Of a stretch of DNA of 64,000 nt, positions 1 to 64,000 are shown in pieces; positions within the stretch are counted from its first letter, which is position 1, and each line of letters opens with the position of its first letter. The DNA is taken from contig NZ_JAFMPY010000024.1 of assembly GCF_017353515.1 (NCBI RefSeq), positions 1 to 64,000 of the forward strand. The letters run 5' to 3'. The notes below the pieces were generated by a model. That model had not been told where the DNA came from and did no database searches. It saw only the letters and a list, made by a program, of their open reading frames with translations. The DNA comes from Jiella sonneratiae (lineage in GTDB: Bacteria > Pseudomonadota > Alphaproteobacteria > Rhizobiales > Rhizobiaceae). The translations under genes and the position numbers were made by a program.

Positions 1-54
1 CAGATGCGGTTCGATGATCTCCCATTCCTGGTCGCTCAGTTCGTGACGGCGCAT
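1..54 (-). CDS. IS5-family transposase, N-terminal fragment at window edge
   Basis: The first 18 codons read MRRHELSDQEWEIIEPHL, the characteristic N-terminus of IS5-family (DDE) transposases. The ATG is the complement of 52-54 and the frame stays open to the left edge, so the rest of the gene lies outside the window. A purine-rich AAAGGAGATT stretch stands directly upstream and would serve as ribosome binding site. The element end should lie between here and the gene beginning at 179, but I could not recognise the terminal inverted repeat. Whether the full transposase is intact cannot be judged. Confidence 0.8.
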   Translation of the reverse strand, partial: MRRHELSDQEWEIIEPHL

Positions 55-56
55 GG

Positions 57-79
57 CAATCTCCTTTCAAAGGAGATTG
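57..79. repeat. 23-bp perfect palindrome over the transposase ribosome binding site
   Basis: CAATCTCCTTT and AAAGGAGATTG flank a central C at 68, so the Shine-Dalgarno-like AAAGGAG is present on both strands. In the transposase mRNA the site would be held in a hairpin. Many insertion elements limit transposase translation this way; that role here is inference. Confidence 0.6.
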
Positions 80-178
80 AATCAAATCAACCACCGAACG
101 TGAACCCGGTTATGGGGATGCGACCTAGGCTGCCGTCGACAATATCCCGCAGCGGTAGTTACAGAGGAACCGGCCAGC

Positions 179-691
179 ATGACAGCCATCAGCCGCCGTT
201 CGGCACTTTTCGCCATTGCGGCGTCGGCGCTCGGGCCGATCGGTTCGGCCGCCGCCAGGGCGGGCGACATCGACGATCCCGCAACCGACGTCCTCTCGGT
301 GAGCGACGCTTCCGGCCGCAGCGCGCATTACAGCCGGCAGGACCTCGCCGCGCTGAAGCAGACCCGCTTCGAGACCAAAGCCCCCTGGATCGAGGAGCCG
401 GCGGTCGTCGAAGGGCCGTCGGTCGCCGAGCTGCTGCGCGCCTTCGCCCCCCGCGCCTCCTACGAGGCGATCGCCATCACGGCGCTCGACGACTATCTCG
501 TCAAGGCCGACGTCGCGCAGATCGTCGCCGACGACGCCGTCCTCGCCATCCGCCAGGGCGGGGCCTTCCTGCCGGTGTCGAAGAAGGGTCCGGCCTTTCT
601 GATCTTCCCCTTCGACGACCGGCCCGATCTCGCCGACAAGCCGCATTTCGGCCTGTGCATCTGGCAGATCGCGCGGATCACCCTCTCATGA
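179..691 (+). CDS. exported molybdopterin-oxidoreductase-like protein (170 aa)
   Basis: The protein starts with a signal sequence carrying a twin-arginine-like SRRSALF motif (residues 5-11), a hydrophobic stretch and an AxA-type cleavage region near residue 28. The rest resembles the short sulfite-oxidase-like (oxidoreductase molybdopterin-binding) family: PSVAELLRAF, then a DDY segment and a 'GGAFLPVSKKGPAFLIFP' segment equivalent to the family's glycine-rich loop and GP..P motif. At about 140 mature residues it is much shorter than catalytic sulfite oxidases and shows no molybdenum-ligating cysteine, so it may be a sensory or non-catalytic version. Its stop overlaps the start of the diguanylate cyclase (ATGA), which implies a two-gene operon in which it could act as a periplasmic input module. 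Confidence 0.75.
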   Translation: MTAISRRSALFAIAASALGPIGSAAARAGDIDDPATDVLSVSDASGRSAHYSRQDLAALKQTRFETKAPWIEEPAVVEGPSVAELLRAFAPRASYEAIAITALDDYLVKADVAQIVADDAVLAIRQGGAFLPVSKKGPAFLIFPFDDRPDLADKPHFGLCIWQIARITLS

Positions 692-1872
692 TCCGGCGAT
701 GGTGGTCGGCGATCAGAGGCCTCGATCGCTTCACCCGGATCCTTTTGTTCGCCACCTGCGCCCTCGCCGGGATCGCGATCGTCACGAGCATCGAGATCCA
801 GAGCACGCAGAGGGAGATCGCCGACATCTCCAACTACAATCTCTCCTATGTCTATGCGCGCAACCAGGTCGAGATCCTGAGGCTTCGGGCGGCGATCGGC
901 GACGCGATGCTGGAGGGAGGCAACCCTGCCGCGGCAAGGCTGAGATGGGCCATCGTCAAGGGCCGGGTCTCGACGATCCCGGCCGCCTACGGCCCGGTCG
1001 CGGTTCCCGAGGCGGCGGCGGCCCGCCGCCATCTGGAAGAGACCCTCGACTCCATCGCGCCGCTGCTCGCCTCGCTCCAGGATCCGGGGACCGGCGCCAG
1101 GGCGCTTCGCCGGCTCGACGCGCTGGCCGACGAATTCACCCGCCTGACCGCCCTCACCAACGTCCGCCAGTCGAGCCTCACCGAGCGGGAGCAGGCGCTC
1201 CTCGCCGCGACGATGACCTGGCTGAGCGCCAGCATCCTCGCCTTGTGCTGCATCGGGCTGGCGCTTCTCGCCCTGGTGTTTCGCCAGAAGCGGCACCTGA
1301 AGGAGATGGCGGCGACCGACGTCCTGACCGGCCTGCCGAACCGGGTGGCGATCAACGCCTGGAGACCGGTGAACGCACGGTCGGTGGCGGTCGCCCTGGC
1401 GGTGATCGACGTCGACCGGTTCAAGGAGGTCAACGACACGCTCGGTCATGCGAGCGGCGACGATCTCCTGCGCCGACTGGGAAGCGTCCTGCGCGAAGAG
1501 GCGGGCGGAGACGCGCTGGCGGTCCGCCTCGGCGGCGACGAGTTCGTGGTGATCTTCACCGGCGCCGACGCCTGGAAAAGGGTCGAAGGCCGCACCGCAG
1601 CGATCGAGGCCGGCTTCCGTACGGCATGCAAAGATACCGAATTCGCCTGGGCGACGCTCAGCATCGGCATGGCCCTCGGCCAGGCGGCGACGCCCGCCGA
1701 CCTCGAAGCCCTGATAACCCAGGCCGACGGCGCGATGTATGCCGCCAAACGCGGCGGCCGGCAGTCACGCGGCGCCGTGGCCGCGCGAGAGGCGGACGCG
1801 GCGAAGGCGCCGCTGGCGCCGGAGATCGATCCGTCCCTCAACGGCGGCGCGCTGGTGCGGCGCACCGGCTGA
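688..1872 (+). CDS. membrane-bound diguanylate cyclase (GGDEF)
   Basis: Predicted to make cyclic di-GMP from two GTP at the inner membrane. The 394-residue protein has one transmembrane helix near residues 18-38, a periplasmic segment of about 135 residues, a second helix near 175-197 and a C-terminal GGDEF domain. The catalytic motif RLGGDEF is intact (GGDEF at 282-286) and the upstream LTGLPNR and DVDRFKEVND segments are typical. The position of the inhibitory RxxD site holds GGDA, so product inhibition through a canonical I-site is not expected. The ATG overlaps the stop of the preceding exported protein by four bases. It converges on ureC. Confidence 0.9.
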   Translation: MIRRWWSAIRGLDRFTRILLFATCALAGIAIVTSIEIQSTQREIADISNYNLSYVYARNQVEILRLRAAIGDAMLEGGNPAAARLRWAIVKGRVSTIPAAYGPVAVPEAAAARRHLEETLDSIAPLLASLQDPGTGARALRRLDALADEFTRLTALTNVRQSSLTEREQALLAATMTWLSASILALCCIGLALLALVFRQKRHLKEMAATDVLTGLPNRVAINAWRPVNARSVAVALAVIDVDRFKEVNDTLGHASGDDLLRRLGSVLREEAGGDALAVRLGGDEFVVIFTGADAWKRVEGRTAAIEAGFRTACKDTEFAWATLSIGMALGQAATPADLEALITQADGAMYAAKRGGRQSRGAVAAREADAAKAPLAPEIDPSLNGGALVRRTG

Positions 1873-1956
1873 GGCGCGCCGGGGCCGCGTGTGACGCCCG
1901 CTGCTGCCGCGCGGCACGGCGAGTGACGCCTTCCGGCCGGGCGGCGCGCTTCAGGA

Positions 1957-3675
<1,719 letters not shown>

Positions 3676-3850
3676 CTCTCTGGTTCGGGCGGAAAGCCGG
3701 CAGGGCGATCATGACGCAGTGCGATGACACGCCGCAAGAGCCGCACCATATGTCGACGTGGAAGAGCCGCTGTCTTCAGGCCGCCGAATGGCCGCTTGAG
3801 GCGTGCGGCCGGCGAAAGCGGCGGCTACGGGCGATCAGGAGGACGACGAC

Positions 3851-4270
3851 ATGCGGGCTCTCGCCATCCAGGCCGCCATCGCCGCCGCAGCGCTCGGCGC
3901 CGTGCCGGCGGTGTCCCAGCCCTTCGACCCGGGCCCGCAGGTCTTCGTGCCCGGCCAGTCGATGGCGGGCGCGCGGATCGGCGGGGCGCCGCCGCGGCCG
4001 AACGTCGGCATTCCGAACGCCAAAATTCATGGCGACACCGTCGAGGAGCGGGCCTATGGCCGTCCCTATGACGACAGCTATCTCAGGCCGAAGATCCCAA
4101 AGGGAACGCCGGGCATCGAGGAGACCGAAAGGCGGGCGACCGAGGGCAGCGGCCGGCTCGACGACGTCAATGCGGGCAGCTTCGCCCGGGAGGGACCGGC
4201 TGCAATCGGATCGAGCGCGGTGACGCGCGGCCGGTCGAAGAAGTCGCACCGGGCGATCATCCGCCGCTGA
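3851..4270 (+). CDS. small secreted protein of unknown function (139 aa)
   Basis: I do not recognise the family. The ATG at 3851 is chosen because AGGAGG lies at 3837-3842 and because the N-terminus then forms a clean Sec signal peptide (MRALAIQAAIAAAALGAVPAVS). The mature part is rich in Pro, Gly, Arg and acidic residues, with segments such as RPNVGIPNAKIHGDTVEE and RPKIPKGTPGIEETER, no cysteines and no clear repeat. An in-frame upstream start at 3803 would bury the signal peptide. It lies between ureC and ureB but on the opposite strand. Confidence 0.6.
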   Translation: MRALAIQAAIAAAALGAVPAVSQPFDPGPQVFVPGQSMAGARIGGAPPRPNVGIPNAKIHGDTVEERAYGRPYDDSYLRPKIPKGTPGIEETERRATEGSGRLDDVNAGSFAREGPAAIGSSAVTRGRSKKSHRAIIRR

Positions 4271-4470
4271 CTCCCAGGGCGCCCTCCCCGCGGCAGACGC
4301 AACGGCGCAGCCGTTCCCGCGACAGGCAAAACGCGGTCTGCACTCCGGAAGCCGACGGCCATCCGGGCGCCGATACCCCCTGTGGAAAATCCGGCGTGAC
4401 GACCCAGATCAATCAGGCGGACCTTTTGTGTCCCACGGCGCCACGGCGCCTTCCGCCATGGAGAATCCTC

Positions 4471-4863
4471 ATGCGTGTTCTTTCCGCCGCGTTGCTCTGC
4501 GCCGCCTCGCTCGCCGCCGCGATGCCGGCTGCGGCACAACAGGCCGGGGCGATCGGTGGCGGCGTTCAGACCGGCAACACCGCCTCGCCCAGCGCGACGC
4601 AGATGCAGGCGACCGAGGGTGCCTCGACGATCAACAGCACCAATGTCGACGCGCTGGCGAGGTCCGGCAATGTCGGAACGAGCGCGGCGGATTCGCTGGG
4701 CGGTTCCAGCGATCCGCTAAACGCGAACTATTCGGCGCAGCTTTCGCCGGGCCCGGTGGCAGCGCCGCGGCTGCCCACCCCGAAGGTCGGCATCGATCTC
4801 GATGCGATCCGCCACGGCCTCGCGGCGGCGCCGAGCGCGACGCCGAATTCCGCCGGCGACTGA
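4471..4863 (+). CDS. small secreted protein of unknown function (130 aa)
   Basis: Begins with a convincing Sec signal peptide (MRVLSAALLCAASLAAAMPAAAQ), preceded by GGAGA at a usable distance. The mature protein is Ser/Ala/Thr/Asn-rich (GNTASPSATQMQATEGAS, STNVDALARSGN) and ends in an Ala/Pro-rich tail, suggesting a periplasmic or surface protein without an enzymatic fold. Same strand as the secreted gene about 200 bases upstream, so both may be transcribed together. It converges on ureB with a 32-base gap. No family recognised. Confidence 0.6.
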   Translation: MRVLSAALLCAASLAAAMPAAAQQAGAIGGGVQTGNTASPSATQMQATEGASTINSTNVDALARSGNVGTSAADSLGGSSDPLNANYSAQLSPGPVAAPRLPTPKVGIDLDAIRHGLAAAPSATPNSAGD

Positions 4864-4895
4864 TACCGACTGACATCGGCGGGCGGCGCGCGCGA

Positions 4896-5201
4896 TCAGA
4901 GCGCGCCCATCACCTTCGCATTGAAGCCGAAGACCTTGCGGTCGCCGCGCAGCGGCACCAGCGACACTTCGCGGGTCTGTCCCGGCTCGAAGCGGACGGC
5001 GGTTCCGGCCGCGATGTCGAGGCGCATGCCCCGCGCCGTCTCGCGGTCGAAGGCGAGAGCCGGATTGGTCTCGGCGAAATGATAGTGGCTGCCCACCTGT
5101 ATCGGCCGATCACCGGTGTTGCTGACGGTGAGCGTCACGGCGGTCTGCCCCTCGTTCAGGGTCAGTTCGCCGTCTCTGGTGACGATTTCGCCCGGGATCA
5201 T
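4896..5201 (-). CDS. ureB: urease subunit beta
   Basis: Structural subunit of urease. The 101 residues fit the usual length. [19 protein letters not shown] at the start and [24 protein letters not shown] in the middle are diagnostic, and the [10 protein letters not shown] segment near the end is intact. It follows ureJ on the same strand with a 145-base gap. No ureA (gamma subunit) is found next to it, which is unusual because ureA normally lies immediately upstream in this order. Confidence 0.96.
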
Positions 5202-5294
5202 GCGCGATGTTCCTTCGAGGGGACGGCCGAAGCCGCAGGCAGACGGTCAGTCGCGGTCCGGCGGCGCGATCGGCGCCACCGGAGCGCCGGGGCC

Positions 5295-5318
5295 GGAGCC
5301 GGAGCCGGAGCCGGAGCC
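5295..5318. repeat. hexanucleotide tandem repeat between ureJ and ureB
   Basis: Four perfect copies of GGAGCC (GGCTCC on the urease sense strand) stand in the 145-base gap between the ureJ stop and the ureB start. It is non-coding in the urease direction. Copy number could vary by slippage; any effect on ureB expression is speculative. Confidence 0.75.
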
Positions 5319-5346
5319 GACAGGGCGGCCCCGCCCGGCCTTTCCG

Positions 5347-5922
5347 TCAGGAGACGAAGAGCGCCAGGCCGGTGGCGACGCCGACGAGCCCGGCGGCCCT
5401 GATCGCCACGGGCTGGGCATGGCGCACCGCCACCGAGCCGATCCAGACGCCGGCACCGTGCAGGACGGCCGTCGCCGCGGCGAAGCCGCAGGCATAGGAA
5501 AGCGCGCCGGCGGTGCCGAGCTCGGAGCCGTGGGCGTGACCGTGGAAGATGGCGAAGATGCCGACGATCGCCGCGGCACCCATGGCCGGGACCCGGACCG
5601 CGAGAGCGACGAGCAGCCCGATGGCGACCACCGAGGCGAGGACCGTCGGCTCGACGAAGGGCAGCGCGACGCCGGCCATGGCAAGGCCGAAGCCGACGAG
5701 CATCATCACCACGAAGGCGGCGGGGATGGCGAAACGGGCGGTCCTGCCGAAGGTCGCCGCCCAGACGCCGACGAGGACCATCACCGCGATGTGGTCGAGG
5801 CCGGTGAGCGGATGCGAGACGCCGGCGAGCAGCGAGCCGTGCTCGGCCGGATTGAGATGGGCGAAGGCCGGCAGCGGCGTCGCGAGAAGCGCTGCGGCGG
5901 CAAGAAGCGTGCGTTTCGGCAT
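5347..5922 (-). CDS. ureJ: HupE/UreJ family nickel permease-like membrane protein
   Basis: 191 residues with a cleavable-looking signal (MPKRTLLAAAALLATPLPAFA), then HLNPAEHGSLLAGVSHPLTGLDHIAVMVLVGVWAA split over the first helices. The conserved HPLTGLDH motif and a later FHGHAHGSE segment are the histidine-rich signatures of HupE/UreJ, thought to take up nickel for urease or hydrogenase. About six to seven membrane helices follow. The ATG at 5922 gives the clean signal peptide; a longer upstream frame adds only arginine-rich sequence. It is the first gene of the local urease set, upstream of ureB. Confidence 0.92.
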   Translation of the reverse strand: MPKRTLLAAAALLATPLPAFAHLNPAEHGSLLAGVSHPLTGLDHIAVMVLVGVWAATFGRTARFAIPAAFVVMMLVGFGLAMAGVALPFVEPTVLASVVAIGLLVALAVRVPAMGAAAIVGIFAIFHGHAHGSELGTAGALSYACGFAAATAVLHGAGVWIGSVAVRHAQPVAIRAAGLVGVATGLALFVS

Positions 5923-6319
5923 GTTGTCCCTCGGATTTCGGTCGACCGGCGCCCCGGATTGGGTCGCGCCCCAGCCGTCGATTGATGGTCGGGCGATCGG
6001 CGCTGCCGATCGTCGATGGCAGGACGCGCCGCTGCGGCGGCGCCCTGGCCGGGGATGATGTTGGCGCGGAAGCCGCCTGTCAAAGGCTTTTTCGCAGATG
6101 CACAGGCTTCGTTCACCCTCAGCGTCGAAAGCCGCCACGTCTCGGCCTTCCACTCGCCTTTCGGAAGTTTCGGGCATCGCCTCGGGCCGGTCCGGCAACC
6201 ACTTCCTCACGAATTCGTTCTATTGAACGTGATCTGCCGAAACGGCAGAATTCAAGGGGAAAGCCAAGCGTCGGCGTCTAGGATCGAGGCAGCTTCCCAC
6301 GACAGGTTGGAGCCATACC
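5923..6319. other. 397-base intergenic region upstream of ureJ
   Basis: No convincing gene on either strand. Two small inverted repeats stand before the plus-strand gene at 6320: CGTTC-TATT-GAACG at 6216-6229 and CTGCCG-AAA-CGGCAG at 6234-6248. They may be operator half-sites or a small hairpin. The ureJ promoter should also lie here, but I see no clear -35/-10 pair. Confidence 0.45.
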
Positions 6320-6610
6320 ATGAGCCGTCGCACCATTCGCGGCCTCATAGCCGTTGCCGTCTTGGCCGTGATCGCCGTCGGTGCGCGCCCCGCCGGGGCG
6401 CCGCAACCCCTCATCGTTCGCGTCGTGACCATGGGAGACCATACGGGTCCGGCGTTCTATTCTCTCATCGAACAGGGTTACCGCTTCATCGACGGCAACG
6501 CCGCAGCGGATACCGACCGCTTCATGACAGGCGCCGTAAGGGAAGCGTCCGCCGCGACGGCGGCGGCGGCACTCGTGACGGCCGACGCCCGGGGCCGCCC
6601 GGCGCGCTGA
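6320..6610 (+). CDS. small exported protein of unknown function (96 aa)
   Basis: The start gives a basic N-terminus and a hydrophobic segment (RGLIAVAVLAVIAVGARPAGA) that could be a signal peptide or membrane anchor, preceded by GGAG. The rest (MGDHTGPAFYSLIEQGYRFIDG) is compact and does not match a family I know; the C-terminus is Ala-rich and low in complexity. It converges on the aminotransferase. It could be spurious, but the signal sequence and the ribosome binding site favour a real gene. Confidence 0.45.
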   Translation: MSRRTIRGLIAVAVLAVIAVGARPAGAPQPLIVRVVTMGDHTGPAFYSLIEQGYRFIDGNAAADTDRFMTGAVREASAATAAAALVTADARGRPAR

Positions 6611-6643
6611 CCCCCCGCTGCCCCGTCGGCCCCTGCACACCTG

Positions 6644-8008
6644 TCAGAGCGTTGCCTGCAGCTGGTCGAGCCCCTTGCGCGTCGCCTCGACGATCGTGTC
6701 GACATGCTCCCGCTCGACGATCAGCGGCGGGCAGAAGGCGAGAGCGTCGCCGATGGCGCGCGAGATGACGCCGTTTTTCTGGATCAGGCCGAAGGCGGCC
6801 GCCGCCATCGATCCCGGCGGCTGCATCGCGACCTTGGCGGCCTTGTCGGTGACGAGCTCGACCGCCGCGATCAGGCCGACGCCCCGGACTTCGCCGACCA
6901 GCGGATGGTCCTGGAGCGAGCCAAGCGCTTCCTGGAAATAGGGAGCGATCTCGGCGGCATGCTCGACGAGGCGCTTTTCTTCGATGATCGCGAGATTTTC
7001 CAGCGCGACGGCCGCCGCGACCGGATGGCCGGAAGCCGTATAGCCGTGGCCGAAGGTGCCGATCTCCGACGACTGTTCGGCGACCGGTGCATAGACCCGC
7101 TCGTTGATCAGCAGGGCCGAGATCGGCAGATACGACGAGGACAGCGCCTTCGAGAGGGTCATGATGTCCGGCTCGATGCCGTAGGTCTCGCAGCCGAACA
7201 TCCGCCCGGTGCGGCCGAAGCCGCAGATCACCTCGTCGGCGACGAGGAGGACGTCGTGCTTCTTCAGGACGGCCTGGATCTTCTGCCAGTAGCCGCGCGG
7301 CGGCACGATGACGCCGCCCGCCCCCATCACCGGCTCGCCGATGAAGGCGGCAACGGTGTCGGGGCCCTCGGCCTCGATCAGCGCGTCGAGATCCTCGGCG
7401 CAGCGGGTGGCGAAATCCTCCTCGCTCTCGCCCGGCCGGCCCTCGCGCCAGTGGTGCGGACAGGTGGTGTGGAGGACGCCCTCCATCGGCAGGTCGAAGG
7501 CGCGATGGTTGTTGGGCAGCCCCGTAAGGCTCGCCGAGGCCAGCGTCACGCCGTGATAGCCCTTGATGCGGCTGATGATCTTCTTCTTGCGCGGCTGGCC
7601 GAGCGCGTTCGAGCGATAGCGCACGAGCTTGACCATCGTGTCGTTGGCCTCGGAGCCGGAATTGGTGAAATAGGCCTTCGACATCGGCACCGGCGCCATG
7701 GCGACCAGCTTCTCGGCAAGCTCGATCGCCGGGGTGTGCGACTTGTGGGTGAAGGTGTGGTAGAAGTTCAGCTTCTGCATCTGGCGGGCCGCCGCTTCCG
7801 CGAGGCGCTTCTCGCCGAAGCCGACGGCCACCGACCAAAGCCCGGCCATCGCCTCGATGTAGCGGTTGCCGTCGGTGTCGGTGACGTGCATCCCCTCGCC
7901 GCTCTCGATGACGATCGGGCCGATCTCCTCGTGGCGGCGGGCATTGGTGTAGCTGTGGAGATGATAGGCGACGTCGCGCGCCTCGATCGAGTTCGGATTG
8001 AGGGTCAT
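6644..8008 (-). CDS. class III aminotransferase
   Basis: PLP-dependent fold-type I enzyme of 454 residues. Family signatures are present: the FTNSGSEANDTMVKL cofactor-binding segment, RIKGYHG, PVMGAGGVIVPP, the aspartate in LLVADEVICGFGRTG, and the Schiff-base lysine in TLSKALSSSYLP (about residue 287). The sequence is closest in feel to the omega-amino-acid/pyruvate and putrescine-type enzymes of Rhizobiales. The amino donor cannot be read from sequence; beta-alanine, taurine or a polyamine are candidates. It is apparently monocistronic, and its upstream flank is filled with dispersed repeats. Confidence 0.9.
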   Translation of the reverse strand: MTLNPNSIEARDVAYHLHSYTNARRHEEIGPIVIESGEGMHVTDTDGNRYIEAMAGLWSVAVGFGEKRLAEAAARQMQKLNFYHTFTHKSHTPAIELAEKLVAMAPVPMSKAYFTNSGSEANDTMVKLVRYRSNALGQPRKKKIISRIKGYHGVTLASASLTGLPNNHRAFDLPMEGVLHTTCPHHWREGRPGESEEDFATRCAEDLDALIEAEGPDTVAAFIGEPVMGAGGVIVPPRGYWQKIQAVLKKHDVLLVADEVICGFGRTGRMFGCETYGIEPDIMTLSKALSSSYLPISALLINERVYAPVAEQSSEIGTFGHGYTASGHPVAAAVALENLAIIEEKRLVEHAAEIAPYFQEALGSLQDHPLVGEVRGVGLIAAVELVTDKAAKVAMQPPGSMAAAAFGLIQKNGVISRAIGDALAFCPPLIVEREHVDTIVEATRKGLDQLQATL

Positions 8009-8106
8009 GGCGGACTCCAGGGGAAAACCACCTCCGACCTACAGCATCGGCCCGAAAATCGAAACGGGTTTCGGGCGGCCCCCTCGTCGAGCCCCGGGGT
8101 TTCGGT

Positions 8107-8180
8107 CCGACCGTGCAGCGCCCCTCGCCCTTCGAGGCTCGCTACGCTCGCACCTCAGGATGAGGGGCGACGGAGAGGCC
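8107..8180. repeat. dispersed palindromic repeat, family B, copy 1
   Basis: A 74-base unit that recurs at 8227-8300, exactly 120 bases later, with a few mismatches. Its core is CCCCTCG...CGAGG followed by GCTCGC..GCTCGCACCTCAGG and ATGAGGGG, so the ends pair with each other. It lies outside any gene, 5' of the aminotransferase. This kind of repeat is familiar from Rhizobiales genomes. Confidence 0.75.
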
Positions 8181-8226
8181 GCTCTCCGTCCTGCCCATGG
8201 CAGTTGAGTCAGCCGGCAAAGACGAG

Positions 8227-8300
8227 CCGACCGTGCAGCGCCCCTCGTCCTCCGAGGCTCGCTGCGCTCGCACCTCAGGATGAGGGGTGTCGGAGAAGCC
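8227..8300. repeat. dispersed palindromic repeat, family B, copy 2
   Basis: Second copy in the same orientation as 8107-8180, at a 120-base period. A degenerate inverted relative (CCTCATCCTGAG...) sits at about 8369-8425. The whole 8009-8604 gap (596 bases) consists largely of these units and the family A repeat, and I see no gene in it. Confidence 0.75.
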
Positions 8301-8485
8301 GCGTCGAATCCCGCCGATCGGTGTGCTTCGGCCGCGCGGGTCGGAGGCAGGTCGCGGCGTCCGGAGTCCCTCATCCTGAGCTGCGCGCCGAGCGCCGCGA
8401 GGCAAGTCTCGGACCGCGAGGGACTTCGAACGATCCAGTCCTGCCCGAACCCGAAACGCGGGCCGCCGAAGCGCCCGCCTCCAGA

Positions 8486-8583
8486 GCATGATCCCGAAAG
8501 GTGGGAACCGGTTTTCGGAAGAGATCATACGGAAACGGGACGATGGAGCGCGAGGATGAGCGAAGCTCATGTCATCCCACTCT
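8486..8583 (-). repeat. dispersed repeat, family A, copy 1 (inverted)
   Basis: Contains the core GCATGATCCCGAAA...GGTTTTCGG...GATCAT, a stem-loop of about 45 bases (8486-8530), followed by a second small palindrome GATGAGC-GAA-GCTCAT. Related copies stand at 16085-16180, 35479-35579 and 53085-53180. All four are intergenic. Confidence 0.75.
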
Positions 8584-8604
8584 AAAGACGCCGCAGCGGT
8601 CGCC

Positions 8605-11319
8605 TCACGGCGTCTTCAGCAGCCGCTCCAGATAGTCGCGCTCCTGCTGCGGCGAGAGCTGGTTGCCGAGGCGCTTGCGGATCTCGTCGAGGATGCGGCG
8701 GGCGCGCTGGGTGTCGATCTCGTCGGGAACGCCGACGTCCTGCCCGAAGTCCGGCCCCTGGGTGCTGCGCTGACGGCCGAGCGGATCGCGGTTCGACTGG
8801 TTCATCTGGCGGCCGCCGAAGCCCTGGCCCATCTGGCCCTGGCCGGGCTGCTGCCCCTGCTGCATCGCCTGTTGCATCTGCTGCATCATGTCCTTGGCGC
8901 CGCGGCGCATGGCGTCGAGCGCCTTGCCCTGATGGCCGAAGGCCTCGCCGTCGCGGCCCTTGCCGAGGGAGCCCTCGGCATTGCCCATCTCGCGGCCGGC
9001 CTCGCCGAACTCGCCCGACGGCTCCATGCCCATGCCCTCCAGCGCCTTGCGCATGGCGTCGAGTTCCTGCTGCAGCTGCCCCTGCTGCTTCTGCAGATCC
9101 TTCATCATCTGCTGCAGCTGTTCGGCGCTCATCTCGCCCGGCTGCTGGCCGCCGCCCTGCTGCGGCTCGCCCTGCTGCGGCTCGCCGTTCTGTCCCTGCT
9201 GCTGCTGCTGGTTCCGGCCACCCTGCTGCTGGCGATACATCTGGCGGCCGAGATCGTAGGTCTGGTCGCGCAGCTGCTGCTGGCGCTGCAGCAGCTCGCC
9301 GAGCTTGTTCATCTGCTGCTGCATCGGGTTCTGCTGGCCCTGCCCCATCTGCGGCTGGCCGGGACGCATGGCCTGGAGATTGTCCATCATCTGCTGCAGT
9401 TCGGACAAGAGCTGCTGGGCCGCGTCCTTGGAGCCGGACTTCGCCAGGTTCTCGATCTGGTCGAGCATCTTCTGCAGGTCCTGCGGCCGGATTTCCTGGA
9501 GGTTCTGCGCCTGCATCTGCTCCTGGCTCATCGGCGGCATGTTCTTCATCTGCTCGGCGAGCGCCTGCATGTATTCCTGCATGGCCTCGCGCAGCTCCTG
9601 CATGAGCTTGTCGATCTCCTCGTTCGAGGCGCCGTTTTCCAGCGCTTCCGAAAGGCGCTCACGGGCGTCGCGCAGCCGCCGCTCGGCGAGCGACAGGTCG
9701 CCGTCCTCGATGCCGAGGGCGATCTGCCACATGAAATCCACCGCCGAGCGCAGCGTGTCGTCGTTTGCGGCGGCGGCAATGCGGGTGCGCACCGCCTTCA
9801 GGGCGAGATAGTCCGTCGGGTTCGGGATGAACTCGTCGCCGCGCAGCGTCACCGCGTCGAGCAGTTCGACCACCCGCGGCGCTGCGTTGGCGTCGAGCGC
9901 CAGGATCCGGCGCTGCTCGACGACGGCCCTGGCCAGCGGATTGAGGAAACGCCGCTCGGGCAGCGTGATCACCTTGGTCCCGGAGCGGCCGGTCTGTCCG
10001 GCCTCGTCCTCGGCGACGAGGGTGAGCGCGACCTTCGCGCCGGCATAGGGGCTTTCGGTCAGGTCGACGCTGGTCTTCGCCTCGGCCTTGTCCTTGCCGC
10101 GGCGGGGCAGCGCGAGGCGCATCTCCGGCGCCGGATAGAGCGGCCGCGCCCCCGCCGCACGGTCGCCTTCCAGCACGATCTCGCCGCGGGCCTTGCGCAC
10201 GCCATAGTCGTCGCCGACCTCGTAGGCGAGCTGCAGCGCGCCGTTCCTCGCCTCTGTGGGCTCGGCCTTGAAGGCGATGGTCGGATCGGCGTCCGGCGTC
10301 ACGTCGAACCGCCACGCACCGAGGGAGGAAAAGCTCGTCCCGACCGCGAGCAGCCCGCCTTCGGCAAGGGTGTATTCGTAGTCGCGCGGGCCGCCGACGG
10401 CGACCTCGGACGCCGGCTTGCCCGGCTCGCCGGAAGCCGCGTTCCCTGAAGCCGGCGATCCGCCCTTCTCCTTGCCTCCGGAGGCTCCCTTGCCGGCCGC
10501 GGCCGCGGCAGCCTCGGCCGCCTTCGTCTCGGCGGTCGAGCGGACCGGCACGGCCGCCGCGCCCTCACGGGCCGGCCGGAAGCTGACGTCGACATTTTCG
10601 CCGTCGCTGACCCGCAGCGAGAATTTGCTGTTTTCCGGCACGGTGACGGTCTTGGTGTCGGCGGCGGTCAGAAAGATCGGCGCACGGCCGGTATAGGCCG
10701 GCGGCGTCACCCAGGCGTCGACCCGCCGCCCGGCCGCCATGGCCGGCTCGGGCCGCAGAAACGCATCGCCGATGCGCCCGCCGCCCGGGCCGAAGGAAAA
10801 GGCGAAGGCGGTGACGAGGAGAAGCGCCACGACGGCGCGCAGGCCGATCGGATCGACGCGTTCGCTGCGGGTGGCGGGGCCGCCGCCGGACAGATGCCGG
10901 AGCCTTGCCTCCATGCGCCGCTGGTGCTCGCGCCACAGCGCGGCGGCGAAGGGATCGGCGCTCGCCGGCCGCTCGCTCTGGGCGCGCAGCGGCTGATGCT
11001 CAAGCCGGCTGGTCGCCTCGATCCGGGCGTCGACTTCCGCCCGCGAGGGCAGCCGCGCGCGGAACTTTCCGACGAACAGCGAGCCGAGGGCCGCGAGCGC
11101 GGCAAGGCCGAAGACGGCGAGAATGACGAGGCGCAACACGTCCGGCATCAGCCTGAACAGGCCGAACCAGGCGAGCGTCAGAAAGAGAGCCGCCGTCGCG
11201 GCGAGGACGAGCACCGCCGGCCATGAGCGTTCGACGAGGATCGAGGCGTATGTCGCCCGGCGGGTGAGGCCGAGCACCCGGCCCGGCTGCCATGTCCCTG
11301 TCGCGTCTTTTTGCGCCAT
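8605..11319 (-). CDS. TIGR02302/DUF4175 family membrane protein, Gln-rich C-terminus
   Basis: About 904 residues from the ATG at 11319; an in-frame start at 11391 would add 24 residues that look like untranslated sequence. Two helices near the N-terminus (SWPAVLVLAATAALFLTLAWF and VLRLVILAVFGLAALAAL) are followed by a third (LRAVVALLLVTAFAFSF), then a large periplasmic region with Ig-like PPAYTGRAP and PENSKFSLRV segments. The last third is coiled-coil and very rich in Gln, Met and Gly (MQQMQQAMQQGQQ). This architecture matches the alphaproteobacterial TIGR02302 family, whose function is unknown. The gene lies downstream of lysA on the same strand, a conserved neighbourhood. Confidence 0.88.
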   Translation of the reverse strand: MAQKDATGTWQPGRVLGLTRRATYASILVERSWPAVLVLAATAALFLTLAWFGLFRLMPDVLRLVILAVFGLAALAALGSLFVGKFRARLPSRAEVDARIEATSRLEHQPLRAQSERPASADPFAAALWREHQRRMEARLRHLSGGGPATRSERVDPIGLRAVVALLLVTAFAFSFGPGGGRIGDAFLRPEPAMAAGRRVDAWVTPPAYTGRAPIFLTAADTKTVTVPENSKFSLRVSDGENVDVSFRPAREGAAAVPVRSTAETKAAEAAAAAAGKGASGGKEKGGSPASGNAASGEPGKPASEVAVGGPRDYEYTLAEGGLLAVGTSFSSLGAWRFDVTPDADPTIAFKAEPTEARNGALQLAYEVGDDYGVRKARGEIVLEGDRAAGARPLYPAPEMRLALPRRGKDKAEAKTSVDLTESPYAGAKVALTLVAEDEAGQTGRSGTKVITLPERRFLNPLARAVVEQRRILALDANAAPRVVELLDAVTLRGDEFIPNPTDYLALKAVRTRIAAAANDDTLRSAVDFMWQIALGIEDGDLSLAERRLRDARERLSEALENGASNEEIDKLMQELREAMQEYMQALAEQMKNMPPMSQEQMQAQNLQEIRPQDLQKMLDQIENLAKSGSKDAAQQLLSELQQMMDNLQAMRPGQPQMGQGQQNPMQQQMNKLGELLQRQQQLRDQTYDLGRQMYRQQQGGRNQQQQQGQNGEPQQGEPQQGGGQQPGEMSAEQLQQMMKDLQKQQGQLQQELDAMRKALEGMGMEPSGEFGEAGREMGNAEGSLGKGRDGEAFGHQGKALDAMRRGAKDMMQQMQQAMQQGQQPGQGQMGQGFGGRQMNQSNRDPLGRQRSTQGPDFGQDVGVPDEIDTQRARRILDEIRKRLGNQLSPQQERDYLERLLKTP

Positions 11320-11476
11320 CGCCTCGTCCGCCTTGCCCGTCGATGACGACCCTAGCAGGATTTGAGGCGAAGTGGAGGCGCCTGACGGCACTGTGAAGAG
11401 GCTGCCCGGTCAGAGGCTTGGCCGCCCGTGGCAGGCGGCATGGGAGGGAGTGGGAGCGCAGCGAGACGAGGAGGGC

Positions 11477-12751
11477 TCAGCCCTCGCCGCCAAGCCACTC
11501 CGGCAGCCGGTCGAGACCGATCAGTTCGTCGATGGTCTGGCGGGGGCGCACCACGGCGAAGTCGGCGCCCCGGACCAGAACCTCCGCGACCAGCGGCCGG
11601 GTGTTGTAGGTCGAGGACTGCACCGCCCCGTAGGCGCCGGCGGAGGCGACCTGGACGAGGTCGCCGGCGGCAACGCGCGGCATCTCGCGTTCCTTGGCGA
11701 GGAAGTCGCCGCTCTCGCAGACCGGGCCGACGACGTCGACGGTGAAGCGCTCGTCGCCGACCTCCCCGCGCACCGGCAGGATGTCGTGCCAGGCGTCGTA
11801 GAGCGTCGGGCGGATCAGATCGTTCATCCCCGCATCGAGGACGACGAAGGTCTTGCCCTCGGTCTCCTTCACATAGACCACCCGCGAGACCAGGATGCCC
11901 GCATTGGCGGCGATCAGCCGGCCGGGCTCGAACACCACCTGGCAGCCGAGATCGCGCACGTGGCGCTTGACGATCTCGGCATAGGCCGGCGGCTCGGGCG
12001 GCGGCTGGTTGTCGCGGCGATAGGGCACGCCGAGGCCGCCGCCGACGTCGACATGGCTGATCTCGTGGCCGGTCTCGCGCAGCCGGCGCACCAGCGACGC
12101 GAGCCGGTCGAAGGCCCGGTCGAACGGCTCCAGCGCCTCGATCTGGCTGCCGATGTGCATGTCGATGCCGGTGACGGCGATGCCGGGAAGCGCCCGCGCC
12201 CGCGCATAGATCGTTTCGGCCTCGCCATAGGGGATGCCGAACTTGTCGGTCTTCTTGCCGGTGGAGATCTTGGCGTGGCCGCCGGCATCGACGTCGGGAT
12301 TGATCCGGAAGGAGACCCGGGCCTTCGTCCCGGCCAGCGCCGCCCGCGCCGACAGCGCCTCGAGCTCCGGCGCCGATTCGACGTTGAAGCAGAAGATGCC
12401 GGCCGCCAGCGCGATGTCGATCTCGGCGACGGTCTTGCCGACGCCGGAGAACATGATCTTCTCGGCCGGAATGCCCGCCCGCAGCGCCCGCACCAGCTCA
12501 CCGCCGGAGACGACGTCGGCGCCCGCCCCGAGCCGCGCCAGGGTGGCGATGACGCCCTGGTTGGAATTTGCCTTCAGCGCATAGCAGACGAGGGCGTCGA
12601 TGTCGGAGAAGGCGTTGGCGAAGACCCGGTAATGCCGGGTCAGCGTCGCCGTCGAATAGCAGTAGAACGGCGTGCCGACTTCCGCCGCGATGGTCTCGAT
12701 CGCCACGTCCTCGGCGAAGAGGCCGCCGTCCCGATAGCCGAAGTGGTTCAT
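11477..12751 (-). CDS. lysA: diaminopimelate decarboxylase
   Basis: Last step of lysine synthesis: decarboxylates meso-diaminopimelate to L-lysine with PLP. The 424-residue protein is a fold-type III enzyme. The Schiff-base lysine is K60 in CYALKANSNQG, the phosphate-binding glycine run is VGGGLGVPY, GHAKISTGKKTDKFG is present, and the C-terminal catalytic cysteine is in GPVCESGDFLAKER. The start MNHFGYRDGGLFAEDV is the usual Rhizobiales one. The lptM-like lipoprotein gene ends 27 bases upstream, consistent with an argH-lptM-lysA operon. Confidence 0.97.
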   Translation of the reverse strand: MNHFGYRDGGLFAEDVAIETIAAEVGTPFYCYSTATLTRHYRVFANAFSDIDALVCYALKANSNQGVIATLARLGAGADVVSGGELVRALRAGIPAEKIMFSGVGKTVAEIDIALAAGIFCFNVESAPELEALSARAALAGTKARVSFRINPDVDAGGHAKISTGKKTDKFGIPYGEAETIYARARALPGIAVTGIDMHIGSQIEALEPFDRAFDRLASLVRRLRETGHEISHVDVGGGLGVPYRRDNQPPPEPPAYAEIVKRHVRDLGCQVVFEPGRLIAANAGILVSRVVYVKETEGKTFVVLDAGMNDLIRPTLYDAWHDILPVRGEVGDERFTVDVVGPVCESGDFLAKEREMPRVAAGDLVQVASAGAYGAVQSSTYNTRPLVAEVLVRGADFAVVRPRQTIDELIGLDRLPEWLGGEG

Positions 12752-12778
12752 GGTTCTCGCAAATTCCGGTGCGCGTCG

Positions 12779-13057
12779 TCAGTTGAGGAGCGGATCGAGG
12801 ATGAACGGCCGCGCCGGCACGTCGTTCTTCGACACCTCCGCCGCGCTGATCGAGACGTTGCGGCTCGCCGAGGTCAGCGATTCGGGCCTCAGCAGCTTGG
12901 CGGTGTCGCCGCTCCGGCTCTTGTCCTCGCTTCCCGAGACGACCGGCGGCACCGTCTTGGTCGTCGGTCCGACCGGCAGGTTCTTGACGCCGCAGCCGGA
13001 CAGCAGAGCGGCCGCGAGGATGGCCGTCCAAACGAGCTTCACGGATCGCTGTGTCAT
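12779..13057 (-). CDS. lptM: small lipoprotein, LptM (YifL) type
   Basis: 92 residues with a lipoprotein signal ending in the lipobox LLSGC (Cys 22), followed by GVKNLPVGPT. Short lipoproteins with a CGxKxPL-like start between argH and lysA belong to the LptM family, which helps maturation of the outer-membrane LPS translocon LptDE. The ATG at 13057 gives the proper signal; longer in-frame starts do not. The remainder is Ser/Lys-rich and low in complexity. The assignment rests on lipobox, size and position. Confidence 0.8.
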   Translation of the reverse strand: MTQRSVKLVWTAILAAALLSGCGVKNLPVGPTTKTVPPVVSGSEDKSRSGDTAKLLRPESLTSASRNVSISAAEVSKNDVPARPFILDPLLN

Positions 13058-13149
13058 TTCGGAATGCCCCCGGCTCCCCGCCAAACCCTGATCGTCGCGA
13101 CGGTGATAGCGGGTTTGAGGGGCAAAAGCATCCGCCGAAGCGCACGATC

Positions 13150-14547
13150 TCACTCAGCGGCGAGGCGCTGTCGCCAGTAGGCCACTTGCCGGCGGACGTT
13201 TTCCGGCGCGGTGCCGCCGAAGCTGGTGCGGCTCGCGACCGAGGCATCGACGCCGAGGACGGCGTAGACCCCCTCGCCGATGCGCGCATCCAGCGATTTC
13301 AGGACGTCGAGCGGCAGGTCCTCGAGACCGAGGCCCGACTTTTCGGCGAGCGACACCGCCCGGCCGGTGACGTGATGGGCCTCGCGGAAGGGCAGGCCGA
13401 GCTCGCGCACCAGATAGTCGGCGAGATCGGTGGCGGTCGCATAGCCGTGGCCGGCCGCCTTGCGCATCGCCGTCTCGTTTACGGTCAGGTCGCGCACCAT
13501 GCCGGTTGCGGCGGCCAGCGCCAGGGCGAGCGAGTCGACCGCGTCGAAGAGCTGCTCCTTGTCCTCCTGCATGTCCTTCGAATAGGTCAGCGGCAGGCCC
13601 TTCATCACCGTCAGCAGCGAGATCAGCGCGCCGTTGATTCGCCCTGGCTTCGCCCGGACGAGCTCGGCGGCGTCGGGATTGCGCTTCTGGGGCATGATCG
13701 AGGAGCCGGTGGAGAACGCGTCCGACAGCCTGACGAAGCCGAACTGCGGCGTCGACCAGATGACGATCTCCTCGGCGAGGCGGGAAAGATGCGTGGCGCA
13801 GATCGCCGCGACCGACAGGAACTCCAGGGCGAAGTCGCGATCCGAGACCGAATCCAGCGAATTGCGCGTCGGCGTCGAAAAGCCCAGCGCCGCCGCGGTC
13901 ATGTGGCGGTCGATCGGAAAGCCGGTGCCGGCGAGCGCGGCGGCGCCGAGCGGGCACTCGTCGAGACGCGCGAGGGCGTCGCGGCAGCGCGAACGGTCGC
14001 GTGCCGCCATCTCGACATAGGCGAGGCAGTGGTGGCCGAAGGTCACCGGCTGAGCGACCTGGAGATGGGTGAAGCCCGGCATGACGGTCTCGGCATGGGC
14101 CTCGGCCTTGTCGAGAAGCGCGGCGATGAAGTCGCCGAGCTTCGCCTCGAGCGCGGTGAAGGCGCCCCGCACGTGCATGCGGAAGTCGACCGCCACCTGA
14201 TCGTTGCGCGAGCGCGCCGTGTGCAGGCGCCCGGCGGCGGGGCCGATCAGTTCGGCGAGCCGCTGCTCGACGTTCATGTGGATGTCCTCGAGCCGTCGCG
14301 AGAACGTGAACGTGCCGGCCTCGATCTCGGCCTCGATCTCCGTCAGACCCGCGACGATCCTTTCGGCATCCTCGGCGGTGACGATGCCGCGATGCGCCAG
14401 CATCTCGGCATGGGCCTTGGAACCGGCGATGTCCTCGCGATAAAGCCTCTTGTCGAAATCGATCGAGGCGTTGATCTCCTCCATGATCGCGTCGGGGCCG
14501 GAGGCGAAGCGCCCGCCCCACATCTCGTTGCTGGTTTTCTGGCTCAT
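13150..14547 (-). CDS. argH: argininosuccinate lyase
   Basis: Cleaves argininosuccinate to arginine and fumarate. 465 residues, as in the family. [21 protein letters not shown] split around the N-terminus, the catalytic-histidine segment [21 protein letters not shown] and the fumarase-superfamily signature [11 protein letters not shown] are all present. The ATG at 14547 is the only start that gives the standard N-terminus. tlpA is divergent, with only 36 bases between the two starts. Confidence 0.97.
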
Positions 14548-14583
14548 CGGATCCGTTGGGCGAAGCTTTGGGAGTAATCGGAT

Positions 14584-15255
14584 ATGGCGGCAGACAAGCG
14601 CGAGCGTCTCGACAGGCGGGTTCTCGGCATGGCCGGGCTGGCGCTCGTGCTCGGCGTCGCGGCGGGCGTCGGCGTCGTATACGTGAGAGAAAGCGGGTCT
14701 GGCAACGCGCTCGCTTCCTCCTGCCCGCGAGACGACGCCTTCAACGCCGCCGTCGACGCCGGGGCGACCGGCGAGGTCGCGGCCGTGCGCGCGCTGGACG
14801 AGCCGTTCGACGCCAGGGCGATCAGCTTCGAGGACGGCGACGGGAAGAAGGTCTCGCTCGCGGCGCTGTCGGGCAAGACGCTGCTCGTCAACGTCTGGGC
14901 GACGTGGTGCGTGCCCTGCCGCGAGGAGATGCCGGCCCTCGACGCGCTCGAGAAAGAGCGCGGCGGCGACGACTTCGGTGTCGTTCCGATCAATGTCGAC
15001 ATCGGCGATGCGAAAAAGCCGAAGAAGTTCTATGCGGAGACGAAGCTCGCGACCCTGCCGCTCTATCACGACGGCTCGCTCGCGACCTTCAACGACCTGA
15101 AGACGAAGGGGCTGACCCTCGGCCTGCCGGTGTCGCTGCTGGTGACCCCGGACGGCTGTGCGCGCGGGGTGATCGCCGGCCCGGCGGAATGGGCAAGCCC
15201 GGACGCGGTCAGGTTGATCGACGCGGTGACGAAGGCCGGCGAGACCGGCGCCTGA
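14584..15255 (+). CDS. tlpA: thiol:disulfide interchange protein TlpA
   Basis: Periplasmic membrane-anchored thioredoxin-like protein of 223 residues. An N-terminal helix ([22 protein letters not shown]) anchors the domain, which carries the redox motif WCVPC in [17 protein letters not shown]. Two further cysteines (SSCPRDD and DGCARG) occur, as in Bradyrhizobium TlpA. TlpA reduces copper chaperones and CoxB during cytochrome oxidase assembly. It is transcribed divergently from argH, a conserved Rhizobiales arrangement. A GC-rich inverted repeat follows the stop at about 15272-15315 and may help termination. Confidence 0.93.
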
Positions 15256-15388
15256 CTTGATGCCGCCGGGCCGTCGGTCGCCGCCGCGGGGCGGCGGATC
15301 CGCGGCGGCCGCGGCCCTTTCGTGCACCCCCAATGTTGCTGCTGTCCGGCAGACGGCCTATCTTCTCGCTACAGTCGGAGATTGCGCC

Positions 15389-15673
15389 ATGACCACCACC
15401 TTGACGCTCGGCGAGCGGGGCGAAGTGATCCTCGCCAAGGACGTGCTCGATCACCTCGGCGTCAAGCCTGGGGCGACACTTGCGATCGACCTCGACCCCG
15501 CCGGGAGGATCAGCATCCGCGCAGCCGAGGGCTCGGCGCCCGGGAACGAAGCGCCGCGCTCCGGGCGCATCGAGGACACGTTCGGGATGTTGAAGCAATA
15601 TTACGACGGCCCGCCATTGACGATCGACGAGATCAACGAAGCCATTGCCGACGGCTGGGCCGGCAAGCGTTGA
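15389..15673 (+). CDS. AbrB/MazE-type antitoxin
   Basis: 94-residue protein with an N-terminal swapped-hairpin DNA-binding domain (TTLTLGERGEVILAKDVLDHLGVKPGATLAIDLDPAGRISI spans residues 3-43) and an acidic C-terminus (TIDEINEAIADGWAGKR) of the kind that wraps around a PIN toxin. It is intact. Its TGA overlaps the TTG start of the adjoining toxin gene, the usual coupling in VapBC modules, but that toxin gene is frameshifted. Confidence 0.85.
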   Translation: MTTTLTLGERGEVILAKDVLDHLGVKPGATLAIDLDPAGRISIRAAEGSAPGNEAPRSGRIEDTFGMLKQYYDGPPLTIDEINEAIADGWAGKR

Positions 15674-16078
15674 ACATCATCGCCGACACAAATCTACTCG
15701 TGCGGGCGATCATTGCCGACGATCCCGCAGCGGGCGACCGTCGCCCGGACGAAGCTGAATAACTCCCGGGCAACCGCGGTTCCTACTGTCACATTCTGCG
15801 AATTTGGCTGGGTGGCGACGAGAACCTACAAGTCGCCCCGTCCCGCTGTCGCCTCGGCGATCCGGTCGCTTCTTGCCGACCCCAAAGTCGTCTGCGACCG
15901 CAATGCCGTCGCGGCGGGGCTGGCGATCCTCGATCGCGGCGGCGACTTCGCCGACGGCGTCATCGCCTTCGAAGGCAGGCGGCTCGGCTGCCCGGTCTTC
16001 GCGACCTTCGACCGCAAGGCCGCCGCGCTGCTTGCGGCGGAAGGCCATGCGGTGGACCTGCTGACCGCCGCGCCGTGA
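15670..16078 (+). pseudogene. vapC: PIN-domain toxin (VapC type), frameshifted
   Basis: The first segment from TTG 15670 reads MNIIADTNLLVRAIIADDPA, a typical PIN start with the metal aspartate in ADTN. That frame then runs to a stop at 15760-15762. The rest of the domain is in the next frame up to 16078: RATVARTKLNNSRA, VTFCEFGWV, GGDFADGVIAFE, FATFDRKAA, with all remaining acidic residues in place. The switch must fall at about 15720-15732 and can be explained by one inserted or two deleted bases. No single frame gives a full toxin, so the gene is probably inactive unless ribosomes shift frame. The degradation is recent, since both halves are otherwise clean. Confidence 0.85.
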
Positions 16079-16084
16079 CGCGAA

Positions 16085-16180
16085 AGCGGGATGAAATGAG
16101 CTTCGCTCATCCTCCCGCTCCATCTTCCTGTTTCCGCATGATCTCTTCCGAAAACCGGTTCCCGCCTGTCGGGATCATGC
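16085..16180 (+). repeat. dispersed repeat, family A, copy 2
   Basis: Small palindrome ATGAGC-TTC-GCTCAT followed by the GCATGATC...GGGATCATGC stem-loop (16136-16180). It lies end to end with a copy of the 101-bp element that starts at 16185, so the vapC remnant is followed by two stacked repeats. Confidence 0.75.
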
Positions 16181-16184
16181 TCTG

Positions 16185-16285
16185 ATACGCGATCCGCTCG
16201 ATCGGAGCGGGTCTCGTATCAAGCCCGCGCGACGAATGAGCGTCTTTGTTTCCGGCATCACGAAGTGATCTGCCGGAAACCGTAT
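16185..16285 (+). repeat. 101-bp mobile palindromic element, copy 1
   Basis: Begins ATACGCGATCC and ends GGAAACCGTAT, so the outermost five bases (ATACG/CGTAT) are inverted repeats. Inside are two stems: CCGCTC/GAGCGG and TTTCCGGC (16249-16256)/GCCGGAAA (16272-16279). It shows near-identical copies at 20723-20824 (inverted) and 46569-46669. No coding potential. It ends nine bases before the stop codon of the downstream-oriented dehydrogenase. Confidence 0.85.
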
Positions 16286-16294
16286 GAGACGCGC

Positions 16295-17176
16295 CTACCG
16301 CGTCGGCACCGGCTCGTCGCCGCGATAGTCGTAGAAGCCGCGCCCGGCCTTGCGGCCGAGCCAGCCGGCCTCGACGTATTTCACCAGGAGCGGGCACGGC
16401 CGGTACTTGGAGTCGGCGAGCCCGTCATAGAGCACCTGCATGATCGACAGGCAGGTGTCGAGGCCGATGAAGTCGGCGAGCTGCAGCGGTCCCATCGGAT
16501 GGTTGGCGCCGAGCTTCATCGCCGTGTCGATGGAGGTCACCGAGCCGACGCCCTCGTAGAGCGTGTAGATCGCCTCGTTGATCATCGGCAGCAGGATGCG
16601 GTTGACGATGAAGGCCGGGAAATCCTCCGACACGGTGATCGTCTTGTCGAGCGCGGCGACGAAGGTCCGCGCCGCCTCGAAGGTCTCCTCCTCGGTGGCG
16701 ATGCCGCGCACCAGCTCGACGAGCTTCATCACCGGCACCGGGTTCATGAAGTGGATGCCCATGAACCGCTCCGGCCGGTCGGTCGCCGCCGCAAGCCGGG
16801 TGATCGAGATCGACGAGGTGTTGGTGGCGAGCATCGCGTCCGGCTTCAGGACCGGGCAGATCTCGCGATAGATCTTGCGCTTGACGGTCTCGTCCTCCGT
16901 CGCCGCCTCGATGACGAGGTCGCGGTCGCCCATTCCGGCGACGTCCGTCGTCCCGGCGATCCGGGCAAAAGCCGCGGCCTTGTCCGCTTCGGTGATCTTC
17001 TCCGAGGCGAGCTGGCGGCCCATCGACTTGTCGATGCGCTGCATCCCCGCGGCGATCCGGTCCTCCGAGAGATCGTAGAGCTTGACGTCGAAGCCCGCGA
17101 GCGCCGCGACATGCGCGATCCCCGCCCCCATCTGGCCCGCACCGACGACGCCGACCGTCCTGATCTCAGAGGCCAT
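16295..17176 (-). CDS. hbd: 3-hydroxybutyryl-CoA dehydrogenase
   Basis: 293-residue NAD-dependent 3-hydroxyacyl-CoA dehydrogenase (fatty-acid, polyhydroxybutyrate or crotonyl-CoA metabolism). The N-terminal Rossmann motif is GVVGAGQMGAGIAHVAA, ATNTSSISIT is present, and the catalytic histidine lies in GIHFMNPVPVMKLVE. The C-terminal helical domain carries GANHPMGPLQLADFIGLD. Length and motifs match HbdA/PaaH of Rhizobiales. It follows etfA on the same strand with a 75-base gap, so it is probably co-expressed with the electron-transfer flavoprotein that accepts electrons from acyl-CoA dehydrogenases. Confidence 0.94.
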   Translation of the reverse strand: MASEIRTVGVVGAGQMGAGIAHVAALAGFDVKLYDLSEDRIAAGMQRIDKSMGRQLASEKITEADKAAAFARIAGTTDVAGMGDRDLVIEAATEDETVKRKIYREICPVLKPDAMLATNTSSISITRLAAATDRPERFMGIHFMNPVPVMKLVELVRGIATEEETFEAARTFVAALDKTITVSEDFPAFIVNRILLPMINEAIYTLYEGVGSVTSIDTAMKLGANHPMGPLQLADFIGLDTCLSIMQVLYDGLADSKYRPCPLLVKYVEAGWLGRKAGRGFYDYRGDEPVPTR

Positions 17177-17251
17177 TTCCGCTCACTCCCATCACTTTTG
17201 TTGCGCTGCAGCATAATCGCCGGAAGGGTAGCGATCAAGCGGCGGATGCGG

Positions 17252-18181
17252 TCAGAGCTTGTCCTTCATCTCCGGCAGGATCTGGAAGAGGTCGCCGACG
17301 AGGCCGTAGTCGGCGACCTGGAAGATCGGCGCCTCCTCGTCCTTGTTGATGGCGACGATGACCTTGGAATCCTTCATGCCGGCGAGATGCTGGATCGCGC
17401 CCGAGATCCCGGCGGCGATGTAGAGTTCGGGGGCGACGACCTTGCCGGTCTGGCCGACCTGCCAGTCGTTCGGCGCGTAGCCCGCATCGACGGCGGCGCG
17501 CGAGGCGCCGACCGCCGCACCCAGCTTGTCGGCGAGCGGCAGGACGTATTCGTCGAACTTCTCCTTGGAGCCGAGCGCCCGCCCCCCGGAGACGATGATC
17601 TTCGCGGCGGTCAGCTCCGGCCGGTCGCTTTCGGCGAGCCTCTCCTCGACGAAGCTCGACAGCCCCGGATCGCCCGCCGCCGCCACCTGTTCCGTCGCGG
17701 CCGAGCCGCCGCTCTCGGCTGCCTGGAAGGCCGAGGTGCGCACCGTGATGACCTTCTTGGCATCCTTCGACTTCACCGTCTGGACGGCGTTGCCGGCATA
17801 GATCGGCCGCTCGAATGTATCGGGCGCGACCACGGCGGTGACGTCGGAGACCTGCATGACGTCGAGCAGCGCGGCGACGCGGGGCGCGACGTTCTTGCCG
17901 GTGGTCGTCGCGGCGAAGACGATCGCGTCGTAGCCGCCGGCGAGCTTCACCACGAGATCGGCCAGCGGCTCGGCCAGCTGGTGGGCGTAGGCGGCATCGT
18001 CGGCGACGAGCACCTTGGCGACGCCGGAAAGCTTCGCCGCCGCTTCGGCGGCGGCGGAGGCGCCGGAGCCGGCGACGAGGACGTCGACGTCGCCTCCGAG
18101 CTTGCTGGCGGCCGACAGCGCCTTGGCGGTCTGCTCGGAAAGCGCCTGGTTGTCGTGTTCGGCGATCAAAAGTGTGGTCAT
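17252..18181 (-). CDS. etfA: electron transfer flavoprotein subunit alpha
   Basis: FAD-binding subunit of ETF, carrying electrons from acyl-CoA and other dehydrogenases to ETF-ubiquinone oxidoreductase. The ATG at 18181 gives [18 protein letters not shown], the standard start; the longer frame uses a TTG. The signature FAD-binding segment is complete: [54 protein letters not shown] and [22 protein letters not shown]. 309 residues. It follows etfB with a 134-base gap that includes a short GTCGAAGC tandem repeat (18293-18316). Confidence 0.96.
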
Positions 18182-18315
18182 CGGCAATGGTCCAATCGTG
18201 GTTCGCCGGCAGATCTTTCGTCAGACCGCGGCGGAAATGGTGACGGCGCGGGCACTCCAGACGGCGCCGATCGCATCCGGGCCTCCTCGCGTCGAAGCGT
18301 CGAAGCGTCGAAGCC

Positions 18316-19065
18316 TCAGAGCACCCCGGCTTCGTTCTTCAGCTTGTCGAGCAGCTCGTCGACGGAGGCCACCTTGACCCCGGCCTGACGGCCCTTCGGC
18401 TCCGCGGTCTTGAGGATTTCAAGGCGCGGCGCCACGTCGACGCCGAAATCTCCCGGGCTCTTCTCGTCGATCGGCTTCTTCTTGGCCTTCATGATGTTCG
18501 GCAGCGAGGCGTAGCGCGGCTCGTTCAGACGAAGATCGGTGGTGACGATCGCCGGCATCTTCAGATCGACCGTCTGCAGGCCGCCGTCGACCTCCCGCGT
18601 CACCTTGGCCCGGCCGTCGGAAAGCTCGACCTTGTTGGCGAAGGTGCCCTGGCTCCAGCCGAGCAGCGCCGCCAGCATCTGGCCGGTCTGGTTGGCGTCG
18701 TCGTCGATCGCCTGCTTGCCGAGGATGACGAGGTCCGGGCTCTCGGCCTCGACGACGCCCTTCAGGATCTTGGCGACGGCGAGCGGCTCGGTCGGCTGGT
18801 CGGTCTTCACCAGGATGCCGCGGTCGGCGCCCATGGCGAGCGCCGTGCGGAGCGTCTCCTGCGCTTGGCTCGGACCGACGGAGACGGCGACGACCTCGCT
18901 CGCCGTCCCGGCCTCCTTCAGGCGGATCGCCTCCTCGACGGCGATTTCGTCGAAGGGGTTCATCGACATCTTCACATTGGCGAGTTCGACGCCCGAACCG
19001 TCCGACTTCACGCGGATCTTGACGTTGTAGTCGACCACCCGCTTCACTGCGACGAGAATCTTCAT
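18316..19065 (-). CDS. etfB: electron transfer flavoprotein subunit beta
   Basis: 249 residues beginning [22 protein letters not shown]-binding and interface motifs are present: [34 protein letters not shown]-like sequence ([18 protein letters not shown]) and the ETF-beta signature [22 protein letters not shown]. An alternative ATG at 19074 adds MPP; GAGGAG lies just upstream of both, so the choice is open. First gene of etfB-etfA-hbd. Confidence 0.96.
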
Positions 19066-19174
19066 GGGCGGCATGTCTCCTCAATATCGTATCGGCGGCG
19101 TTTCGATGCGGCTTCTTGGCGCAAAGAGCGCCGGTTTGGCAAGCGCCGGCGGCCCTTCGGCGCTTCGCAGCGGC

Positions 19175-19747
19175 TCAGCGGCTGCCGCCCGGCACCCAGA
19201 GGACGTCGCCCCTGCCCTCGTCATTGGCGATGCGGGCGGCGACGAAGAGATGGTCTGACAGGCGGTTGACGTAGCGGATCGCCGTCGCGGCGACGGGCTC
19301 GCCGGGCTTGGCCATGAGGGCGATCATCAGCCGCTCGGCGCGCCGCGCGACGGTGCGGGCGTGGTGGAGATGCGCCGCGGCCGGCGAACCGGCCGGCAGG
19401 ACGAAGGACTTCAGCGGTTCGAGCCGGGCATTCATCGCGTCGATCTCGGCCTCGAGCCGTTCGACCTGCGTATCGACGACCTTCAGCGGCTCGAATTCCA
19501 GCTTTCTGCCGGTGTCAGGCGTCGCGAGTTCCGCGCCGAGGTCGAACAGCTCGTTCTGGATGCGGGCGAGCATCCGGTCGAGCGCTTCGCCGGCATGCAG
19601 CCGGGCAAGGCCGATCACCGCGTTGAGCTCGTCGACCGTGCCGTAGGTCTCGACCCTGAGATCCGCCTTCGACCGCCTTTCGCCGTTGCCGAGCGCCGTC
19701 TCGCCGGCATCGCCGGTGCGCGTATAGATCCTGTTGAGCCGAACCAC
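19175..19747 (-). CDS. pduO: cob(I)alamin adenosyltransferase, PduO type
   Basis: Transfers the adenosyl group of ATP to cob(I)alamin, giving coenzyme B12. 190 residues with the ATP-binding start TRTGDAGETALGNG, VETYGTVDELNAVIG, the catalytic helix TVARRAERLMIAL and the C-terminal NRLSDHLFVAARIAN. This is the MMAB/PduO fold, not the CobA type. It is upstream of etfB, and the pairing is common in Rhizobiales. A B12-type radical SAM protein is encoded further along the window, so the cell uses corrinoids. Confidence 0.93.
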   Translation of the reverse strand: MVRLNRIYTRTGDAGETALGNGERRSKADLRVETYGTVDELNAVIGLARLHAGEALDRMLARIQNELFDLGAELATPDTGRKLEFEPLKVVDTQVERLEAEIDAMNARLEPLKSFVLPAGSPAAAHLHHARTVARRAERLMIALMAKPGEPVAATAIRYVNRLSDHLFVAARIANDEGRGDVLWVPGGSR

Positions 19748-19800
19748 GTCGCTCTCCCTCGATGCGCCGCTTGCCGCGGCATGGATGCCGGTGGTCCGGG

Positions 19801-19992
19801 TCAGTGCCTGGCGAGAAGCAGGACGCCGACGATGAGAATCACCGCAAGGCCCTGCAGCATGACCCGGGCCCGCATCAGCTTCTGCGACGTGTTGCCCGAA
19901 CCGCCACGCATCATGTTGACCAGACCGGCGAGAAGAACCCCCGCCGTGACGATCATCACGAGGAGGGCGAGATAGGTCAGAAAACTGGACAT
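19801..19992 (-). CDS. HIG1-domain small membrane protein
   Basis: 63 residues with two transmembrane helices (FLTYLALLVMIVTAGVLLAGL and VMLQGLAVILIVGVLLLA) joined by a polar loop NMMRGGSGNTSQKLMRARV. The second helix and the loop with SQKLMRxRVxxQ match the hypoxia-induced HIG1 family, found in alphaproteobacteria near cobalamin adenosyltransferase and ETF genes and linked in mitochondria to respiratory supercomplexes. The ATG at 19992 removes an unsupported upstream extension. It ends 53 bases before the pduO start. Confidence 0.88.
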   Translation of the reverse strand: MSSFLTYLALLVMIVTAGVLLAGLVNMMRGGSGNTSQKLMRARVMLQGLAVILIVGVLLLARH

Positions 19993-20229
19993 GCCGTCCT
20001 TTCGGCGTCGAAACTGGGGTGGTCCAAGGATCATATAAGGGCGAGGCCGGATTCTGCGACGCCGGCCCTCGGATGAACCCGCCCGCCGATTCTCACCCCC
20101 CGGTGGTGCAGGATACCTCGAGATGGGCCCTCGTGGCCCGATGCAGGCTCAAAGTGAGCCGATCACGGAGCGATCTCCGCGTATCAAGCGACCGTCGGCC
20201 GTGATAGGCTGGGCGAAACGGAGGGCCTT

Positions 20230-20511
20230 ATGTCCGCGACGACGAAGCGCAGCATCGATCTGCCGGCGGAGCACGCCGCCTATGTGGACGATCTCGTCGC
20301 TTCCGGCGCCTATGCTTCCGAGAGCGACGTCGTCGGGGCGGCACTTCTGGCACTGCGGGACCGCGACATGGCGGTCGAGCATTGGCTCAGAACGGCGGTT
20401 GCGCCGGCCTATGACGCGGCCGAGGCAGATCCGGAGCGAGCGATCGGTCTCGACGAGGTCTTCGCCGACCTGCGTGCGCGGCACGCAAATCGCCTGGCGG
20501 GGCACGATTGA
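20230..20511 (+). CDS. parD: ParD-family antitoxin
   Basis: 93 residues. An N-terminal ribbon-helix-helix domain (TKRSIDLPAEHAAYVDDLVASGAYASESDVVGAALLALRDRD spans residues 5-46) is followed by the acidic helical tail that neutralises ParE. GGAG stands ahead of the ATG. The gene is intact. Its TGA overlaps the TTG of the following parE reading frame. Confidence 0.88.
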   Translation: MSATTKRSIDLPAEHAAYVDDLVASGAYASESDVVGAALLALRDRDMAVEHWLRTAVAPAYDAAEADPERAIGLDEVFADLRARHANRLAGHD

Positions 20512-20912
20512 GACGGCGTGCCGTCGATTTTCACCAGAAGCCCTGCAGGATCTGCGCGATCTCTACGACTTCGTCGCCGACAGGGCCGGCCCTGCGGTCG
20601 CCATCCGCTACGTCGAGCGCATCGAAACTTCCTGCCGGGCCATGGCGACGGCCGCCGAACGGGGCCAGAGGCGGGACGACATCCGTCCAGGACTTCGGAT
20701 CGTCGGTTTCGAACGGCGTGTGATACGGTTTCCGGCAGATCACGTCGTGATGCCGGAAACAACGACGCTCATTCGCCGCGCGGGCTTGATACGAGCCCCC
20801 CCTCTGATCGAGCGGATCTCGTATGACGATCGCCTTCAGGGTCTCGGAATCGCAGGTCCTGATCCTGCGCCTGTTCTATGGCGGCCAGGACTGGGCGAAA
20901 TCGTTCGACTGA
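20508..20912 (+). pseudogene. parE: ParE toxin gene broken by a 1-bp slip and an inserted repeat
   Basis: From TTG 20508 the frame reads MRRRAVDF and then goes wrong; adding one T to the TTTT tract at 20528-20531 restores VDFSPEALQDLRDLYDFVADRAGPAVAIRYVERIE across the next residues. That frame continues through RRDDIRPGLRIVGFERRV to 20722. The family would continue VTIAFxVxxxxVxILRLFYGG, and exactly that (TIAFRVSESQVLILRLFYGGQDW) resumes at 20826 in another frame, ending at the TGA 20910-20912. The 103 bases between are one copy of the 101-bp element plus one base. Two independent lesions therefore inactivate the toxin, and the insertion shows the repeat is mobile. Confidence 0.9.
20723..20824 (-). 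repeat. 101-bp mobile palindromic element, copy 2 (inside parE)
   Basis: 102 bases, inverted relative to copy 1. Left junction is after G20722 and right junction before G20825; removing it together with one G rejoins GTG-ACG and restores the ParE sequence GFERRV-TIAF. Only one or two bases (G or TG) can be a target duplication. The same two stems as copy 1 are present. Confidence 0.88.
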
Positions 20913-20957
20913 CCGGTTGGAGAGCAGGGTGATGGGTGGAGCCCGTCTCACCGCGCT

Positions 20958-23440
<2,483 letters not shown>

Positions 23441-23569
23441 CGGCGGCCGGGCGCCTCCCCATCGAGCCGGGCGTTTCTCGGCGATCGATTAAGATCGTCG
23501 TTCTTGCGGAAGCGTGGACGTAAGGAGTTTCGATACACGATCGCCGGGACTGTCCACCCGGGAGAGACC

Positions 23570-24076
23570 GTGATTTCCATCGAAGCCCTGCGACCGGTCG
23601 CGGCACGGCAGAACGCCGCTGCGACCGACCAGCCTCGAAGCCGGGGCGAGCCCCTCGGCGTCGATGCGGCCGCCGGTGCGGCAGCGGGAACGGCGGGCTC
23701 CCGGAACGGCCTGGCGGGGAACATGTCGCTCGCGAACCGGGCCGGTCCGACGGGGCCTTCGACCAACGCCGCCGACCGCGCCGCCACCGCCGGTGCCGCC
23801 CTCATCTTCGTCGCCGAAGACCGGCGTGCCCTCCTTGCCGGCTCGCTGCGTTCGCCCGCCATCAACGACGCCTTCATCGACGACGCGAAGGCCAAAGCGG
23901 AGGAACGCGCCACGGCCCTCCGCTTCACCCGCAGCATGCGCAGCCTCGCCGGCCTCGCGGCGGAAAACGCGCTCGCCGTCCGGGAGGGTCAGGAGCGCCC
24001 CGACGCCGTCGCCTCTACCGGCGGAAAGGCCGGCGAGGTCGCCCTCGCCCGCGCCGCCTATGGCGAGGCGACGTGA
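23570..24076 (+). CDS. hypothetical protein (168 aa), Ala-rich
   Basis: No family recognised. The GTG at 23570 is preferred because GGAGAG lies at 23561-23566; a TTG at 23504 in the same frame would add 22 residues. The protein is soluble-looking, without signal or membrane segment. It has an Ala/Gly/Arg-rich first half and a more ordered helical second half (AINDAFIDDAKAKAEERATALRFTRSMRSL). It follows the chemoreceptor on the same strand and converges on mfd. Codon third-position GC is as high as in its neighbours, which supports coding. Confidence 0.55.
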   Translation: MISIEALRPVAARQNAAATDQPRSRGEPLGVDAAAGAAAGTAGSRNGLAGNMSLANRAGPTGPSTNAADRAATAGAALIFVAEDRRALLAGSLRSPAINDAFIDDAKAKAEERATALRFTRSMRSLAGLAAENALAVREGQERPDAVASTGGKAGEVALARAAYGEAT

Positions 24077-24113
24077 CGGCGAAAGGCGCGCCGCGCCGGC
24101 CCGATCTTCTGCC

Positions 24114-27100
24114 TCAGGCGGCCTTCTTCTCGGCCTCGTCGACGAAGCGGGCGAGATTTGTCGCCACCGTCGCGGCGCCGTTGAGGCGCTTTTCCGGGGT
24201 TGGCCAATCGCGGATGAGGACGATCGACTGGTCGGGGCGGATCTTCGCCGAGGCGCCCTGCTCGCCGATGTAACGCACCAGCGCCGCCGGATTGGCGAAG
24301 TTCTTCTCGCGGAAGGAGATGACGACGCCCTTCGGCCCGGCGTCGAGCTTCTCGATGTTGGCCTTGCGGCAGAGCGCCTTGATGTAGACGACCTTCAGCA
24401 GATGCTCGACCTCGGTCGGCAGCGGGCCGAAGCGGTCGATCAGCTCGGCGCCGAAGCCGTCGATCTCGCGCGCATCGGTCAGGTCGGCAAGCCGGCGATA
24501 GAGCGTCATCCTCAGCTGCAGGTCGGGGACGTAGGTCTCGGGGATCATCACCGCCGTGCCGAGGGTGATCTGCGGCGACCACTGGCCGCTGGTCTCCGGC
24601 TCGGTGCCCTTCATTTCCGCCACCGCCTCTTCCAGCATCTGCTGGTAGAGCTCGAAGCCGACCTCCTTGATGTGGCCGGACTGCTCGTCGCCGAGGAGAT
24701 TGCCGGCGCCGCGCTGGTCGAGGTCGTGGGAGGCGAGCTGGAAGCCGGCGCCGAGCGTGTCGAGCGACTGCAGCACCTTCAGCCTCAGATCGGCGCCCTT
24801 GGTCGGCGTCTTGTTGGCCGGCAGGGTCAACAGCGCATAGGCCCGCTGCTTCGAGCGCCCGACCCGGCCGCGGATCTGGTAGAGCTGGGCGAGGCCGAAC
24901 ATGTCGGCGCGATGGACGACGAGGGTGTTCGCCGTCGGGATGTCGAGGCCGGATTCGACGATCGTCGTCGCGAGCAGCACGTCGTACTGCCCCTCGTAAA
25001 AGGCGTTCATGATGTCGTCGAGCTCGCCCGCCGCCATCTGGCCGTGGGCGACGGCGACCTTCAGCTCCGGCACGTGGGCGTCGAGGAACTCCTTCACCGA
25101 GGAAAGGTCGGAGACCCGCGGACAGACGTAGAAGCTCTGGCCGCCGCGATAGCGCTCGCGCAGCAGCGTCTCGCGCACCACCATGGCGTCGAAGGGCGAG
25201 ACGAAGGTGCGGACCGCCATGCGGTCGACCGGCGGCGTGGTGATCAGCGACAGTTCGCGCACGCCCGTGAGCGCCAGTTGCAGCGTGCGCGGGATCGGCG
25301 TGGCGGACAGGGTGAGCACGTGGACGTCCGACTTCAGCTCCTTCAGCCGCTCCTTGTGCTTGACGCCGAAATGCTGCTCCTCGTCGACGATGAGCAGGCC
25401 GAGCTGTTTGAAGCTGACATTCTTGCCGAGCAGCGCATGGGTGCCGACCACGATGTCGAGCGTGCCGTCGGCGATCCCCTTCTTGACGCCCGCGAGCTCC
25501 TTCGACGTGACGAGGCGCGACGCCTGGCCGACCTGGATCGGCAGGCCGCGGAAGCGCTCGGCAAAGGTCTTGTAGTGCTGGCGGGCGAGCAGCGTCGTCG
25601 GCACGACGACGGCGACCTGCAGCCCGTTCATCGCCGCGACGAAGGCGGCCCGCAGCGCCACTTCCGTCTTGCCGAAGCCGACGTCGCCGCAGACGAGGCG
25701 ATCCATCGGCTTGCCGACGGCGAGATCGTCGGTGACGGCGTCGATGGCGCCGAGCTGATCCTCCGTCTCCTCATAGGGAAAGCGCGCGGCGAATTCGTCC
25801 CAGAGGCCGTCCGGCGGAACCAGCTTCGGCGCCCCGCGCATCTCGCGCTCGGCGGCGATCTTGATCAGCCCGGCCGCCATGTCGAGCAGCTTCTTCTTCA
25901 GCTTGGCCTTGCGGGCCTGCCAGGCGCCGCCGCCGAGCCGGTCGAGCGCCGCCTCGGTCCCCTCGCCGCCATAGCGCGAGAGGAGCTCGATGTTCTCGAC
26001 CGGCAGGAACAGCCGGTCGTCGCCGTGATAGCGCAGTTCCAGGCAGTCGTGCGGCGCCCCCGCCGCCTCGATGGTCTTCAGCCCGACGAAGCGGCCGATG
26101 CCGTGATCGACATGGACAACGATGTCGCCCTCGTTGAGGCCGGAGACCTCCGAGATGAAGTCGGAATTCTTGCGCCGCTTGCGGCCGCGCCGCACCAGCC
26201 GGTCGCCGAGGATGTCCTGCTCGGCGACGACGATGAGATCGTCGGTTTCGAAGCCCGCCTCGATCCCGAGGACGGCCGTGACGACGAAGTTCTTCGGCGC
26301 CTCGCGCACCTGCTTCAGGTTCTCGACCGGCTTGACGTTGCCGAGGCCGTGCTCCTCGAGCACCTGCGTCAGCCGCTCGCGCGAGCCCTCGCTCCAGCCC
26401 GCGAGAAGCACCCGTCCGCCTTCGGCGCGGCGCCTGGCGATGTGTTCGACGGCGACGGAAAAGACGTTGACGCCCTCGGCGGTGCGCTCGCCGGAAAAAT
26501 TCCGGCCGCGTTTGTAGTCGAGATTGAACGCCTGGCGGCCGATGACGTCCGACACGCCATAGGCCGAGAGCCGCACCGGCTCGGCGATCGCCAGCGCGCC
26601 GGCGAGTTCGTCGTCGCCGAGATAGAGCGCGTCCGGCTCGACCGGATGGTAGGGAACGCCACCCTCGCCGAAGGATTCGGTGCCGCCGCGCTTGCGTGCC
26701 TGATAGTGATCGTCGATCAGCGTCCGCCGCTCGGCCACCGCCTCCATCGTCAGATGGTCGAGGACGAAGGCAAAGCCCCGGCAGTGGTCGAAGAGCGTGT
26801 CGAGCCGTTCGTAGAACAGCGGCAGCCAGTGCTCCATGCCGGAAAAACGTCTGCCTTCGGAGATCGATTCGTAGAGCGCATCGCCGCGCTGGGCAGCGCC
26901 GAAGCGCTTGATGTAGTTCGAGCGGAAGCGGCTGATCGTCTCGTCGGTGAGCGTCACTTCCGAGACCGGCGACAATTCGAAGCGCTTCAGCTGCCTGGTC
27001 GTGCGCTGGCTCGCCGGATCGAAGGCCCGCACCGTCTCCAGCGTGTCGCCGAAGAAGTCGAGCCTGACCGGCTCCTCCGCCCCCGGCGCGAAGACGTCGA

Positions 27101-27626
27101 GGATGCCGCCCCTCACGGCATATTCGCCGCGCTCGCGCACCGTCGCCACCCGCTCGAAGCCGCCCCTCGTCAGCGCCGTGACGATCTTCTCCATCGCCAT
27201 GCGGCCGCCCGCGCCGACGGCGATCGCCTCCTCCGAGAGAACCTTTGCCGGCGGCATCTTCTGGATCAGCGCGTTCGCCGTCGTCAGGATCACCGCCCGG
27301 TGCGGCGCCTCGCGCAGCGCGGCGAGCGAGGCCATCGCCGCAAGCCTCCGGGCGGCGGCATCGGCGGAGGGGCCGACGCGGTCGTAGGGAAGGCAGTCCC
27401 AGGCCGGCAGGGTCAGAACCGGAAGGTCCGGCGCGACGAATTTCAGCGCTTCCTCGACCTCCGGCAGCCGGTTGCCGTCGCGCATGACGAAGACCAGCGG
27501 CCGCTTCTTGGCGCGGTGGCGGGCGACGTCGGCGAGGACGAAGGCCTCGGCCCCGTCGACGACGCCGCCGATGTCGAGGGCGCCGTCCCTTTCGAGGGCC
27601 TTCTTCAGGGGCTCGGGCAGGCTCAC
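24114..27626 (-). CDS. mfd: transcription-repair coupling factor
   Basis: 1170-residue DNA translocase that removes stalled RNA polymerase at lesions and recruits UvrA. The N-terminal UvrB-like module carries PAWDCLPYDRVGPS and GGILDVFAPG. The RNA polymerase-interacting domain follows (GDIVVHVDHGIGRFVGL), then the RecG-like helicase with Walker A GDVGFGKTEVAL (about residue 645), DEEQHFG (about 747), SATPIPRTL and QIRGRVGRS. The C-terminal TRCF domain (MTLYRRLADL, LLKVVYIKALCRK) is complete. The start is a GTG whose last bases overlap the sdhE stop (GTGA), so translation is probably coupled to sdhE. Confidence 0.97.
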   Translation of the reverse strand: MSLPEPLKKALERDGALDIGGVVDGAEAFVLADVARHRAKKRPLVFVMRDGNRLPEVEEALKFVAPDLPVLTLPAWDCLPYDRVGPSADAAARRLAAMASLAALREAPHRAVILTTANALIQKMPPAKVLSEEAIAVGAGGRMAMEKIVTALTRGGFERVATVRERGEYAVRGGILDVFAPGAEEPVRLDFFGDTLETVRAFDPASQRTTRQLKRFELSPVSEVTLTDETISRFRSNYIKRFGAAQRGDALYESISEGRRFSGMEHWLPLFYERLDTLFDHCRGFAFVLDHLTMEAVAERRTLIDDHYQARKRGGTESFGEGGVPYHPVEPDALYLGDDELAGALAIAEPVRLSAYGVSDVIGRQAFNLDYKRGRNFSGERTAEGVNVFSVAVEHIARRRAEGGRVLLAGWSEGSRERLTQVLEEHGLGNVKPVENLKQVREAPKNFVVTAVLGIEAGFETDDLIVVAEQDILGDRLVRRGRKRRKNSDFISEVSGLNEGDIVVHVDHGIGRFVGLKTIEAAGAPHDCLELRYHGDDRLFLPVENIELLSRYGGEGTEAALDRLGGGAWQARKAKLKKKLLDMAAGLIKIAAEREMRGAPKLVPPDGLWDEFAARFPYEETEDQLGAIDAVTDDLAVGKPMDRLVCGDVGFGKTEVALRAAFVAAMNGLQVAVVVPTTLLARQHYKTFAERFRGLPIQVGQASRLVTSKELAGVKKGIADGTLDIVVGTHALLGKNVSFKQLGLLIVDEEQHFGVKHKERLKELKSDVHVLTLSATPIPRTLQLALTGVRELSLITTPPVDRMAVRTFVSPFDAMVVRETLLRERYRGGQSFYVCPRVSDLSSVKEFLDAHVPELKVAVAHGQMAAGELDDIMNAFYEGQYDVLLATTIVESGLDIPTANTLVVHRADMFGLAQLYQIRGRVGRSKQRAYALLTLPANKTPTKGADLRLKVLQSLDTLGAGFQLASHDLDQRGAGNLLGDEQSGHIKEVGFELYQQMLEEAVAEMKGTEPETSGQWSPQITLGTAVMIPETYVPDLQLRMTLYRRLADLTDAREIDGFGAELIDRFGPLPTEVEHLLKVVYIKALCRKANIEKLDAGPKGVVISFREKNFANPAALVRYIGEQGASAKIRPDQSIVLIRDWPTPEKRLNGAATVATNLARFVDEAEKKAA

Positions 27627-27946
27627 CTGGCAGTCTCCGCAGCACTTGCCGCACCTGCCGGCTTCCAGCCGCCGACATGGAATTCGCGGATCTGCCGGAA
27701 CACCGCCGTGTCGAAATTCTGAGGCGTTTCGGCCTCGCCGGTCAGCCAGGCGAAGATGTCGCGATCCGGCGCCTCCATCAGCTGCTCGAAATCGGCAAGG
27801 TCGGCGTCGCTCATCTCGGCGATCCTCGCATCGGCGAACTGGCCGAGCACGAGATCCATCTCCCTTATCCCGCGGTGCCAGGAGCGGAACAGCGCCTTGC
27901 GGCGACGGATGTCGAGATCGCGCGACGAGCGCTCAATGCCTGTCAT
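27623..27946 (-). CDS. sdhE: succinate dehydrogenase assembly factor SdhE
   Basis: 107 residues beginning MTGIERSSRDLDIRRRKALFRSWHRGIREMDLVLGQFAD across the first 40. The RSWHRGIREMD segment is the RGxxE flavinylation signature, and DIFAWLTG is the conserved C-terminal element. SdhE promotes covalent FAD attachment to SdhA. It overlaps mfd by four bases and is divergent from recG; the recG/sdhE-mfd order is standard in Rhizobiales. Confidence 0.94.
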   Translation of the reverse strand: MTGIERSSRDLDIRRRKALFRSWHRGIREMDLVLGQFADARIAEMSDADLADFEQLMEAPDRDIFAWLTGEAETPQNFDTAVFRQIREFHVGGWKPAGAASAAETAR

Positions 27947-28308
27947 GGGAAACCTGTGATCTGGAATGCCCCGCATATAGAGACGAACCTCGCGGCTGTC
28001 AGCCTCGCGAGCGCTTGAGGAAGGCAGGGCGCGCTTCTTCCGGGAACGAGCCCGACGAGCGGAGCTCGGTTCACGGCGATGAGCCGCAGCGATCCACCGG
28101 CGTGTCTTCAACCGGCATCGAACCGCAATCCATTCCAAGTTTCCGAAGCGATGGGCAGTACATGCAACGGATCGCACACATGGGGCCGTGCCACCGGCTC
28201 CGTCCGACGATGGCGCTTCGGGCGAGCCCTCGCAGCCGGGGCCGGCGCTCGCCCCGCGACGGCGCCCGCCGGCTTGCAATGACGGCCCGTTGCGGTCAAA
28301 TCCGCCCC
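27947..28308. other. 362-base divergent intergenic region, sdhE/recG
   Basis: Must hold the promoters for sdhE-mfd (minus) and recG (plus). I see no gene, repeat or strong box in it, apart from generic GC-rich sequence. Confidence 0.4.
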
Positions 28309-30414
28309 ATGCGCCCCTCCCTCCTCGACCCCCTCTTTGCCGCAGTCACCACCCTCGACGGCGTCGGGCCGAAGCTCGCCGGCCTGCTGCAGACGCTGCT
28401 GGTGCGCCCCGGCGAGACGCTGCGTATCCGCGACCTGATCTTTCACCTGCCCACCGGCCTGATCGACCGACGCAAGCGCGCCGAGATCGCCACCGCCCCG
28501 GAAGGCGCGATCGTCACGCTCACCGTCCGGATCGACCGCCACCAGCCGCCCGGCCGGGCGCAGAAGTCGGCGCCCTACCGGGTCTTCGCCTTCGACGAGA
28601 CTGGCGAGATCGCGCTCACCTATTTTCGCGCCCAGGCGGGCTGGATGGAAAAGCTGCTTCCCGTCGGCGAGACGATGCTCGTCTCGGGCAAGGTCGAGTG
28701 GTTCAACGGCCGGCCGTCCATGGTCCATCCGGATTTTACCGCGCCGCTCGCCGAGGCCGAGACCATGAGCCTCGTCGAGCCGGTCTATCCGATGACCGCC
28801 GGGCTCTCCCCCAAGGTGCTGCGCAAGGCGATCGGCCAGGCGCTGGAGCGAATGCCGGCCTTTGCCGAATGGATCGACGCCTCGGTGATGCAGCGCCAGA
28901 GCTTCCCGGCCTTCCCTGATGCCCTGCGCCGCCTGCACGATCCGGCCGACCAGATCGACATTGCACCGGAAAGCGCCGCCTTTCGCCGCATCGCCTATGA
29001 CGAATATCTGGCGAGCCAGCTCGCCCTCGCTCTGTCGCGGCAGAACCAGAAGGCGGTGCCCGGGCGGGCGATGCGCGACGCGGCCGGCCGGCTGGCGAGG
29101 GTCAAGGCGGCACTCCCTTTCGCGCTCACCGCCGGCCAGGAGCAGGCCTTCGCCGAGATCGCCGCCGACATGGCAAGTCCCGAACGCATGCTGCGGCTGC
29201 TGCAGGGCGACGTCGGCGCCGGCAAGACCGTCGTCGCGCTGATGGCGATGGCGGTGGCGGCCGGCTCAAGCTGCCAGTCGGCGCTGCTTAGCCCCACCGA
29301 GATCCTCGCCCGCCAGCATTTTGCCGGCCTCTCGAAGCTTGCCGACGCGGCGGGCCTCACCATGACCCTCCTCACCGGCCGCGACAACGGCAAGGCGCGT
29401 GCCGCCAAGCTCGAGGCCATTGCAAACGGCGAGACCGACATCGTCGTCGGCACCCACGCGCTGTTTCAGGAGGACGTCGAATATGGCGATCTCGGCCTCG
29501 TCATCGTCGACGAGCAGCACCGCTTCGGCGTCCATCAGCGGCTGTCGCTGACGAGAAAGGGCCGCGGCGCCGACCTTCTGGTGATGACCGCGACGCCGAT
29601 CCCGCGCACCCTCGTCCTCTCCGCCTTCGGCGACATGGAGGTCTCGCGGCTCGCCGAAAAACCGAGAGGGCGAAAGCCCATCGCCACCGTGGCGCTCCCC
29701 ACCGACCGCATTGCGGAGGTGATCGAGCGCATCGGCAACGCCATTGCGGCGGGGAGCCGGGTCTACTGGGTCTGCCCGCTGGTCGAGGAGAGCGACAAGA
29801 GCGACCTGATGGCCGCCGAGGAGCGCGGCCGCCAGCTCGCCGAGGTCTTCGGCCCGGAGACCGTCGGCGTCGTCCACGGCCGGATGAACGCCGAGGAGAA
29901 GGACGCCGTCATGGGCGCCTTCAAGCGCGGCGAGAAGCACCTCGTCGTCGCCACCACCGTCATCGAGGTCGGCGTCGACGTGCCGGAGGCGACGATCATC
30001 GTCATCGAACACGCCGAGCGCTTCGGCCTCTCCCAGCTCCACCAATTGAGAGGCCGCGTCGGCCGCGGCGACAAGGCGTCGGCCTGCGTCCTCCTCTATC
30101 GCGGCCCCCTGGGCGAAACCGCAGCCGCCCGCCTGAAAGTCATGCGCGAAACCGAAGACGGCTTCCGCATCGCCGAGGAAGACCTGAAACTCAGGGGCGA
30201 AGGCGACCTCCTCGGCACTCAGCAGTCCGGCATGCCGTTCTTCCGCATCGCGAGGACCGAGCACCACGCCGACCTGATGGAGATCGCCCGCGACGACGCG
30301 CGGCTGGTGCTGGCGACCGACCCGGAATTGAAGGGCGAACGCGGCGAGGCGCTCAGAGCGCTGCTCTATCTGTTCGGCAAGGACGAGGCGGTCAGGTTGC
30401 TGCGGTCGGGGTGA
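28309..30414 (+). CDS. recG: ATP-dependent DNA helicase RecG
   Basis: 701 residues. RecG regresses stalled replication forks and unwinds branched DNA. An N-terminal wedge/OB domain (VTLTVRIDRHQPP, FNGRPSMVHPDF) precedes two helicase lobes: Walker A GDVGAGKTVVAL (about residue 301), VGTHALFQ, DEQHRFGVHQR (about 401), TATPIPRTLVLS, ATTVIEVGVDVPEA and HQLRGRVGRG. The C-terminal GEGDLLGTQQSGMPFFR wedge-contact motif is intact. The ATG at 28309 gives MRPSLLDPLFA, the expected start; much longer in-frame sequence upstream is not conserved-looking. Confidence 0.97.
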   Translation: MRPSLLDPLFAAVTTLDGVGPKLAGLLQTLLVRPGETLRIRDLIFHLPTGLIDRRKRAEIATAPEGAIVTLTVRIDRHQPPGRAQKSAPYRVFAFDETGEIALTYFRAQAGWMEKLLPVGETMLVSGKVEWFNGRPSMVHPDFTAPLAEAETMSLVEPVYPMTAGLSPKVLRKAIGQALERMPAFAEWIDASVMQRQSFPAFPDALRRLHDPADQIDIAPESAAFRRIAYDEYLASQLALALSRQNQKAVPGRAMRDAAGRLARVKAALPFALTAGQEQAFAEIAADMASPERMLRLLQGDVGAGKTVVALMAMAVAAGSSCQSALLSPTEILARQHFAGLSKLADAAGLTMTLLTGRDNGKARAAKLEAIANGETDIVVGTHALFQEDVEYGDLGLVIVDEQHRFGVHQRLSLTRKGRGADLLVMTATPIPRTLVLSAFGDMEVSRLAEKPRGRKPIATVALPTDRIAEVIERIGNAIAAGSRVYWVCPLVEESDKSDLMAAEERGRQLAEVFGPETVGVVHGRMNAEEKDAVMGAFKRGEKHLVVATTVIEVGVDVPEATIIVIEHAERFGLSQLHQLRGRVGRGDKASACVLLYRGPLGETAAARLKVMRETEDGFRIAEEDLKLRGEGDLLGTQQSGMPFFRIARTEHHADLMEIARDDARLVLATDPELKGERGEALRALLYLFGKDEAVRLLRSG

Positions 30415-30423
30415 GATGGTCGA

Positions 30424-30690
30424 TCACGCCCCCCTCTTCCCCCGCAATCGCTCCGCCATCCCCTCCGGATCATCATAAACGAGATCGATCATCGTCAGCC
30501 CCAACGCGTCAGGCTTCGTTCGGTGCTGCTCCCAGTTGCGGAGCGTCGCGGTCGGAATCTGAAGGAGCGCGGCGAAGTCGGCTTGGCTAGCGGTGAGCCG
30601 AGCGCGCGTCGCCTTCAGCTTGGCGGCATAATCCAGCGGCTCGGCGGGAAAGTCGCTCCAGTCCGGGTTGTCGTCCTCAATGTCATCCAT
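30424..30690 (-). CDS. helix-turn-helix antitoxin of a BrnT-type module
   Basis: 88 residues with an XRE-like helix-turn-helix (LTASQADFAALLQIPTATLRNWEQHRTKPD across residues 32-61) preceded by an acidic start (MDDIEDDNPDWSDFP). Proteins of this build are the cognate antitoxins and autorepressors of many BrnT-like toxins. The start overlaps the end of the brnT remnant by eight bases, the usual toxin-first order. The gene is intact. Confidence 0.82.
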   Translation of the reverse strand: MDDIEDDNPDWSDFPAEPLDYAAKLKATRARLTASQADFAALLQIPTATLRNWEQHRTKPDALGLTMIDLVYDDPEGMAERLRGKRGA

Positions 30691-30956
30691 AGCGCTTCAC
30701 CTCGCGTTCGTTCGCCTTGCGGACAGAGATCAGGCGGGTGACGTCGTCCCGTACCGTGTACCCGTACCGTGTAGACGCAGGCGTAGAGCCGGCCTTCGAC
30801 CCGCCCGAAGCATACGAAACGGTCCTCGCCATAGTCGCGCCGCGTGTCGAGGAACTCCGACCTCCGGCCTGCCAGAACCTTCGCTCCGAACGACAGCGGC
30901 AGACCGTGCTTTTCCCGGTTCGCCCGATCCTTGCCCGAGTCGAAGGAAACATCCAT
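30683..30956 (-). pseudogene. brnT: BrnT-type toxin gene disrupted by a 13-bp tandem duplication
   Basis: From the ATG at 30956 the frame reads MDVSFDSGKDRANREKHGLP, then RRDYGEDRFVCFGRVEGRLYACVYTVR, a standard BrnT sequence. After this the frame diverges. The expected ending (DDVTRLISVRKANEREVKRYG) is intact but lies in another frame and stops at 30683. Between them the plus strand carries CCCGTACCGTGTA twice in direct tandem (30748-30760 and 30761-30773). Deleting one copy restores a continuous gene of about 87 codons. The lesion is thus an exact 13-bp duplication, which shifts the frame by one, and it could in principle revert by slippage. Confidence 0.92.
30748..30773. repeat. 13-bp tandem duplication in brnT
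   Basis: Two perfect adjacent copies of CCCGTACCGTGTA. The unit length is not a multiple of three, so it shifts the brnT reading frame. Loss of one copy would reconstitute the toxin sequence. Confidence 0.95.
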
Positions 30957-31138
30957 AGCCGTTTTTACGCTGACAGCGCATCCCTCTCAAGCACTGAAGC
31001 GACGCACCTGTCTCGCCGTGGGCGGCGAAAACGAAAGGGACCGGCACGCTCTCATCAGCCGGCTTCGGCGGCGTCCTGTTGCTCGCTTCTTGGCGCGATG
31101 GGGACGTCCGTGATCAGCCGCGGCGGCGACGCCCGGCC

Positions 31139-31184
31139 GATCTCCCCCCTTGCGGGGGAGATGCCCGGCAGGGCAGAGGGGGGT
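31139..31184 (+). repeat. dispersed repeat, family C, copy 1
   Basis: GATCTCCCCCCTTGCGGGGG followed by AGATGCCCGGCAGGGCAGAGG and GGGGT. The first part forms a stem (CTCCCCC/GGGGGAG) around a short loop, and CTGCCCTGCCGGGCAT recurs in inverted form in copy 2. It lies in the 302-base gap (30957-31258) before the glutaminase gene; that gap otherwise holds only the promoter regions of brnT and glsA. Confidence 0.75.
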
Positions 31185-31258
31185 CCGCGGCGCGTCATCC
31201 TCGCCGGACAGAACGATCGCAAGCGCGACGCCCGTAACGCACCGAAGGGACATCGCCC

Positions 31259-32209
31259 ATGCCCGACCTTGCCACCGTCGTCGCCGAGATCGCCGCGGAA
31301 ATGGCCGCGCGGGAGGATCGCGGCACGGTCGCGACCTACATCCCCGAGCTCGGCCGGGTGGACCCGGACCAGTTCGCCATCGCGGTGGCGCTCGCCGACG
31401 GATCGGTCGTCGAGGGTGGCGCCTGCGAGACCTTCTTCTCCATCCAGAGCGTCTCGAAGGTGTTCACGCTGACGCTCGCTCTCGGCCTCGCAGGCGACAG
31501 GCTGTGGAACCGGGTCGGGCGCGAGCCGTCGGGCTCACGGTTCAACTCGATCGTCCAGCTCGAGCAGGAGCGCGGCATCCCGCGCAATCCCTTCATCAAT
31601 GCCGGGGCGATCGCCGTCACCGACACCATCCTCTCCGGCCACCAGCCGAAGGAGGCACTGGGCGAGATCCTGCGTTTCCTGCAGTTCGTGGCGAATGACG
31701 ACGCGGTCTTCATCGACCGGCAGGTGGCGGCGTCGGAGGAGCGGACCGGCTTCAACAACCGCGCGCTCGCCAATTTCATGAAGGGCTTCGGCGTCCTCGA
31801 CCATCCGGTGGAACACGTGCTCGGCGTCTATTTCCACCACTGCGCCATCGCCATGACCGCCCGCCAGCTCGCCCGCGCCGGCAGCTTCCTCGCCCATCAG
31901 GGCAGGAATCCGGCCACCGGCCATCGGGTGGTGACGGCCGAGCGGGCGCGACGGATCAACGCCGTCATGCTCACCTGCGGCCACTATGACGGCTCCGGCG
32001 AATTCGCCTATCGGGTGGGCCTGCCGGGCAAGAGCGGCGTCGGCGGCGCGATCCTCGCCATCGTTCCCGGCAAGGCCTCGGTGGCGGTGTGGTCGCCGGG
32101 CCTCGACGCCTCCGGCAACTCGCATCTCGGGCGCATCGCACTGGAGAGGTTGACCGCCCGCATGGGCTGGTCGGTGTTCGGGGCCTCAGTGGCCGGAGAC
32201 CCGCCCTGA
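31259..32209 (+). CDS. glsA: glutaminase
   Basis: Hydrolyses glutamine to glutamate and ammonia. 316 residues of the serine-dependent beta-lactamase-like glutaminase family. The catalytic serine-lysine pair is in [16 protein letters not shown], and [38 protein letters not shown] and the C-terminal [19 protein letters not shown] are conserved. It stands alone in an accessory patch between recG and the DUF502 gene, where other Rhizobiales usually have these two closer together. Confidence 0.95.
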
Positions 32210-32250
32210 TTGCCGGCCTCGAGCGGAACGTCCCTGCCTGACGTCTCGAC

Positions 32251-32676
32251 CTACTCGAAACTGCGGCCGTTCCAGCGGACGGTTCCGCCGCCTCCGCCAT
32301 GAGCGCTGAGATAGATGGAAGGGATGCGGCCGGAGCGAACTTCCACGTTCGCACCCAGCATCTCGTGAACCTTCACAAGCAGGTCTCCGCGGCGGATGTA
32401 GAACAGCACCGTACAAACCTGCATGCCGCAGGCGAGGCTTCGATAATGCTTTTCGCACCTGATCGCGCCATGCGAGATGATCAGATCCGCGCGCCCGTCG
32501 CCGTTCAGGTCGCGTTCGATGACGCCCACCGGATCGATCGAACCGCGCCCGGTTTCGCAAGCTCCCGCAATCTCCTCATTCACAAGCCATTGCGCGGCTT
32601 TGGAACGGGCCGAGGCTTCCCTTGCGGCGAAGGTGCAACCCAAAGCGAGAATGGCGAGGAACAGCATTCGAAACAT
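32251..32676 (-). CDS. exported protein with a Ca-binding-like DxNxDG repeat
   Basis: 141 residues with a signal peptide (MFRMLFLAILALGCTFAAREASA). The core ERDLNGDGRADLIISHG is the loop of an FG-GAP/VCBS or dockerin-like calcium site. Four cysteines in the mature part (GACETG, IRCEKHYRSLACGMQVC) suggest disulfides and a periplasmic location. No family name can be assigned. It converges on glsA, with 41 bases between the stops. Confidence 0.72.
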   Translation of the reverse strand: MFRMLFLAILALGCTFAAREASARSKAAQWLVNEEIAGACETGRGSIDPVGVIERDLNGDGRADLIISHGAIRCEKHYRSLACGMQVCTVLFYIRRGDLLVKVHEMLGANVEVRSGRIPSIYLSAHGGGGGTVRWNGRSFE

Positions 32677-32773
32677 TCGACAGCACCCGAAAATCGACGA
32701 AAGACTGTCAGAGCATAACCTTGAATTGTATCGACGTCACTATCGCCTCTTAAATCTGGGTCGCCGTCGTCCC

Positions 32774-33469
32774 TCACGCCGCCGGCTCGATCTCCCGTTC
32801 GCGGCTCTGGCGTGCGGCGACGATCTTCGCCGCCTCGTCGATCGAGATCCGCGCCGCCGGATCGTCCGGCGTGACGAGGCCGGAGGAGACGACGAGCTTC
32901 AGCGCGTTCTCGATGCTCATGTCGAGGATCCTGAGGTCGGAGCGCGGCACGAAGAGCAGGAAGCCGGAGGTCGGGTTCGGCGCCGGCGGCAGGAAGACGG
33001 CGATCATCTCGTCGGATTCGTCGGCGAGAACCTTGGCGATCTCTCCCCGCGCATCGGTTGCGACGAGAACGACGCACCAGACGCCCTTGCGCGGATATTC
33101 CATCAGTGCGGCGGTCTTGAACGACGTCGAGCGGTCGGCGAGCACGGTTTCGAAGATCTGCTTCAGCGCCATGTAGACGGTCCTGACCAGCGGCGTGCGC
33201 GACAACAGCCGCTCGCCCCAGCCGATCACCGTCCGGCCGATGATGTTGGCGGTCAGAAAGCCGATCAGCGTGATCAGGATCAGCGCGACGACGAGGCCGA
33301 AGCCCGGAATCGCGAAGGGGAGGTAGGAGTCCGGCCAGTAGCGGGCCGGGATGTAGGGCTTCACCCAGGAATCGACCCAGCCCATGAAGGACCAGGTGAT
33401 CCAGGCGGTGATCGCCAGCGGCGCACAGACGATGAAGCCCGTGAGGAAGTAGTTTCTGAGCCGCATCAT
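32774..33469 (-). CDS. DUF502 family membrane protein
   Basis: 231 residues with two transmembrane segments (FLTGFIVCAPLAITAWITWSF and GFGLVVALILITLIGFLTANI) and a soluble C-terminal region containing TPLVRTVYMALKQIFET, FLPPAPNPTSGFLLFVP and DLRILDMSIENALKLVVSSG. These are DUF502 signatures (plant COV-like proteins); the biochemical role is unknown. The ATG at 33469 is chosen since an upstream start at 33523 would add a Cys/Gly-rich stretch. It follows glmS on the same strand. Confidence 0.9.
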   Translation of the reverse strand: MMRLRNYFLTGFIVCAPLAITAWITWSFMGWVDSWVKPYIPARYWPDSYLPFAIPGFGLVVALILITLIGFLTANIIGRTVIGWGERLLSRTPLVRTVYMALKQIFETVLADRSTSFKTAALMEYPRKGVWCVVLVATDARGEIAKVLADESDEMIAVFLPPAPNPTSGFLLFVPRSDLRILDMSIENALKLVVSSGLVTPDDPAARISIDEAAKIVAARQSREREIEPAA

Positions 33470-33609
33470 GCTCTGATCGTCACCCTTCGGCCCGCCGCCG
33501 CAGGAAAGCGACCGTCGCGCCACGCATCAACCCGTCCGGCAGAATCATCGTTCCCCGCCGGGGCGAATGCAAGCCGACTTTCGCAGCCGCAGCATGGCGG
33601 CGGCGCTGC

Positions 33610-35436
<1,827 letters not shown>

Positions 35437-35478
35437 TGTGGCTGACCCCCTCGTTCTGGCCGCCCGCCGGGGCCGGCC

Positions 35479-35579
35479 CCTGGAGCGGGACGAGACGAGC
35501 TGCGCTCGTCATCCTGCTCTCTCGTCTCGTGTGCGCATGATCCTTTCCGAAAGCCGGTTCCGACGTTTCGGGATCATGC
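35479..35579 (+). repeat. dispersed repeat, family A, copy 3
   Basis: TGGAGCGGGACGAGACGAGC, then TGCGCTCGTC, and the GCATGATC...GGGATCATGC stem-loop at 35535-35579. It occupies part of the 258-base gap between glmU and glmS and would be transcribed within their message if they form an operon. Confidence 0.72.
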
Positions 35580-35694
35580 CGTTGCGTCGCTCCGGACCGG
35601 CCGGCAGGCAAGGCTGGCAACGCCGATGCGGCGATGTGAATTATGGCTTATCCGAAATTCTCGCCGATCCGGAATAACGATTGGTGACCCGACG

Positions 35695-37200
35695 TTACGA
35701 TCGTGACGGGGGCCCGCGGCGCGCGCCCTGCCGCGGCTCGCGGCTCTGCTCCGGCTTCTCCGCCTTCTCCGTCCTCGCGGACTTCGTCTCGCCGGGCGCC
35801 CTTGCCGCCCTGGCCGGCTTGGCCGCCTTGGCACTCTTGGCGGTGTCGGCGGCGCCGGCCTTGGCGGCGCGGTTGCGCTCGATGATCTGGCGGCCGCGGT
35901 CCTCCTTGGTGACCTGGCGTTCCCGGGCGATCGCCAGGGCGCCCGCCGGCACGTCGTCGGTGATGACGCTTCCGGTCCCGACATAGGCGCCGTCGCCGAT
36001 CGTGACCGGGGCGACGAGGGACGTGTCGGATCCGATGAAGGCACCGGCGCCGATGACGGTGCGGTGCTTGCGCGAGCCGTCGTAGTTGCAGGTGATGGTG
36101 CCGGCGCCGACATTGGTCGCGGCGCCGATCTCAGCGTCGCCGATATAGCTCAGATGGCTGACCTTGGCGCCTTCCCCGAGGCTGGCATTCTTCACCTCGC
36201 AGAAATTGCCGACCTTCGAGCCTTCGAGAAGCTCCGTTCCCTCGCGCAGCCGCGCGAACGGGCCGACCGACACCCCCGGCGCGATCGTCGCCCCGGCGAT
36301 GTGGGAGAAGGCATGGATCACCGCGCCTTCGCCGACTGCGACGCCGGGGCCGAAGACGACGTTGGGCTCGACGACGACGTCGCGCGACAGCCGGGTGTCA
36401 TGGGAGAAGGTCACCGTTTCGGGCGCGATCAGCGTCACCCCCTCCTCGATCATGGCGCGGCGGCGGCGCCGCTCCTGCCAGGTCGCCTCGACGGCGGCGA
36501 GTTCGGCGCGGTTGTTGACGCCCGCCACCTCGAAGGCCTCGGCCTCGATCGCCCTGACCTTCAGCCCGGCGCGCCGCGCGATCTCGATCGCGTCGGTGAG
36601 ATAGTATTCGCCCTTGGCGTTGGCGTTGCCGATCTCGCCGAGGACGGCGAGGGCGGTGTCTCCGGCGAGCGCCATGACGCCGGCATTGCAGAAGTCGATG
36701 GCCTTTTCCGCCTCGCTGGCGTCCTTGTCCTCGCGGATTGCCAGAAGCTCGCCGTCGCGCTCGATCAGCCGGCCGTAGCCGCTCGGATTCTGCGGCCTAA
36801 AGCCGATGACGCAGATGGCGTTGCCGGCGATCAGCGAGGCGCGCGCCCGGGCGAGCGTTTCGGGCCGGATCAGCGGTGTGTCGGCGAAGAGGACAAGCAC
36901 GTCGTCGGCCCCGGCCTCGATCGCCGCCCGCGCCGCCAGGACGGCGTGAGCCGTGCCGAGCCGCTCCTCCTGGACGTAGTGGCCCGTATCGTCCCGGTCC
37001 CTGCGCACGGCCTCGACCACCGCCTCGCCGTCCTTGCCGGAGACGACGGCGATCGTGTCGGAACCGGCGGCTGCCGCCGCCGCGACGACGTGGCGGACCA
37101 TGGCGAGCCCCGCCACCTCGTGCAGCACCTTGGAACGGGCGGACTTCATCCGCGTGCCTTCGCCAGCGGCGAGGATGATGGACAGGCAGCGTCTCGCCAT
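35695..37200 (-). CDS. glmU: bifunctional GlcNAc-1-P uridyltransferase / GlcN-1-P acetyltransferase
   Basis: Completes UDP-GlcNAc synthesis. The N-terminal pyrophosphorylase domain has [11 protein letters not shown] (residues about 11-21), [10 protein letters not shown] and [10 protein letters not shown]. The C-terminal left-handed beta-helix carries hexapeptide repeats and the acetyltransferase signature [17 protein letters not shown]. The ATG at 37200 has AAAGG six bases upstream; the GTG at 37218 is less likely. 501 residues is longer than the usual 450: the last 60 or so form an Ala/Lys/Arg-rich low-complexity tail ([20 protein letters not shown]) not needed for catalysis. Confidence 0.96.
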
Positions 37201-37290
37201 CAAGGACCTTTCGAACACTTCAGCGTCGATTGACGGCGGCGCTTAGCATGGAATCCGGCGAAAACGCGAGCAAAGCCGCGCGATATGGTT

Positions 37291-38031
37291 TCAGCCGATC
37301 GCCTGCAGCGCCGGAAAGGTCTCGAGCAGCCAGAACGAGATCTGCTGCATGCCGCCGGTGAGGAACAGGAAGCCGGTGACGACGAGGAGGCCGCCCATGG
37401 CCTTCTCGACCATGCCGAGATGCCGTCTGAAGCCCATCATCCAGCGGAAGAAGACGCCGGAAAAGGCGGCGGCGAGGATGAAGGGGATGCCGAGGCCCGC
37501 CGAATAGAAGGCGAGCATGGTCGCGCCCTCGCCGACGGTTCCCCTGGCGCCGGCGAGCCCGAGGATCGCGCCGAGGACCGGGCCGATGCAGGGCGTCCAG
37601 CCGAAGGCGAAGGCAAGGCCCATCAGATAGGCGCCGACGAGGCTCTTCGGCCGGTCCGGGGCGGCAAAGCGCGCCTCGCGGGAGAGCAGCGACAGGCGGA
37701 AGACGCCGAGGAAATTCAGCCCCATGACGATGATCGCGATGCCGGCGACGAAGCCCAGCCAGTCGAGGTTCTGCCTGAGCAGCTGGCCGATCGAACTCGC
37801 GCCGGCGCCGAGCGCGACGAACACCGTCGAGAAACCGAGGACGAAGGTGACGGAGGAGCCGATGAGGCGGGTGAAGCCGGTCGAGCCGACCGCCGGGCCG
37901 GTCTTCAGGTCGTCCGCCGAGACGCCGGCCATGTAGCAGAGATAGGGCGGCACCAGCGGCAGCACGCAGGGTGACAGGAAGGACAGCGCCCCGCCGAGAA
38001 CCGCCGTCGGATAGGATAGATCTGCTCCCAA
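37291..38031 (-). CDS. ccdA: cytochrome c biogenesis protein CcdA
   Basis: 246-residue inner-membrane protein with six helices that carries reducing equivalents from thioredoxin to the periplasm. The two redox cysteines are in SFLSPCVLPLVPPYL and GWTPCIGPVLGAI, at the symmetrical positions expected. The partner domain protein may be TlpA (14584-15255) or another periplasmic thioredoxin. It is the gene before glmU on this strand. Confidence 0.95.
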   Translation of the reverse strand: MGADLSYPTAVLGGALSFLSPCVLPLVPPYLCYMAGVSADDLKTGPAVGSTGFTRLIGSSVTFVLGFSTVFVALGAGASSIGQLLRQNLDWLGFVAGIAIIVMGLNFLGVFRLSLLSREARFAAPDRPKSLVGAYLMGLAFAFGWTPCIGPVLGAILGLAGARGTVGEGATMLAFYSAGLGIPFILAAAFSGVFFRWMMGFRRHLGMVEKAMGGLLVVTGFLFLTGGMQQISFWLLETFPALQAIG

Positions 38032-38126
38032 GACTCGTCACCTTCTTCCGATGGTCCTGCCGGTCAACGCCGCGCGCCATCCGTTCCGCCGAGGTTGCGG
38101 ACGACGCGGCAAGGATTGCGCACCGT

Positions 38127-38172
38127 ACCCCCCTCTGCCCTGCCGGGCATCTCCCCCTCACGGGGGGAGATC
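38127..38172 (-). repeat. dispersed repeat, family C, copy 2 (inverted)
   Basis: ACCCCCCTCTGCCCTGCCGG followed by GCATCTCCCCCTCACGGGGG and GAGATC; the reverse complement of copies 1 and 3. It stands in the 376-base gap between valS and ccdA. Confidence 0.78.
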
Positions 38173-38268
38173 GACCCTCGTTCGAGCGTTTCAGCCCTTC
38201 CGTCCGCGACGGTGAGGGGCGGAACCTCCGGCTCGTCGACATTGCTCGGAGCCGCCATGACCGCTTCG

Positions 38269-38324
38269 GATCTCCCCCCTTGCGGGGGAGATGCCCGGCA
38301 GGGCAGAGGGGGGTCACAGGCCCC
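38269..38324 (+). repeat. dispersed repeat, family C, copy 3
   Basis: Same sequence as the copy at 31139. With the inverted copy at 38127-38172 it makes a head-to-head pair separated by about 96 bases, able to fold into a long stem in the RNA after valS. No gene is seen in the gap 38032-38407. Confidence 0.78.
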
Positions 38325-38407
38325 GCCCCTCCTCTTCGCCCGCCACCCGGGCCACGTTACACCACGACTGCACCCCCGCGACCCTCGATCCGCGAGGGCC
38401 GCCATCC

Positions 38408-41278
38408 TCAGCCGAGGCTCGCCAGCGCCGCGGCAAGCTTCTCGGCCTCGAGCCGGTAGCCCTCGCGCTTTTCGCGCTCCTGCTCGACGATCTCCGCCGG
38501 CGCATTGGCGACGAAGCGCTCGTTCATGAGCTTCTTGTCGATGCGGGCGACCTCGTCCTCGGCCTTCTTCTTCGCCTTGGCGAGGCGCGCGCGCTCGGCC
38601 TCGACGTCGATCATGCCGGCGAGCGGCAGGGCGAAACTCGCGCCGGCGACGATCACCTGCGCCGACTGGGCGGGCGCCGCCGTGCCGGTGGAGACCGAGG
38701 CGAGACGGGCGAGACGGCGGAGATGCAGGTCGTGGCGCTCGAGGCGCGCCGCGGTCTCCGGATCCGGCGAGACCGCGACGAGCGAGGCCTCGGCACCCTG
38801 CGGCACGTTCATCTGCGCCCGCACCGAGCGGATCTCCGAGACCAGCTCGACCAGCCAGTTGACGTCGCTCGCAGCCTCGGAATCGGTGAAGTCCAGCGTC
38901 GGCCAGGCGGTGTGGCAGAGCAGGCGTTCGCGGCCGCCCTCCCCGGCCGTCACCTGCCAGAGCTCCTCCGTCACGAAGGGCATGAAGGGGTGCAGCAGCG
39001 CGAAGACCTGGTCGAGCACGAAGCCGGTGACGTGGCGCACCTCGGCGGCGGCGTCCGCATCGGCGCCGGACAGCGTCGGCTTCGACAGTTCGACATACCA
39101 GTCGCAGAAGAGGTTCCAGACGAAGCGGTAGATCGCGCTCGCCGCGTCGTTGAAGCGGTAGCCGGCCAGCGCCTCGTCGGTCTCGGCGACGGTGCGCGAG
39201 AGTTCGGTGACGATCCAGCGGTTGAGCGGCAGCGTCAGGCTGTGCGGGCTGAGCGGCGCGCCGTGGACGGCGCCGTTCATGCCGGCAAAGCGCGTCGCGT
39301 TCCACAGCTTGGTGCCGAAGTTGCGGTAGCCGGCGATCCGCTGCGGGTCGAGCTTCACGTCGCGCCCCTGCGCGGCCATGATGGCGAGGGTGAAGCGCAG
39401 GGCGTCGGCGCCGTATTCGTCGATGAGCTCGAGCGGGTCGATGACGTTGCCCTTCGACTTCGACATCTTGGCCCCGTCCTTGTCGCGCACGAGCGCATGG
39501 ACATAGACCGTCCCGAAGGGCTCCTTTTCCATGAATTCGAGGCCCATCATCATCATCCGGGCGACCCAGAAGAAGATGATGTCGAAGCCGGTGACGAGCA
39601 CCGACGTCGGATAGTAGGTGGCGAGTTCCTTCGTCTCGTCGGGCCAGCCGAGCGTCGAGAAAGGCCACAGCGCCGAGGAGAACCAAGTATCAAGGACGTC
39701 CTCGTCGCGCCTCAGGAACCCGTCGCGCCTGTCCGGATCCGCAGCCATCGCGCGGGCTTCCTCGTCGGTGATCGTCTCGTTGGTGACGTAGTGGGCGAGC
39801 GCGGCTGCGACCGCCTCCTCCTCGCTCTTTTCGACGAAGATCGAGCCGTCCGGGCCGTACCAGGCCGGGATGCGGTGGCCCCACCAGAGCTGGCGCGAGA
39901 CGCACCAGGGCTCGATGTTCTCCATCCACTGGTAGTAGGTCTTCGACCAGGCCTCGGGCACGAACTTCGTCCGCCCCTCGCGCACGGCGGCGATCGCCGG
40001 CTCCGCCAGCGTCTTGGCGTCGGCGAACCACTGGTCGGTGAGCATCGGCTCGATGACCACCCCCGACCGGTCGCCGAAGGGCTGCATGATCTTCTTGTCC
40101 TCGACCGTGATCATCAGGCCTTCGGCGTCGATCTCGGCAACCACCTTCTGGCGCGCGGCGAACCGGTCGAGGCCGCGGAACTCGTCCGGCACGAGGTTGA
40201 TCTCGTCGACGGTTCCGGCCTCCGGCGTCTCGCCGGATCGGACGATCGCGGCGGCGCGGGCCGCCGCCTCGGCATAGGTCTCGCCGTCGGCGCGCATCGC
40301 GCCCTTCTCGTCCATCAGCCGGTAGCAGGGAATGCCGTTGCGCCGCGCCACAGAATAGTCGTTGAAGTCGTGGGCGCCGGTGATCTTCACCGCGCCCGAG
40401 CCGAAATTCATGTCCGGATATTCGTCGGTGACGATCGGAATCAGCCGCCGGTGCTCTTTCGGGCCGACGGGGATCTCGCAGAGCTTGCCGACGATCGGCC
40501 GGTAGCGCTCGTCGTCCGGATGGACCGCAACCGCGCCGTCGCCGAGCATCGTCTCCGGGCGCGTCGTCGCGATCGAGATGTAGTCGCGCGTCTCGCGCAG
40601 GATCTCGTTTCCGTCCGCGTCCTTCTCGACATAGTCATAGGCCTCGCCGCCGGCGAGCGGATATTTGAAGTGCCACATGTGGCCGTCGACTTCGCGGTTC
40701 TCGACCTCGAGGTCGGAGATCGCGGTCTCGAACTTCGGATCCCAGTTGACGAGCCGCTTGTCCTTGTAGATCAGGCTCTTGCGGTAGAGCTCGACGAAGA
40801 CGTGGAGGACGGCCCTGGAGAGGCCCTCGTCCATGGTGAAGCGCTCGCGCGACCAGTCGCAGGAGGCGCCGAGACGGCGGAGCTGGCCGAGGATCGTGCC
40901 GCCCGATTCCGCCTTCCACTGCCAGACCTTGTCGATGAAGGCTTCGCGGCCGAGCTCGCGCCGGGTGACGTTCGCCCCCGACGCCGCCATCTGCCGTTCG
41001 ACGACCATCTGCGTGGCGATGCCGGCATGGTCGAGGCCGGGCTGCCAGAGGACGTTGCGCCCGCGCATGCGCATGACCCGGACGAGAATGTCCTGGAGCG
41101 TGTCGTTGAGCGCGTGGCCCATGTGCAGCGAACCGGTGACGTTCGGCGGCGGGATGACGATCGAATAGGGCTCCGCCCCCTCCTTCGCCCCGGCGCCGGC
41201 CGCAAAGGCGCCGGCGTCCTCCCATCGGGCGGCGATGCGCGGCTCGATGGCGGCCGCGTCGTAGGTCTTGTCGATCAT
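38408..41278 (-). CDS. valS: valyl-tRNA synthetase
   Basis: Class I synthetase of 956 residues. PPPNVTGSLHMGHAL contains the HIGH-type motif (residues about 52-55) and GAKMSKSKGNVIDP the KMSKS loop (about 603). The editing domain (TTRPETMLGDGAVAVHP, GTGAVKITGAHD-like GSGAVKITGAHDFND) and C-terminal coiled coil (DVEAERARLAKAKKKAEDEVARIDKKL over residues near 905-930) are present. The ATG at 41278 yields MIDKTYDAAAIEPRIAARWE, the standard start. It follows popZ, with a strong hairpin between the two genes. Confidence 0.97.
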   Translation of the reverse strand: MIDKTYDAAAIEPRIAARWEDAGAFAAGAGAKEGAEPYSIVIPPPNVTGSLHMGHALNDTLQDILVRVMRMRGRNVLWQPGLDHAGIATQMVVERQMAASGANVTRRELGREAFIDKVWQWKAESGGTILGQLRRLGASCDWSRERFTMDEGLSRAVLHVFVELYRKSLIYKDKRLVNWDPKFETAISDLEVENREVDGHMWHFKYPLAGGEAYDYVEKDADGNEILRETRDYISIATTRPETMLGDGAVAVHPDDERYRPIVGKLCEIPVGPKEHRRLIPIVTDEYPDMNFGSGAVKITGAHDFNDYSVARRNGIPCYRLMDEKGAMRADGETYAEAAARAAAIVRSGETPEAGTVDEINLVPDEFRGLDRFAARQKVVAEIDAEGLMITVEDKKIMQPFGDRSGVVIEPMLTDQWFADAKTLAEPAIAAVREGRTKFVPEAWSKTYYQWMENIEPWCVSRQLWWGHRIPAWYGPDGSIFVEKSEEEAVAAALAHYVTNETITDEEARAMAADPDRRDGFLRRDEDVLDTWFSSALWPFSTLGWPDETKELATYYPTSVLVTGFDIIFFWVARMMMMGLEFMEKEPFGTVYVHALVRDKDGAKMSKSKGNVIDPLELIDEYGADALRFTLAIMAAQGRDVKLDPQRIAGYRNFGTKLWNATRFAGMNGAVHGAPLSPHSLTLPLNRWIVTELSRTVAETDEALAGYRFNDAASAIYRFVWNLFCDWYVELSKPTLSGADADAAAEVRHVTGFVLDQVFALLHPFMPFVTEELWQVTAGEGGRERLLCHTAWPTLDFTDSEAASDVNWLVELVSEIRSVRAQMNVPQGAEASLVAVSPDPETAARLERHDLHLRRLARLASVSTGTAAPAQSAQVIVAGASFALPLAGMIDVEAERARLAKAKKKAEDEVARIDKKLMNERFVANAPAEIVEQEREKREGYRLEAEKLAAALASLG

Positions 41279-41350
41279 CGAATGTCCAGAAAGCGTTGTC
41301 CTCGCGTCGCTTCGGGCTAGAGCATCGGTGTTGCGCCTGTCAACGCGAAG

Positions 41351-41381
41351 CGGGGCGCCACACCGCAAGGTGAGCGCCCCG
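41351..41381 (-). terminator. GC-rich hairpin between popZ and valS
   Basis: CGGGGCGC (41351-41358) pairs with GCGCCCCG (41374-41381), and inside CACC-GCAA-GGTG forms a GNRA-type loop. It lies 33 bases after the popZ stop. There is no U-tract after it on the minus strand, so it may be an attenuating or mRNA-stabilising structure instead of a full terminator. Confidence 0.55.
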
Positions 41382-41414
41382 CCCCGAAGCTGAAGAATTC
41401 CGTTCTCGCCGCGC

Positions 41415-42323
41415 TCAGCGCTTGCCGCCGCGGGCGATGCGCTCGATCTCCTCGCGCACGAGGCTTTCCACCAGCCGCGGCAGGTTCTCGTCCAGCCACT
41501 CCTGCAGCATCGGCCGGAGCACCTCGCGGACGATGGAATCGGTGTCGCGCAGATGTTCGTCGCGGATCGCCGCCGCGAGATCGGAGAAGGAGGCCGCGAC
41601 CCGCTCGCCGGCATCGCGCGAGACGAGAGCGTGGGCGACGCGGATGCCCTCGTCGAGCGGCGCTGCGGCAACGTGCTCGGCGTGTTCGGCGTGCGCAGGC
41701 GCGGCGGCGGCCGGGGCGAAATGTCCTTGCGTCTCGGCCTCGTCCTCGGCTTCGTCCTGCCATGCCTCGGCGGTTTCCGCCTGCATCTCGCCCGCAGCCG
41801 GCTGCGCTTCGCCGTTGACCGCGCCCCGCAACAGCTCGTCGGCGAAACCCGTCTCGTCGAACTCGTCGACGAACATCTCGGCGACGGCCTCGACGTAGCG
41901 GTCGTTGGCGGCGATCGCCTGCGGCCATTCCGGCATAGCGTCGGCGCCGCCGGGCGCCGGGCGCCGGATCGCCCGCGGCGCGTTGGCCGAGACGCGCGAG
42001 GCATCCGACATCGGCAAGGCCGCGCGGGCCTCGTCGTTGAAAGCCTGTTCGCCGGCAGAAAGCAGCTTTTCGGCGCGCAGCCGGGCTTCGGCGATCTCGT
42101 CCCCTGCCGGCGCCGGCTCGTGGCCGGGCATTGCCGCGACGTCGGCGGCCCGTCCGGAGACGGCCGCGCCGCTGCCGCTCGTCGGTCGCTCCGGCGCATG
42201 GGCGACGGACTTGACCGCCGAGGCCTGACGCGCCAGGCGCTCGTCCCCGGTTTCGATGATCCGGCGGATCGAAGCCAGGATCTCGTCCATCGATTGATCT
42301 CGGGCCGGCAGCGCGTTGCTCAT
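41415..42323 (-). CDS. popZ: polar organising protein PopZ (DUF2497)
   Basis: Forms the pole-localised matrix that anchors the chromosome origin and cell-cycle regulators in alphaproteobacteria. The 302-residue protein has the conserved N-terminal helix MDEILASIRRIIETGDE (residues 12-28), a long disordered Pro/Ala/Glu-rich centre, and the conserved C-terminal helices DTDSIVREVLRPMLQEWLDE and NLPRLVESLVREEIERIARG. The disordered spacer is long compared with Caulobacter PopZ (177 residues), as in other Rhizobiales. The ATG at 42323 is the natural start; the open frame extends further upstream only because of GC bias. Confidence 0.93.
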   Translation of the reverse strand: MSNALPARDQSMDEILASIRRIIETGDERLARQASAVKSVAHAPERPTSGSGAAVSGRAADVAAMPGHEPAPAGDEIAEARLRAEKLLSAGEQAFNDEARAALPMSDASRVSANAPRAIRRPAPGGADAMPEWPQAIAANDRYVEAVAEMFVDEFDETGFADELLRGAVNGEAQPAAGEMQAETAEAWQDEAEDEAETQGHFAPAAAAPAHAEHAEHVAAAPLDEGIRVAHALVSRDAGERVAASFSDLAAAIRDEHLRDTDSIVREVLRPMLQEWLDENLPRLVESLVREEIERIARGGKR

Positions 42324-42512
42324 GAAAGGCTCCCGCAGGGTTGGCGTCGATCGTTTGGTAACTCCCGAATCATGCGCGAAGCCTATGTCGTTCATCGCCC
42401 GAGGTGAATCCCCGCAGGGCCGGCCGCAACCCGGTTTCACCAGCTTTCCGCGCGATCCGCCGCGGTCGGCCGGCCGCCGCCGCCTCGGCCCGCCCTTGTC
42501 GAGCGGGCACTC

Positions 42513-44045
42513 GTGACCGAAAACGGCCGCAACCTCGCATTCTTCCGGAAGGACGTCGCCTTGACGCATACCGACAGGCCGGCCGCGGCCGAACCCGATC
42601 CGCGCCGCTGGATCATTCTCGCAGTGCTGCTCCTCGCCGGCTTCATGAATCTCATCGACGTCACCATCGTCAACGTCGCGATCCCCAGCCTTCGCGAGGA
42701 TCTCGGCGCGGCGAGCTCCGAGATCGAGTGGGTGGTCGCGGGCTACATCATCGCCTTCGCGCTCGGCCTCCTGCCCTTCGGCCGGCTCGGCGACGTCGTC
42801 GGCCGCAAGCGGATGTTCCTCCTCGGCGTCGCCGGCTTCACGCTCGGCTCGGCCTTCTGCGGCGTCAGCCCGACGACGGAGACGCTGATCGCCGCCCGGC
42901 TCTTCCAGGGACTGACGGCGGCGATGATGATGCCGCAGGTCCTCGCCCTCGTGCAGGTGACCTTCCCGCCGAAGGAGCGGGGCTTTGCCTTCTCCTTCTT
43001 CGGCGTCACCGCCGGCATCGCCTCGGTCGCAGGCCCGCTCGCCGGCGGAGCGCTGATCTCGGCCGACTTCTACCACCTCGCCTGGCGGCCGATCTTCCTG
43101 GTGAACCTGCCGATCGGCATCTTCGCGGTGCTCGCCGGCTGGCGGCTGATCCCCGACGTCGCGCCCGGCCGGCGCGAGCCGGTCGACGTCGTCGGCGTGC
43201 TCTTCGCCGCCGCCACGGTCTTTGCGATCATCATTCCGCTGGTCGAGGGACGCGAATTCGGCTGGCCGCTCTGGTGCTTCGCGTCGATGGCCGCCTCGGT
43301 CGGCTTCGCCACCGCCTTCGTGTTCTGGGAACGGCACCGGGAGCGGCAGCGGGCGACGCAGCTCTTGCCGATCAGCCTCATCCGCAACCGCCATTTCCTG
43401 CTCGGCCTCGCCATGACGGCGAGCCTCTTTGCCGGCATTCCCGGCTTCTTCTTCGTCATCGCGGTGTTTCTGCAGGTCGGCTACGGCTATTCGCCGCTCG
43501 AATCCGGCCTGGCGACCGTCCCCTTCCCGATCGGCGTGTTCATCGCCTCGCTGATCGCCGGCCGCTTCGGATCGCGCTTCGCCAAGGCCCGGCTGATCGC
43601 CGGGCCGCTGGTGCTCGCGGCGGGCATGGCGGGCCTCTCCGTCGTCGTCTCCGGGGTGACGGACGAGATCGGCCACTGGAGCATCTTCGGCCCGCTGCTC
43701 TTCTGCGGCCTCGGCATGGGGACGACCGTCGCGCCGCTCTTCGCGACCATCCTGACGGTCGTCGAGACCCGCGACGCCGGCTCGGGATCCGGCGCGCTGC
43801 AGTCCTTCCAGCAGGTCGGCGCGGCACTCGGCGTCGCGGTGAACGGCGAGATCTTCTTCGGAACGGTCGGCAGGGCGGCGAGCGGCGCGACCGCCTATCG
43901 CGACGCCTTCGGTGCCTCGATCTGGTACGAGGTGGCGATCTTCCTCGTCCTCGCCCTGCTGTCGAGCCGGCTGCGGACAGGCATCCGCCACGGCGGAGAG
44001 GCGGGCGAAGGCCGTGCCCCGGCCGAGCCGGCGCCCGAGGTCTGA
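42513..44045 (+). CDS. MFS transporter, DHA2 (EmrB/QacA) family
   Basis: 510-residue exporter with 14 predicted helices. Motifs typical of DHA2 proteins are LIDVTIVNVAIPSLREDLG (with the membrane-embedded aspartate), PFGRLGDVVGRKRMF (motif A), RLFQGLTAAMMMPQVLALV (motif B region) and GVTAGIASVAGPLAGGALI (motif C, antiporter). It starts with GTG at 42513. Likely a drug or solute exporter driven by protons. It sits on the opposite strand between tolC and popZ, breaking a gene pair that is adjacent in many Rhizobiales; no adaptor (EmrA-like) gene accompanies it. Confidence 0.92.
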   Translation: MTENGRNLAFFRKDVALTHTDRPAAAEPDPRRWIILAVLLLAGFMNLIDVTIVNVAIPSLREDLGAASSEIEWVVAGYIIAFALGLLPFGRLGDVVGRKRMFLLGVAGFTLGSAFCGVSPTTETLIAARLFQGLTAAMMMPQVLALVQVTFPPKERGFAFSFFGVTAGIASVAGPLAGGALISADFYHLAWRPIFLVNLPIGIFAVLAGWRLIPDVAPGRREPVDVVGVLFAAATVFAIIIPLVEGREFGWPLWCFASMAASVGFATAFVFWERHRERQRATQLLPISLIRNRHFLLGLAMTASLFAGIPGFFFVIAVFLQVGYGYSPLESGLATVPFPIGVFIASLIAGRFGSRFAKARLIAGPLVLAAGMAGLSVVVSGVTDEIGHWSIFGPLLFCGLGMGTTVAPLFATILTVVETRDAGSGSGALQSFQQVGAALGVAVNGEIFFGTVGRAASGATAYRDAFGASIWYEVAIFLVLALLSSRLRTGIRHGGEAGEGRAPAEPAPEV

Positions 44046-44060
44046 CGGCCGCAGTTTCCA

Positions 44061-44091
44061 CCGTCCGGGCCGCGCGCTCGGGCCCGGGCGG
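44061..44091. terminator. inverted repeat between convergent MFS and tolC genes
   Basis: CCGTCCGGGCC (44061-44071) and GGCCCGGGCGG (44081-44091, one bulge) form a strong stem just after the MFS stop at 44045 and downstream of the tolC stop at 44140. Suitable as a bidirectional terminator, although no clear T-run follows on the plus strand. Confidence 0.5.
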
Positions 44092-44139
44092 TCAGACCCA
44101 AAAAGGTCAGGCGAACCTAACGACGCAGGGCGGCCCGGC

Positions 44140-45558
44140 TCAGCGGCCGTCGGGCGTGCGCAGGCCGAACCATTTGTCCTCGACCTCGATATAGTGGTCG
44201 TTCGGCTCATATTTGGTCGCCGCGAGCTTCAGGTGGTCGAGGGTGAGCAGCCCGACCGAGGACATCAGCGTGTAGGCGGCGACCACCTCGTCGCGCTCCG
44301 AGCCGACGAGCAGGATCTGCGCCGAGATCAGGTCGGCCTGCGAATCGAGCACGTCGAGGGTCGTGCGCTGGCCGACGTTGCGCTCCTCGATCACGCCCTG
44401 CAGGGCAAGGCGGGCGGCCCGGACCTGCGCCTGATAGCCGGTGATGTTCGCCTTGGCGGCCTCGAGCTGCGCCCAGGAAGAGGCGACGGCGGCGCGCACC
44501 TCGTCGCGCGTCGAATCGACCTCGATCCGGCGCTGGCCGAGCGTCTCCTTGTACTGGCGGACCAGCGAGCTCGCCGCGCCGCCCTGATAGATCGGGATGG
44601 TGATCTGGGCGCCGACCGTCGCCGAGACCTCGTTCGAGGTCTGGACGTCCACGCCGGGCAGGCTCGACGGGTTCGGGTCCGTGTCGCTCGCCGCATAGCT
44701 GTTGGTGACGTTGCCCGACAGGCTGACCTGCGGCAGCAGCGCGCCTTCCGCCGACTTCACCTGGTAGGCCGCCGCATCGACCGAGGCGAGGGTCGCGAGG
44801 ATCGCCGGATGCTGACGCTGCGCCAGCGAATAGGCGTTGGCGACCGAGCGCGGCAGCAGCCGGAGCGGCGCGCTGGCCGGCGACAGCTTGGTCGGCGCGT
44901 CGCCGACGTCCTGGAAATAGGACGCCTCGCTCGAGGCGACGGCGGACAGCGCGCTGTTGAGCAGCGCCGTCGCCAGCGCCTGCTGCGACTCGGCCTGGGC
45001 GACGTCGGTGCGGGTGCCCTCGCCGACCTCGAAGCGGGCCCGCGCCGCCCGGACCTGCTCGCTGAGGAAGTTGAGGTTCTGGCGCCTCAGATCGGCGATC
45101 TGCCGGTCGCGGATGACGTTCATGTAGTCCGTGACGGCGCTGAGCAGCGTGTTCTGCGTCGTGTTGACCAGGTTGAACTGCGACGCCTTCACCTGCGCCT
45201 TGGCGGAGCGGATGTTGTTGGGGGTCTGGAAGCCGTCGAAGATCGTCTGGTTGATCTGAATGCCGGCACTCCACGCATAGGTGGTGTTCTTCACGCTGGG
45301 AATGCCGTCGCCGTAGGTCGTCCGGCTCTTCGTCGCGCTCAGATTGCCGACGCCCGAGACCGTCGGGCGCAGGCCGGCCTTCGCCTGGGGCACACTCTCG
45401 TCGGTGGCACGGAGCTGGGCCCGCGCCGCATTGAGGTCCTGGTTGTTGGAATAGGCCTTGGCGAGGGCCCCGGACAAGGTTTCCGCGCTAACGGGGAGGC
45501 TGGCTCCGACCATCGCGGATGCCGAGAGGAGGGCGAGGAGGGAAAACTTCTTCAGCAC
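44140..45558 (-). CDS. tolC: TolC-family outer membrane efflux protein
   Basis: About 472 residues. A signal peptide (KKFSLLALLSASAMVGASLPVSA) precedes two OEP repeats: ETLSGALAKAYSNNQDLNAARAQL at the start of repeat one, then QINQTIFDGFQTPNNIRSAK, and ITIPIYQGGAASSLVRQYKE with the closing RTTLDVLDSQADLISAQILLVGSERD in repeat two. It forms the trimeric outer-membrane and periplasmic channel for type I secretion and drug efflux. The start is a GTG at 45558 or a TTG at 45561; GGAG is placed well for either. It is downstream of pcm on the same strand. Confidence 0.95.
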   Translation of the reverse strand: MLKKFSLLALLSASAMVGASLPVSAETLSGALAKAYSNNQDLNAARAQLRATDESVPQAKAGLRPTVSGVGNLSATKSRTTYGDGIPSVKNTTYAWSAGIQINQTIFDGFQTPNNIRSAKAQVKASQFNLVNTTQNTLLSAVTDYMNVIRDRQIADLRRQNLNFLSEQVRAARARFEVGEGTRTDVAQAESQQALATALLNSALSAVASSEASYFQDVGDAPTKLSPASAPLRLLPRSVANAYSLAQRQHPAILATLASVDAAAYQVKSAEGALLPQVSLSGNVTNSYAASDTDPNPSSLPGVDVQTSNEVSATVGAQITIPIYQGGAASSLVRQYKETLGQRRIEVDSTRDEVRAAVASSWAQLEAAKANITGYQAQVRAARLALQGVIEERNVGQRTTLDVLDSQADLISAQILLVGSERDEVVAAYTLMSSVGLLTLDHLKLAATKYEPNDHYIEVEDKWFGLRTPDGR

Positions 45559-45741
45559 CAATCGATACTCCGGGCTGGAACGCGATCCGGTCCGGCGAGG
45601 TCATCGTAAGCGCGATGTCCCGATTTCGAACCGCCTGCCCGAAGCTAATAGCCGAAGCGATGAACGAACCGGTCTCACTTTGACGCAACAGGGCCGCTTT
45701 TCATGCGACCGGGACAAATCTGCAACGCACCCTAACAATGT

Positions 45742-46395
45742 TTAGAAAACGAATTCCAGCTTGCGGCGGAAGCTCGGCAGAGGCTTGACCGCGCAGTTGA
45801 AGGCGAAGCGCTCGGACACCACGCCCTCGGCGTCCTTCACGTAGAGCATAGCATCGGCGGAATTGCCGACGCCGCGCACGACGACCATCCGGCCGCCGTT
45901 CTTCAACTGCGCGAAATAGGTGTCCGGCAGCGTCTCGACCGATCCTTCGAAGAAGATGACGTCGTAGGGCGCCTCGGCCGGGCAGCCCTCCACCAGGGCG
46001 TTCTCGACGACGGCGCAGGTGACGTAGTCGAGCCTGGCGAGATTATCGGTCGCGGCTGCGGCGAGTTCCGGATTCTCCTCCAGCGCCACGACGGAACTCG
46101 CCAGATGCGAGATGATCGCCGACGAGTAGCCGGTGTTGCAGCCGACGTCGAGGACGACGTCGTCCCTGTCGATGGCCGCGAGCTGCAGCAGCTTGGCGAG
46201 GGGCGACGGCTCCATCACGTAGCGACCGTCGCCGAGCGGCACGTCGTCGTCGATATAGGCGAGCGAGCGGCGCGAAGCCGGGAGGAACTCCTCGCGCTTG
46301 ACCTCCAGGAACGCCCTCAGGATCTGGTGACTGGTGACGTCCGTCGTCCTGATCTGATTGTCGACCATCCTGATGCGGGCCGCCTCGAAATCCAT
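45742..46395 (-). CDS. pcm: protein-L-isoaspartate O-methyltransferase
   Basis: 217 residues from the ATG at 46395 (MDFEAARIRMVDNQIRTTDV); a longer frame to 46473 adds only Arg-rich sequence. The SAM-binding motif is VVLDVGCNTGYSSAIISHLA, preceded by LGDGRYVMEPSPLAKLLQ. PCMT methylates damaged aspartyl residues for repair. In Rhizobiales this shorter PCMT type regularly precedes tolC, as here. Confidence 0.92.
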   Translation of the reverse strand: MDFEAARIRMVDNQIRTTDVTSHQILRAFLEVKREEFLPASRRSLAYIDDDVPLGDGRYVMEPSPLAKLLQLAAIDRDDVVLDVGCNTGYSSAIISHLASSVVALEENPELAAAATDNLARLDYVTCAVVENALVEGCPAEAPYDVIFFEGSVETLPDTYFAQLKNGGRMVVVRGVGNSADAMLYVKDAEGVVSERFAFNCAVKPLPSFRRKLEFVF

Positions 46396-46568
46396 CGCCG
46401 AATTCCTGTTCTCGTCGCGTCGCTCGCGCCTGTCGCGCGCCCGTTCCATGGTCGCGAGGCGCAGGAGGCGCAAGCGCGCCAGCCTCGACCGCGCCGCCGG
46501 AAAGCTCGCAGGCCGGCTGCCGGGCGCGACGAAACGGGGCGGCCGTCGCCAGCCGCCCCGAACGCATG

Positions 46569-46669
46569 ATACGCGATCCGCTCGATGAGAGCGGGGCTCG
46601 TATCGAGCCCGCGCGGCGAATGAGCGTCTTTGTTTCCGGCTTCACGAAGTGATCTGCCGGAAACCGCAT
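46569..46669 (+). repeat. 101-bp mobile palindromic element, copy 3
   Basis: Begins ATACGCGATCCGCTCGATGA and ends GCCGGAAACCGCAT. Same orientation as copy 1 and only a few mismatches to it, mostly in the first stem; the last bases CGCAT differ from CGTAT in copy 1. It ends 24 bases before the stop of the symporter gene, again close to the 3' end of a gene. Confidence 0.85.
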
Positions 46670-46693
46670 GAGTTCAAAAATCCTGCCGGACGC

Positions 46694-48034
46694 TCAGGTC
46701 GCCGGCTGCGGGCGCGGATGGCGCCGCGCCTCGCCGGCGAGCCGCTCCTCGGCCGCGTGGTCGATGTCGAGATCGTGGTCGGTCTCGATCCCGGCGTTCG
46801 GATCATCGAAGACCGCCTGGTCGAACTCGCCCTCCATCTTGGCGACGATGGTCGAGACCACCGCGTCGCCGGTGATGTTCACCGCCGTGCGGATCATGTC
46901 CATCAGCCGGTCGACTCCGAGGATCAGCGCGATGCCCTCGATCGGCAGGCCGACCTGGTTGAGCACCATTGTCAGCATCACCAGGCCGACGCCCGGCACG
47001 CCGGCGGTACCGATCGAGGCGAGAACGGCCATGGCGATCACCGTCAGATAGCCGGAGATGCCGAGCTCGATGCCGTAGACATTGGCGAGGAAGACGGTGG
47101 CGACGCCCTGCATGATCGCCGTGCCGTCCATGTTGATCGTCGCCCCGAAGGGAATCGTGAAGGAGGCGACGGAGTTCTTCACGCCGATGCGCTCGGTCAC
47201 GCATTGCAGGGTGACCGGGATGGTGGCGTTGGAGCTCGCGGTCGAGAAGGCGAAGATCTGGGCCGGCCGCATCTTTCGCATGAAGGTGAAGGGGTTGAGC
47301 CCCGACAGAAGCTTCAGGAGGATCATCAGCGTGACGAAGAGATGCAGGAACAGCGCTCCGACCAGCGTGCCGACATAGGCCATCACCGGCACGAACAGAT
47401 CGATGCCCTGTTCGGCGAAGGTCTTGGCGATCAGGCAGAAGACGCCATAGGGGGCGGCGGCCATGACGATGGAGACGATCTTCATCATCACCTCGTTCAT
47501 GTATTCGCAGGCGCGGATGAACGGCGCCGACTGGTCACCCAGCATCACCACGGCGACGCCGAGCAGCACCGTGTAGAAGATGATCTGCAGCATCTCGCCC
47601 GCGGCGAAGGCCTGGATCGGGTTGGTGGGAACGATGTTGGCGAAGACCTCCCAGACCGACGGCGCCTCCTTGGCGGTGACGCTGCCGGCCTCGACACCCT
47701 GCATCTCGAAGCCCTGTCCCGGGCCGACGATCTGAGCAATCAGGATGGCGATGGCGATCGCCACCGCCGTGGTGAAGATGTAGAGGCCGAAAGATTTGCC
47801 GCCGACCCGGCCGAGCAGCCGGATATCGCCGATGCCGGCGACGCCGCAGATCAGCGAGAAGAACACCAGCGGCACGACCAGCAGCTTCAAGGCGTTGACG
47901 AACATCGTGCCGATCATGGCGAAGAAGCCGCCGACGACGTAGTCGTTCAGGAAGGCCACGTCAGCCGTGTTGATTGCCGCGCCGACGACGACGCCGGCGA
48001 GCATTCCGATCAAAATCTTCATGGTAAGGGACAT
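46694..48034 (-). CDS. dicarboxylate/amino acid:cation symporter
   Basis: 446-residue DAACS (glutamate/DctA-like) transporter. Conserved features are NALKLLVVPLVFFSLICGVA, the serine-rich re-entrant loop AFSTASSNATIPVTLQC (HP1), the NMDGTAIMQGVATVFLAN cation site (NMDGT) and AGVPGVGLVMLTMVL (HP2 region). Substrate may be a C4-dicarboxylate, glutamate or aspartate. The C-terminus has an acidic and His-rich tail (DDPNAGIETDHDLDIDH). Monocistronic. Confidence 0.94.
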   Translation of the reverse strand: MSLTMKILIGMLAGVVVGAAINTADVAFLNDYVVGGFFAMIGTMFVNALKLLVVPLVFFSLICGVAGIGDIRLLGRVGGKSFGLYIFTTAVAIAIAILIAQIVGPGQGFEMQGVEAGSVTAKEAPSVWEVFANIVPTNPIQAFAAGEMLQIIFYTVLLGVAVVMLGDQSAPFIRACEYMNEVMMKIVSIVMAAAPYGVFCLIAKTFAEQGIDLFVPVMAYVGTLVGALFLHLFVTLMILLKLLSGLNPFTFMRKMRPAQIFAFSTASSNATIPVTLQCVTERIGVKNSVASFTIPFGATINMDGTAIMQGVATVFLANVYGIELGISGYLTVIAMAVLASIGTAGVPGVGLVMLTMVLNQVGLPIEGIALILGVDRLMDMIRTAVNITGDAVVSTIVAKMEGEFDQAVFDDPNAGIETDHDLDIDHAAEERLAGEARRHPRPQPAT

Positions 48035-48449
48035 GCGGGATTCCTTTCCGCGACGAGCGTACCGGCCGTCCGCCGAGCTCAGAAAATCGCAACGAGACGT
48101 CGACGCCTCGAAAGAAAGAACCCATCCACGTCAGAGACGAGCGCGAAGAGTTGCCTCGCTGCACAAACGAAAGGCATGCATTTTGATTGAGCTATCGTGC
48201 TAGGCTTTTGATTAGTCGTCAACTCTCTTTACGATCTGCGAGACTATCCACAGGCAGCCGCAGCGATGCCGCAAGACGTCCGGCAAGAGAGCAGAGATCG
48301 CATTCACCAAGGATCGGGCGAAGCCATGGCCGCGAGAGCGCGGGGCTCTCCCGGCCGAAATGCGCGCTTCAGGGCAGGCGAGCGACAGCGTGGACGGCCG
48401 CCGCGTCAATCTGCCGCGACGGTTCGATGTCCAACTTAAAGCGCCGGTG
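48035..48449. other. 415-base intergenic region upstream of the symporter
   Basis: No reading frame here looks genuine. The stretch 48175-48240 is unusually AT-rich for this window and holds TTGATT and CTAGGCTTTTGATTA-like sequence, so it may contain the minus-strand promoter of the symporter. I recognise no repeat or RNA gene. Confidence 0.4.
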
Positions 48450-50231
48450 TCAGGCCGCCTCGGCCTTCTTCGCCCGGGCCTTCTGGATCAGCGCCTCCTG
48501 GCGCTGCATGCGGGCGATCTCGGCCGACGTCCCGCGGGTCTCCGAGTAGAGGGCGAGGTTCAACTCGTCCGCATCGGGCGGGGTGATGGCGAGGTCGCGA
48601 TACTCCCCGGCGGCCGGATCGGCCCAGATCCGGTCGGCCATCCGCTTCATCCGCACGTAGTCCCTGAACATCAGGACGATCGCCCGCGCCTCCGAGAAGG
48701 CGTAGCGCGGATAGAAGATCAGCGGATTTTCCGGCTTCATGCCGTGGCGGCGGTCGCGCCGCGACTTGACCCGCAGATAGCCGCCTTCCAGCGGATGGAC
48801 GCCGTAGATCATGTGATAGTTGCGATAGCCGAGGATGCGGAACAGCAGCATCATCTTGCGGACGGATCCGGTCGCCCGCATCCGCTTCATGATCGTCGCG
48901 ATGTGATCCCACGAATAGAAGCGGCCCCAGACCTCCTCATAGACCTTGTCCCATTCGGCGTCCGACATCTTCTCGTGATGGGTGACGCGGTGGTTGAGGT
49001 CGTATTTGTTGAGGTCCGGGTCCATCCAGACGCCCTTCTTCGACAGGGTCTGGTGGTCTTCGCTGCCCGGCAGCGGCGTCAGGTTGGTGAAATAGATGAG
49101 GTCGATCGGCAGCTCGCGCTTGATCACGTCGACGTCGTGCAGGATCGATTCCCGCGTGTCGTTCGGAAAGCCGATGATGTAGCCGACGGTGATCATCACC
49201 GAGCGCTGCTTCCACTCCAGAAACATCTCGCGATATTCGACGATCTTGTTTTGGTTCTTCTTCACCGCCATGAGGTTGTCGGGATTGATGTTCTCCATCC
49301 CGACGAAGACCTGGTCGACGCCGGCGCGCACCGCCTTGTCGATGAAGCCGGGGATCTTGTGGCAGCGCGTGTCCACCTGGATCTGCATGCGGATCTTGAT
49401 GCCGTGCTTTTCCCGCAACAGGATCAGCCGGTCGAAGAAGGCCTCCCAGTTGCGGTTGCGGGCGAGATTGTCGTCGGTGACGAAGAACAGGTCGACGCCG
49501 ATCGCCCAGTTGGCGCGCACGATCTTCTCCAAATCGTCGGCGGACCGGAACCGGCTGACCCGCCCCTGCACGTTGATGATGGTGCAGAAGGAGCACTGGA
49601 AGGGGCAGCCGCGGCCGATGTCGAAGCTCGAATAGAGGCCGAAGGTCTTCTCGACCTGCGCACGGTCGAGGAACGGGATTTCCGATCCCTCGAGGTTCGG
49701 AAGGTCGGCCCCGTGCCGGTAGTAGGGCTGCAGCCTGCCGGCATGGGCGTCGCGCAGCACCTGGTCGAAGCGGCCGCCCTCGGCCTCGCCGACGAACATC
49801 GAGATGCCCATGCGGCTGGCTTCCTCGATCTCCGGCGGAATGCCGTCCAGCATCGCCAGCGATCCGGCGACGTGGAAACCGCCGAGACAGACGGGCACGC
49901 CGGCGGCGAGGAACGGCCGCGCGAGATCGACGGCGCGGGGAAACTGGTTCGACTGGACGCCGACGAGGGCGAGCATGCCCCGGCCGCCGTCGGCAGCGAT
50001 CATCTCGATGATCTTCTTCGGCCGGATGCGGGTATTCGTCTCGTCGATCGTGTGGATGACCACCTCGGTATCGCCGAGCACCTTTCGCCGGATACAGTCC
50101 TTCGCAATACCGTTGAGGCACGCGAGCGAATTGGCCGGGATGGTGGAACGCCTCCACTGCAGCGGATAGCCGTCGTCGTCGTAATGCGTCGGTTTGACGA
50201 ATACGATGTGGAACTTTTCCCCCTCGGCCAT
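48450..50231 (-). CDS. B12-binding-domain radical SAM protein
   Basis: 593 residues from the ATG at 50231, which has GGGGAGG just upstream. The N-terminal region (residues about 5-170) resembles a cobalamin-binding Rossmann domain, though the DxHxxG histidine is not obvious. The radical SAM core has the cluster motif GCPFQCSFC (three cysteines in CxxxCxxC) followed by VSRFRSADDLEKIVRANW and FVTDDNLARN. The C-terminal 200 residues (HHEKMSDAEWDKVYEEVWGRFYS) are the family's own extension. Related enzymes methylate unactivated carbons or build lipids and cofactors. The substrate is unknown. No partner gene adjoins it. Confidence 0.88.
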   Translation of the reverse strand: MAEGEKFHIVFVKPTHYDDDGYPLQWRRSTIPANSLACLNGIAKDCIRRKVLGDTEVVIHTIDETNTRIRPKKIIEMIAADGGRGMLALVGVQSNQFPRAVDLARPFLAAGVPVCLGGFHVAGSLAMLDGIPPEIEEASRMGISMFVGEAEGGRFDQVLRDAHAGRLQPYYRHGADLPNLEGSEIPFLDRAQVEKTFGLYSSFDIGRGCPFQCSFCTIINVQGRVSRFRSADDLEKIVRANWAIGVDLFFVTDDNLARNRNWEAFFDRLILLREKHGIKIRMQIQVDTRCHKIPGFIDKAVRAGVDQVFVGMENINPDNLMAVKKNQNKIVEYREMFLEWKQRSVMITVGYIIGFPNDTRESILHDVDVIKRELPIDLIYFTNLTPLPGSEDHQTLSKKGVWMDPDLNKYDLNHRVTHHEKMSDAEWDKVYEEVWGRFYSWDHIATIMKRMRATGSVRKMMLLFRILGYRNYHMIYGVHPLEGGYLRVKSRRDRRHGMKPENPLIFYPRYAFSEARAIVLMFRDYVRMKRMADRIWADPAAGEYRDLAITPPDADELNLALYSETRGTSAEIARMQRQEALIQKARAKKAEAA

Positions 50232-50397
50232 CTGCCCTCCCCACTGGTCGCGAGTCAAAACACTTCCGTCGATCTTTCGCGTCTGCGAAGATCATGTTGA
50301 AAGTTGGGAGATTATGCAAGCGCGGGCAGAATTCTTCGCGGCATCGGCCGGGGATGACGGCAGATCTACCCGGACCTGCCCCGCTGTCCCGTCGCGT

Positions 50398-51813
50398 TCA
50401 TCGCGGCCGGTCGAGGAAGATCCTGATTCCGTTCTCTGACCTGACTGTCAGGCGCGAGACCGGTTCGGGCTCGTGGCCGGCGACGGGGCGGATCTCGAAG
50501 CGGCGCAGGATCTCGGCGAGCACCAGCGTCGCCTCCTGCATGGCGAAGGCCGCACCGACGCAGACCCGCGCGCCCATCGAGAACGGCATGTAGGCGCAGC
50601 GCTGCGCCTCGCGCGTCTCGGGCCTGGTGAAGCGGTCGGGCTGGAAGTCGTTGGCGTCCTGCCAGTAGCCGGTGTGGCGATGCATCAGCCAGATCGGCAC
50701 GACCACCGGCGAGCCGCAGGGAACCTCCTGGTCGCCCAGCCGCTCGGGCTTTTCGGTGTCGCGGGAGAGATAGGCGATCGGCGGATAGAGGCGCAGCACC
50801 TCGCGGAACACGTCGCGGGTCTTTTCGAGCCGCTTCATGTCGGAAAATTCCGGCTGACGGTCGCCGAGGACCGCCCGCGCCTCCGCCCGCATCTCGACCT
50901 GCGTGTCCAGCCGGTGCGCCAGGCAGTAGAGCGCCCAGGCAAGTCCCGCCGCCGAGGTCTCGTGGCCGGCGAGGAACAGCATGGCGATCTGGTCGAGCAG
51001 TTCCTCGCCCTCGAACTTCGTCCGGGTGACGGGGTCTTCGGCGGTCATCAGCACGGAGAGGATGTCGTTGGTCGGCACCGGCCTGCCCTCGCGCACCGCC
51101 TTCAGCCGGCGCTGCAGAGGGCCGTTCAGGACGTCGCGGATCTCCCGCGCCATCCTGCGGGCCCGCCGGTTCGACCACAGCCAGTGGATCGGCACGCCGA
51201 CGAGGCCGATCATCCCCTGTGCGAAGGCGATCGCCTGGAAGGCGTCGAAGGCCGAAAAGATCCGCCGCGCGTCGTCGCTCGACATCGGCTCGGAAAAGAT
51301 CGTGCGGAAGATGACGTCGCCGGCGAAATGCGTCATCTCGGCGTCGATGGCGATCTCGCGGCCGGTGCCGGCGTCGGCCGAGAGGCGGGCGATCGAGGCA
51401 TCGGCGGCGTCGCGCATGAGGCCGAAGACGTTCCTCACGCCGGCATTGTCGAAGGCCTGGTCGACGATGCGCCGGTGCCTTTCCCACGCCTCGCCGTTCG
51501 AAACGAAGATGGAATAGCCGGAGAGCTTGCGCATCATCCGCTCCATCATCTCGCCTTTCGGAAACTCCCTGTAGCGCTTGACGAGGATCTCGCGGATCAC
51601 CTCCGGATCGCGGACGTTGTAGAGCTCCCTGCGGCGCACGAAGGGCAGCTTCGGGATGGCATGCCGGCTGACGCCGACGAAGTCGTAGCTGCCTTTCAGG
51701 AACAGTCCGAGGCTCGACCGCAGATGCCCGCGGATGCGCTCCAGCGGGTGCGTCGGGTGGGCCTCCTGCGCCTTCGGCAGGACGGGGGAGAACTTTTCGC
51801 CGCGGTCGTTCAT
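50398..51813 (-). CDS. cytochrome P450
   Basis: 471 residues with all P450 landmarks: the oxygen-activation helix AGHETS, the ExxR motif in EVLRLYPP, the PERF-like DFQPDRF segment and the heme loop FSMGARVCVG with the ligand cysteine near residue 416. There is no N-terminal membrane anchor, so it is soluble and needs separate ferredoxin partners, not encoded here. The sequence resembles CYP4/CYP102-like fatty-acid hydroxylases more than steroid types. Its ATG overlaps the stop of the upstream hydrolase gene (ATGA), so the two are one operon and probably act on the same, likely lipid, substrate. Confidence 0.94.
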   Translation of the reverse strand: MNDRGEKFSPVLPKAQEAHPTHPLERIRGHLRSSLGLFLKGSYDFVGVSRHAIPKLPFVRRRELYNVRDPEVIREILVKRYREFPKGEMMERMMRKLSGYSIFVSNGEAWERHRRIVDQAFDNAGVRNVFGLMRDAADASIARLSADAGTGREIAIDAEMTHFAGDVIFRTIFSEPMSSDDARRIFSAFDAFQAIAFAQGMIGLVGVPIHWLWSNRRARRMAREIRDVLNGPLQRRLKAVREGRPVPTNDILSVLMTAEDPVTRTKFEGEELLDQIAMLFLAGHETSAAGLAWALYCLAHRLDTQVEMRAEARAVLGDRQPEFSDMKRLEKTRDVFREVLRLYPPIAYLSRDTEKPERLGDQEVPCGSPVVVPIWLMHRHTGYWQDANDFQPDRFTRPETREAQRCAYMPFSMGARVCVGAAFAMQEATLVLAEILRRFEIRPVAGHEPEPVSRLTVRSENGIRIFLDRPR

Positions 51814-53042
51814 GGCTGAAGAATGCTCGTCTCGATCGGGCACGGACGGGTGACGAGTTCGAAATAGTCGAAGCCGTGGCCGCGCTCTGAGGGTTTGAGA
51901 TACTGGAAGTGGAAGTCGAGCGGCCGCATGCGGATGCGGCGGAAGGTTTCCGGCTCGAGGATGTCGTGGAAGTCCGGCTCGCGCGAGATCACGCGGCTCT
52001 GGCGGCCCGAAAGGTCGATCCCCTCGATCAGCGGGATGCGGCAGCTCGAGCCCGGATCGGAGCCGGAGGTGACGTCGAGCAGCCGCACCCGCTCGCTGGT
52101 GGCGAGCGCCGAAAGGTCGCGGCGGAAGGCCGCGTCGCCGCCGAGCAGCGTATAGAGCGGCACCGTGTGTCCGAGAGTCAGGAGCACGATCCTCGGCGCG
52201 TTCTCCGCCGCCCGTGCCTCCCCGGGAAGCAGGTCGAGGAGCCGCGCCGCCGCACGCACCAGCCAGACCGCACCCAGGCTGTGGCCGACGACGAGGATTT
52301 CGTCCGCCTCGCCGCTCTCCCACACGGCGAGCATGCGCCTTGCAAATTCTTCCGCCCTCTCCCCGGAGCGTTCGAACCGTCCGTCCGCCATGCCGCGAAG
52401 ATAGCCGAGAAAGCGGGTGACCCACCAGATGTTGAGCCAGGCGCGCAGGCGATTCCATCCGGCCGCGACGCCGAGAACGACGGCGAGCGCGGCGAAAAGG
52501 CCGGCAAAGGCCGCGACGAAGCCCGTCGCGCCGAGGAAAGTGGCGGCCGCCGCCGCACCGGCGCCGGCGAGCGTGGCGGTCAGCGCCCCGAAAACCAGCG
52601 TTGCGAGAATCAATGCGGGCGTCATCAGGATCGCGACGAACAACGCCCAGGCCGGCCGGTAGAAGCGCTTCAGGATGCCGCGCCTGAAGGTCGTCCAGGC
52701 AAAGCGGAAGGCTTCGCCGGCAAGCCGGAGCTGGCGGCGGGGAAACCAGTAGCGGCCGACGATGTCGGTCCAGTCGAGCATCTCGTAGCGGGTCTCGACC
52801 AGCGGACCGTCGGGCGCCGCATGCGACGTCACGGTCCAGGCGCCGTGCGCCAGCGCCTCCGCGTCGGTCCCGGCGATCACGATCGCGCGTCCCCAGCGGC
52901 GCGAGGCAGGCCGAAGGCCGTCGCGGAAATGGCCGTAATAGACCGGCGTGCCGCGGGGGTCGAAGCCGTGGATGTAGAAGACGTGGCGGCGAAAATCCGG
53001 GCCCGCCGCCGCCCTCTTCGTCGCATCCGGCGTCTCGTTCAT
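51810..53042 (-). CDS. membrane-inserted alpha/beta hydrolase (lipase-like)
   Basis: 410 residues from the ATG at 53042. The N-terminal HVFYIHGFDPRGTPVYYGHF has the HG oxyanion element of alpha/beta hydrolases and the nucleophile elbow is VVGHSLGAVW (Ser near residue 255). Between these lies an unusual hydrophobic block of some 65 residues (about 145-210) able to form two or three membrane helices. The C-terminal part includes SGSDPGSS and the acidic and His segments expected for a triad (DFHDIL, DFHFQYL). First gene of the operon with the P450. Substrate unknown. Confidence 0.85.
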   Translation of the reverse strand: MNETPDATKRAAAGPDFRRHVFYIHGFDPRGTPVYYGHFRDGLRPASRRWGRAIVIAGTDAEALAHGAWTVTSHAAPDGPLVETRYEMLDWTDIVGRYWFPRRQLRLAGEAFRFAWTTFRRGILKRFYRPAWALFVAILMTPALILATLVFGALTATLAGAGAAAAATFLGATGFVAAFAGLFAALAVVLGVAAGWNRLRAWLNIWWVTRFLGYLRGMADGRFERSGERAEEFARRMLAVWESGEADEILVVGHSLGAVWLVRAAARLLDLLPGEARAAENAPRIVLLTLGHTVPLYTLLGGDAAFRRDLSALATSERVRLLDVTSGSDPGSSCRIPLIEGIDLSGRQSRVISREPDFHDILEPETFRRIRMRPLDFHFQYLKPSERGHGFDYFELVTRPCPIETSILQP

Positions 53043-53084
53043 GTCGGGCGTTCCCCTCGGCGCCGGGACGGCAGTACCCCTCAA

Positions 53085-53180
53085 GCAAGGATGAGGGGCC
53101 TCGCCCGCCGTCCCGCTCTCTCTTTTCTCATTTCCGCATGATCTCTTCCGAAAACCGGTTCCCACTTTTCGGGATCATGC
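53085..53180 (+). repeat. dispersed repeat, family A, copy 4
   Basis: The GCATGATC...GGGATCATGC stem-loop at 53136-53180 is identical to the 16136 copy except for a few loop bases; the upstream half (AAGGATGAGGGG...CCCGCTCTC) is more diverged. It fills much of the 284-base gap between the antiporter stop and the hydrolase start. Confidence 0.72.
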
Positions 53181-53326
53181 GCGAGGCGCGCTGGCGCGCC
53201 CTCCCCGCGGACAGGACAAGCAGAAGACCCGGCCGCAGTTCAAGCCGCAATTTCCCGGACATTGCCGCGTGGAGCCGGCGATGCCCGGCATCGCGACGCG
53301 CCAGACGAAACGGCGACGGGCGGCGC

Positions 53327-54715
53327 TCACTCGCCCGGCTGTTCACCCTCCCCTGCGGCCCCCGCCCCGGCAGCCGTGCGCTCTTCGGCGGCCCTTTGGC
53401 GCGCGGCGCGCCGGCGCCGATAGGTGCGGCGGAGCGCCCGTCCCCGCACCCGCAGCCAGAAGCCGAGATCCTCGACGTCTTCGACCCGATCCTCGTAGAT
53501 CTCCGCCAGCGCTTCGCGAAACTGCCGGTAGCCGAAGCGCGCCTCGCCCTCGATGTGCCGGGTCAGCGCCATCCAGGCCGGCGAGACCAGCAGGGTGATC
53601 GCCGTGACCGCCAGAGCAAGACGATAGACGTCGCCGCCGATCGCGCGCGAGGCATAGGCCGCCGCCGCCAGGACGAAGGAGAATTCGCCGATCTGCGCCA
53701 TCGACAGGCCGGCCTCGACGGCGGTCTTGTGCGGCAGTCCGGCGAGGCGGATGAACAGGACGTTGAAGATCGTCTTGACGAGGACGACGAAGACCGCCGC
53801 CACGGCGACGAGTTCGACATTCTCGACGATGTAGTCGAGATCGATGAGGAGACCGATCGACAGGAAAAACACCACGAGGAGAATCGACTGGATCGGTTCG
53901 ACGACGTGGATCACCGGCGAGCGCAGCGTCGAGGCACCGACGACGAGGCCGGCGATGAAGGCGCCGTAGGCGGGTGAGAGGCCGATCCAGCCGGAGACCG
54001 AGGCGGCGGCGAAACAGAAGGCGAGCGATCCGAGGGCGAGGATCTCGACCTTGTCCTCGACAGCCGCCGCGAAGGACGGCTTCAGCTTCGGCCGCCGGCC
54101 GAGATACCACAGAAGGCCGGCGAGCACCGCCACGGCCACCATGATCTTCAGGCAGAGGCTGAACCATGCGACCTCGCCGCTGCCGCCGAGCGAGGTCGCG
54201 ACGAGCAGCATCGGCACCACCGCGAGATCCTGGGCGATGAGCACGCCGACGGCGATCCGCCCGGGCTCGGACCTCAGCTCGCCGATGTCCTCGAGCATCT
54301 TCATCGCGACCACGGTCGACGACAGCGCGATGATGAAGCCGAGGATGATCGCCTCGGCATAGGTGGCGTCGGAGATGAGCTTCAGCCCGAAGGTGATCGC
54401 CATGGCGGCGGCGAGCTGGCCGCCGGCGATGAGCAAAGCCGGTTTCAGCGTCGCGACGAAGGCTTTCAGCGAGAGTTCCATGCCGATGAAGAACAGCAGC
54501 ATGAGCACGCCCATCTCGGCGAGCAGCGTGACGTTCTCGTCGGCGGTCGACACGAAGCCGAGGCCGGACGGGCCGAGCAGGACGCCGGCGAGGATGAAGC
54601 CGACGAGCGGCGGCTGCTTCAGCCGCATCAGGCCGAGGCCCGCCAGCACCGCGACGAGGATGACGAAGGCGATGACGGTCAGGTCGACGGGGGCCCCGCC
54701 GGCGGTCTCTTCCAT
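53327..54715 (-). CDS. CPA2-family cation:proton antiporter
   Basis: 462 residues with 12-13 helices, Kef/YbaL type. Conserved segments are LKQPPLVGFILAGVLLGPSGLG, LLFFIGMELSLKAF, ALSSTVVAMKMLED, VLIAQDLAVVPMLL and FFLSIGLLIDLDYI; the cation site helix has LSPAYGAFIAGLVVG. The cytoplasmic tail is short, basic and ends in an Ala/Glu/Gly run, with no TrkA-N nucleotide-binding domain, so it lacks the usual Kef regulation. The ATG at 54715 fits an N-terminus facing out (MEETAGGAPVDL). Confidence 0.92.
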   Translation of the reverse strand: MEETAGGAPVDLTVIAFVILVAVLAGLGLMRLKQPPLVGFILAGVLLGPSGLGFVSTADENVTLLAEMGVLMLLFFIGMELSLKAFVATLKPALLIAGGQLAAAMAITFGLKLISDATYAEAIILGFIIALSSTVVAMKMLEDIGELRSEPGRIAVGVLIAQDLAVVPMLLVATSLGGSGEVAWFSLCLKIMVAVAVLAGLLWYLGRRPKLKPSFAAAVEDKVEILALGSLAFCFAAASVSGWIGLSPAYGAFIAGLVVGASTLRSPVIHVVEPIQSILLVVFFLSIGLLIDLDYIVENVELVAVAAVFVVLVKTIFNVLFIRLAGLPHKTAVEAGLSMAQIGEFSFVLAAAAYASRAIGGDVYRLALAVTAITLLVSPAWMALTRHIEGEARFGYRQFREALAEIYEDRVEDVEDLGFWLRVRGRALRRTYRRRRAARQRAAEERTAAGAGAAGEGEQPGE

Positions 54716-54991
54716 GGGCGTCTCCAGCCGAATCGCGTCAGGGGGCGGTTGTAGCAGAACGAGCATGCGGGCGATCGCCCGATGCCTTCAACCGCCGCCG
54801 CGATCGGACCGGCCTTGCCGCAAGAACGCCGGTCAGTTGGCCCGCCATCGAGAAGGTCGCGGAACGGAATGGGACGGCCGCCGGAGGATTTGTCGGAGCG
54901 CGGCTCTTTCGATCAAGGAACCGCCCACCCATATCGCGTGTTGACCCGTCGCGGCCAGAACGGCGACGAGACCACGGGAGACGTCTTCAAG

Positions 54992-55426
54992 ATGAGCGCG
55001 ACTTTTGCCCATGCCGGTGCTTTCCACGAGGCGGATCATCTTCGCCGGCTGCGGCGCGTCGCGAGGGTCGCCCGGCTGATGGACACGGCGATCCGCATTC
55101 CCGGCACCGGGATCAGCTTCGGCGGCGATTCGATCGTCGGCCTGGTTCCCGGCGTCGGCGACGCCGCCACCGCGATGGTCTCGCTGTGGATCGTCAACGA
55201 GGCGAGACGCCTCGGTTTGCCCGCCCACAAGCTCGCCCGGATGCTGGCCAATGTCGGCATCGACACGTTCGGCGGCGCGATCCCGCTCGTCGGCGACGTC
55301 TTCGACTTCTTCTTCAAGTCGAACCGCAAGAATCTCGCGATCATCCTCGACCACTTCGGCGAGGACGGCCTGATCGACGACCGGGGCGACGTGCGGCCGA
55401 TGAAGGACATCACCCCGAAACGGTGA
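54992..55426 (+). CDS. DUF4112 domain protein
   Basis: 144 residues. The stretch LMDTAIRIPGTGISFGGDSIVGLVPGVGDAATAMVSLWIVNEARRLG is split over residues 29-76 and is the hallmark of DUF4112, followed by a membrane-associated GAIPLVGDVFDFFFKSNRKN. The glycine-rich hydrophobic segments suggest membrane association; no activity is known. The ATG at 54992 is preferred to the much longer upstream open frame, which is rich in Arg. It converges on the decarboxylase gene. Confidence 0.88.
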   Translation: MSATFAHAGAFHEADHLRRLRRVARVARLMDTAIRIPGTGISFGGDSIVGLVPGVGDAATAMVSLWIVNEARRLGLPAHKLARMLANVGIDTFGGAIPLVGDVFDFFFKSNRKNLAIILDHFGEDGLIDDRGDVRPMKDITPKR

Positions 55427-55474
55427 CGCGCCGCGGCAGGGCGGCGGCTCGGCCGAAGGACCGACCGAGGCGGA

Positions 55475-56695
55475 TCAATCCGCCATCGTCTCGAGGCTGG
55501 CGTAGCCCTCGGCCGCCTCGCCCTCGTCGAAGGGCGTCGCCACCGTCACGAAGGTGTCCGGGTAGAAGCCGTTGAAGCGGGTCCTCAGCGACAGGGAATA
55601 GGCGCCGATGTGGCCGATCTCGATCCAGTCGCCGGTGTCGACGGTCTCGGGCAGCCAGAACGGCCGCGACAGGATGTCGACCGAATCGCAGGTCGCGCCG
55701 CAGACCTTGAACGCGCCGATCTTTTCCGGGTCGCCGTTGCGGCTGTTGCGGGCGGGGTCGGGGATGAAGCGCGCCGGCAGGGTGATCTTGCCGGTCCACG
55801 AATCCGACAATGACGCCCAGATGCCGTCGTTGATGTAGAGCCGGCGGCCCTTCCTCAGAAGCACCCGGACGATGAGCGAGAAGGCCCTGGCGACGACGAC
55901 CCGGCCGGGCTCGGCGACCAGCGGCAGGTCGGAAAAGCCCCATTCGCCGAGATCGGCCTTCAGCCGCTCCATGATGTCGGCAAAGCCCGGCATCTCCTTC
56001 TTCCTGCGGCGCGGATCGTGGCCGTATTCGGCCGGGAACCCGCCGCCGACGTCGAGGCCGGCGAGCGGCACGTCGGCGCGGTTGCGCACCCAGTCGGCCG
56101 AGGCGAGCGCCCGCTCGTAGGTGTCGGGATCCTCGATCTGCGAGCCGACATGGAAGCACAGGCCGACCTTGAAGCCGATCTTGTGGCAACGCTGCAGCAA
56201 CTCGACCGCATGGGCGGGCGCGGCACCGAACTTCTTCGACAATTCGTAGGCGGCGTGGCCCTTGGTCTGGATGCGGACGAAGAGGGTGACGGTGCCCGGA
56301 TCGATGTCGAGCGCCCGCACGATCCTGAGGATCTTCGCCACCTCGTCCTCGTGGTCGAGCGAGAGGGTGCGGATACCATAGGTCTCGAGCGCGAGACGGA
56401 TGTCCGACTGCGCCTTCACCGGATGCATGTAGAGCATCTCGGCCCCTGGCATCGCCGCCCGGACGGCGGCGAACTCGCCGGGCGAGGCGACGTCGAAGGT
56501 CGCAATCCCCGCTTTTGCCAGCGTCTCGAGCACCATCGGCTCGCCGTTCGTCTTGACGGCATAGGCCGTCTTGCCCGGAAACGCCGTCACGAAGGACCGC
56601 GCGTCGGCGGTCAGGACGTCTGGCCGGAAGCAATAGACCGGCGCATCCGGGCGCAGGGTCAGGGCGGCGTCCTTCGCCGTGGCAAAGCTCTGCAA
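55475..56695 (-). CDS. speF: ornithine/lysine decarboxylase-like fold III PLP enzyme
   Basis: About 406 residues. The PLP lysine is in KTAYAVKTNGEP, HVGSQIEDPDTYERAL and LDVGGGFPAEYG bind phosphate, VAEPGRVVVA is the EPGR motif and CGATCDSVDIL holds the catalytic cysteine of the ornithine decarboxylase group. It should make putrescine (or cadaverine) for polyamine synthesis. No in-frame ATG or GTG exists near the start; TTG at 56695 with GGAG eight bases upstream is the best choice. The long inverted repeat about 100 bases upstream looks like the speF-type leader RNA known from alphaproteobacteria. Confidence 0.9.
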   Translation of the reverse strand: MQSFATAKDAALTLRPDAPVYCFRPDVLTADARSFVTAFPGKTAYAVKTNGEPMVLETLAKAGIATFDVASPGEFAAVRAAMPGAEMLYMHPVKAQSDIRLALETYGIRTLSLDHEDEVAKILRIVRALDIDPGTVTLFVRIQTKGHAAYELSKKFGAAPAHAVELLQRCHKIGFKVGLCFHVGSQIEDPDTYERALASADWVRNRADVPLAGLDVGGGFPAEYGHDPRRRKKEMPGFADIMERLKADLGEWGFSDLPLVAEPGRVVVARAFSLIVRVLLRKGRRLYINDGIWASLSDSWTGKITLPARFIPDPARNSRNGDPEKIGAFKVCGATCDSVDILSRPFWLPETVDTGDWIEIGHIGAYSLSLRTRFNGFYPDTFVTVATPFDEGEAAEGYASLETMAD

Positions 56696-56789
56696 GCGCT
56701 CGTCTCCGAGATGGTGCGGGCGGGAACATGGGGCATCCGGCGCGAAGGTCGAACCCTGCCGGGCATGTCCGGCCGGGCTGGACCGTGTC

Positions 56790-56875
56790 GGTCCGGCAGG
56801 CTCAAGGCCGCGCCTGCTTGCGGCGTGCGGGTCCCGATGCTCTAACGGCCGGGGCCTTGAGCCGGTCCGCCCGCC
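56790..56875 (-). ncRNA. probable speF-type cis-regulatory leader RNA
   Basis: On the decarboxylase strand GGCTCAAGGCC (56863-56853) pairs with GGCCTTGAGCC (56809-56799), an 11-bp perfect stem extended by GGACCGGC/GCCGGACC pairs. The loop includes GCATCGGGACCCGCACGCCG and CAAGCAGGCG. A conserved structured leader (the 'speF' motif) was described ahead of alphaproteobacterial decarboxylase genes of exactly this type; position, orientation and architecture fit. I identify it by recall of the motif and by structure, not by alignment. The same palindrome also lies 34 bases before the divergent amidase start. Confidence 0.55.
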
Positions 56876-56896
56876 AAACCGAGGGAATACCCGACC

Positions 56897-58198
56897 ATGC
56901 CCGACCGCCACGACGTGCCCGCACCGAGACTTGCGACGATCGTCGCGGCCGTCGCTCAGGGGCGATCGAACCCGGCGGCCGAGATTGCCGCCGCCCGCGC
57001 GCGCGTTGCGGCCGGCGACGCGGCGATCGGGGCCTTCCTGCGGCTCGCCCCGGAGGAGAGCCTTGCGGCCGCCGGAGCCGCGACGGGCCCGCTCGCCGGC
57101 GTCGCCGTCGGCGTCAAGGACATCTACGATACGCGGGACATGGCGACCGAACACGGTTCGCCGGTCTATCGCGACCATCGGCCGGTGGCGGACGCCTCGC
57201 TGGTCTCGATGGCACGGCTCGCGGGCGCCGCGATCCTCGGCAAGACGACGACGACCGAATTTGCGAGCCTCGATCCGACGCCGACGCGCAATCCCCGCAA
57301 TCTCGCGCACACGCCCGGCGGCTCGTCCTCGGGCTCGGCGGCGGCGGTCGCGGCGGGCATGGTGCCGCTCGCCTTCGGCTCGCAGACCGGCGGCTCGGTG
57401 ATCCGCCCCGCCTCGTTCTGCGGCGTCGCGGCGTTCAAGCCGAGCTTTCGCCTGCTGCCGACGATCGGCATGAAGACCTTCTCCTACACCCTCGACACCG
57501 CCGGGCTCTTCGCGGCGACCGTCGCCGACCTCGCCTTCGCCGCCTCGGCGATCACCGGCCGCGACCTTTCCGGCGAGCGCGTCCGGGACGACGATGCGAG
57601 CGGCCTGACGGTCGGCGTCTATCGAAGCGCCGTCGACGACGCGGTCGAGCCGATGATGCACGACGCCGTCGCCGAGGCGGCGCGGCTGTTGGAGGCGTCC
57701 GGCGCCCGCCTCGTCACGGTGGAGGAACCGGGCGCCCTTGCCGAAGCGCGCGACGCGCACGGGACGGTGCAGGGATACGAGGCGGTGCTCGACCTGTCGG
57801 ACGAGTTTCGCAACCATCGCCAGCGGCTCGGGCCGAAGCTCGGCGCGATCCTCGACCAGGGCGCGACGATCGCGCCGGCGGCCTACGACGAGGCCCGGCG
57901 GGCGGCACGCATCGGCCGCAAGGCCGCATCGGCGCTGTTCGAGACGGTCGACGTCCTGATCGCGCCGTCGGCGCTCGGCCCGGCGCCGCTGACGCTGGAA
58001 AGCACCGGCGACGCGCTGATGAACAAGCTCTGGACCCTGACCGGCAATCCCGTCGTCAACGTCGCCGGCATCGCGTCGGCCGCGGGTCTCCCCCTCGGGG
58101 TCTCCGTCGTCGCGCGATTCGGCCGGGACGCTCTGGCGCTGAGCGTCGCCACACGTCTCGAACGGCTGATCGACGCGCCGATTTCTCAACAAAAGTGA
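56897..58198 (+). CDS. amidase (amidase signature family)
   Basis: 433 residues. The Ser-cisSer-Lys triad is complete: Lys74 in GVAVGVKDIYDT, cis-Ser in TPGGSSSGSAAAVAAG (GGSSSGS at 141-147) and the nucleophile Ser167 in QTGGSVIRPASFCG. This excludes GatA as an obvious identity, since no gatB/gatC neighbours and GatA-specific C-terminal motifs are seen. Substrate could be an aliphatic or aryl amide, or an allophanate-like compound. Divergent from the decarboxylase. Confidence 0.92.
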   Translation: MPDRHDVPAPRLATIVAAVAQGRSNPAAEIAAARARVAAGDAAIGAFLRLAPEESLAAAGAATGPLAGVAVGVKDIYDTRDMATEHGSPVYRDHRPVADASLVSMARLAGAAILGKTTTTEFASLDPTPTRNPRNLAHTPGGSSSGSAAAVAAGMVPLAFGSQTGGSVIRPASFCGVAAFKPSFRLLPTIGMKTFSYTLDTAGLFAATVADLAFAASAITGRDLSGERVRDDDASGLTVGVYRSAVDDAVEPMMHDAVAEAARLLEASGARLVTVEEPGALAEARDAHGTVQGYEAVLDLSDEFRNHRQRLGPKLGAILDQGATIAPAAYDEARRAARIGRKAASALFETVDVLIAPSALGPAPLTLESTGDALMNKLWTLTGNPVVNVAGIASAAGLPLGVSVVARFGRDALALSVATRLERLIDAPISQQK

Positions 58199-58218
58199 CG
58201 AGAGTCTGACACGAATAG

Positions 58219-58243
58219 TCGGGAACAATGTCCCGATTCGGGA
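58219..58243. promoter_or_regulatory. triple alternating repeat TCGGGA/TCCCGA/TCGGGA
   Basis: TCGGGA at 58219-58224, its complement TCCCGA at 58231-58236 and TCGGGA at 58238-58243. The middle copy can pair with either neighbour. It lies 21 bases after the amidase stop and might be part of a terminator or an operator for the small gene at 58412. Confidence 0.35.
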
Positions 58244-58411
58244 CGATTCGCGCCGCAACTGAAGCATTCGCAGCAACGCGTTTTCCCAATATTCCGCGGA
58301 ACTTGGCCGCCCGCCATGGTTTCATGCGGCGGTGCAGCGACGATTTTGCCTTTACGGATCGCCGCCGTCGATTAACCTGTCCCCATGAATGCCACGAGGA
58401 GCCAGACAGCC

Positions 58412-58498
58412 ATGCAACTCACGCGTTCGCTGAATGTCATCATGATCTGCGCGGCCTTCGCCTTCCTCGCCGCCATGGTGGCCGGATATCTGCCCTGA
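58412..58498 (+). CDS. 28-residue single-helix membrane peptide
   Basis: Reads MQLTRSLNVIMICAAFAFLAAMVAGYLP. The hydrophobic core makes one transmembrane helix. GAGGAG lies about ten bases before the ATG. An in-frame ATG at 58385 would add nine residues (MNATRSQTA) but has no good ribosome binding site. Small peptides of this shape are common in Rhizobiales; the function is unknown. A strong terminator follows at 58611. Confidence 0.6.
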   Translation: MQLTRSLNVIMICAAFAFLAAMVAGYLP

Positions 58499-58610
58499 CG
58501 GGCGGCCCCGGCGAAATGGCGGCAGAGCGGTCCTGACCGACAGGACGGGCCGCTTGCAGCCGCGGATGGAGCCGCAGACCAGACCCCGCGCATCGACGCG
58601 GGAGAAACGG

Positions 58611-58637
58611 AAAAGGCCGGGGCGAACCCGGCCTTTT
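58611..58637. terminator. bidirectional intrinsic terminator
   Basis: AAAAGGCCGGG (58611-58621), loop GCGAA, CCCGGCCTTTT (58627-58637): a perfect 11-bp stem with A- and T-runs built into its ends, so it works on both strands. It serves metF (minus, stop at 58681) and the small membrane peptide gene (plus). Confidence 0.88.
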
Positions 58638-58680
58638 CTCTGTCCGATCGATGGTCCGGCGGGCCGGAGCGGATCTTTCG

Positions 58681-59589
58681 TCAGGCGGCGGCCGCCTTCG
58701 CCTGTCCGGTCGGCAGCGCCGCGCGCAGGCCGAGGATGTGGCAGATCGAATAGACGAGGTCGGCCCGGTTCATCGTGTAGAAATGGAAGTCCGAAATGCC
58801 GCGGCGCGTCAGGTCGAGGACCTGCTCGGCGCAGAAGGCGGCCGCGACGTGGGAGCGGGTCTTTTCGTCGGTCTCCAGCCCGTCGAAGCGGCGGGCCAGC
58901 CAGTCGGGAATGCCGGCGCCGCAGGCCCCGGCGAAACGCGCGATTTTGGTGAAGTCGTGGATCGGCGCGATGCCCGGAACGATCGGGATGTAGATGCCCG
59001 CCCGGCGGGCGCGCTCGACGTAGCGCTCGAAGACGTCGTTGTCGAAGAAGAACTGGGTGATCGCCCGCGTCGCGCCGGCGTCGACCTTGCGCTTCAAGAG
59101 ATCGATGTCGGTGGCGAAGTCCGGGCTCTCGGGATGCTTCTCGGGATAGGCCGAGACCGAGATCTCGAAGTCGTCGATCGCCTTGAGGCCGGCGACGAGT
59201 TCGGCGGCGTTGCGGTAGCCGTCGGCGCGCGGAACGTAGGTGCCGCCGACGCCCGCCTGGCTGTCGCCGCGCAGCGCCACGAAATGCCTCACGCCGGTGT
59301 CGCGATACTGGCGCACCACTTCGTCGACCTCCTCGCGCGAAGCGTCGACGCAGGTCAGATGCGCCGCCGGCACCAGCGCCGTCTCGGCGAGGATGCGCTC
59401 GATGGTGTGGTGGGTGCGCTCGCGCGTCGAGCCGCCGGCGCCATAGGTGACCGAGACGAATTTCGGCTGCATCGGAGCGAGCCGCTCGATCGAATGCCAC
59501 AGCGTCTCCTCCATCTTCTCCGTCTTCGGCGGGAAGAATTCGAACGAGACGTTGATGCCGGAATTCGACAGGACGTTGGCAGGGCTCAT
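58681..59589 (-). CDS. metF: methylenetetrahydrofolate reductase
   Basis: Reduces 5,10-methylene-THF to 5-methyl-THF for methionine synthesis, using FAD. 302 residues beginning MSPANVLSNSGINVSFEFFPPKTEKMEE across the first 28; the FEFFPPKT motif is diagnostic. SVTYGAGGSTRERT, AHLTCVDASREEV, LRGDSQ and GATRAITQFFFDNDVF are all standard. It begins 11 bases after the regulator gene on the same strand, so both form one operon that ends at the terminator 58611-58637. Confidence 0.97.
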   Translation of the reverse strand: MSPANVLSNSGINVSFEFFPPKTEKMEETLWHSIERLAPMQPKFVSVTYGAGGSTRERTHHTIERILAETALVPAAHLTCVDASREEVDEVVRQYRDTGVRHFVALRGDSQAGVGGTYVPRADGYRNAAELVAGLKAIDDFEISVSAYPEKHPESPDFATDIDLLKRKVDAGATRAITQFFFDNDVFERYVERARRAGIYIPIVPGIAPIHDFTKIARFAGACGAGIPDWLARRFDGLETDEKTRSHVAAAFCAEQVLDLTRRGISDFHFYTMNRADLVYSICHILGLRAALPTGQAKAAAA

Positions 59590-59600
59590 GGCGTTTGTCC

Positions 59601-60611
59601 TCAGCTTGTCATGGAGGTGTGGCGGGCGTCGCCGGCGACGAGCAACCGCTCGTCCTCGGCGAGAAGGATCGTCACGGTGAGCTCGGCGGCGTCCGTGCGC
59701 TTCGATTCCAGATGGCGCAGCAGCCGCAGCCGCAGGCCGGCCGCCTCGACGAAGGATGACAGCGACTGTTCGGAAAAGCCGAGCCGCAGATGCGCATGCT
59801 GGCTGCGAAGGAATTCCAGATCGTGCGGCGCGAAGTCGATGATCAGCAGCCGCCCGCCCGGCGCCAGCGCCCCCGCCGCCTCGCGCACGGCCCGGGCCGG
59901 ATCGTCGAGATAGTGCAGCACCTGATGGATGACGACGAGGTCGAAGCCGCCCCGCTCGATCGGCAGGTGATAGACGCTGCCGAGGCGCACCTGGGCGTTG
60001 CCGATCTTGGCGGAGTCGAGCTTGGCGCGGGCCACCGCCAGCATCTCGCGGGAGGAGTCGATCCCGACGGCCCGCTCGGCCCGCGGCGCGAAGAGCTCGA
60101 GCATCCGGCCGGTACCGGTCCCGACGTCGAGCAGCGTGTCGAAGCGCTTGGTCCCGAGCGCCTCGACGATGGCGGCCTCGACCTCGGCATCCGAGACGTG
60201 CAGCTTGCGGATGCCGTCCCATTCCTCGGCATTGCGGGCGAAATAGTCCGCCGCCCGTTCCGCACGCCGTGCCCGCACGTCTTCCAGCCGCTCGGCGTCG
60301 CGGGCGAGCACCGGGTCGCCCGGATCCACCCAGCCGACCAGCGCGCGCAGGATCGGCAGCGCGACCGGATCGTCGGAGGCGCGGAAGAACGCCCAGGATC
60401 CCTCCTGGTAGCGCGAGATCAGGCCGGCTTCGGCAAGCAGCTTCAGATGACGCGAAATCCGAGGCTGCGACTGGCCGAGAATCGTCGTAAGCTCGCTGAC
60501 GGTCAGATCGGCCGCCGAGAGCACGACGAGCAGCCGCAGCCGCGTCGGCTCGGCGGCGGCGCGAAGCAGATCGACGAATGGCTCGAAGGCGGATTTGCGG
60601 ATGTCCAGCAT
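59601..60611 (-). CDS. sahR: SahR-like ArsR regulator fused to a methyltransferase-type domain
   Basis: 336 residues. Residues about 10-90 form an ArsR winged helix (AAEPTRLRLLVVLSAADLTVSELTTILGQSQPRISRHLKLLAEAGLI within that stretch). Residues about 140-260 form a class I SAM-binding fold (LLDVGTGTGRMLELFAP, AVGIDSSREML). This two-domain design, placed directly before metF, matches SahR, the S-adenosylhomocysteine-responsive repressor of methionine-cycle genes in Proteobacteria. The ligand pocket probably binds SAH or SAM instead of methylating a target; that is inference. A palindromic candidate operator precedes the gene. Confidence 0.85.
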   Translation of the reverse strand: MLDIRKSAFEPFVDLLRAAAEPTRLRLLVVLSAADLTVSELTTILGQSQPRISRHLKLLAEAGLISRYQEGSWAFFRASDDPVALPILRALVGWVDPGDPVLARDAERLEDVRARRAERAADYFARNAEEWDGIRKLHVSDAEVEAAIVEALGTKRFDTLLDVGTGTGRMLELFAPRAERAVGIDSSREMLAVARAKLDSAKIGNAQVRLGSVYHLPIERGGFDLVVIHQVLHYLDDPARAVREAAGALAPGGRLLIIDFAPHDLEFLRSQHAHLRLGFSEQSLSSFVEAAGLRLRLLRHLESKRTDAAELTVTILLAEDERLLVAGDARHTSMTS

Positions 60612-60629
60612 GGCTCGCTCGATTACGAT

Positions 60630-60645
60630 ATAAAGATATGTTTAT
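60630..60645 (-). promoter_or_regulatory. candidate SahR operator
   Basis: ATAAAGATATGTTTAT is a 16-bp palindrome with a single mismatched pair, 19 bases upstream of the regulator start. AT-rich sequence like this is exceptional in this GC-rich window. It resembles the ATAT/TTTAT-type sites reported for alphaproteobacterial SahR. Autoregulation of the sahR-metF operon is the natural reading. Confidence 0.6.
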
Positions 60646-60851
60646 GTGAAGCGGCTTCATGATGCAAGGAAATTCCGATTGAGCGTGCAAGAAAACCGTC
60701 CGCCCCGGGCTGCCCGGGCTGTCCGGCGAGATGACGGCGCCGCGGCGAGCCGGCGGTCCGTCCGGCCGCAACGCCGAGATCCGGGAGACCGCATCTGACG
60801 ACATCGCTCTCACGCCCCACCCGCCCCGGCGAAGAACCGTTCTCCGCCGCA

Positions 60852-61295
60852 GTGCCCGCGCCCGACGATGCCCGCCTCGGCTTCATCGGCCGGCTGCGCT
60901 CGCCCTACCGGACGCTCGACCAGTGCCCGAAGAACCGCCGCGCGGCGCTGGCGGCGGGACATGCGGGCGCGGCGTGGCTCGAGGTCGACGCGCCGTTCCG
61001 CGAGGCGCTCGCCGGCCTTGCCGCCGGCGATCACGTCTTCTGCCTCAGCTGGCTGCACGGCGCGCGGCGCGACCTCGCCCTGCAGAAGCCGCGCCATCTG
61101 GAGGCGGCGCGCGGCACCTTCTCGCTGCGTTCGCCCGTCCGGCCGAACCCGATCGGGCTTCACCTGGCGCGGATCGAATCCATCGACGTCGCGGCCGGTA
61201 TCGTGCGGCTCGACGCGATCGACGTCGTCGACGAGACGCCGCTCGTCGACGTGAAACCGTATCACGCCTCGGTCGACCGGCCGGACGCGGAGTGA
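60852..61295 (+). CDS. trmO: tRNA (t6A37) N6-methyltransferase TrmO family
   Basis: 147 residues of the TsaA-like/VirR family. LGFIGRLRSPYRTLDQCPKNRR corresponds to the N-terminal beta strand and SAM contact, HVFCLSWLHGARRD and FSLRSPVRPNPIGLHLARI to the conserved core (family: F..RSP.RPNPIG), and VDETPLVDVKPYHASVD to the signature DGTPVLDIKPY. It starts with GTG at 60852 for lack of an ATG. Divergent from sahR; the DUF2293 gene follows four bases after its stop. Confidence 0.9.
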   Translation: MPAPDDARLGFIGRLRSPYRTLDQCPKNRRAALAAGHAGAAWLEVDAPFREALAGLAAGDHVFCLSWLHGARRDLALQKPRHLEAARGTFSLRSPVRPNPIGLHLARIESIDVAAGIVRLDAIDVVDETPLVDVKPYHASVDRPDAE

Positions 61296-61299
61296 GGCG

Positions 61300-61656
61300 A
61301 TGGCGACGGAGCGACAGCGGCGGATCGCCCGGGCGGTGACGGCGATGATCCCGCGCGCGCCCTTCATTGACGCCGAGCACATCCGCGAGGCCGCGCGGTC
61401 GCGCCACATGCGCAGCCTTCCGGCCGAGACCGCCGTCTGGCTGGCGGCGGTCGCGCGCGCCCGACACGAATACACCGACTACGACGCGTTGATGGACGAC
61501 GGCTACGATCGGGACGCCGCGCGCTTCTTCGTCGCCGGCGACATCAATGCCGTCCTCGATCGATGGGGTGCGCGGCGGCGGGTCGACCCGAACGCCGCGG
61601 AACCGGAGGAGGACGGCATCGGCGTCGAAGATGGCGGCGACGACGAACCGGATTGA
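61300..61656 (+). CDS. DUF2293 domain protein
   Basis: 118 residues. The core IPRAPFIDAEHIREAARSRHMRSLP, then VWLAAVARARHEYTDYDALMDDGYDRDAARFFV, matches DUF2293, a small basic-to-acidic helical domain of unknown function found in alphaproteobacteria. The last 30 residues are strongly acidic (EPEEDGIGVEDGGDDEPD). It begins four bases after trmO, so the two are translated from one message. Confidence 0.85.
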   Translation: MATERQRRIARAVTAMIPRAPFIDAEHIREAARSRHMRSLPAETAVWLAAVARARHEYTDYDALMDDGYDRDAARFFVAGDINAVLDRWGARRRVDPNAAEPEEDGIGVEDGGDDEPD

Positions 61657-61745
61657 TCGACGGCCGATCCAAGGAACCGGCGAGACGGGCCGTTGCCGGG
61701 CCCGCGCAGGCCGCGGCCGGCGAGGCCGGGGTCAGGAGGCCGGGG

Positions 61746-63428
61746 TCAGGAGGCCGGAAGCGCCGCCGTCATCGCGCCGCGTGCGCGCACCTCGGCAAGG
61801 CTGACCACCGGATGCTCGCCGCGCCGCCGTGCGTGCCCGGCCGGCACGGCCTGCCGCCGGAACCGGACGAAGCTCGCAATGTCGATCGGCCGCGAGAGAT
61901 GGAAACCCTGGACGTAGCCGACCGAGGGATGGTTGCGCCGCAGCTGCTGGAGCCGCTCCTCGGTCTCGATTCCCTCGACGACGATCGTGCGGCCCGCCGT
62001 TTCGATCATCTCGATGGCGAGATCCAGCATCTTCGCCGCCACCGTGCCGTCGGGCGCCATGGCGAAGCCGCGGTCGATCTTCACCCCGTCCACCGAGATG
62101 TCGGCGAGGTTCTTGATGTTCGAGTAGCCCGAGCCGAAGTCGTCGATCAGGACCTTGATCCCGGCCGCCCGCAGATCGTCGATCTGCGCCTGCATGGCGG
62201 CGGCGTCGATCTCCTCGCTCTCGACGAGTTCCGCCACCGCGACGAACCGCTCCGGCTGGCCGGCGAAGGGCGCGAAGATGGCCGCGAGCCCCGGCTTGGG
62301 GAGGTCGCAGGGGAAAACGTTGAAGGTGACGTAGATCGGCGGGCCGTCGAGGTCGCTCGCCGAGAGTTCGCGATAGGCGCGCTCGACCACCATGCGGGTG
62401 AATTCCAGTGTCAGCCCGCTTTTTTCGACGATCGGGATGAAGTTGCCGGGCGCGACGATGCTGCCGTCGACGTCGCGCCAGCGGGCGAGCACCTCGCACG
62501 CCTCGACCTCGCCGGTGGCGAGGCTGACGATCGGCTGGTAGAGGCAGAAGACGGTGTCGGGCCCGAGGGTACGGAGGAAGCGGGACCGGAACGACCAGCG
62601 GCGGGCCAGCGCATCCCGCGTCTGGCCGGCGATGCCGAGCGCCGCGAGCGTCGCCAGCACGAGGCCGATCGCGAGGAACGGCCATCCTTCCGCCGCGAGC
62701 GCCGCAAGCGGTGCCGCCGCAACGACGCAGAGATTACCCGCCTCCTCGTCGCAGACACTGGCGTGGATGGCCGGCACCAGCGACAGGAGATCCCAGGCCG
62801 GCAGGCCGGCAGTTGCTTCGTAGAGACCCTCGGCGCCGCCGCGATGCCAGAATCGGCCGGTCGCGTCCTTCAGACCCCATTCCGCGTTGAGCCAGGGGAG
62901 TGACGGCGCGGGATCGTTCGGCCTCGGATAGGCGATCGCGAAGGACCCCCTCTTGACGATCGTGCCGCTGACGCCGGCAAAGCCGAATTCGCCGAGATCG
63001 AGGTCCATCCACAAGTCGGTCGCGATGTCTTTCCCCGGCAGTGTCGTGTCCGGATCTTCGAGCCGGACCGGCCGGGTCAGGCGCCCGGCGCTGACGGAGC
63101 ACAGGACCTCGCCGCCGCGGACATAGGCGAATTCGTGCAAGCCGTCCGGCCGCAGCGAAATGCGGCGCATTTCTTCGACGAACTGCGGGCTGCACGGCGC
63201 CGCCGTCATCTCGGTCTGGAGACTGGCGAACACCGAAACCATGTTCCGACTGCGATCGACGAGCGGCTGCAGCAGCTGCCGGCTCTCGCGATCGATCGCC
63301 GTATCGGCAATATGCAGCCCCAGATTGGCGAGGCCGAGGCAGAGCAAGACGAAGGCAACAAGACCCGCCGCAAGCGCCGCGAGTTGCTGGCGCTTGACGG
63401 AAATGAGGTTGATGATCGCCCTCGACAT
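61746..63428 (-). CDS. c-di-GMP phosphodiesterase with CSS-type periplasmic domain
   Basis: 560 residues. A helix at about 13-36, a periplasmic domain of about 210 residues and a second helix (WPFLAIGLVLATLAALGIAG) precede a C-terminal EAL domain. The periplasmic part has the family's APCSPQFVEEMRRI, a CSV version of the CSS motif (VLCSVSAGR) and a late cysteine (NLCVVAAAPL), as in redox-sensing CSS-EAL proteins. Catalytic residues look complete: YQPIVSL, EVLARW for EAL, DDFGSGYSNIKNL, KIDRGF and EGIET. The ATG at 63428 is the natural start. An exact tandem GGCCGGGGTCAGGA stands over the stop (about 61722-61752). Confidence 0.92.
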   Translation of the reverse strand: MSRAIINLISVKRQQLAALAAGLVAFVLLCLGLANLGLHIADTAIDRESRQLLQPLVDRSRNMVSVFASLQTEMTAAPCSPQFVEEMRRISLRPDGLHEFAYVRGGEVLCSVSAGRLTRPVRLEDPDTTLPGKDIATDLWMDLDLGEFGFAGVSGTIVKRGSFAIAYPRPNDPAPSLPWLNAEWGLKDATGRFWHRGGAEGLYEATAGLPAWDLLSLVPAIHASVCDEEAGNLCVVAAAPLAALAAEGWPFLAIGLVLATLAALGIAGQTRDALARRWSFRSRFLRTLGPDTVFCLYQPIVSLATGEVEACEVLARWRDVDGSIVAPGNFIPIVEKSGLTLEFTRMVVERAYRELSASDLDGPPIYVTFNVFPCDLPKPGLAAIFAPFAGQPERFVAVAELVESEEIDAAAMQAQIDDLRAAGIKVLIDDFGSGYSNIKNLADISVDGVKIDRGFAMAPDGTVAAKMLDLAIEMIETAGRTIVVEGIETEERLQQLRRNHPSVGYVQGFHLSRPIDIASFVRFRRQAVPAGHARRRGEHPVVSLAEVRARGAMTAALPAS

Positions 63429-64000
63429 GACGTCTCTCCGCTTTCGGCTGGAAGGAGAGCATTCAACCGTCAACGGTGAATTAAAGTCGCCCCTGAATCA
63501 TTCTTTACATTGGAATCATTCCTCAAGATGGATTTCGCTTCGTCACCCTCGCCGGGCGTCCGTCAGGCGGGTGATCCGCTTCCGCCAAACGCACTGGGCG
63601 TGCCGGGCGGGGCGGGCGACGGGCGCAGGTCGCGCGGCGGTCCGGAGCCTTTTGTGGCCGCTGCGGCACTCTCCGGCGGACGCTGGGTTTCGTCCATGTA
63701 TTGCGGAGCGCCGGCGAAAACGTCGGCATGACGCAGAATTCCGTAGCCGGGTAACTAGACACTCAGAAATACGATATATCTCAACAGAAGCGCCAGCCGG
63801 ATCGACCCGGGATCGTCTGCAGGTGCGACGCTGCCCCTGCGTCCGGTCGCGGCCGAGCGGAGCGGATCGTCGCCCCCGCTCGCCCGCCCGCTGCTCGCTC
63901 CCGAGCCTTTAATGCGGGATGCGCTGGAAATACTGTCGCTGGCCCGGAGAGGCGCCGTCGACATCGGCTGGAAGGTGGACGGATGACTCCGGTGTCGGCT
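63429..64000. other. 572-base right-edge region without a confident gene
   Basis: Upstream of the EAL gene, GAATCATTC occurs twice (63495-63503 and 63513-63521) with an 18-base period, each copy itself palindromic, and probably forms part of its promoter. A plus-strand frame is open from 63759 to the TGA at 63984-63986 and ends ARRGAVDIGWKVDG; its stop overlaps an ATG at 63983, as in a translationally coupled pair continuing off the edge. I cannot identify a start codon or family for it, so no gene is called. Minus-strand frames here are low in complexity. Confidence 0.4.

What the first reader, a model, noticed from the sequence alone, without database searches (positions are those of the whole stretch)
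20723..20824. A roughly 101-bp palindromic element inserted precisely into parE
Removing 20723-20825 rejoins FERRV to TIAFRVSESQ, the expected continuous ParE sequence. Near-identical copies lie at 16185-16285 and 46569-46669. The ends are short inverted repeats (ATACG/CGTAT) and the interior folds into two stems. A precise insertion inside a gene shows that the unit moves, so it is a miniature non-autonomous element and not merely a degenerate REP.
Basis: seen in the sequence. Interest (0 to 1): 0.75.

Follow-up and report, generated by a model that had tools for sequence, protein, structure and literature searches.

The report
Stop-codon-loving miniature mobile element in Jiella
A roughly 100-letter mobile DNA element, present in about 68 copies in this bacterium, copies three letters of its landing site (often a gene's stop signal) and in one case has landed inside a toxin-antitoxin gene; it is a new family of a broadly known kind, and the enzyme that moves it was not found.

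Summary
The element in parE is one of 68 copies in this Jiella genome. Its true edges are a core (TACGG...CGTA, 100 bp in parE, usually 99) between two copies of a 3-bp TNA target duplication (TGA in parE). With edges fixed by a model, 54 of 68 copies have TNA on both sides and 48 of 54 carry the same middle base (0 of 20,000 shuffles reach this). Four ParE homologues run on unbroken exactly where the insert lies.

All five Jiella relatives searched for the centre motif carry cousins with the same plan: hairpin A, a conserved ~26-nt centre, hairpin B, TNA duplication. Their hairpin sequences differ, and hairpin A keeps its pairing through compensatory changes. The centre is absent from 148 sampled family genomes outside the genus.

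In 33 of 68 copies the duplicated triplet is a predicted stop codon of a neighbouring gene (27 at the A end), about twice what local context predicts; 7 of 19 cousins agree. No RAYT-type transposase and no longer element with these ends were found. A resident IS5-family element makes the same kind of duplication but has different ends.

Best reading: a genus-specific miniature non-autonomous transposon; its enzyme is unknown.

The parts
20721..20723 (+). left target-site duplication (TGA), copy in parE
   Evidence: sequence; alignment of ends
20724..20823 (+). element core, 100 bp, order hairpin B - conserved centre - hairpin A
20727..20760 (+). hairpin B (GGTTTCCGGCAGATCAC...GTGATGCCGGAAAC)
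20766..20791 (-). conserved centre shared across the genus (TATCAAGCCCGCGCGGCGAATGAGCG)
20786..20826 (+). hairpin A (palindrome TTGATACGAG...CTCGTATGA; arms read from the sequence, the fold programs preferred other pairings in this copy)
   Evidence: sequence; homologous hairpin in relatives
20824..20826 (+). right target-site duplication (TGA)
20510..20722 (+). 5' part of the interrupted parE reading frame
   Evidence: Pfam PF05016 E 3.8e-10; homologues
20826..20912 (+). 3' part of parE after the insertion (28 codons and stop)
   Evidence: matches the C-terminus of 4 homologues
20230..20511 (+). parD antitoxin gene
   Evidence: Pfam PF03693 E 2.3e-4, just over its cut-off
16183..16287 (-). 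second copy with TGA/TGA (+ strand) at its ends, between a PIN-domain gene and a 3-hydroxyacyl-CoA dehydrogenase gene
46567..46671 (-). third copy with TGA/TGA (+ strand) at its ends

Best explanation
The unit is a miniature, non-autonomous DNA transposon. It has a 99-100 bp core made of two side-by-side hairpins joined by a conserved centre, and it inserts at a TNA triplet (most often CTSAG or GTCAG) through a 3-bp staggered cut that duplicates TNA. Shown: copy number, fixed ends, the 3-bp duplication, precise insertion in parE, absence at the alignable sites in relatives, the shared plan with different hairpins across the genus, and paired changes in hairpin A. Shown by gene prediction: about half of the copies sit exactly on a gene's stop codon, which the duplication restores, so the gene keeps its stop. 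Inferred: a transposase supplied in trans (most likely DDE type, of the IS5 sort, because of the TNA duplication) moves it. Also inferred: copies persist mainly at gene ends because these sites are harmless, and the hairpins act at most as terminators or mRNA-end structures. The parE copy is an out-of-frame hit inside a dispensable toxin gene and truncates it.
For: 68 copies. 54 of 68 have TNA at both ends, 48 of 54 identical, shuffled mean 30.4, 0 of 20,000 shuffles reach 48. Context: CTSAG and GTCAG make up 29 of 48 clean duplications although they are 225 of 1,666 non-coding or stop TNA sites. A tandem pair in C71 shares one TCA. Four of 4 fetched ParE homologues are contiguous at the insertion point. 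Five of 8 queried sites were alignable in relatives; 0 of 20 relative loci carry the element or its centre. Relatives: 33 loci examined, both ends found in 25, triplets identical in 20 (the finder favours identical ends somewhat). Hairpin A: 7 pairs with paired changes, whole-structure covariation score 0.179 vs 0.113 shuffled, 0 of 500. Stop codons: 33 of 68; 25-26 of 48 clean copies vs 12.6-14.6 expected under four gene-calling settings. Relatives: 7 of 19. A resident IS5-family element (NF033580) with TCA/TCA in this genome, and copies with TTA/TTA and TCA/TTA in a relative, show that TNA-cutting transposases occur in the genus.
Against: No autonomous partner: all 61 hits of the hairpin-B pattern fall in the 68 known copies. 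Pairs of the relatives' end motif in 3 relatives gave nothing convincing; the one 1.5-kb candidate that I inspected in G001 has nicotinamidase-like and other ordinary genes inside and no recognised transposase (names by eye). DDE_Tnp_1 loci (9 of 9 here, 30 of 32 in four relatives) lack such paired ends. Terminal inverted repeats are short and imperfect, and between subfamilies only TAC...GTA is kept, which is unusual for a transposase-recognised MITE. Six of 54 copies have unlike triplets. This genome's own copies show no paired changes in the folded structure (0 of 33 pairs). No exact pre-insertion allele was seen. The draft assembly may hide multi-copy IS elements at contig ends.
Confidence: 0.82

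Rival explanations
1. It is a REPIN/BIME-like pair of REP sequences spread by a REP-associated tyrosine transposase (RAYT).
For: About 100 bp, two hairpins, mostly downstream of genes: 35 convergent, 26 tandem and 3 divergent contexts of 68, 4 at locus edges.
Against: No Y1_Tnp match in the genome although 5 of 14 control genomes ring. A 3-bp target duplication is present. The GTAG tag described for RAYT-linked REPs (PMC3733652, abstract and passages seen) is not part of the core.
Confidence: 0.05
2. It is a structured RNA or terminator element kept by selection at gene ends, and copies arise mainly by duplication of useful sequence.
For: Paired changes in hairpin A, position at stop codons, orientation bias with hairpin A next to the stop (27 A vs 6 B).
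Against: No Rfam match above gathering score in window 14000-24000, which holds two copies. Absent at the orthologous gene ends in relatives. The TNA duplication and the insertion inside parE call for insertion. Function may be secondary.
Confidence: 0.08
3. Stop-codon location is only a by-product: the transposase cuts at CTSAG/GTCAG and insertions survive where they do no harm.
For: 40 of 81 non-coding CTSAG sites are themselves predicted stop codons; with a CTSAG-only null (49%) 33 of 68 is no excess (P 0.60), whereas a context-blind TCA/TGA null gives 10%.
Against: The context-matched expectation is 12.6-14.6 against 25-26 seen in 48 clean copies, and the A end is favoured (27:6). Missed genes would raise the expectation, so this remains open.
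Confidence: 0.45

Closest known systems
RIME1/RIME2 (Rhizobium-specific intergenic mosaic elements; features recalled, original paper not held, cited in passages of PMC2573895)
   Same: About 108 bp, two large palindromes, intergenic, mosaic, Hyphomicrobiales (recalled).
   Different: The ~110-bp double-palindrome repeat found in 300 kb of S. meliloti pSymB (taken to be RIME1-like from recall) shares at most 8-base matches with the element. Its edges are CTA/CTA in 2 of the 5 aligned rows and mixed (TTA/CTA, TTA/CTG, one partial) in the others.
REPIN/BIME with RAYT
   Same: Two hairpins, ~100 bp, gene 3' ends.
   Different: Target duplication present, no Y1_Tnp found, no GTAG tag in the core.
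MITEs of IS5-family type, and in eukaryotes Tourist/PIF-Harbinger elements (TNA of IS1031 and TWA of Tourist recalled)
   Same: 3-bp TNA duplication; a resident IS5-family element makes it too.
   Different: Ends TAC... differ from that IS (GAACCCGAGCGAAAAG here, GAGCCCGAGCGAAAAG in a relative); the inverted repeats are short, each end is itself a palindrome, and the centre is the part best kept across the genus.
ERIC, RUP, Correia/NEMIS elements (recalled)
   Same: Short, non-autonomous, palindromic, many intergenic copies.
   Different: They duplicate TA (recalled), here TNA.

Membership tests
bacterial MITE (generic) | short, non-coding, many near-identical copies | tested here: met
   68 copies of ~105 bp including duplications
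bacterial MITE (generic) | target-site duplication | tested here: met
   TNA, 48 of 54 identical, 14 of 68 without TNA at both ends
bacterial MITE (generic) | terminal inverted repeats shared with an autonomous element | tested here: inconclusive
   short imperfect repeats only; no partner found in a draft genome and in 4 relatives
REPIN/REP with RAYT | RAYT (Y1_Tnp) gene in the genome | tested here: not met
   0 matches, 5 of 14 controls ring; draft genome 98% complete
REPIN/REP with RAYT | no target duplication (recalled) | tested here: not met
   duplication present
RIME | ~108 bp with two large palindromes (recalled) | tested here: met
RIME | sequence similarity to RIME1/2 | tested here: inconclusive
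   RIME sequence not held; a likely RIME1-like repeat from pSymB shares at most 8 bases in a row
IS5-family-derived MITE | TNA duplication (recalled for the IS1031 group) | tested here: met
   resident IS5-family element with TCA/TCA
IS5-family-derived MITE | ends like those of an IS5-family element in the genus | tested here: not met

The most novel reading that the evidence does not exclude
A mobile element whose ends are recognised by shape rather than by fixed sequence. Hairpin arms change sequence together while pairing, a ~26-nt centre and the TAC...GTA/TNA edges are kept, and an unidentified transposase places it in a preferred orientation on stop codons, regenerating the stop. That would be a new way for a parasite to enter a compact genome without breaking genes.
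Probability: 0.18. Interest if true: 0.7.

Novelty: new variant of a known kind. Interest (0 to 1): 0.45.

Why it matters
Short palindromic repeats at gene ends are common in bacteria, and their origin is usually argued rather than shown. Here the edges, the duplicated triplet and the target rule can be read directly. The stop-codon habit offers a simple, testable account of how such repeats settle harmlessly at gene 3' ends. The turnover of hairpin sequence around a fixed centre is a handle on what the moving enzyme recognises.

Tried and rejected
RAYT/REPIN: rejected for lack of Y1_Tnp and presence of a duplication. Parent IS by hairpin pattern, by end motif in 3 relatives (one candidate region and three further places inspected) and by DDE_Tnp_1 loci in this genome and 4 relatives: none found. 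The conserved centre looked like the left end of the resident IS5-family element (AGCCCGnGCG...TTGAGCG). Shuffles did not support it consistently: of 2,000 shuffles, 319, 41 and 3 reached the score against the ends of three IS copies, and 987, 352 and 131 against the whole IS; it stays an unsupported lead. Viral contigs: 0 exact hits of the centre. Rfam: no match in window 14000-24000. Plasmids: 3 weak matches, none over most of the query. A near pre-insertion allele could not be found: the genus in the collection is 10 genomes, flank matches 69-93% identical, intergenic DNA not alignable. One 51-bp match to the parE region in G005 is not a parE orthologue: the pieces match it only at E 0.007 or worse. 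Papers: searched; listings only, apart from passages of PMC2573895, PMC2873474 and PMC3733652. No description of this element was seen in them, but most subscription papers are not held.

Full report
What is there. The window lies on contig C15 of a 76-contig, 5.15-Mb genome. parD is recognisable at 20230-20511. The parE frame follows it and is interrupted by the element. Read in the direction hairpin A - centre - hairpin B, the element is TNA | TAC-hairpin A-GTATCAA-GCCCGCGCGGCGAATGAGCG-hairpin B-GTA | TNA. In parE it lies in the opposite direction (B to A on the + strand).

Copies and edges. BLAST of the 102-bp query gave 41 matches at 92% identity or more, with a limit on the candidates scored. 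A covariance model from 26 copies (A1; model R1) found 68 at E <= 0.01, with 150 of 7,761 candidates scored; its training rows match by construction. With edges fixed by the model, 54 of 68 copies have T-N-A at both sides and 48 of 54 share N (36 TCA, 10 TGA, 2 TTA as read on the B-to-A strand). Shuffling pairs gave a mean of 30.4, and none of 20,000 shuffles reached 48. Of the 14 copies left out, 8 differ from TNA by one base at one edge and 6 are truncated or degenerate (list). The base before is C in 37 of 68 and the base after is G in 37 of 68. Two copies in C71 stand head to tail and share one TCA.

parE. The two pieces were searched apart. The upstream piece matches ParE_toxin and 190 plasmid records. 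In four fetched homologues the upstream piece's match ends at residue 65, 64, 64 and 70 of the translated stretch, and the downstream piece's begins at 66, 66, 66 and 71; in the second and third the last upstream residue differs and falls outside the local alignment. So the insertion is exact to the codon. The open frame printed runs on through the element to 20932, so the ordinary C-terminus is lost. Among the 10 Jiella genomes held, no other has a clear match to this parDE locus at DNA level; one 51-bp match in G005 is not a parE orthologue by the two pieces.

Relatives. Using the centre as a pattern with up to 3 mismatches, all five relatives searched carry copies: 16, 15, 6, 6 and 3. G002 has none. 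G003, G005 and G009 were searched only with this genome's element, without a match. Among 151 family genomes only this genome and G007 had the centre; 3 of the 151 are in the genus and the other 148 had none. An exact scan of 84,980 species genomes gave 4 stretches, all Jiella (records of the window's own genome may be left out). In 33 relatives' loci examined, both edges were found in 25 and the triplets agree in 20; the finder gives a bonus for agreement. The hairpins differ between species, with three types seen, but the plan is kept. On 17 of 19 intact relatives' elements (one of another type and one short were left out), 7 of 35 pairs, all in hairpin A, show changes on both sides; the covariation score of the whole structure is 0.179 against 0.113 in shuffles, 0 of 500. 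Among 26 of this genome's own copies no folded pair shows such changes, as expected for a recent burst but giving no support of its own.

Empty sites. Eight sites (chosen for coding flanks, none in parE) were searched in the nine genus relatives. For five sites I aligned 20 relatives' loci, and none has the element or its centre. In these alignments the duplicated triplet lines up with a stop codon in the relatives (for example TGA in 3 of 3 at C60:36080 and the complement TCA in 8 of 8 at C60:34632). The intergenic DNA is too diverged to read the exact pre-insertion junction.

Stop codons. With a hexamer gene model trained on these loci, the triplet is the stop of a predicted neighbouring gene in 33 of 68 copies, 27 at the A end and 6 at the B end; a simpler frame test gave 24 A-end and 5 B-end stops. 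Non-coding or stop TCA/TGA sites in the same loci are predicted stops in 10% of cases, but CTSAG sites in 49%, and against that last figure 33 of 68 is no excess. Matching each clean copy to its own 5-base context gives 12.6 expected against 25 observed of 48, and 12.6-14.6 against 25-26 under four gene-calling settings. The predicted coding fraction of 0.76-0.78 may be too low, and missed genes would raise the expectation, so the excess is likely but not settled. Read A to B, the triplet is TGA in 36 and TCA in 10 (p 1.6e-4); among copies not at a stop it is 16 and 6 (p 0.05). Seven of 19 relatives' copies also sit on a predicted stop, six at the A end. Contexts are 35 convergent, 26 tandem, 3 divergent and 4 at locus edges.

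Mover. No Y1_Tnp gene was found, while 5 of 14 control genomes ring. DDE_Tnp_1 gave 9 matches here and 32 in four relatives; 9 and 30 loci of these were inspected and none shows the element's paired ends. One of them, in this genome (C8), is an IS5-family element (286-aa transposase, NF033580 above its cut-off, DUF4096 and DDE_Tnp_1) flanked by TCA/TCA; related ones in G006 are flanked by TTA/TTA and TCA/TTA. So the TNA cut exists in the genus, but its ends differ. All 61 hits of the hairpin-B pattern are in the 68 copies. The mover is therefore inferred, not shown.

Comparison. The plan resembles RIME (recalled) and REPIN, and the duplication resembles the IS5/IS1031 type (recalled). The S. 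meliloti double-palindrome repeat inspected for comparison has CTA-like edges and at most 8-base matches to the element. I file this as a new family within the broad kind 'miniature non-autonomous transposons', not as a member of RIME or REPIN.

Noticed in passing
window 16131-16182: A second palindromic repeat-like stretch (GCATGATC...CCGAAAACCGG...GATCATGC type, recalled as common in Hyphomicrobiales) abuts the element copy at 16183-16287.
   Followed up: no
L099 (G000:C4:157171-157283): A hybrid: a GGGCATGATCCCGG...GGGAACCGG stretch takes the place of hairpin B and is joined to the centre and hairpin A of the element, suggesting mosaic exchange of modules.
   Followed up: partly
window 15257-16078: A PIN-domain gene next to a small ORF that looks AbrB/MazE-like (by eye, not tested); the PIN reading frame appears split between two frames around 15710-15762, so it may be a pseudogene.
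   Followed up: no
L113 about 1093-2028 (G000:C8): IS5-family element, 286-aa transposase, left end GAACCCGAGCGAAAAG, flanked by TCA/TCA; copies in G006 have TTA/TTA and TCA/TTA.
   Followed up: yes
L067, L108, L168 (hairpin B missing) and L068 (hairpin A missing): In relatives some copies have lost one hairpin but keep the centre and the other hairpin, as if each hairpin can be deleted cleanly.
   Followed up: partly
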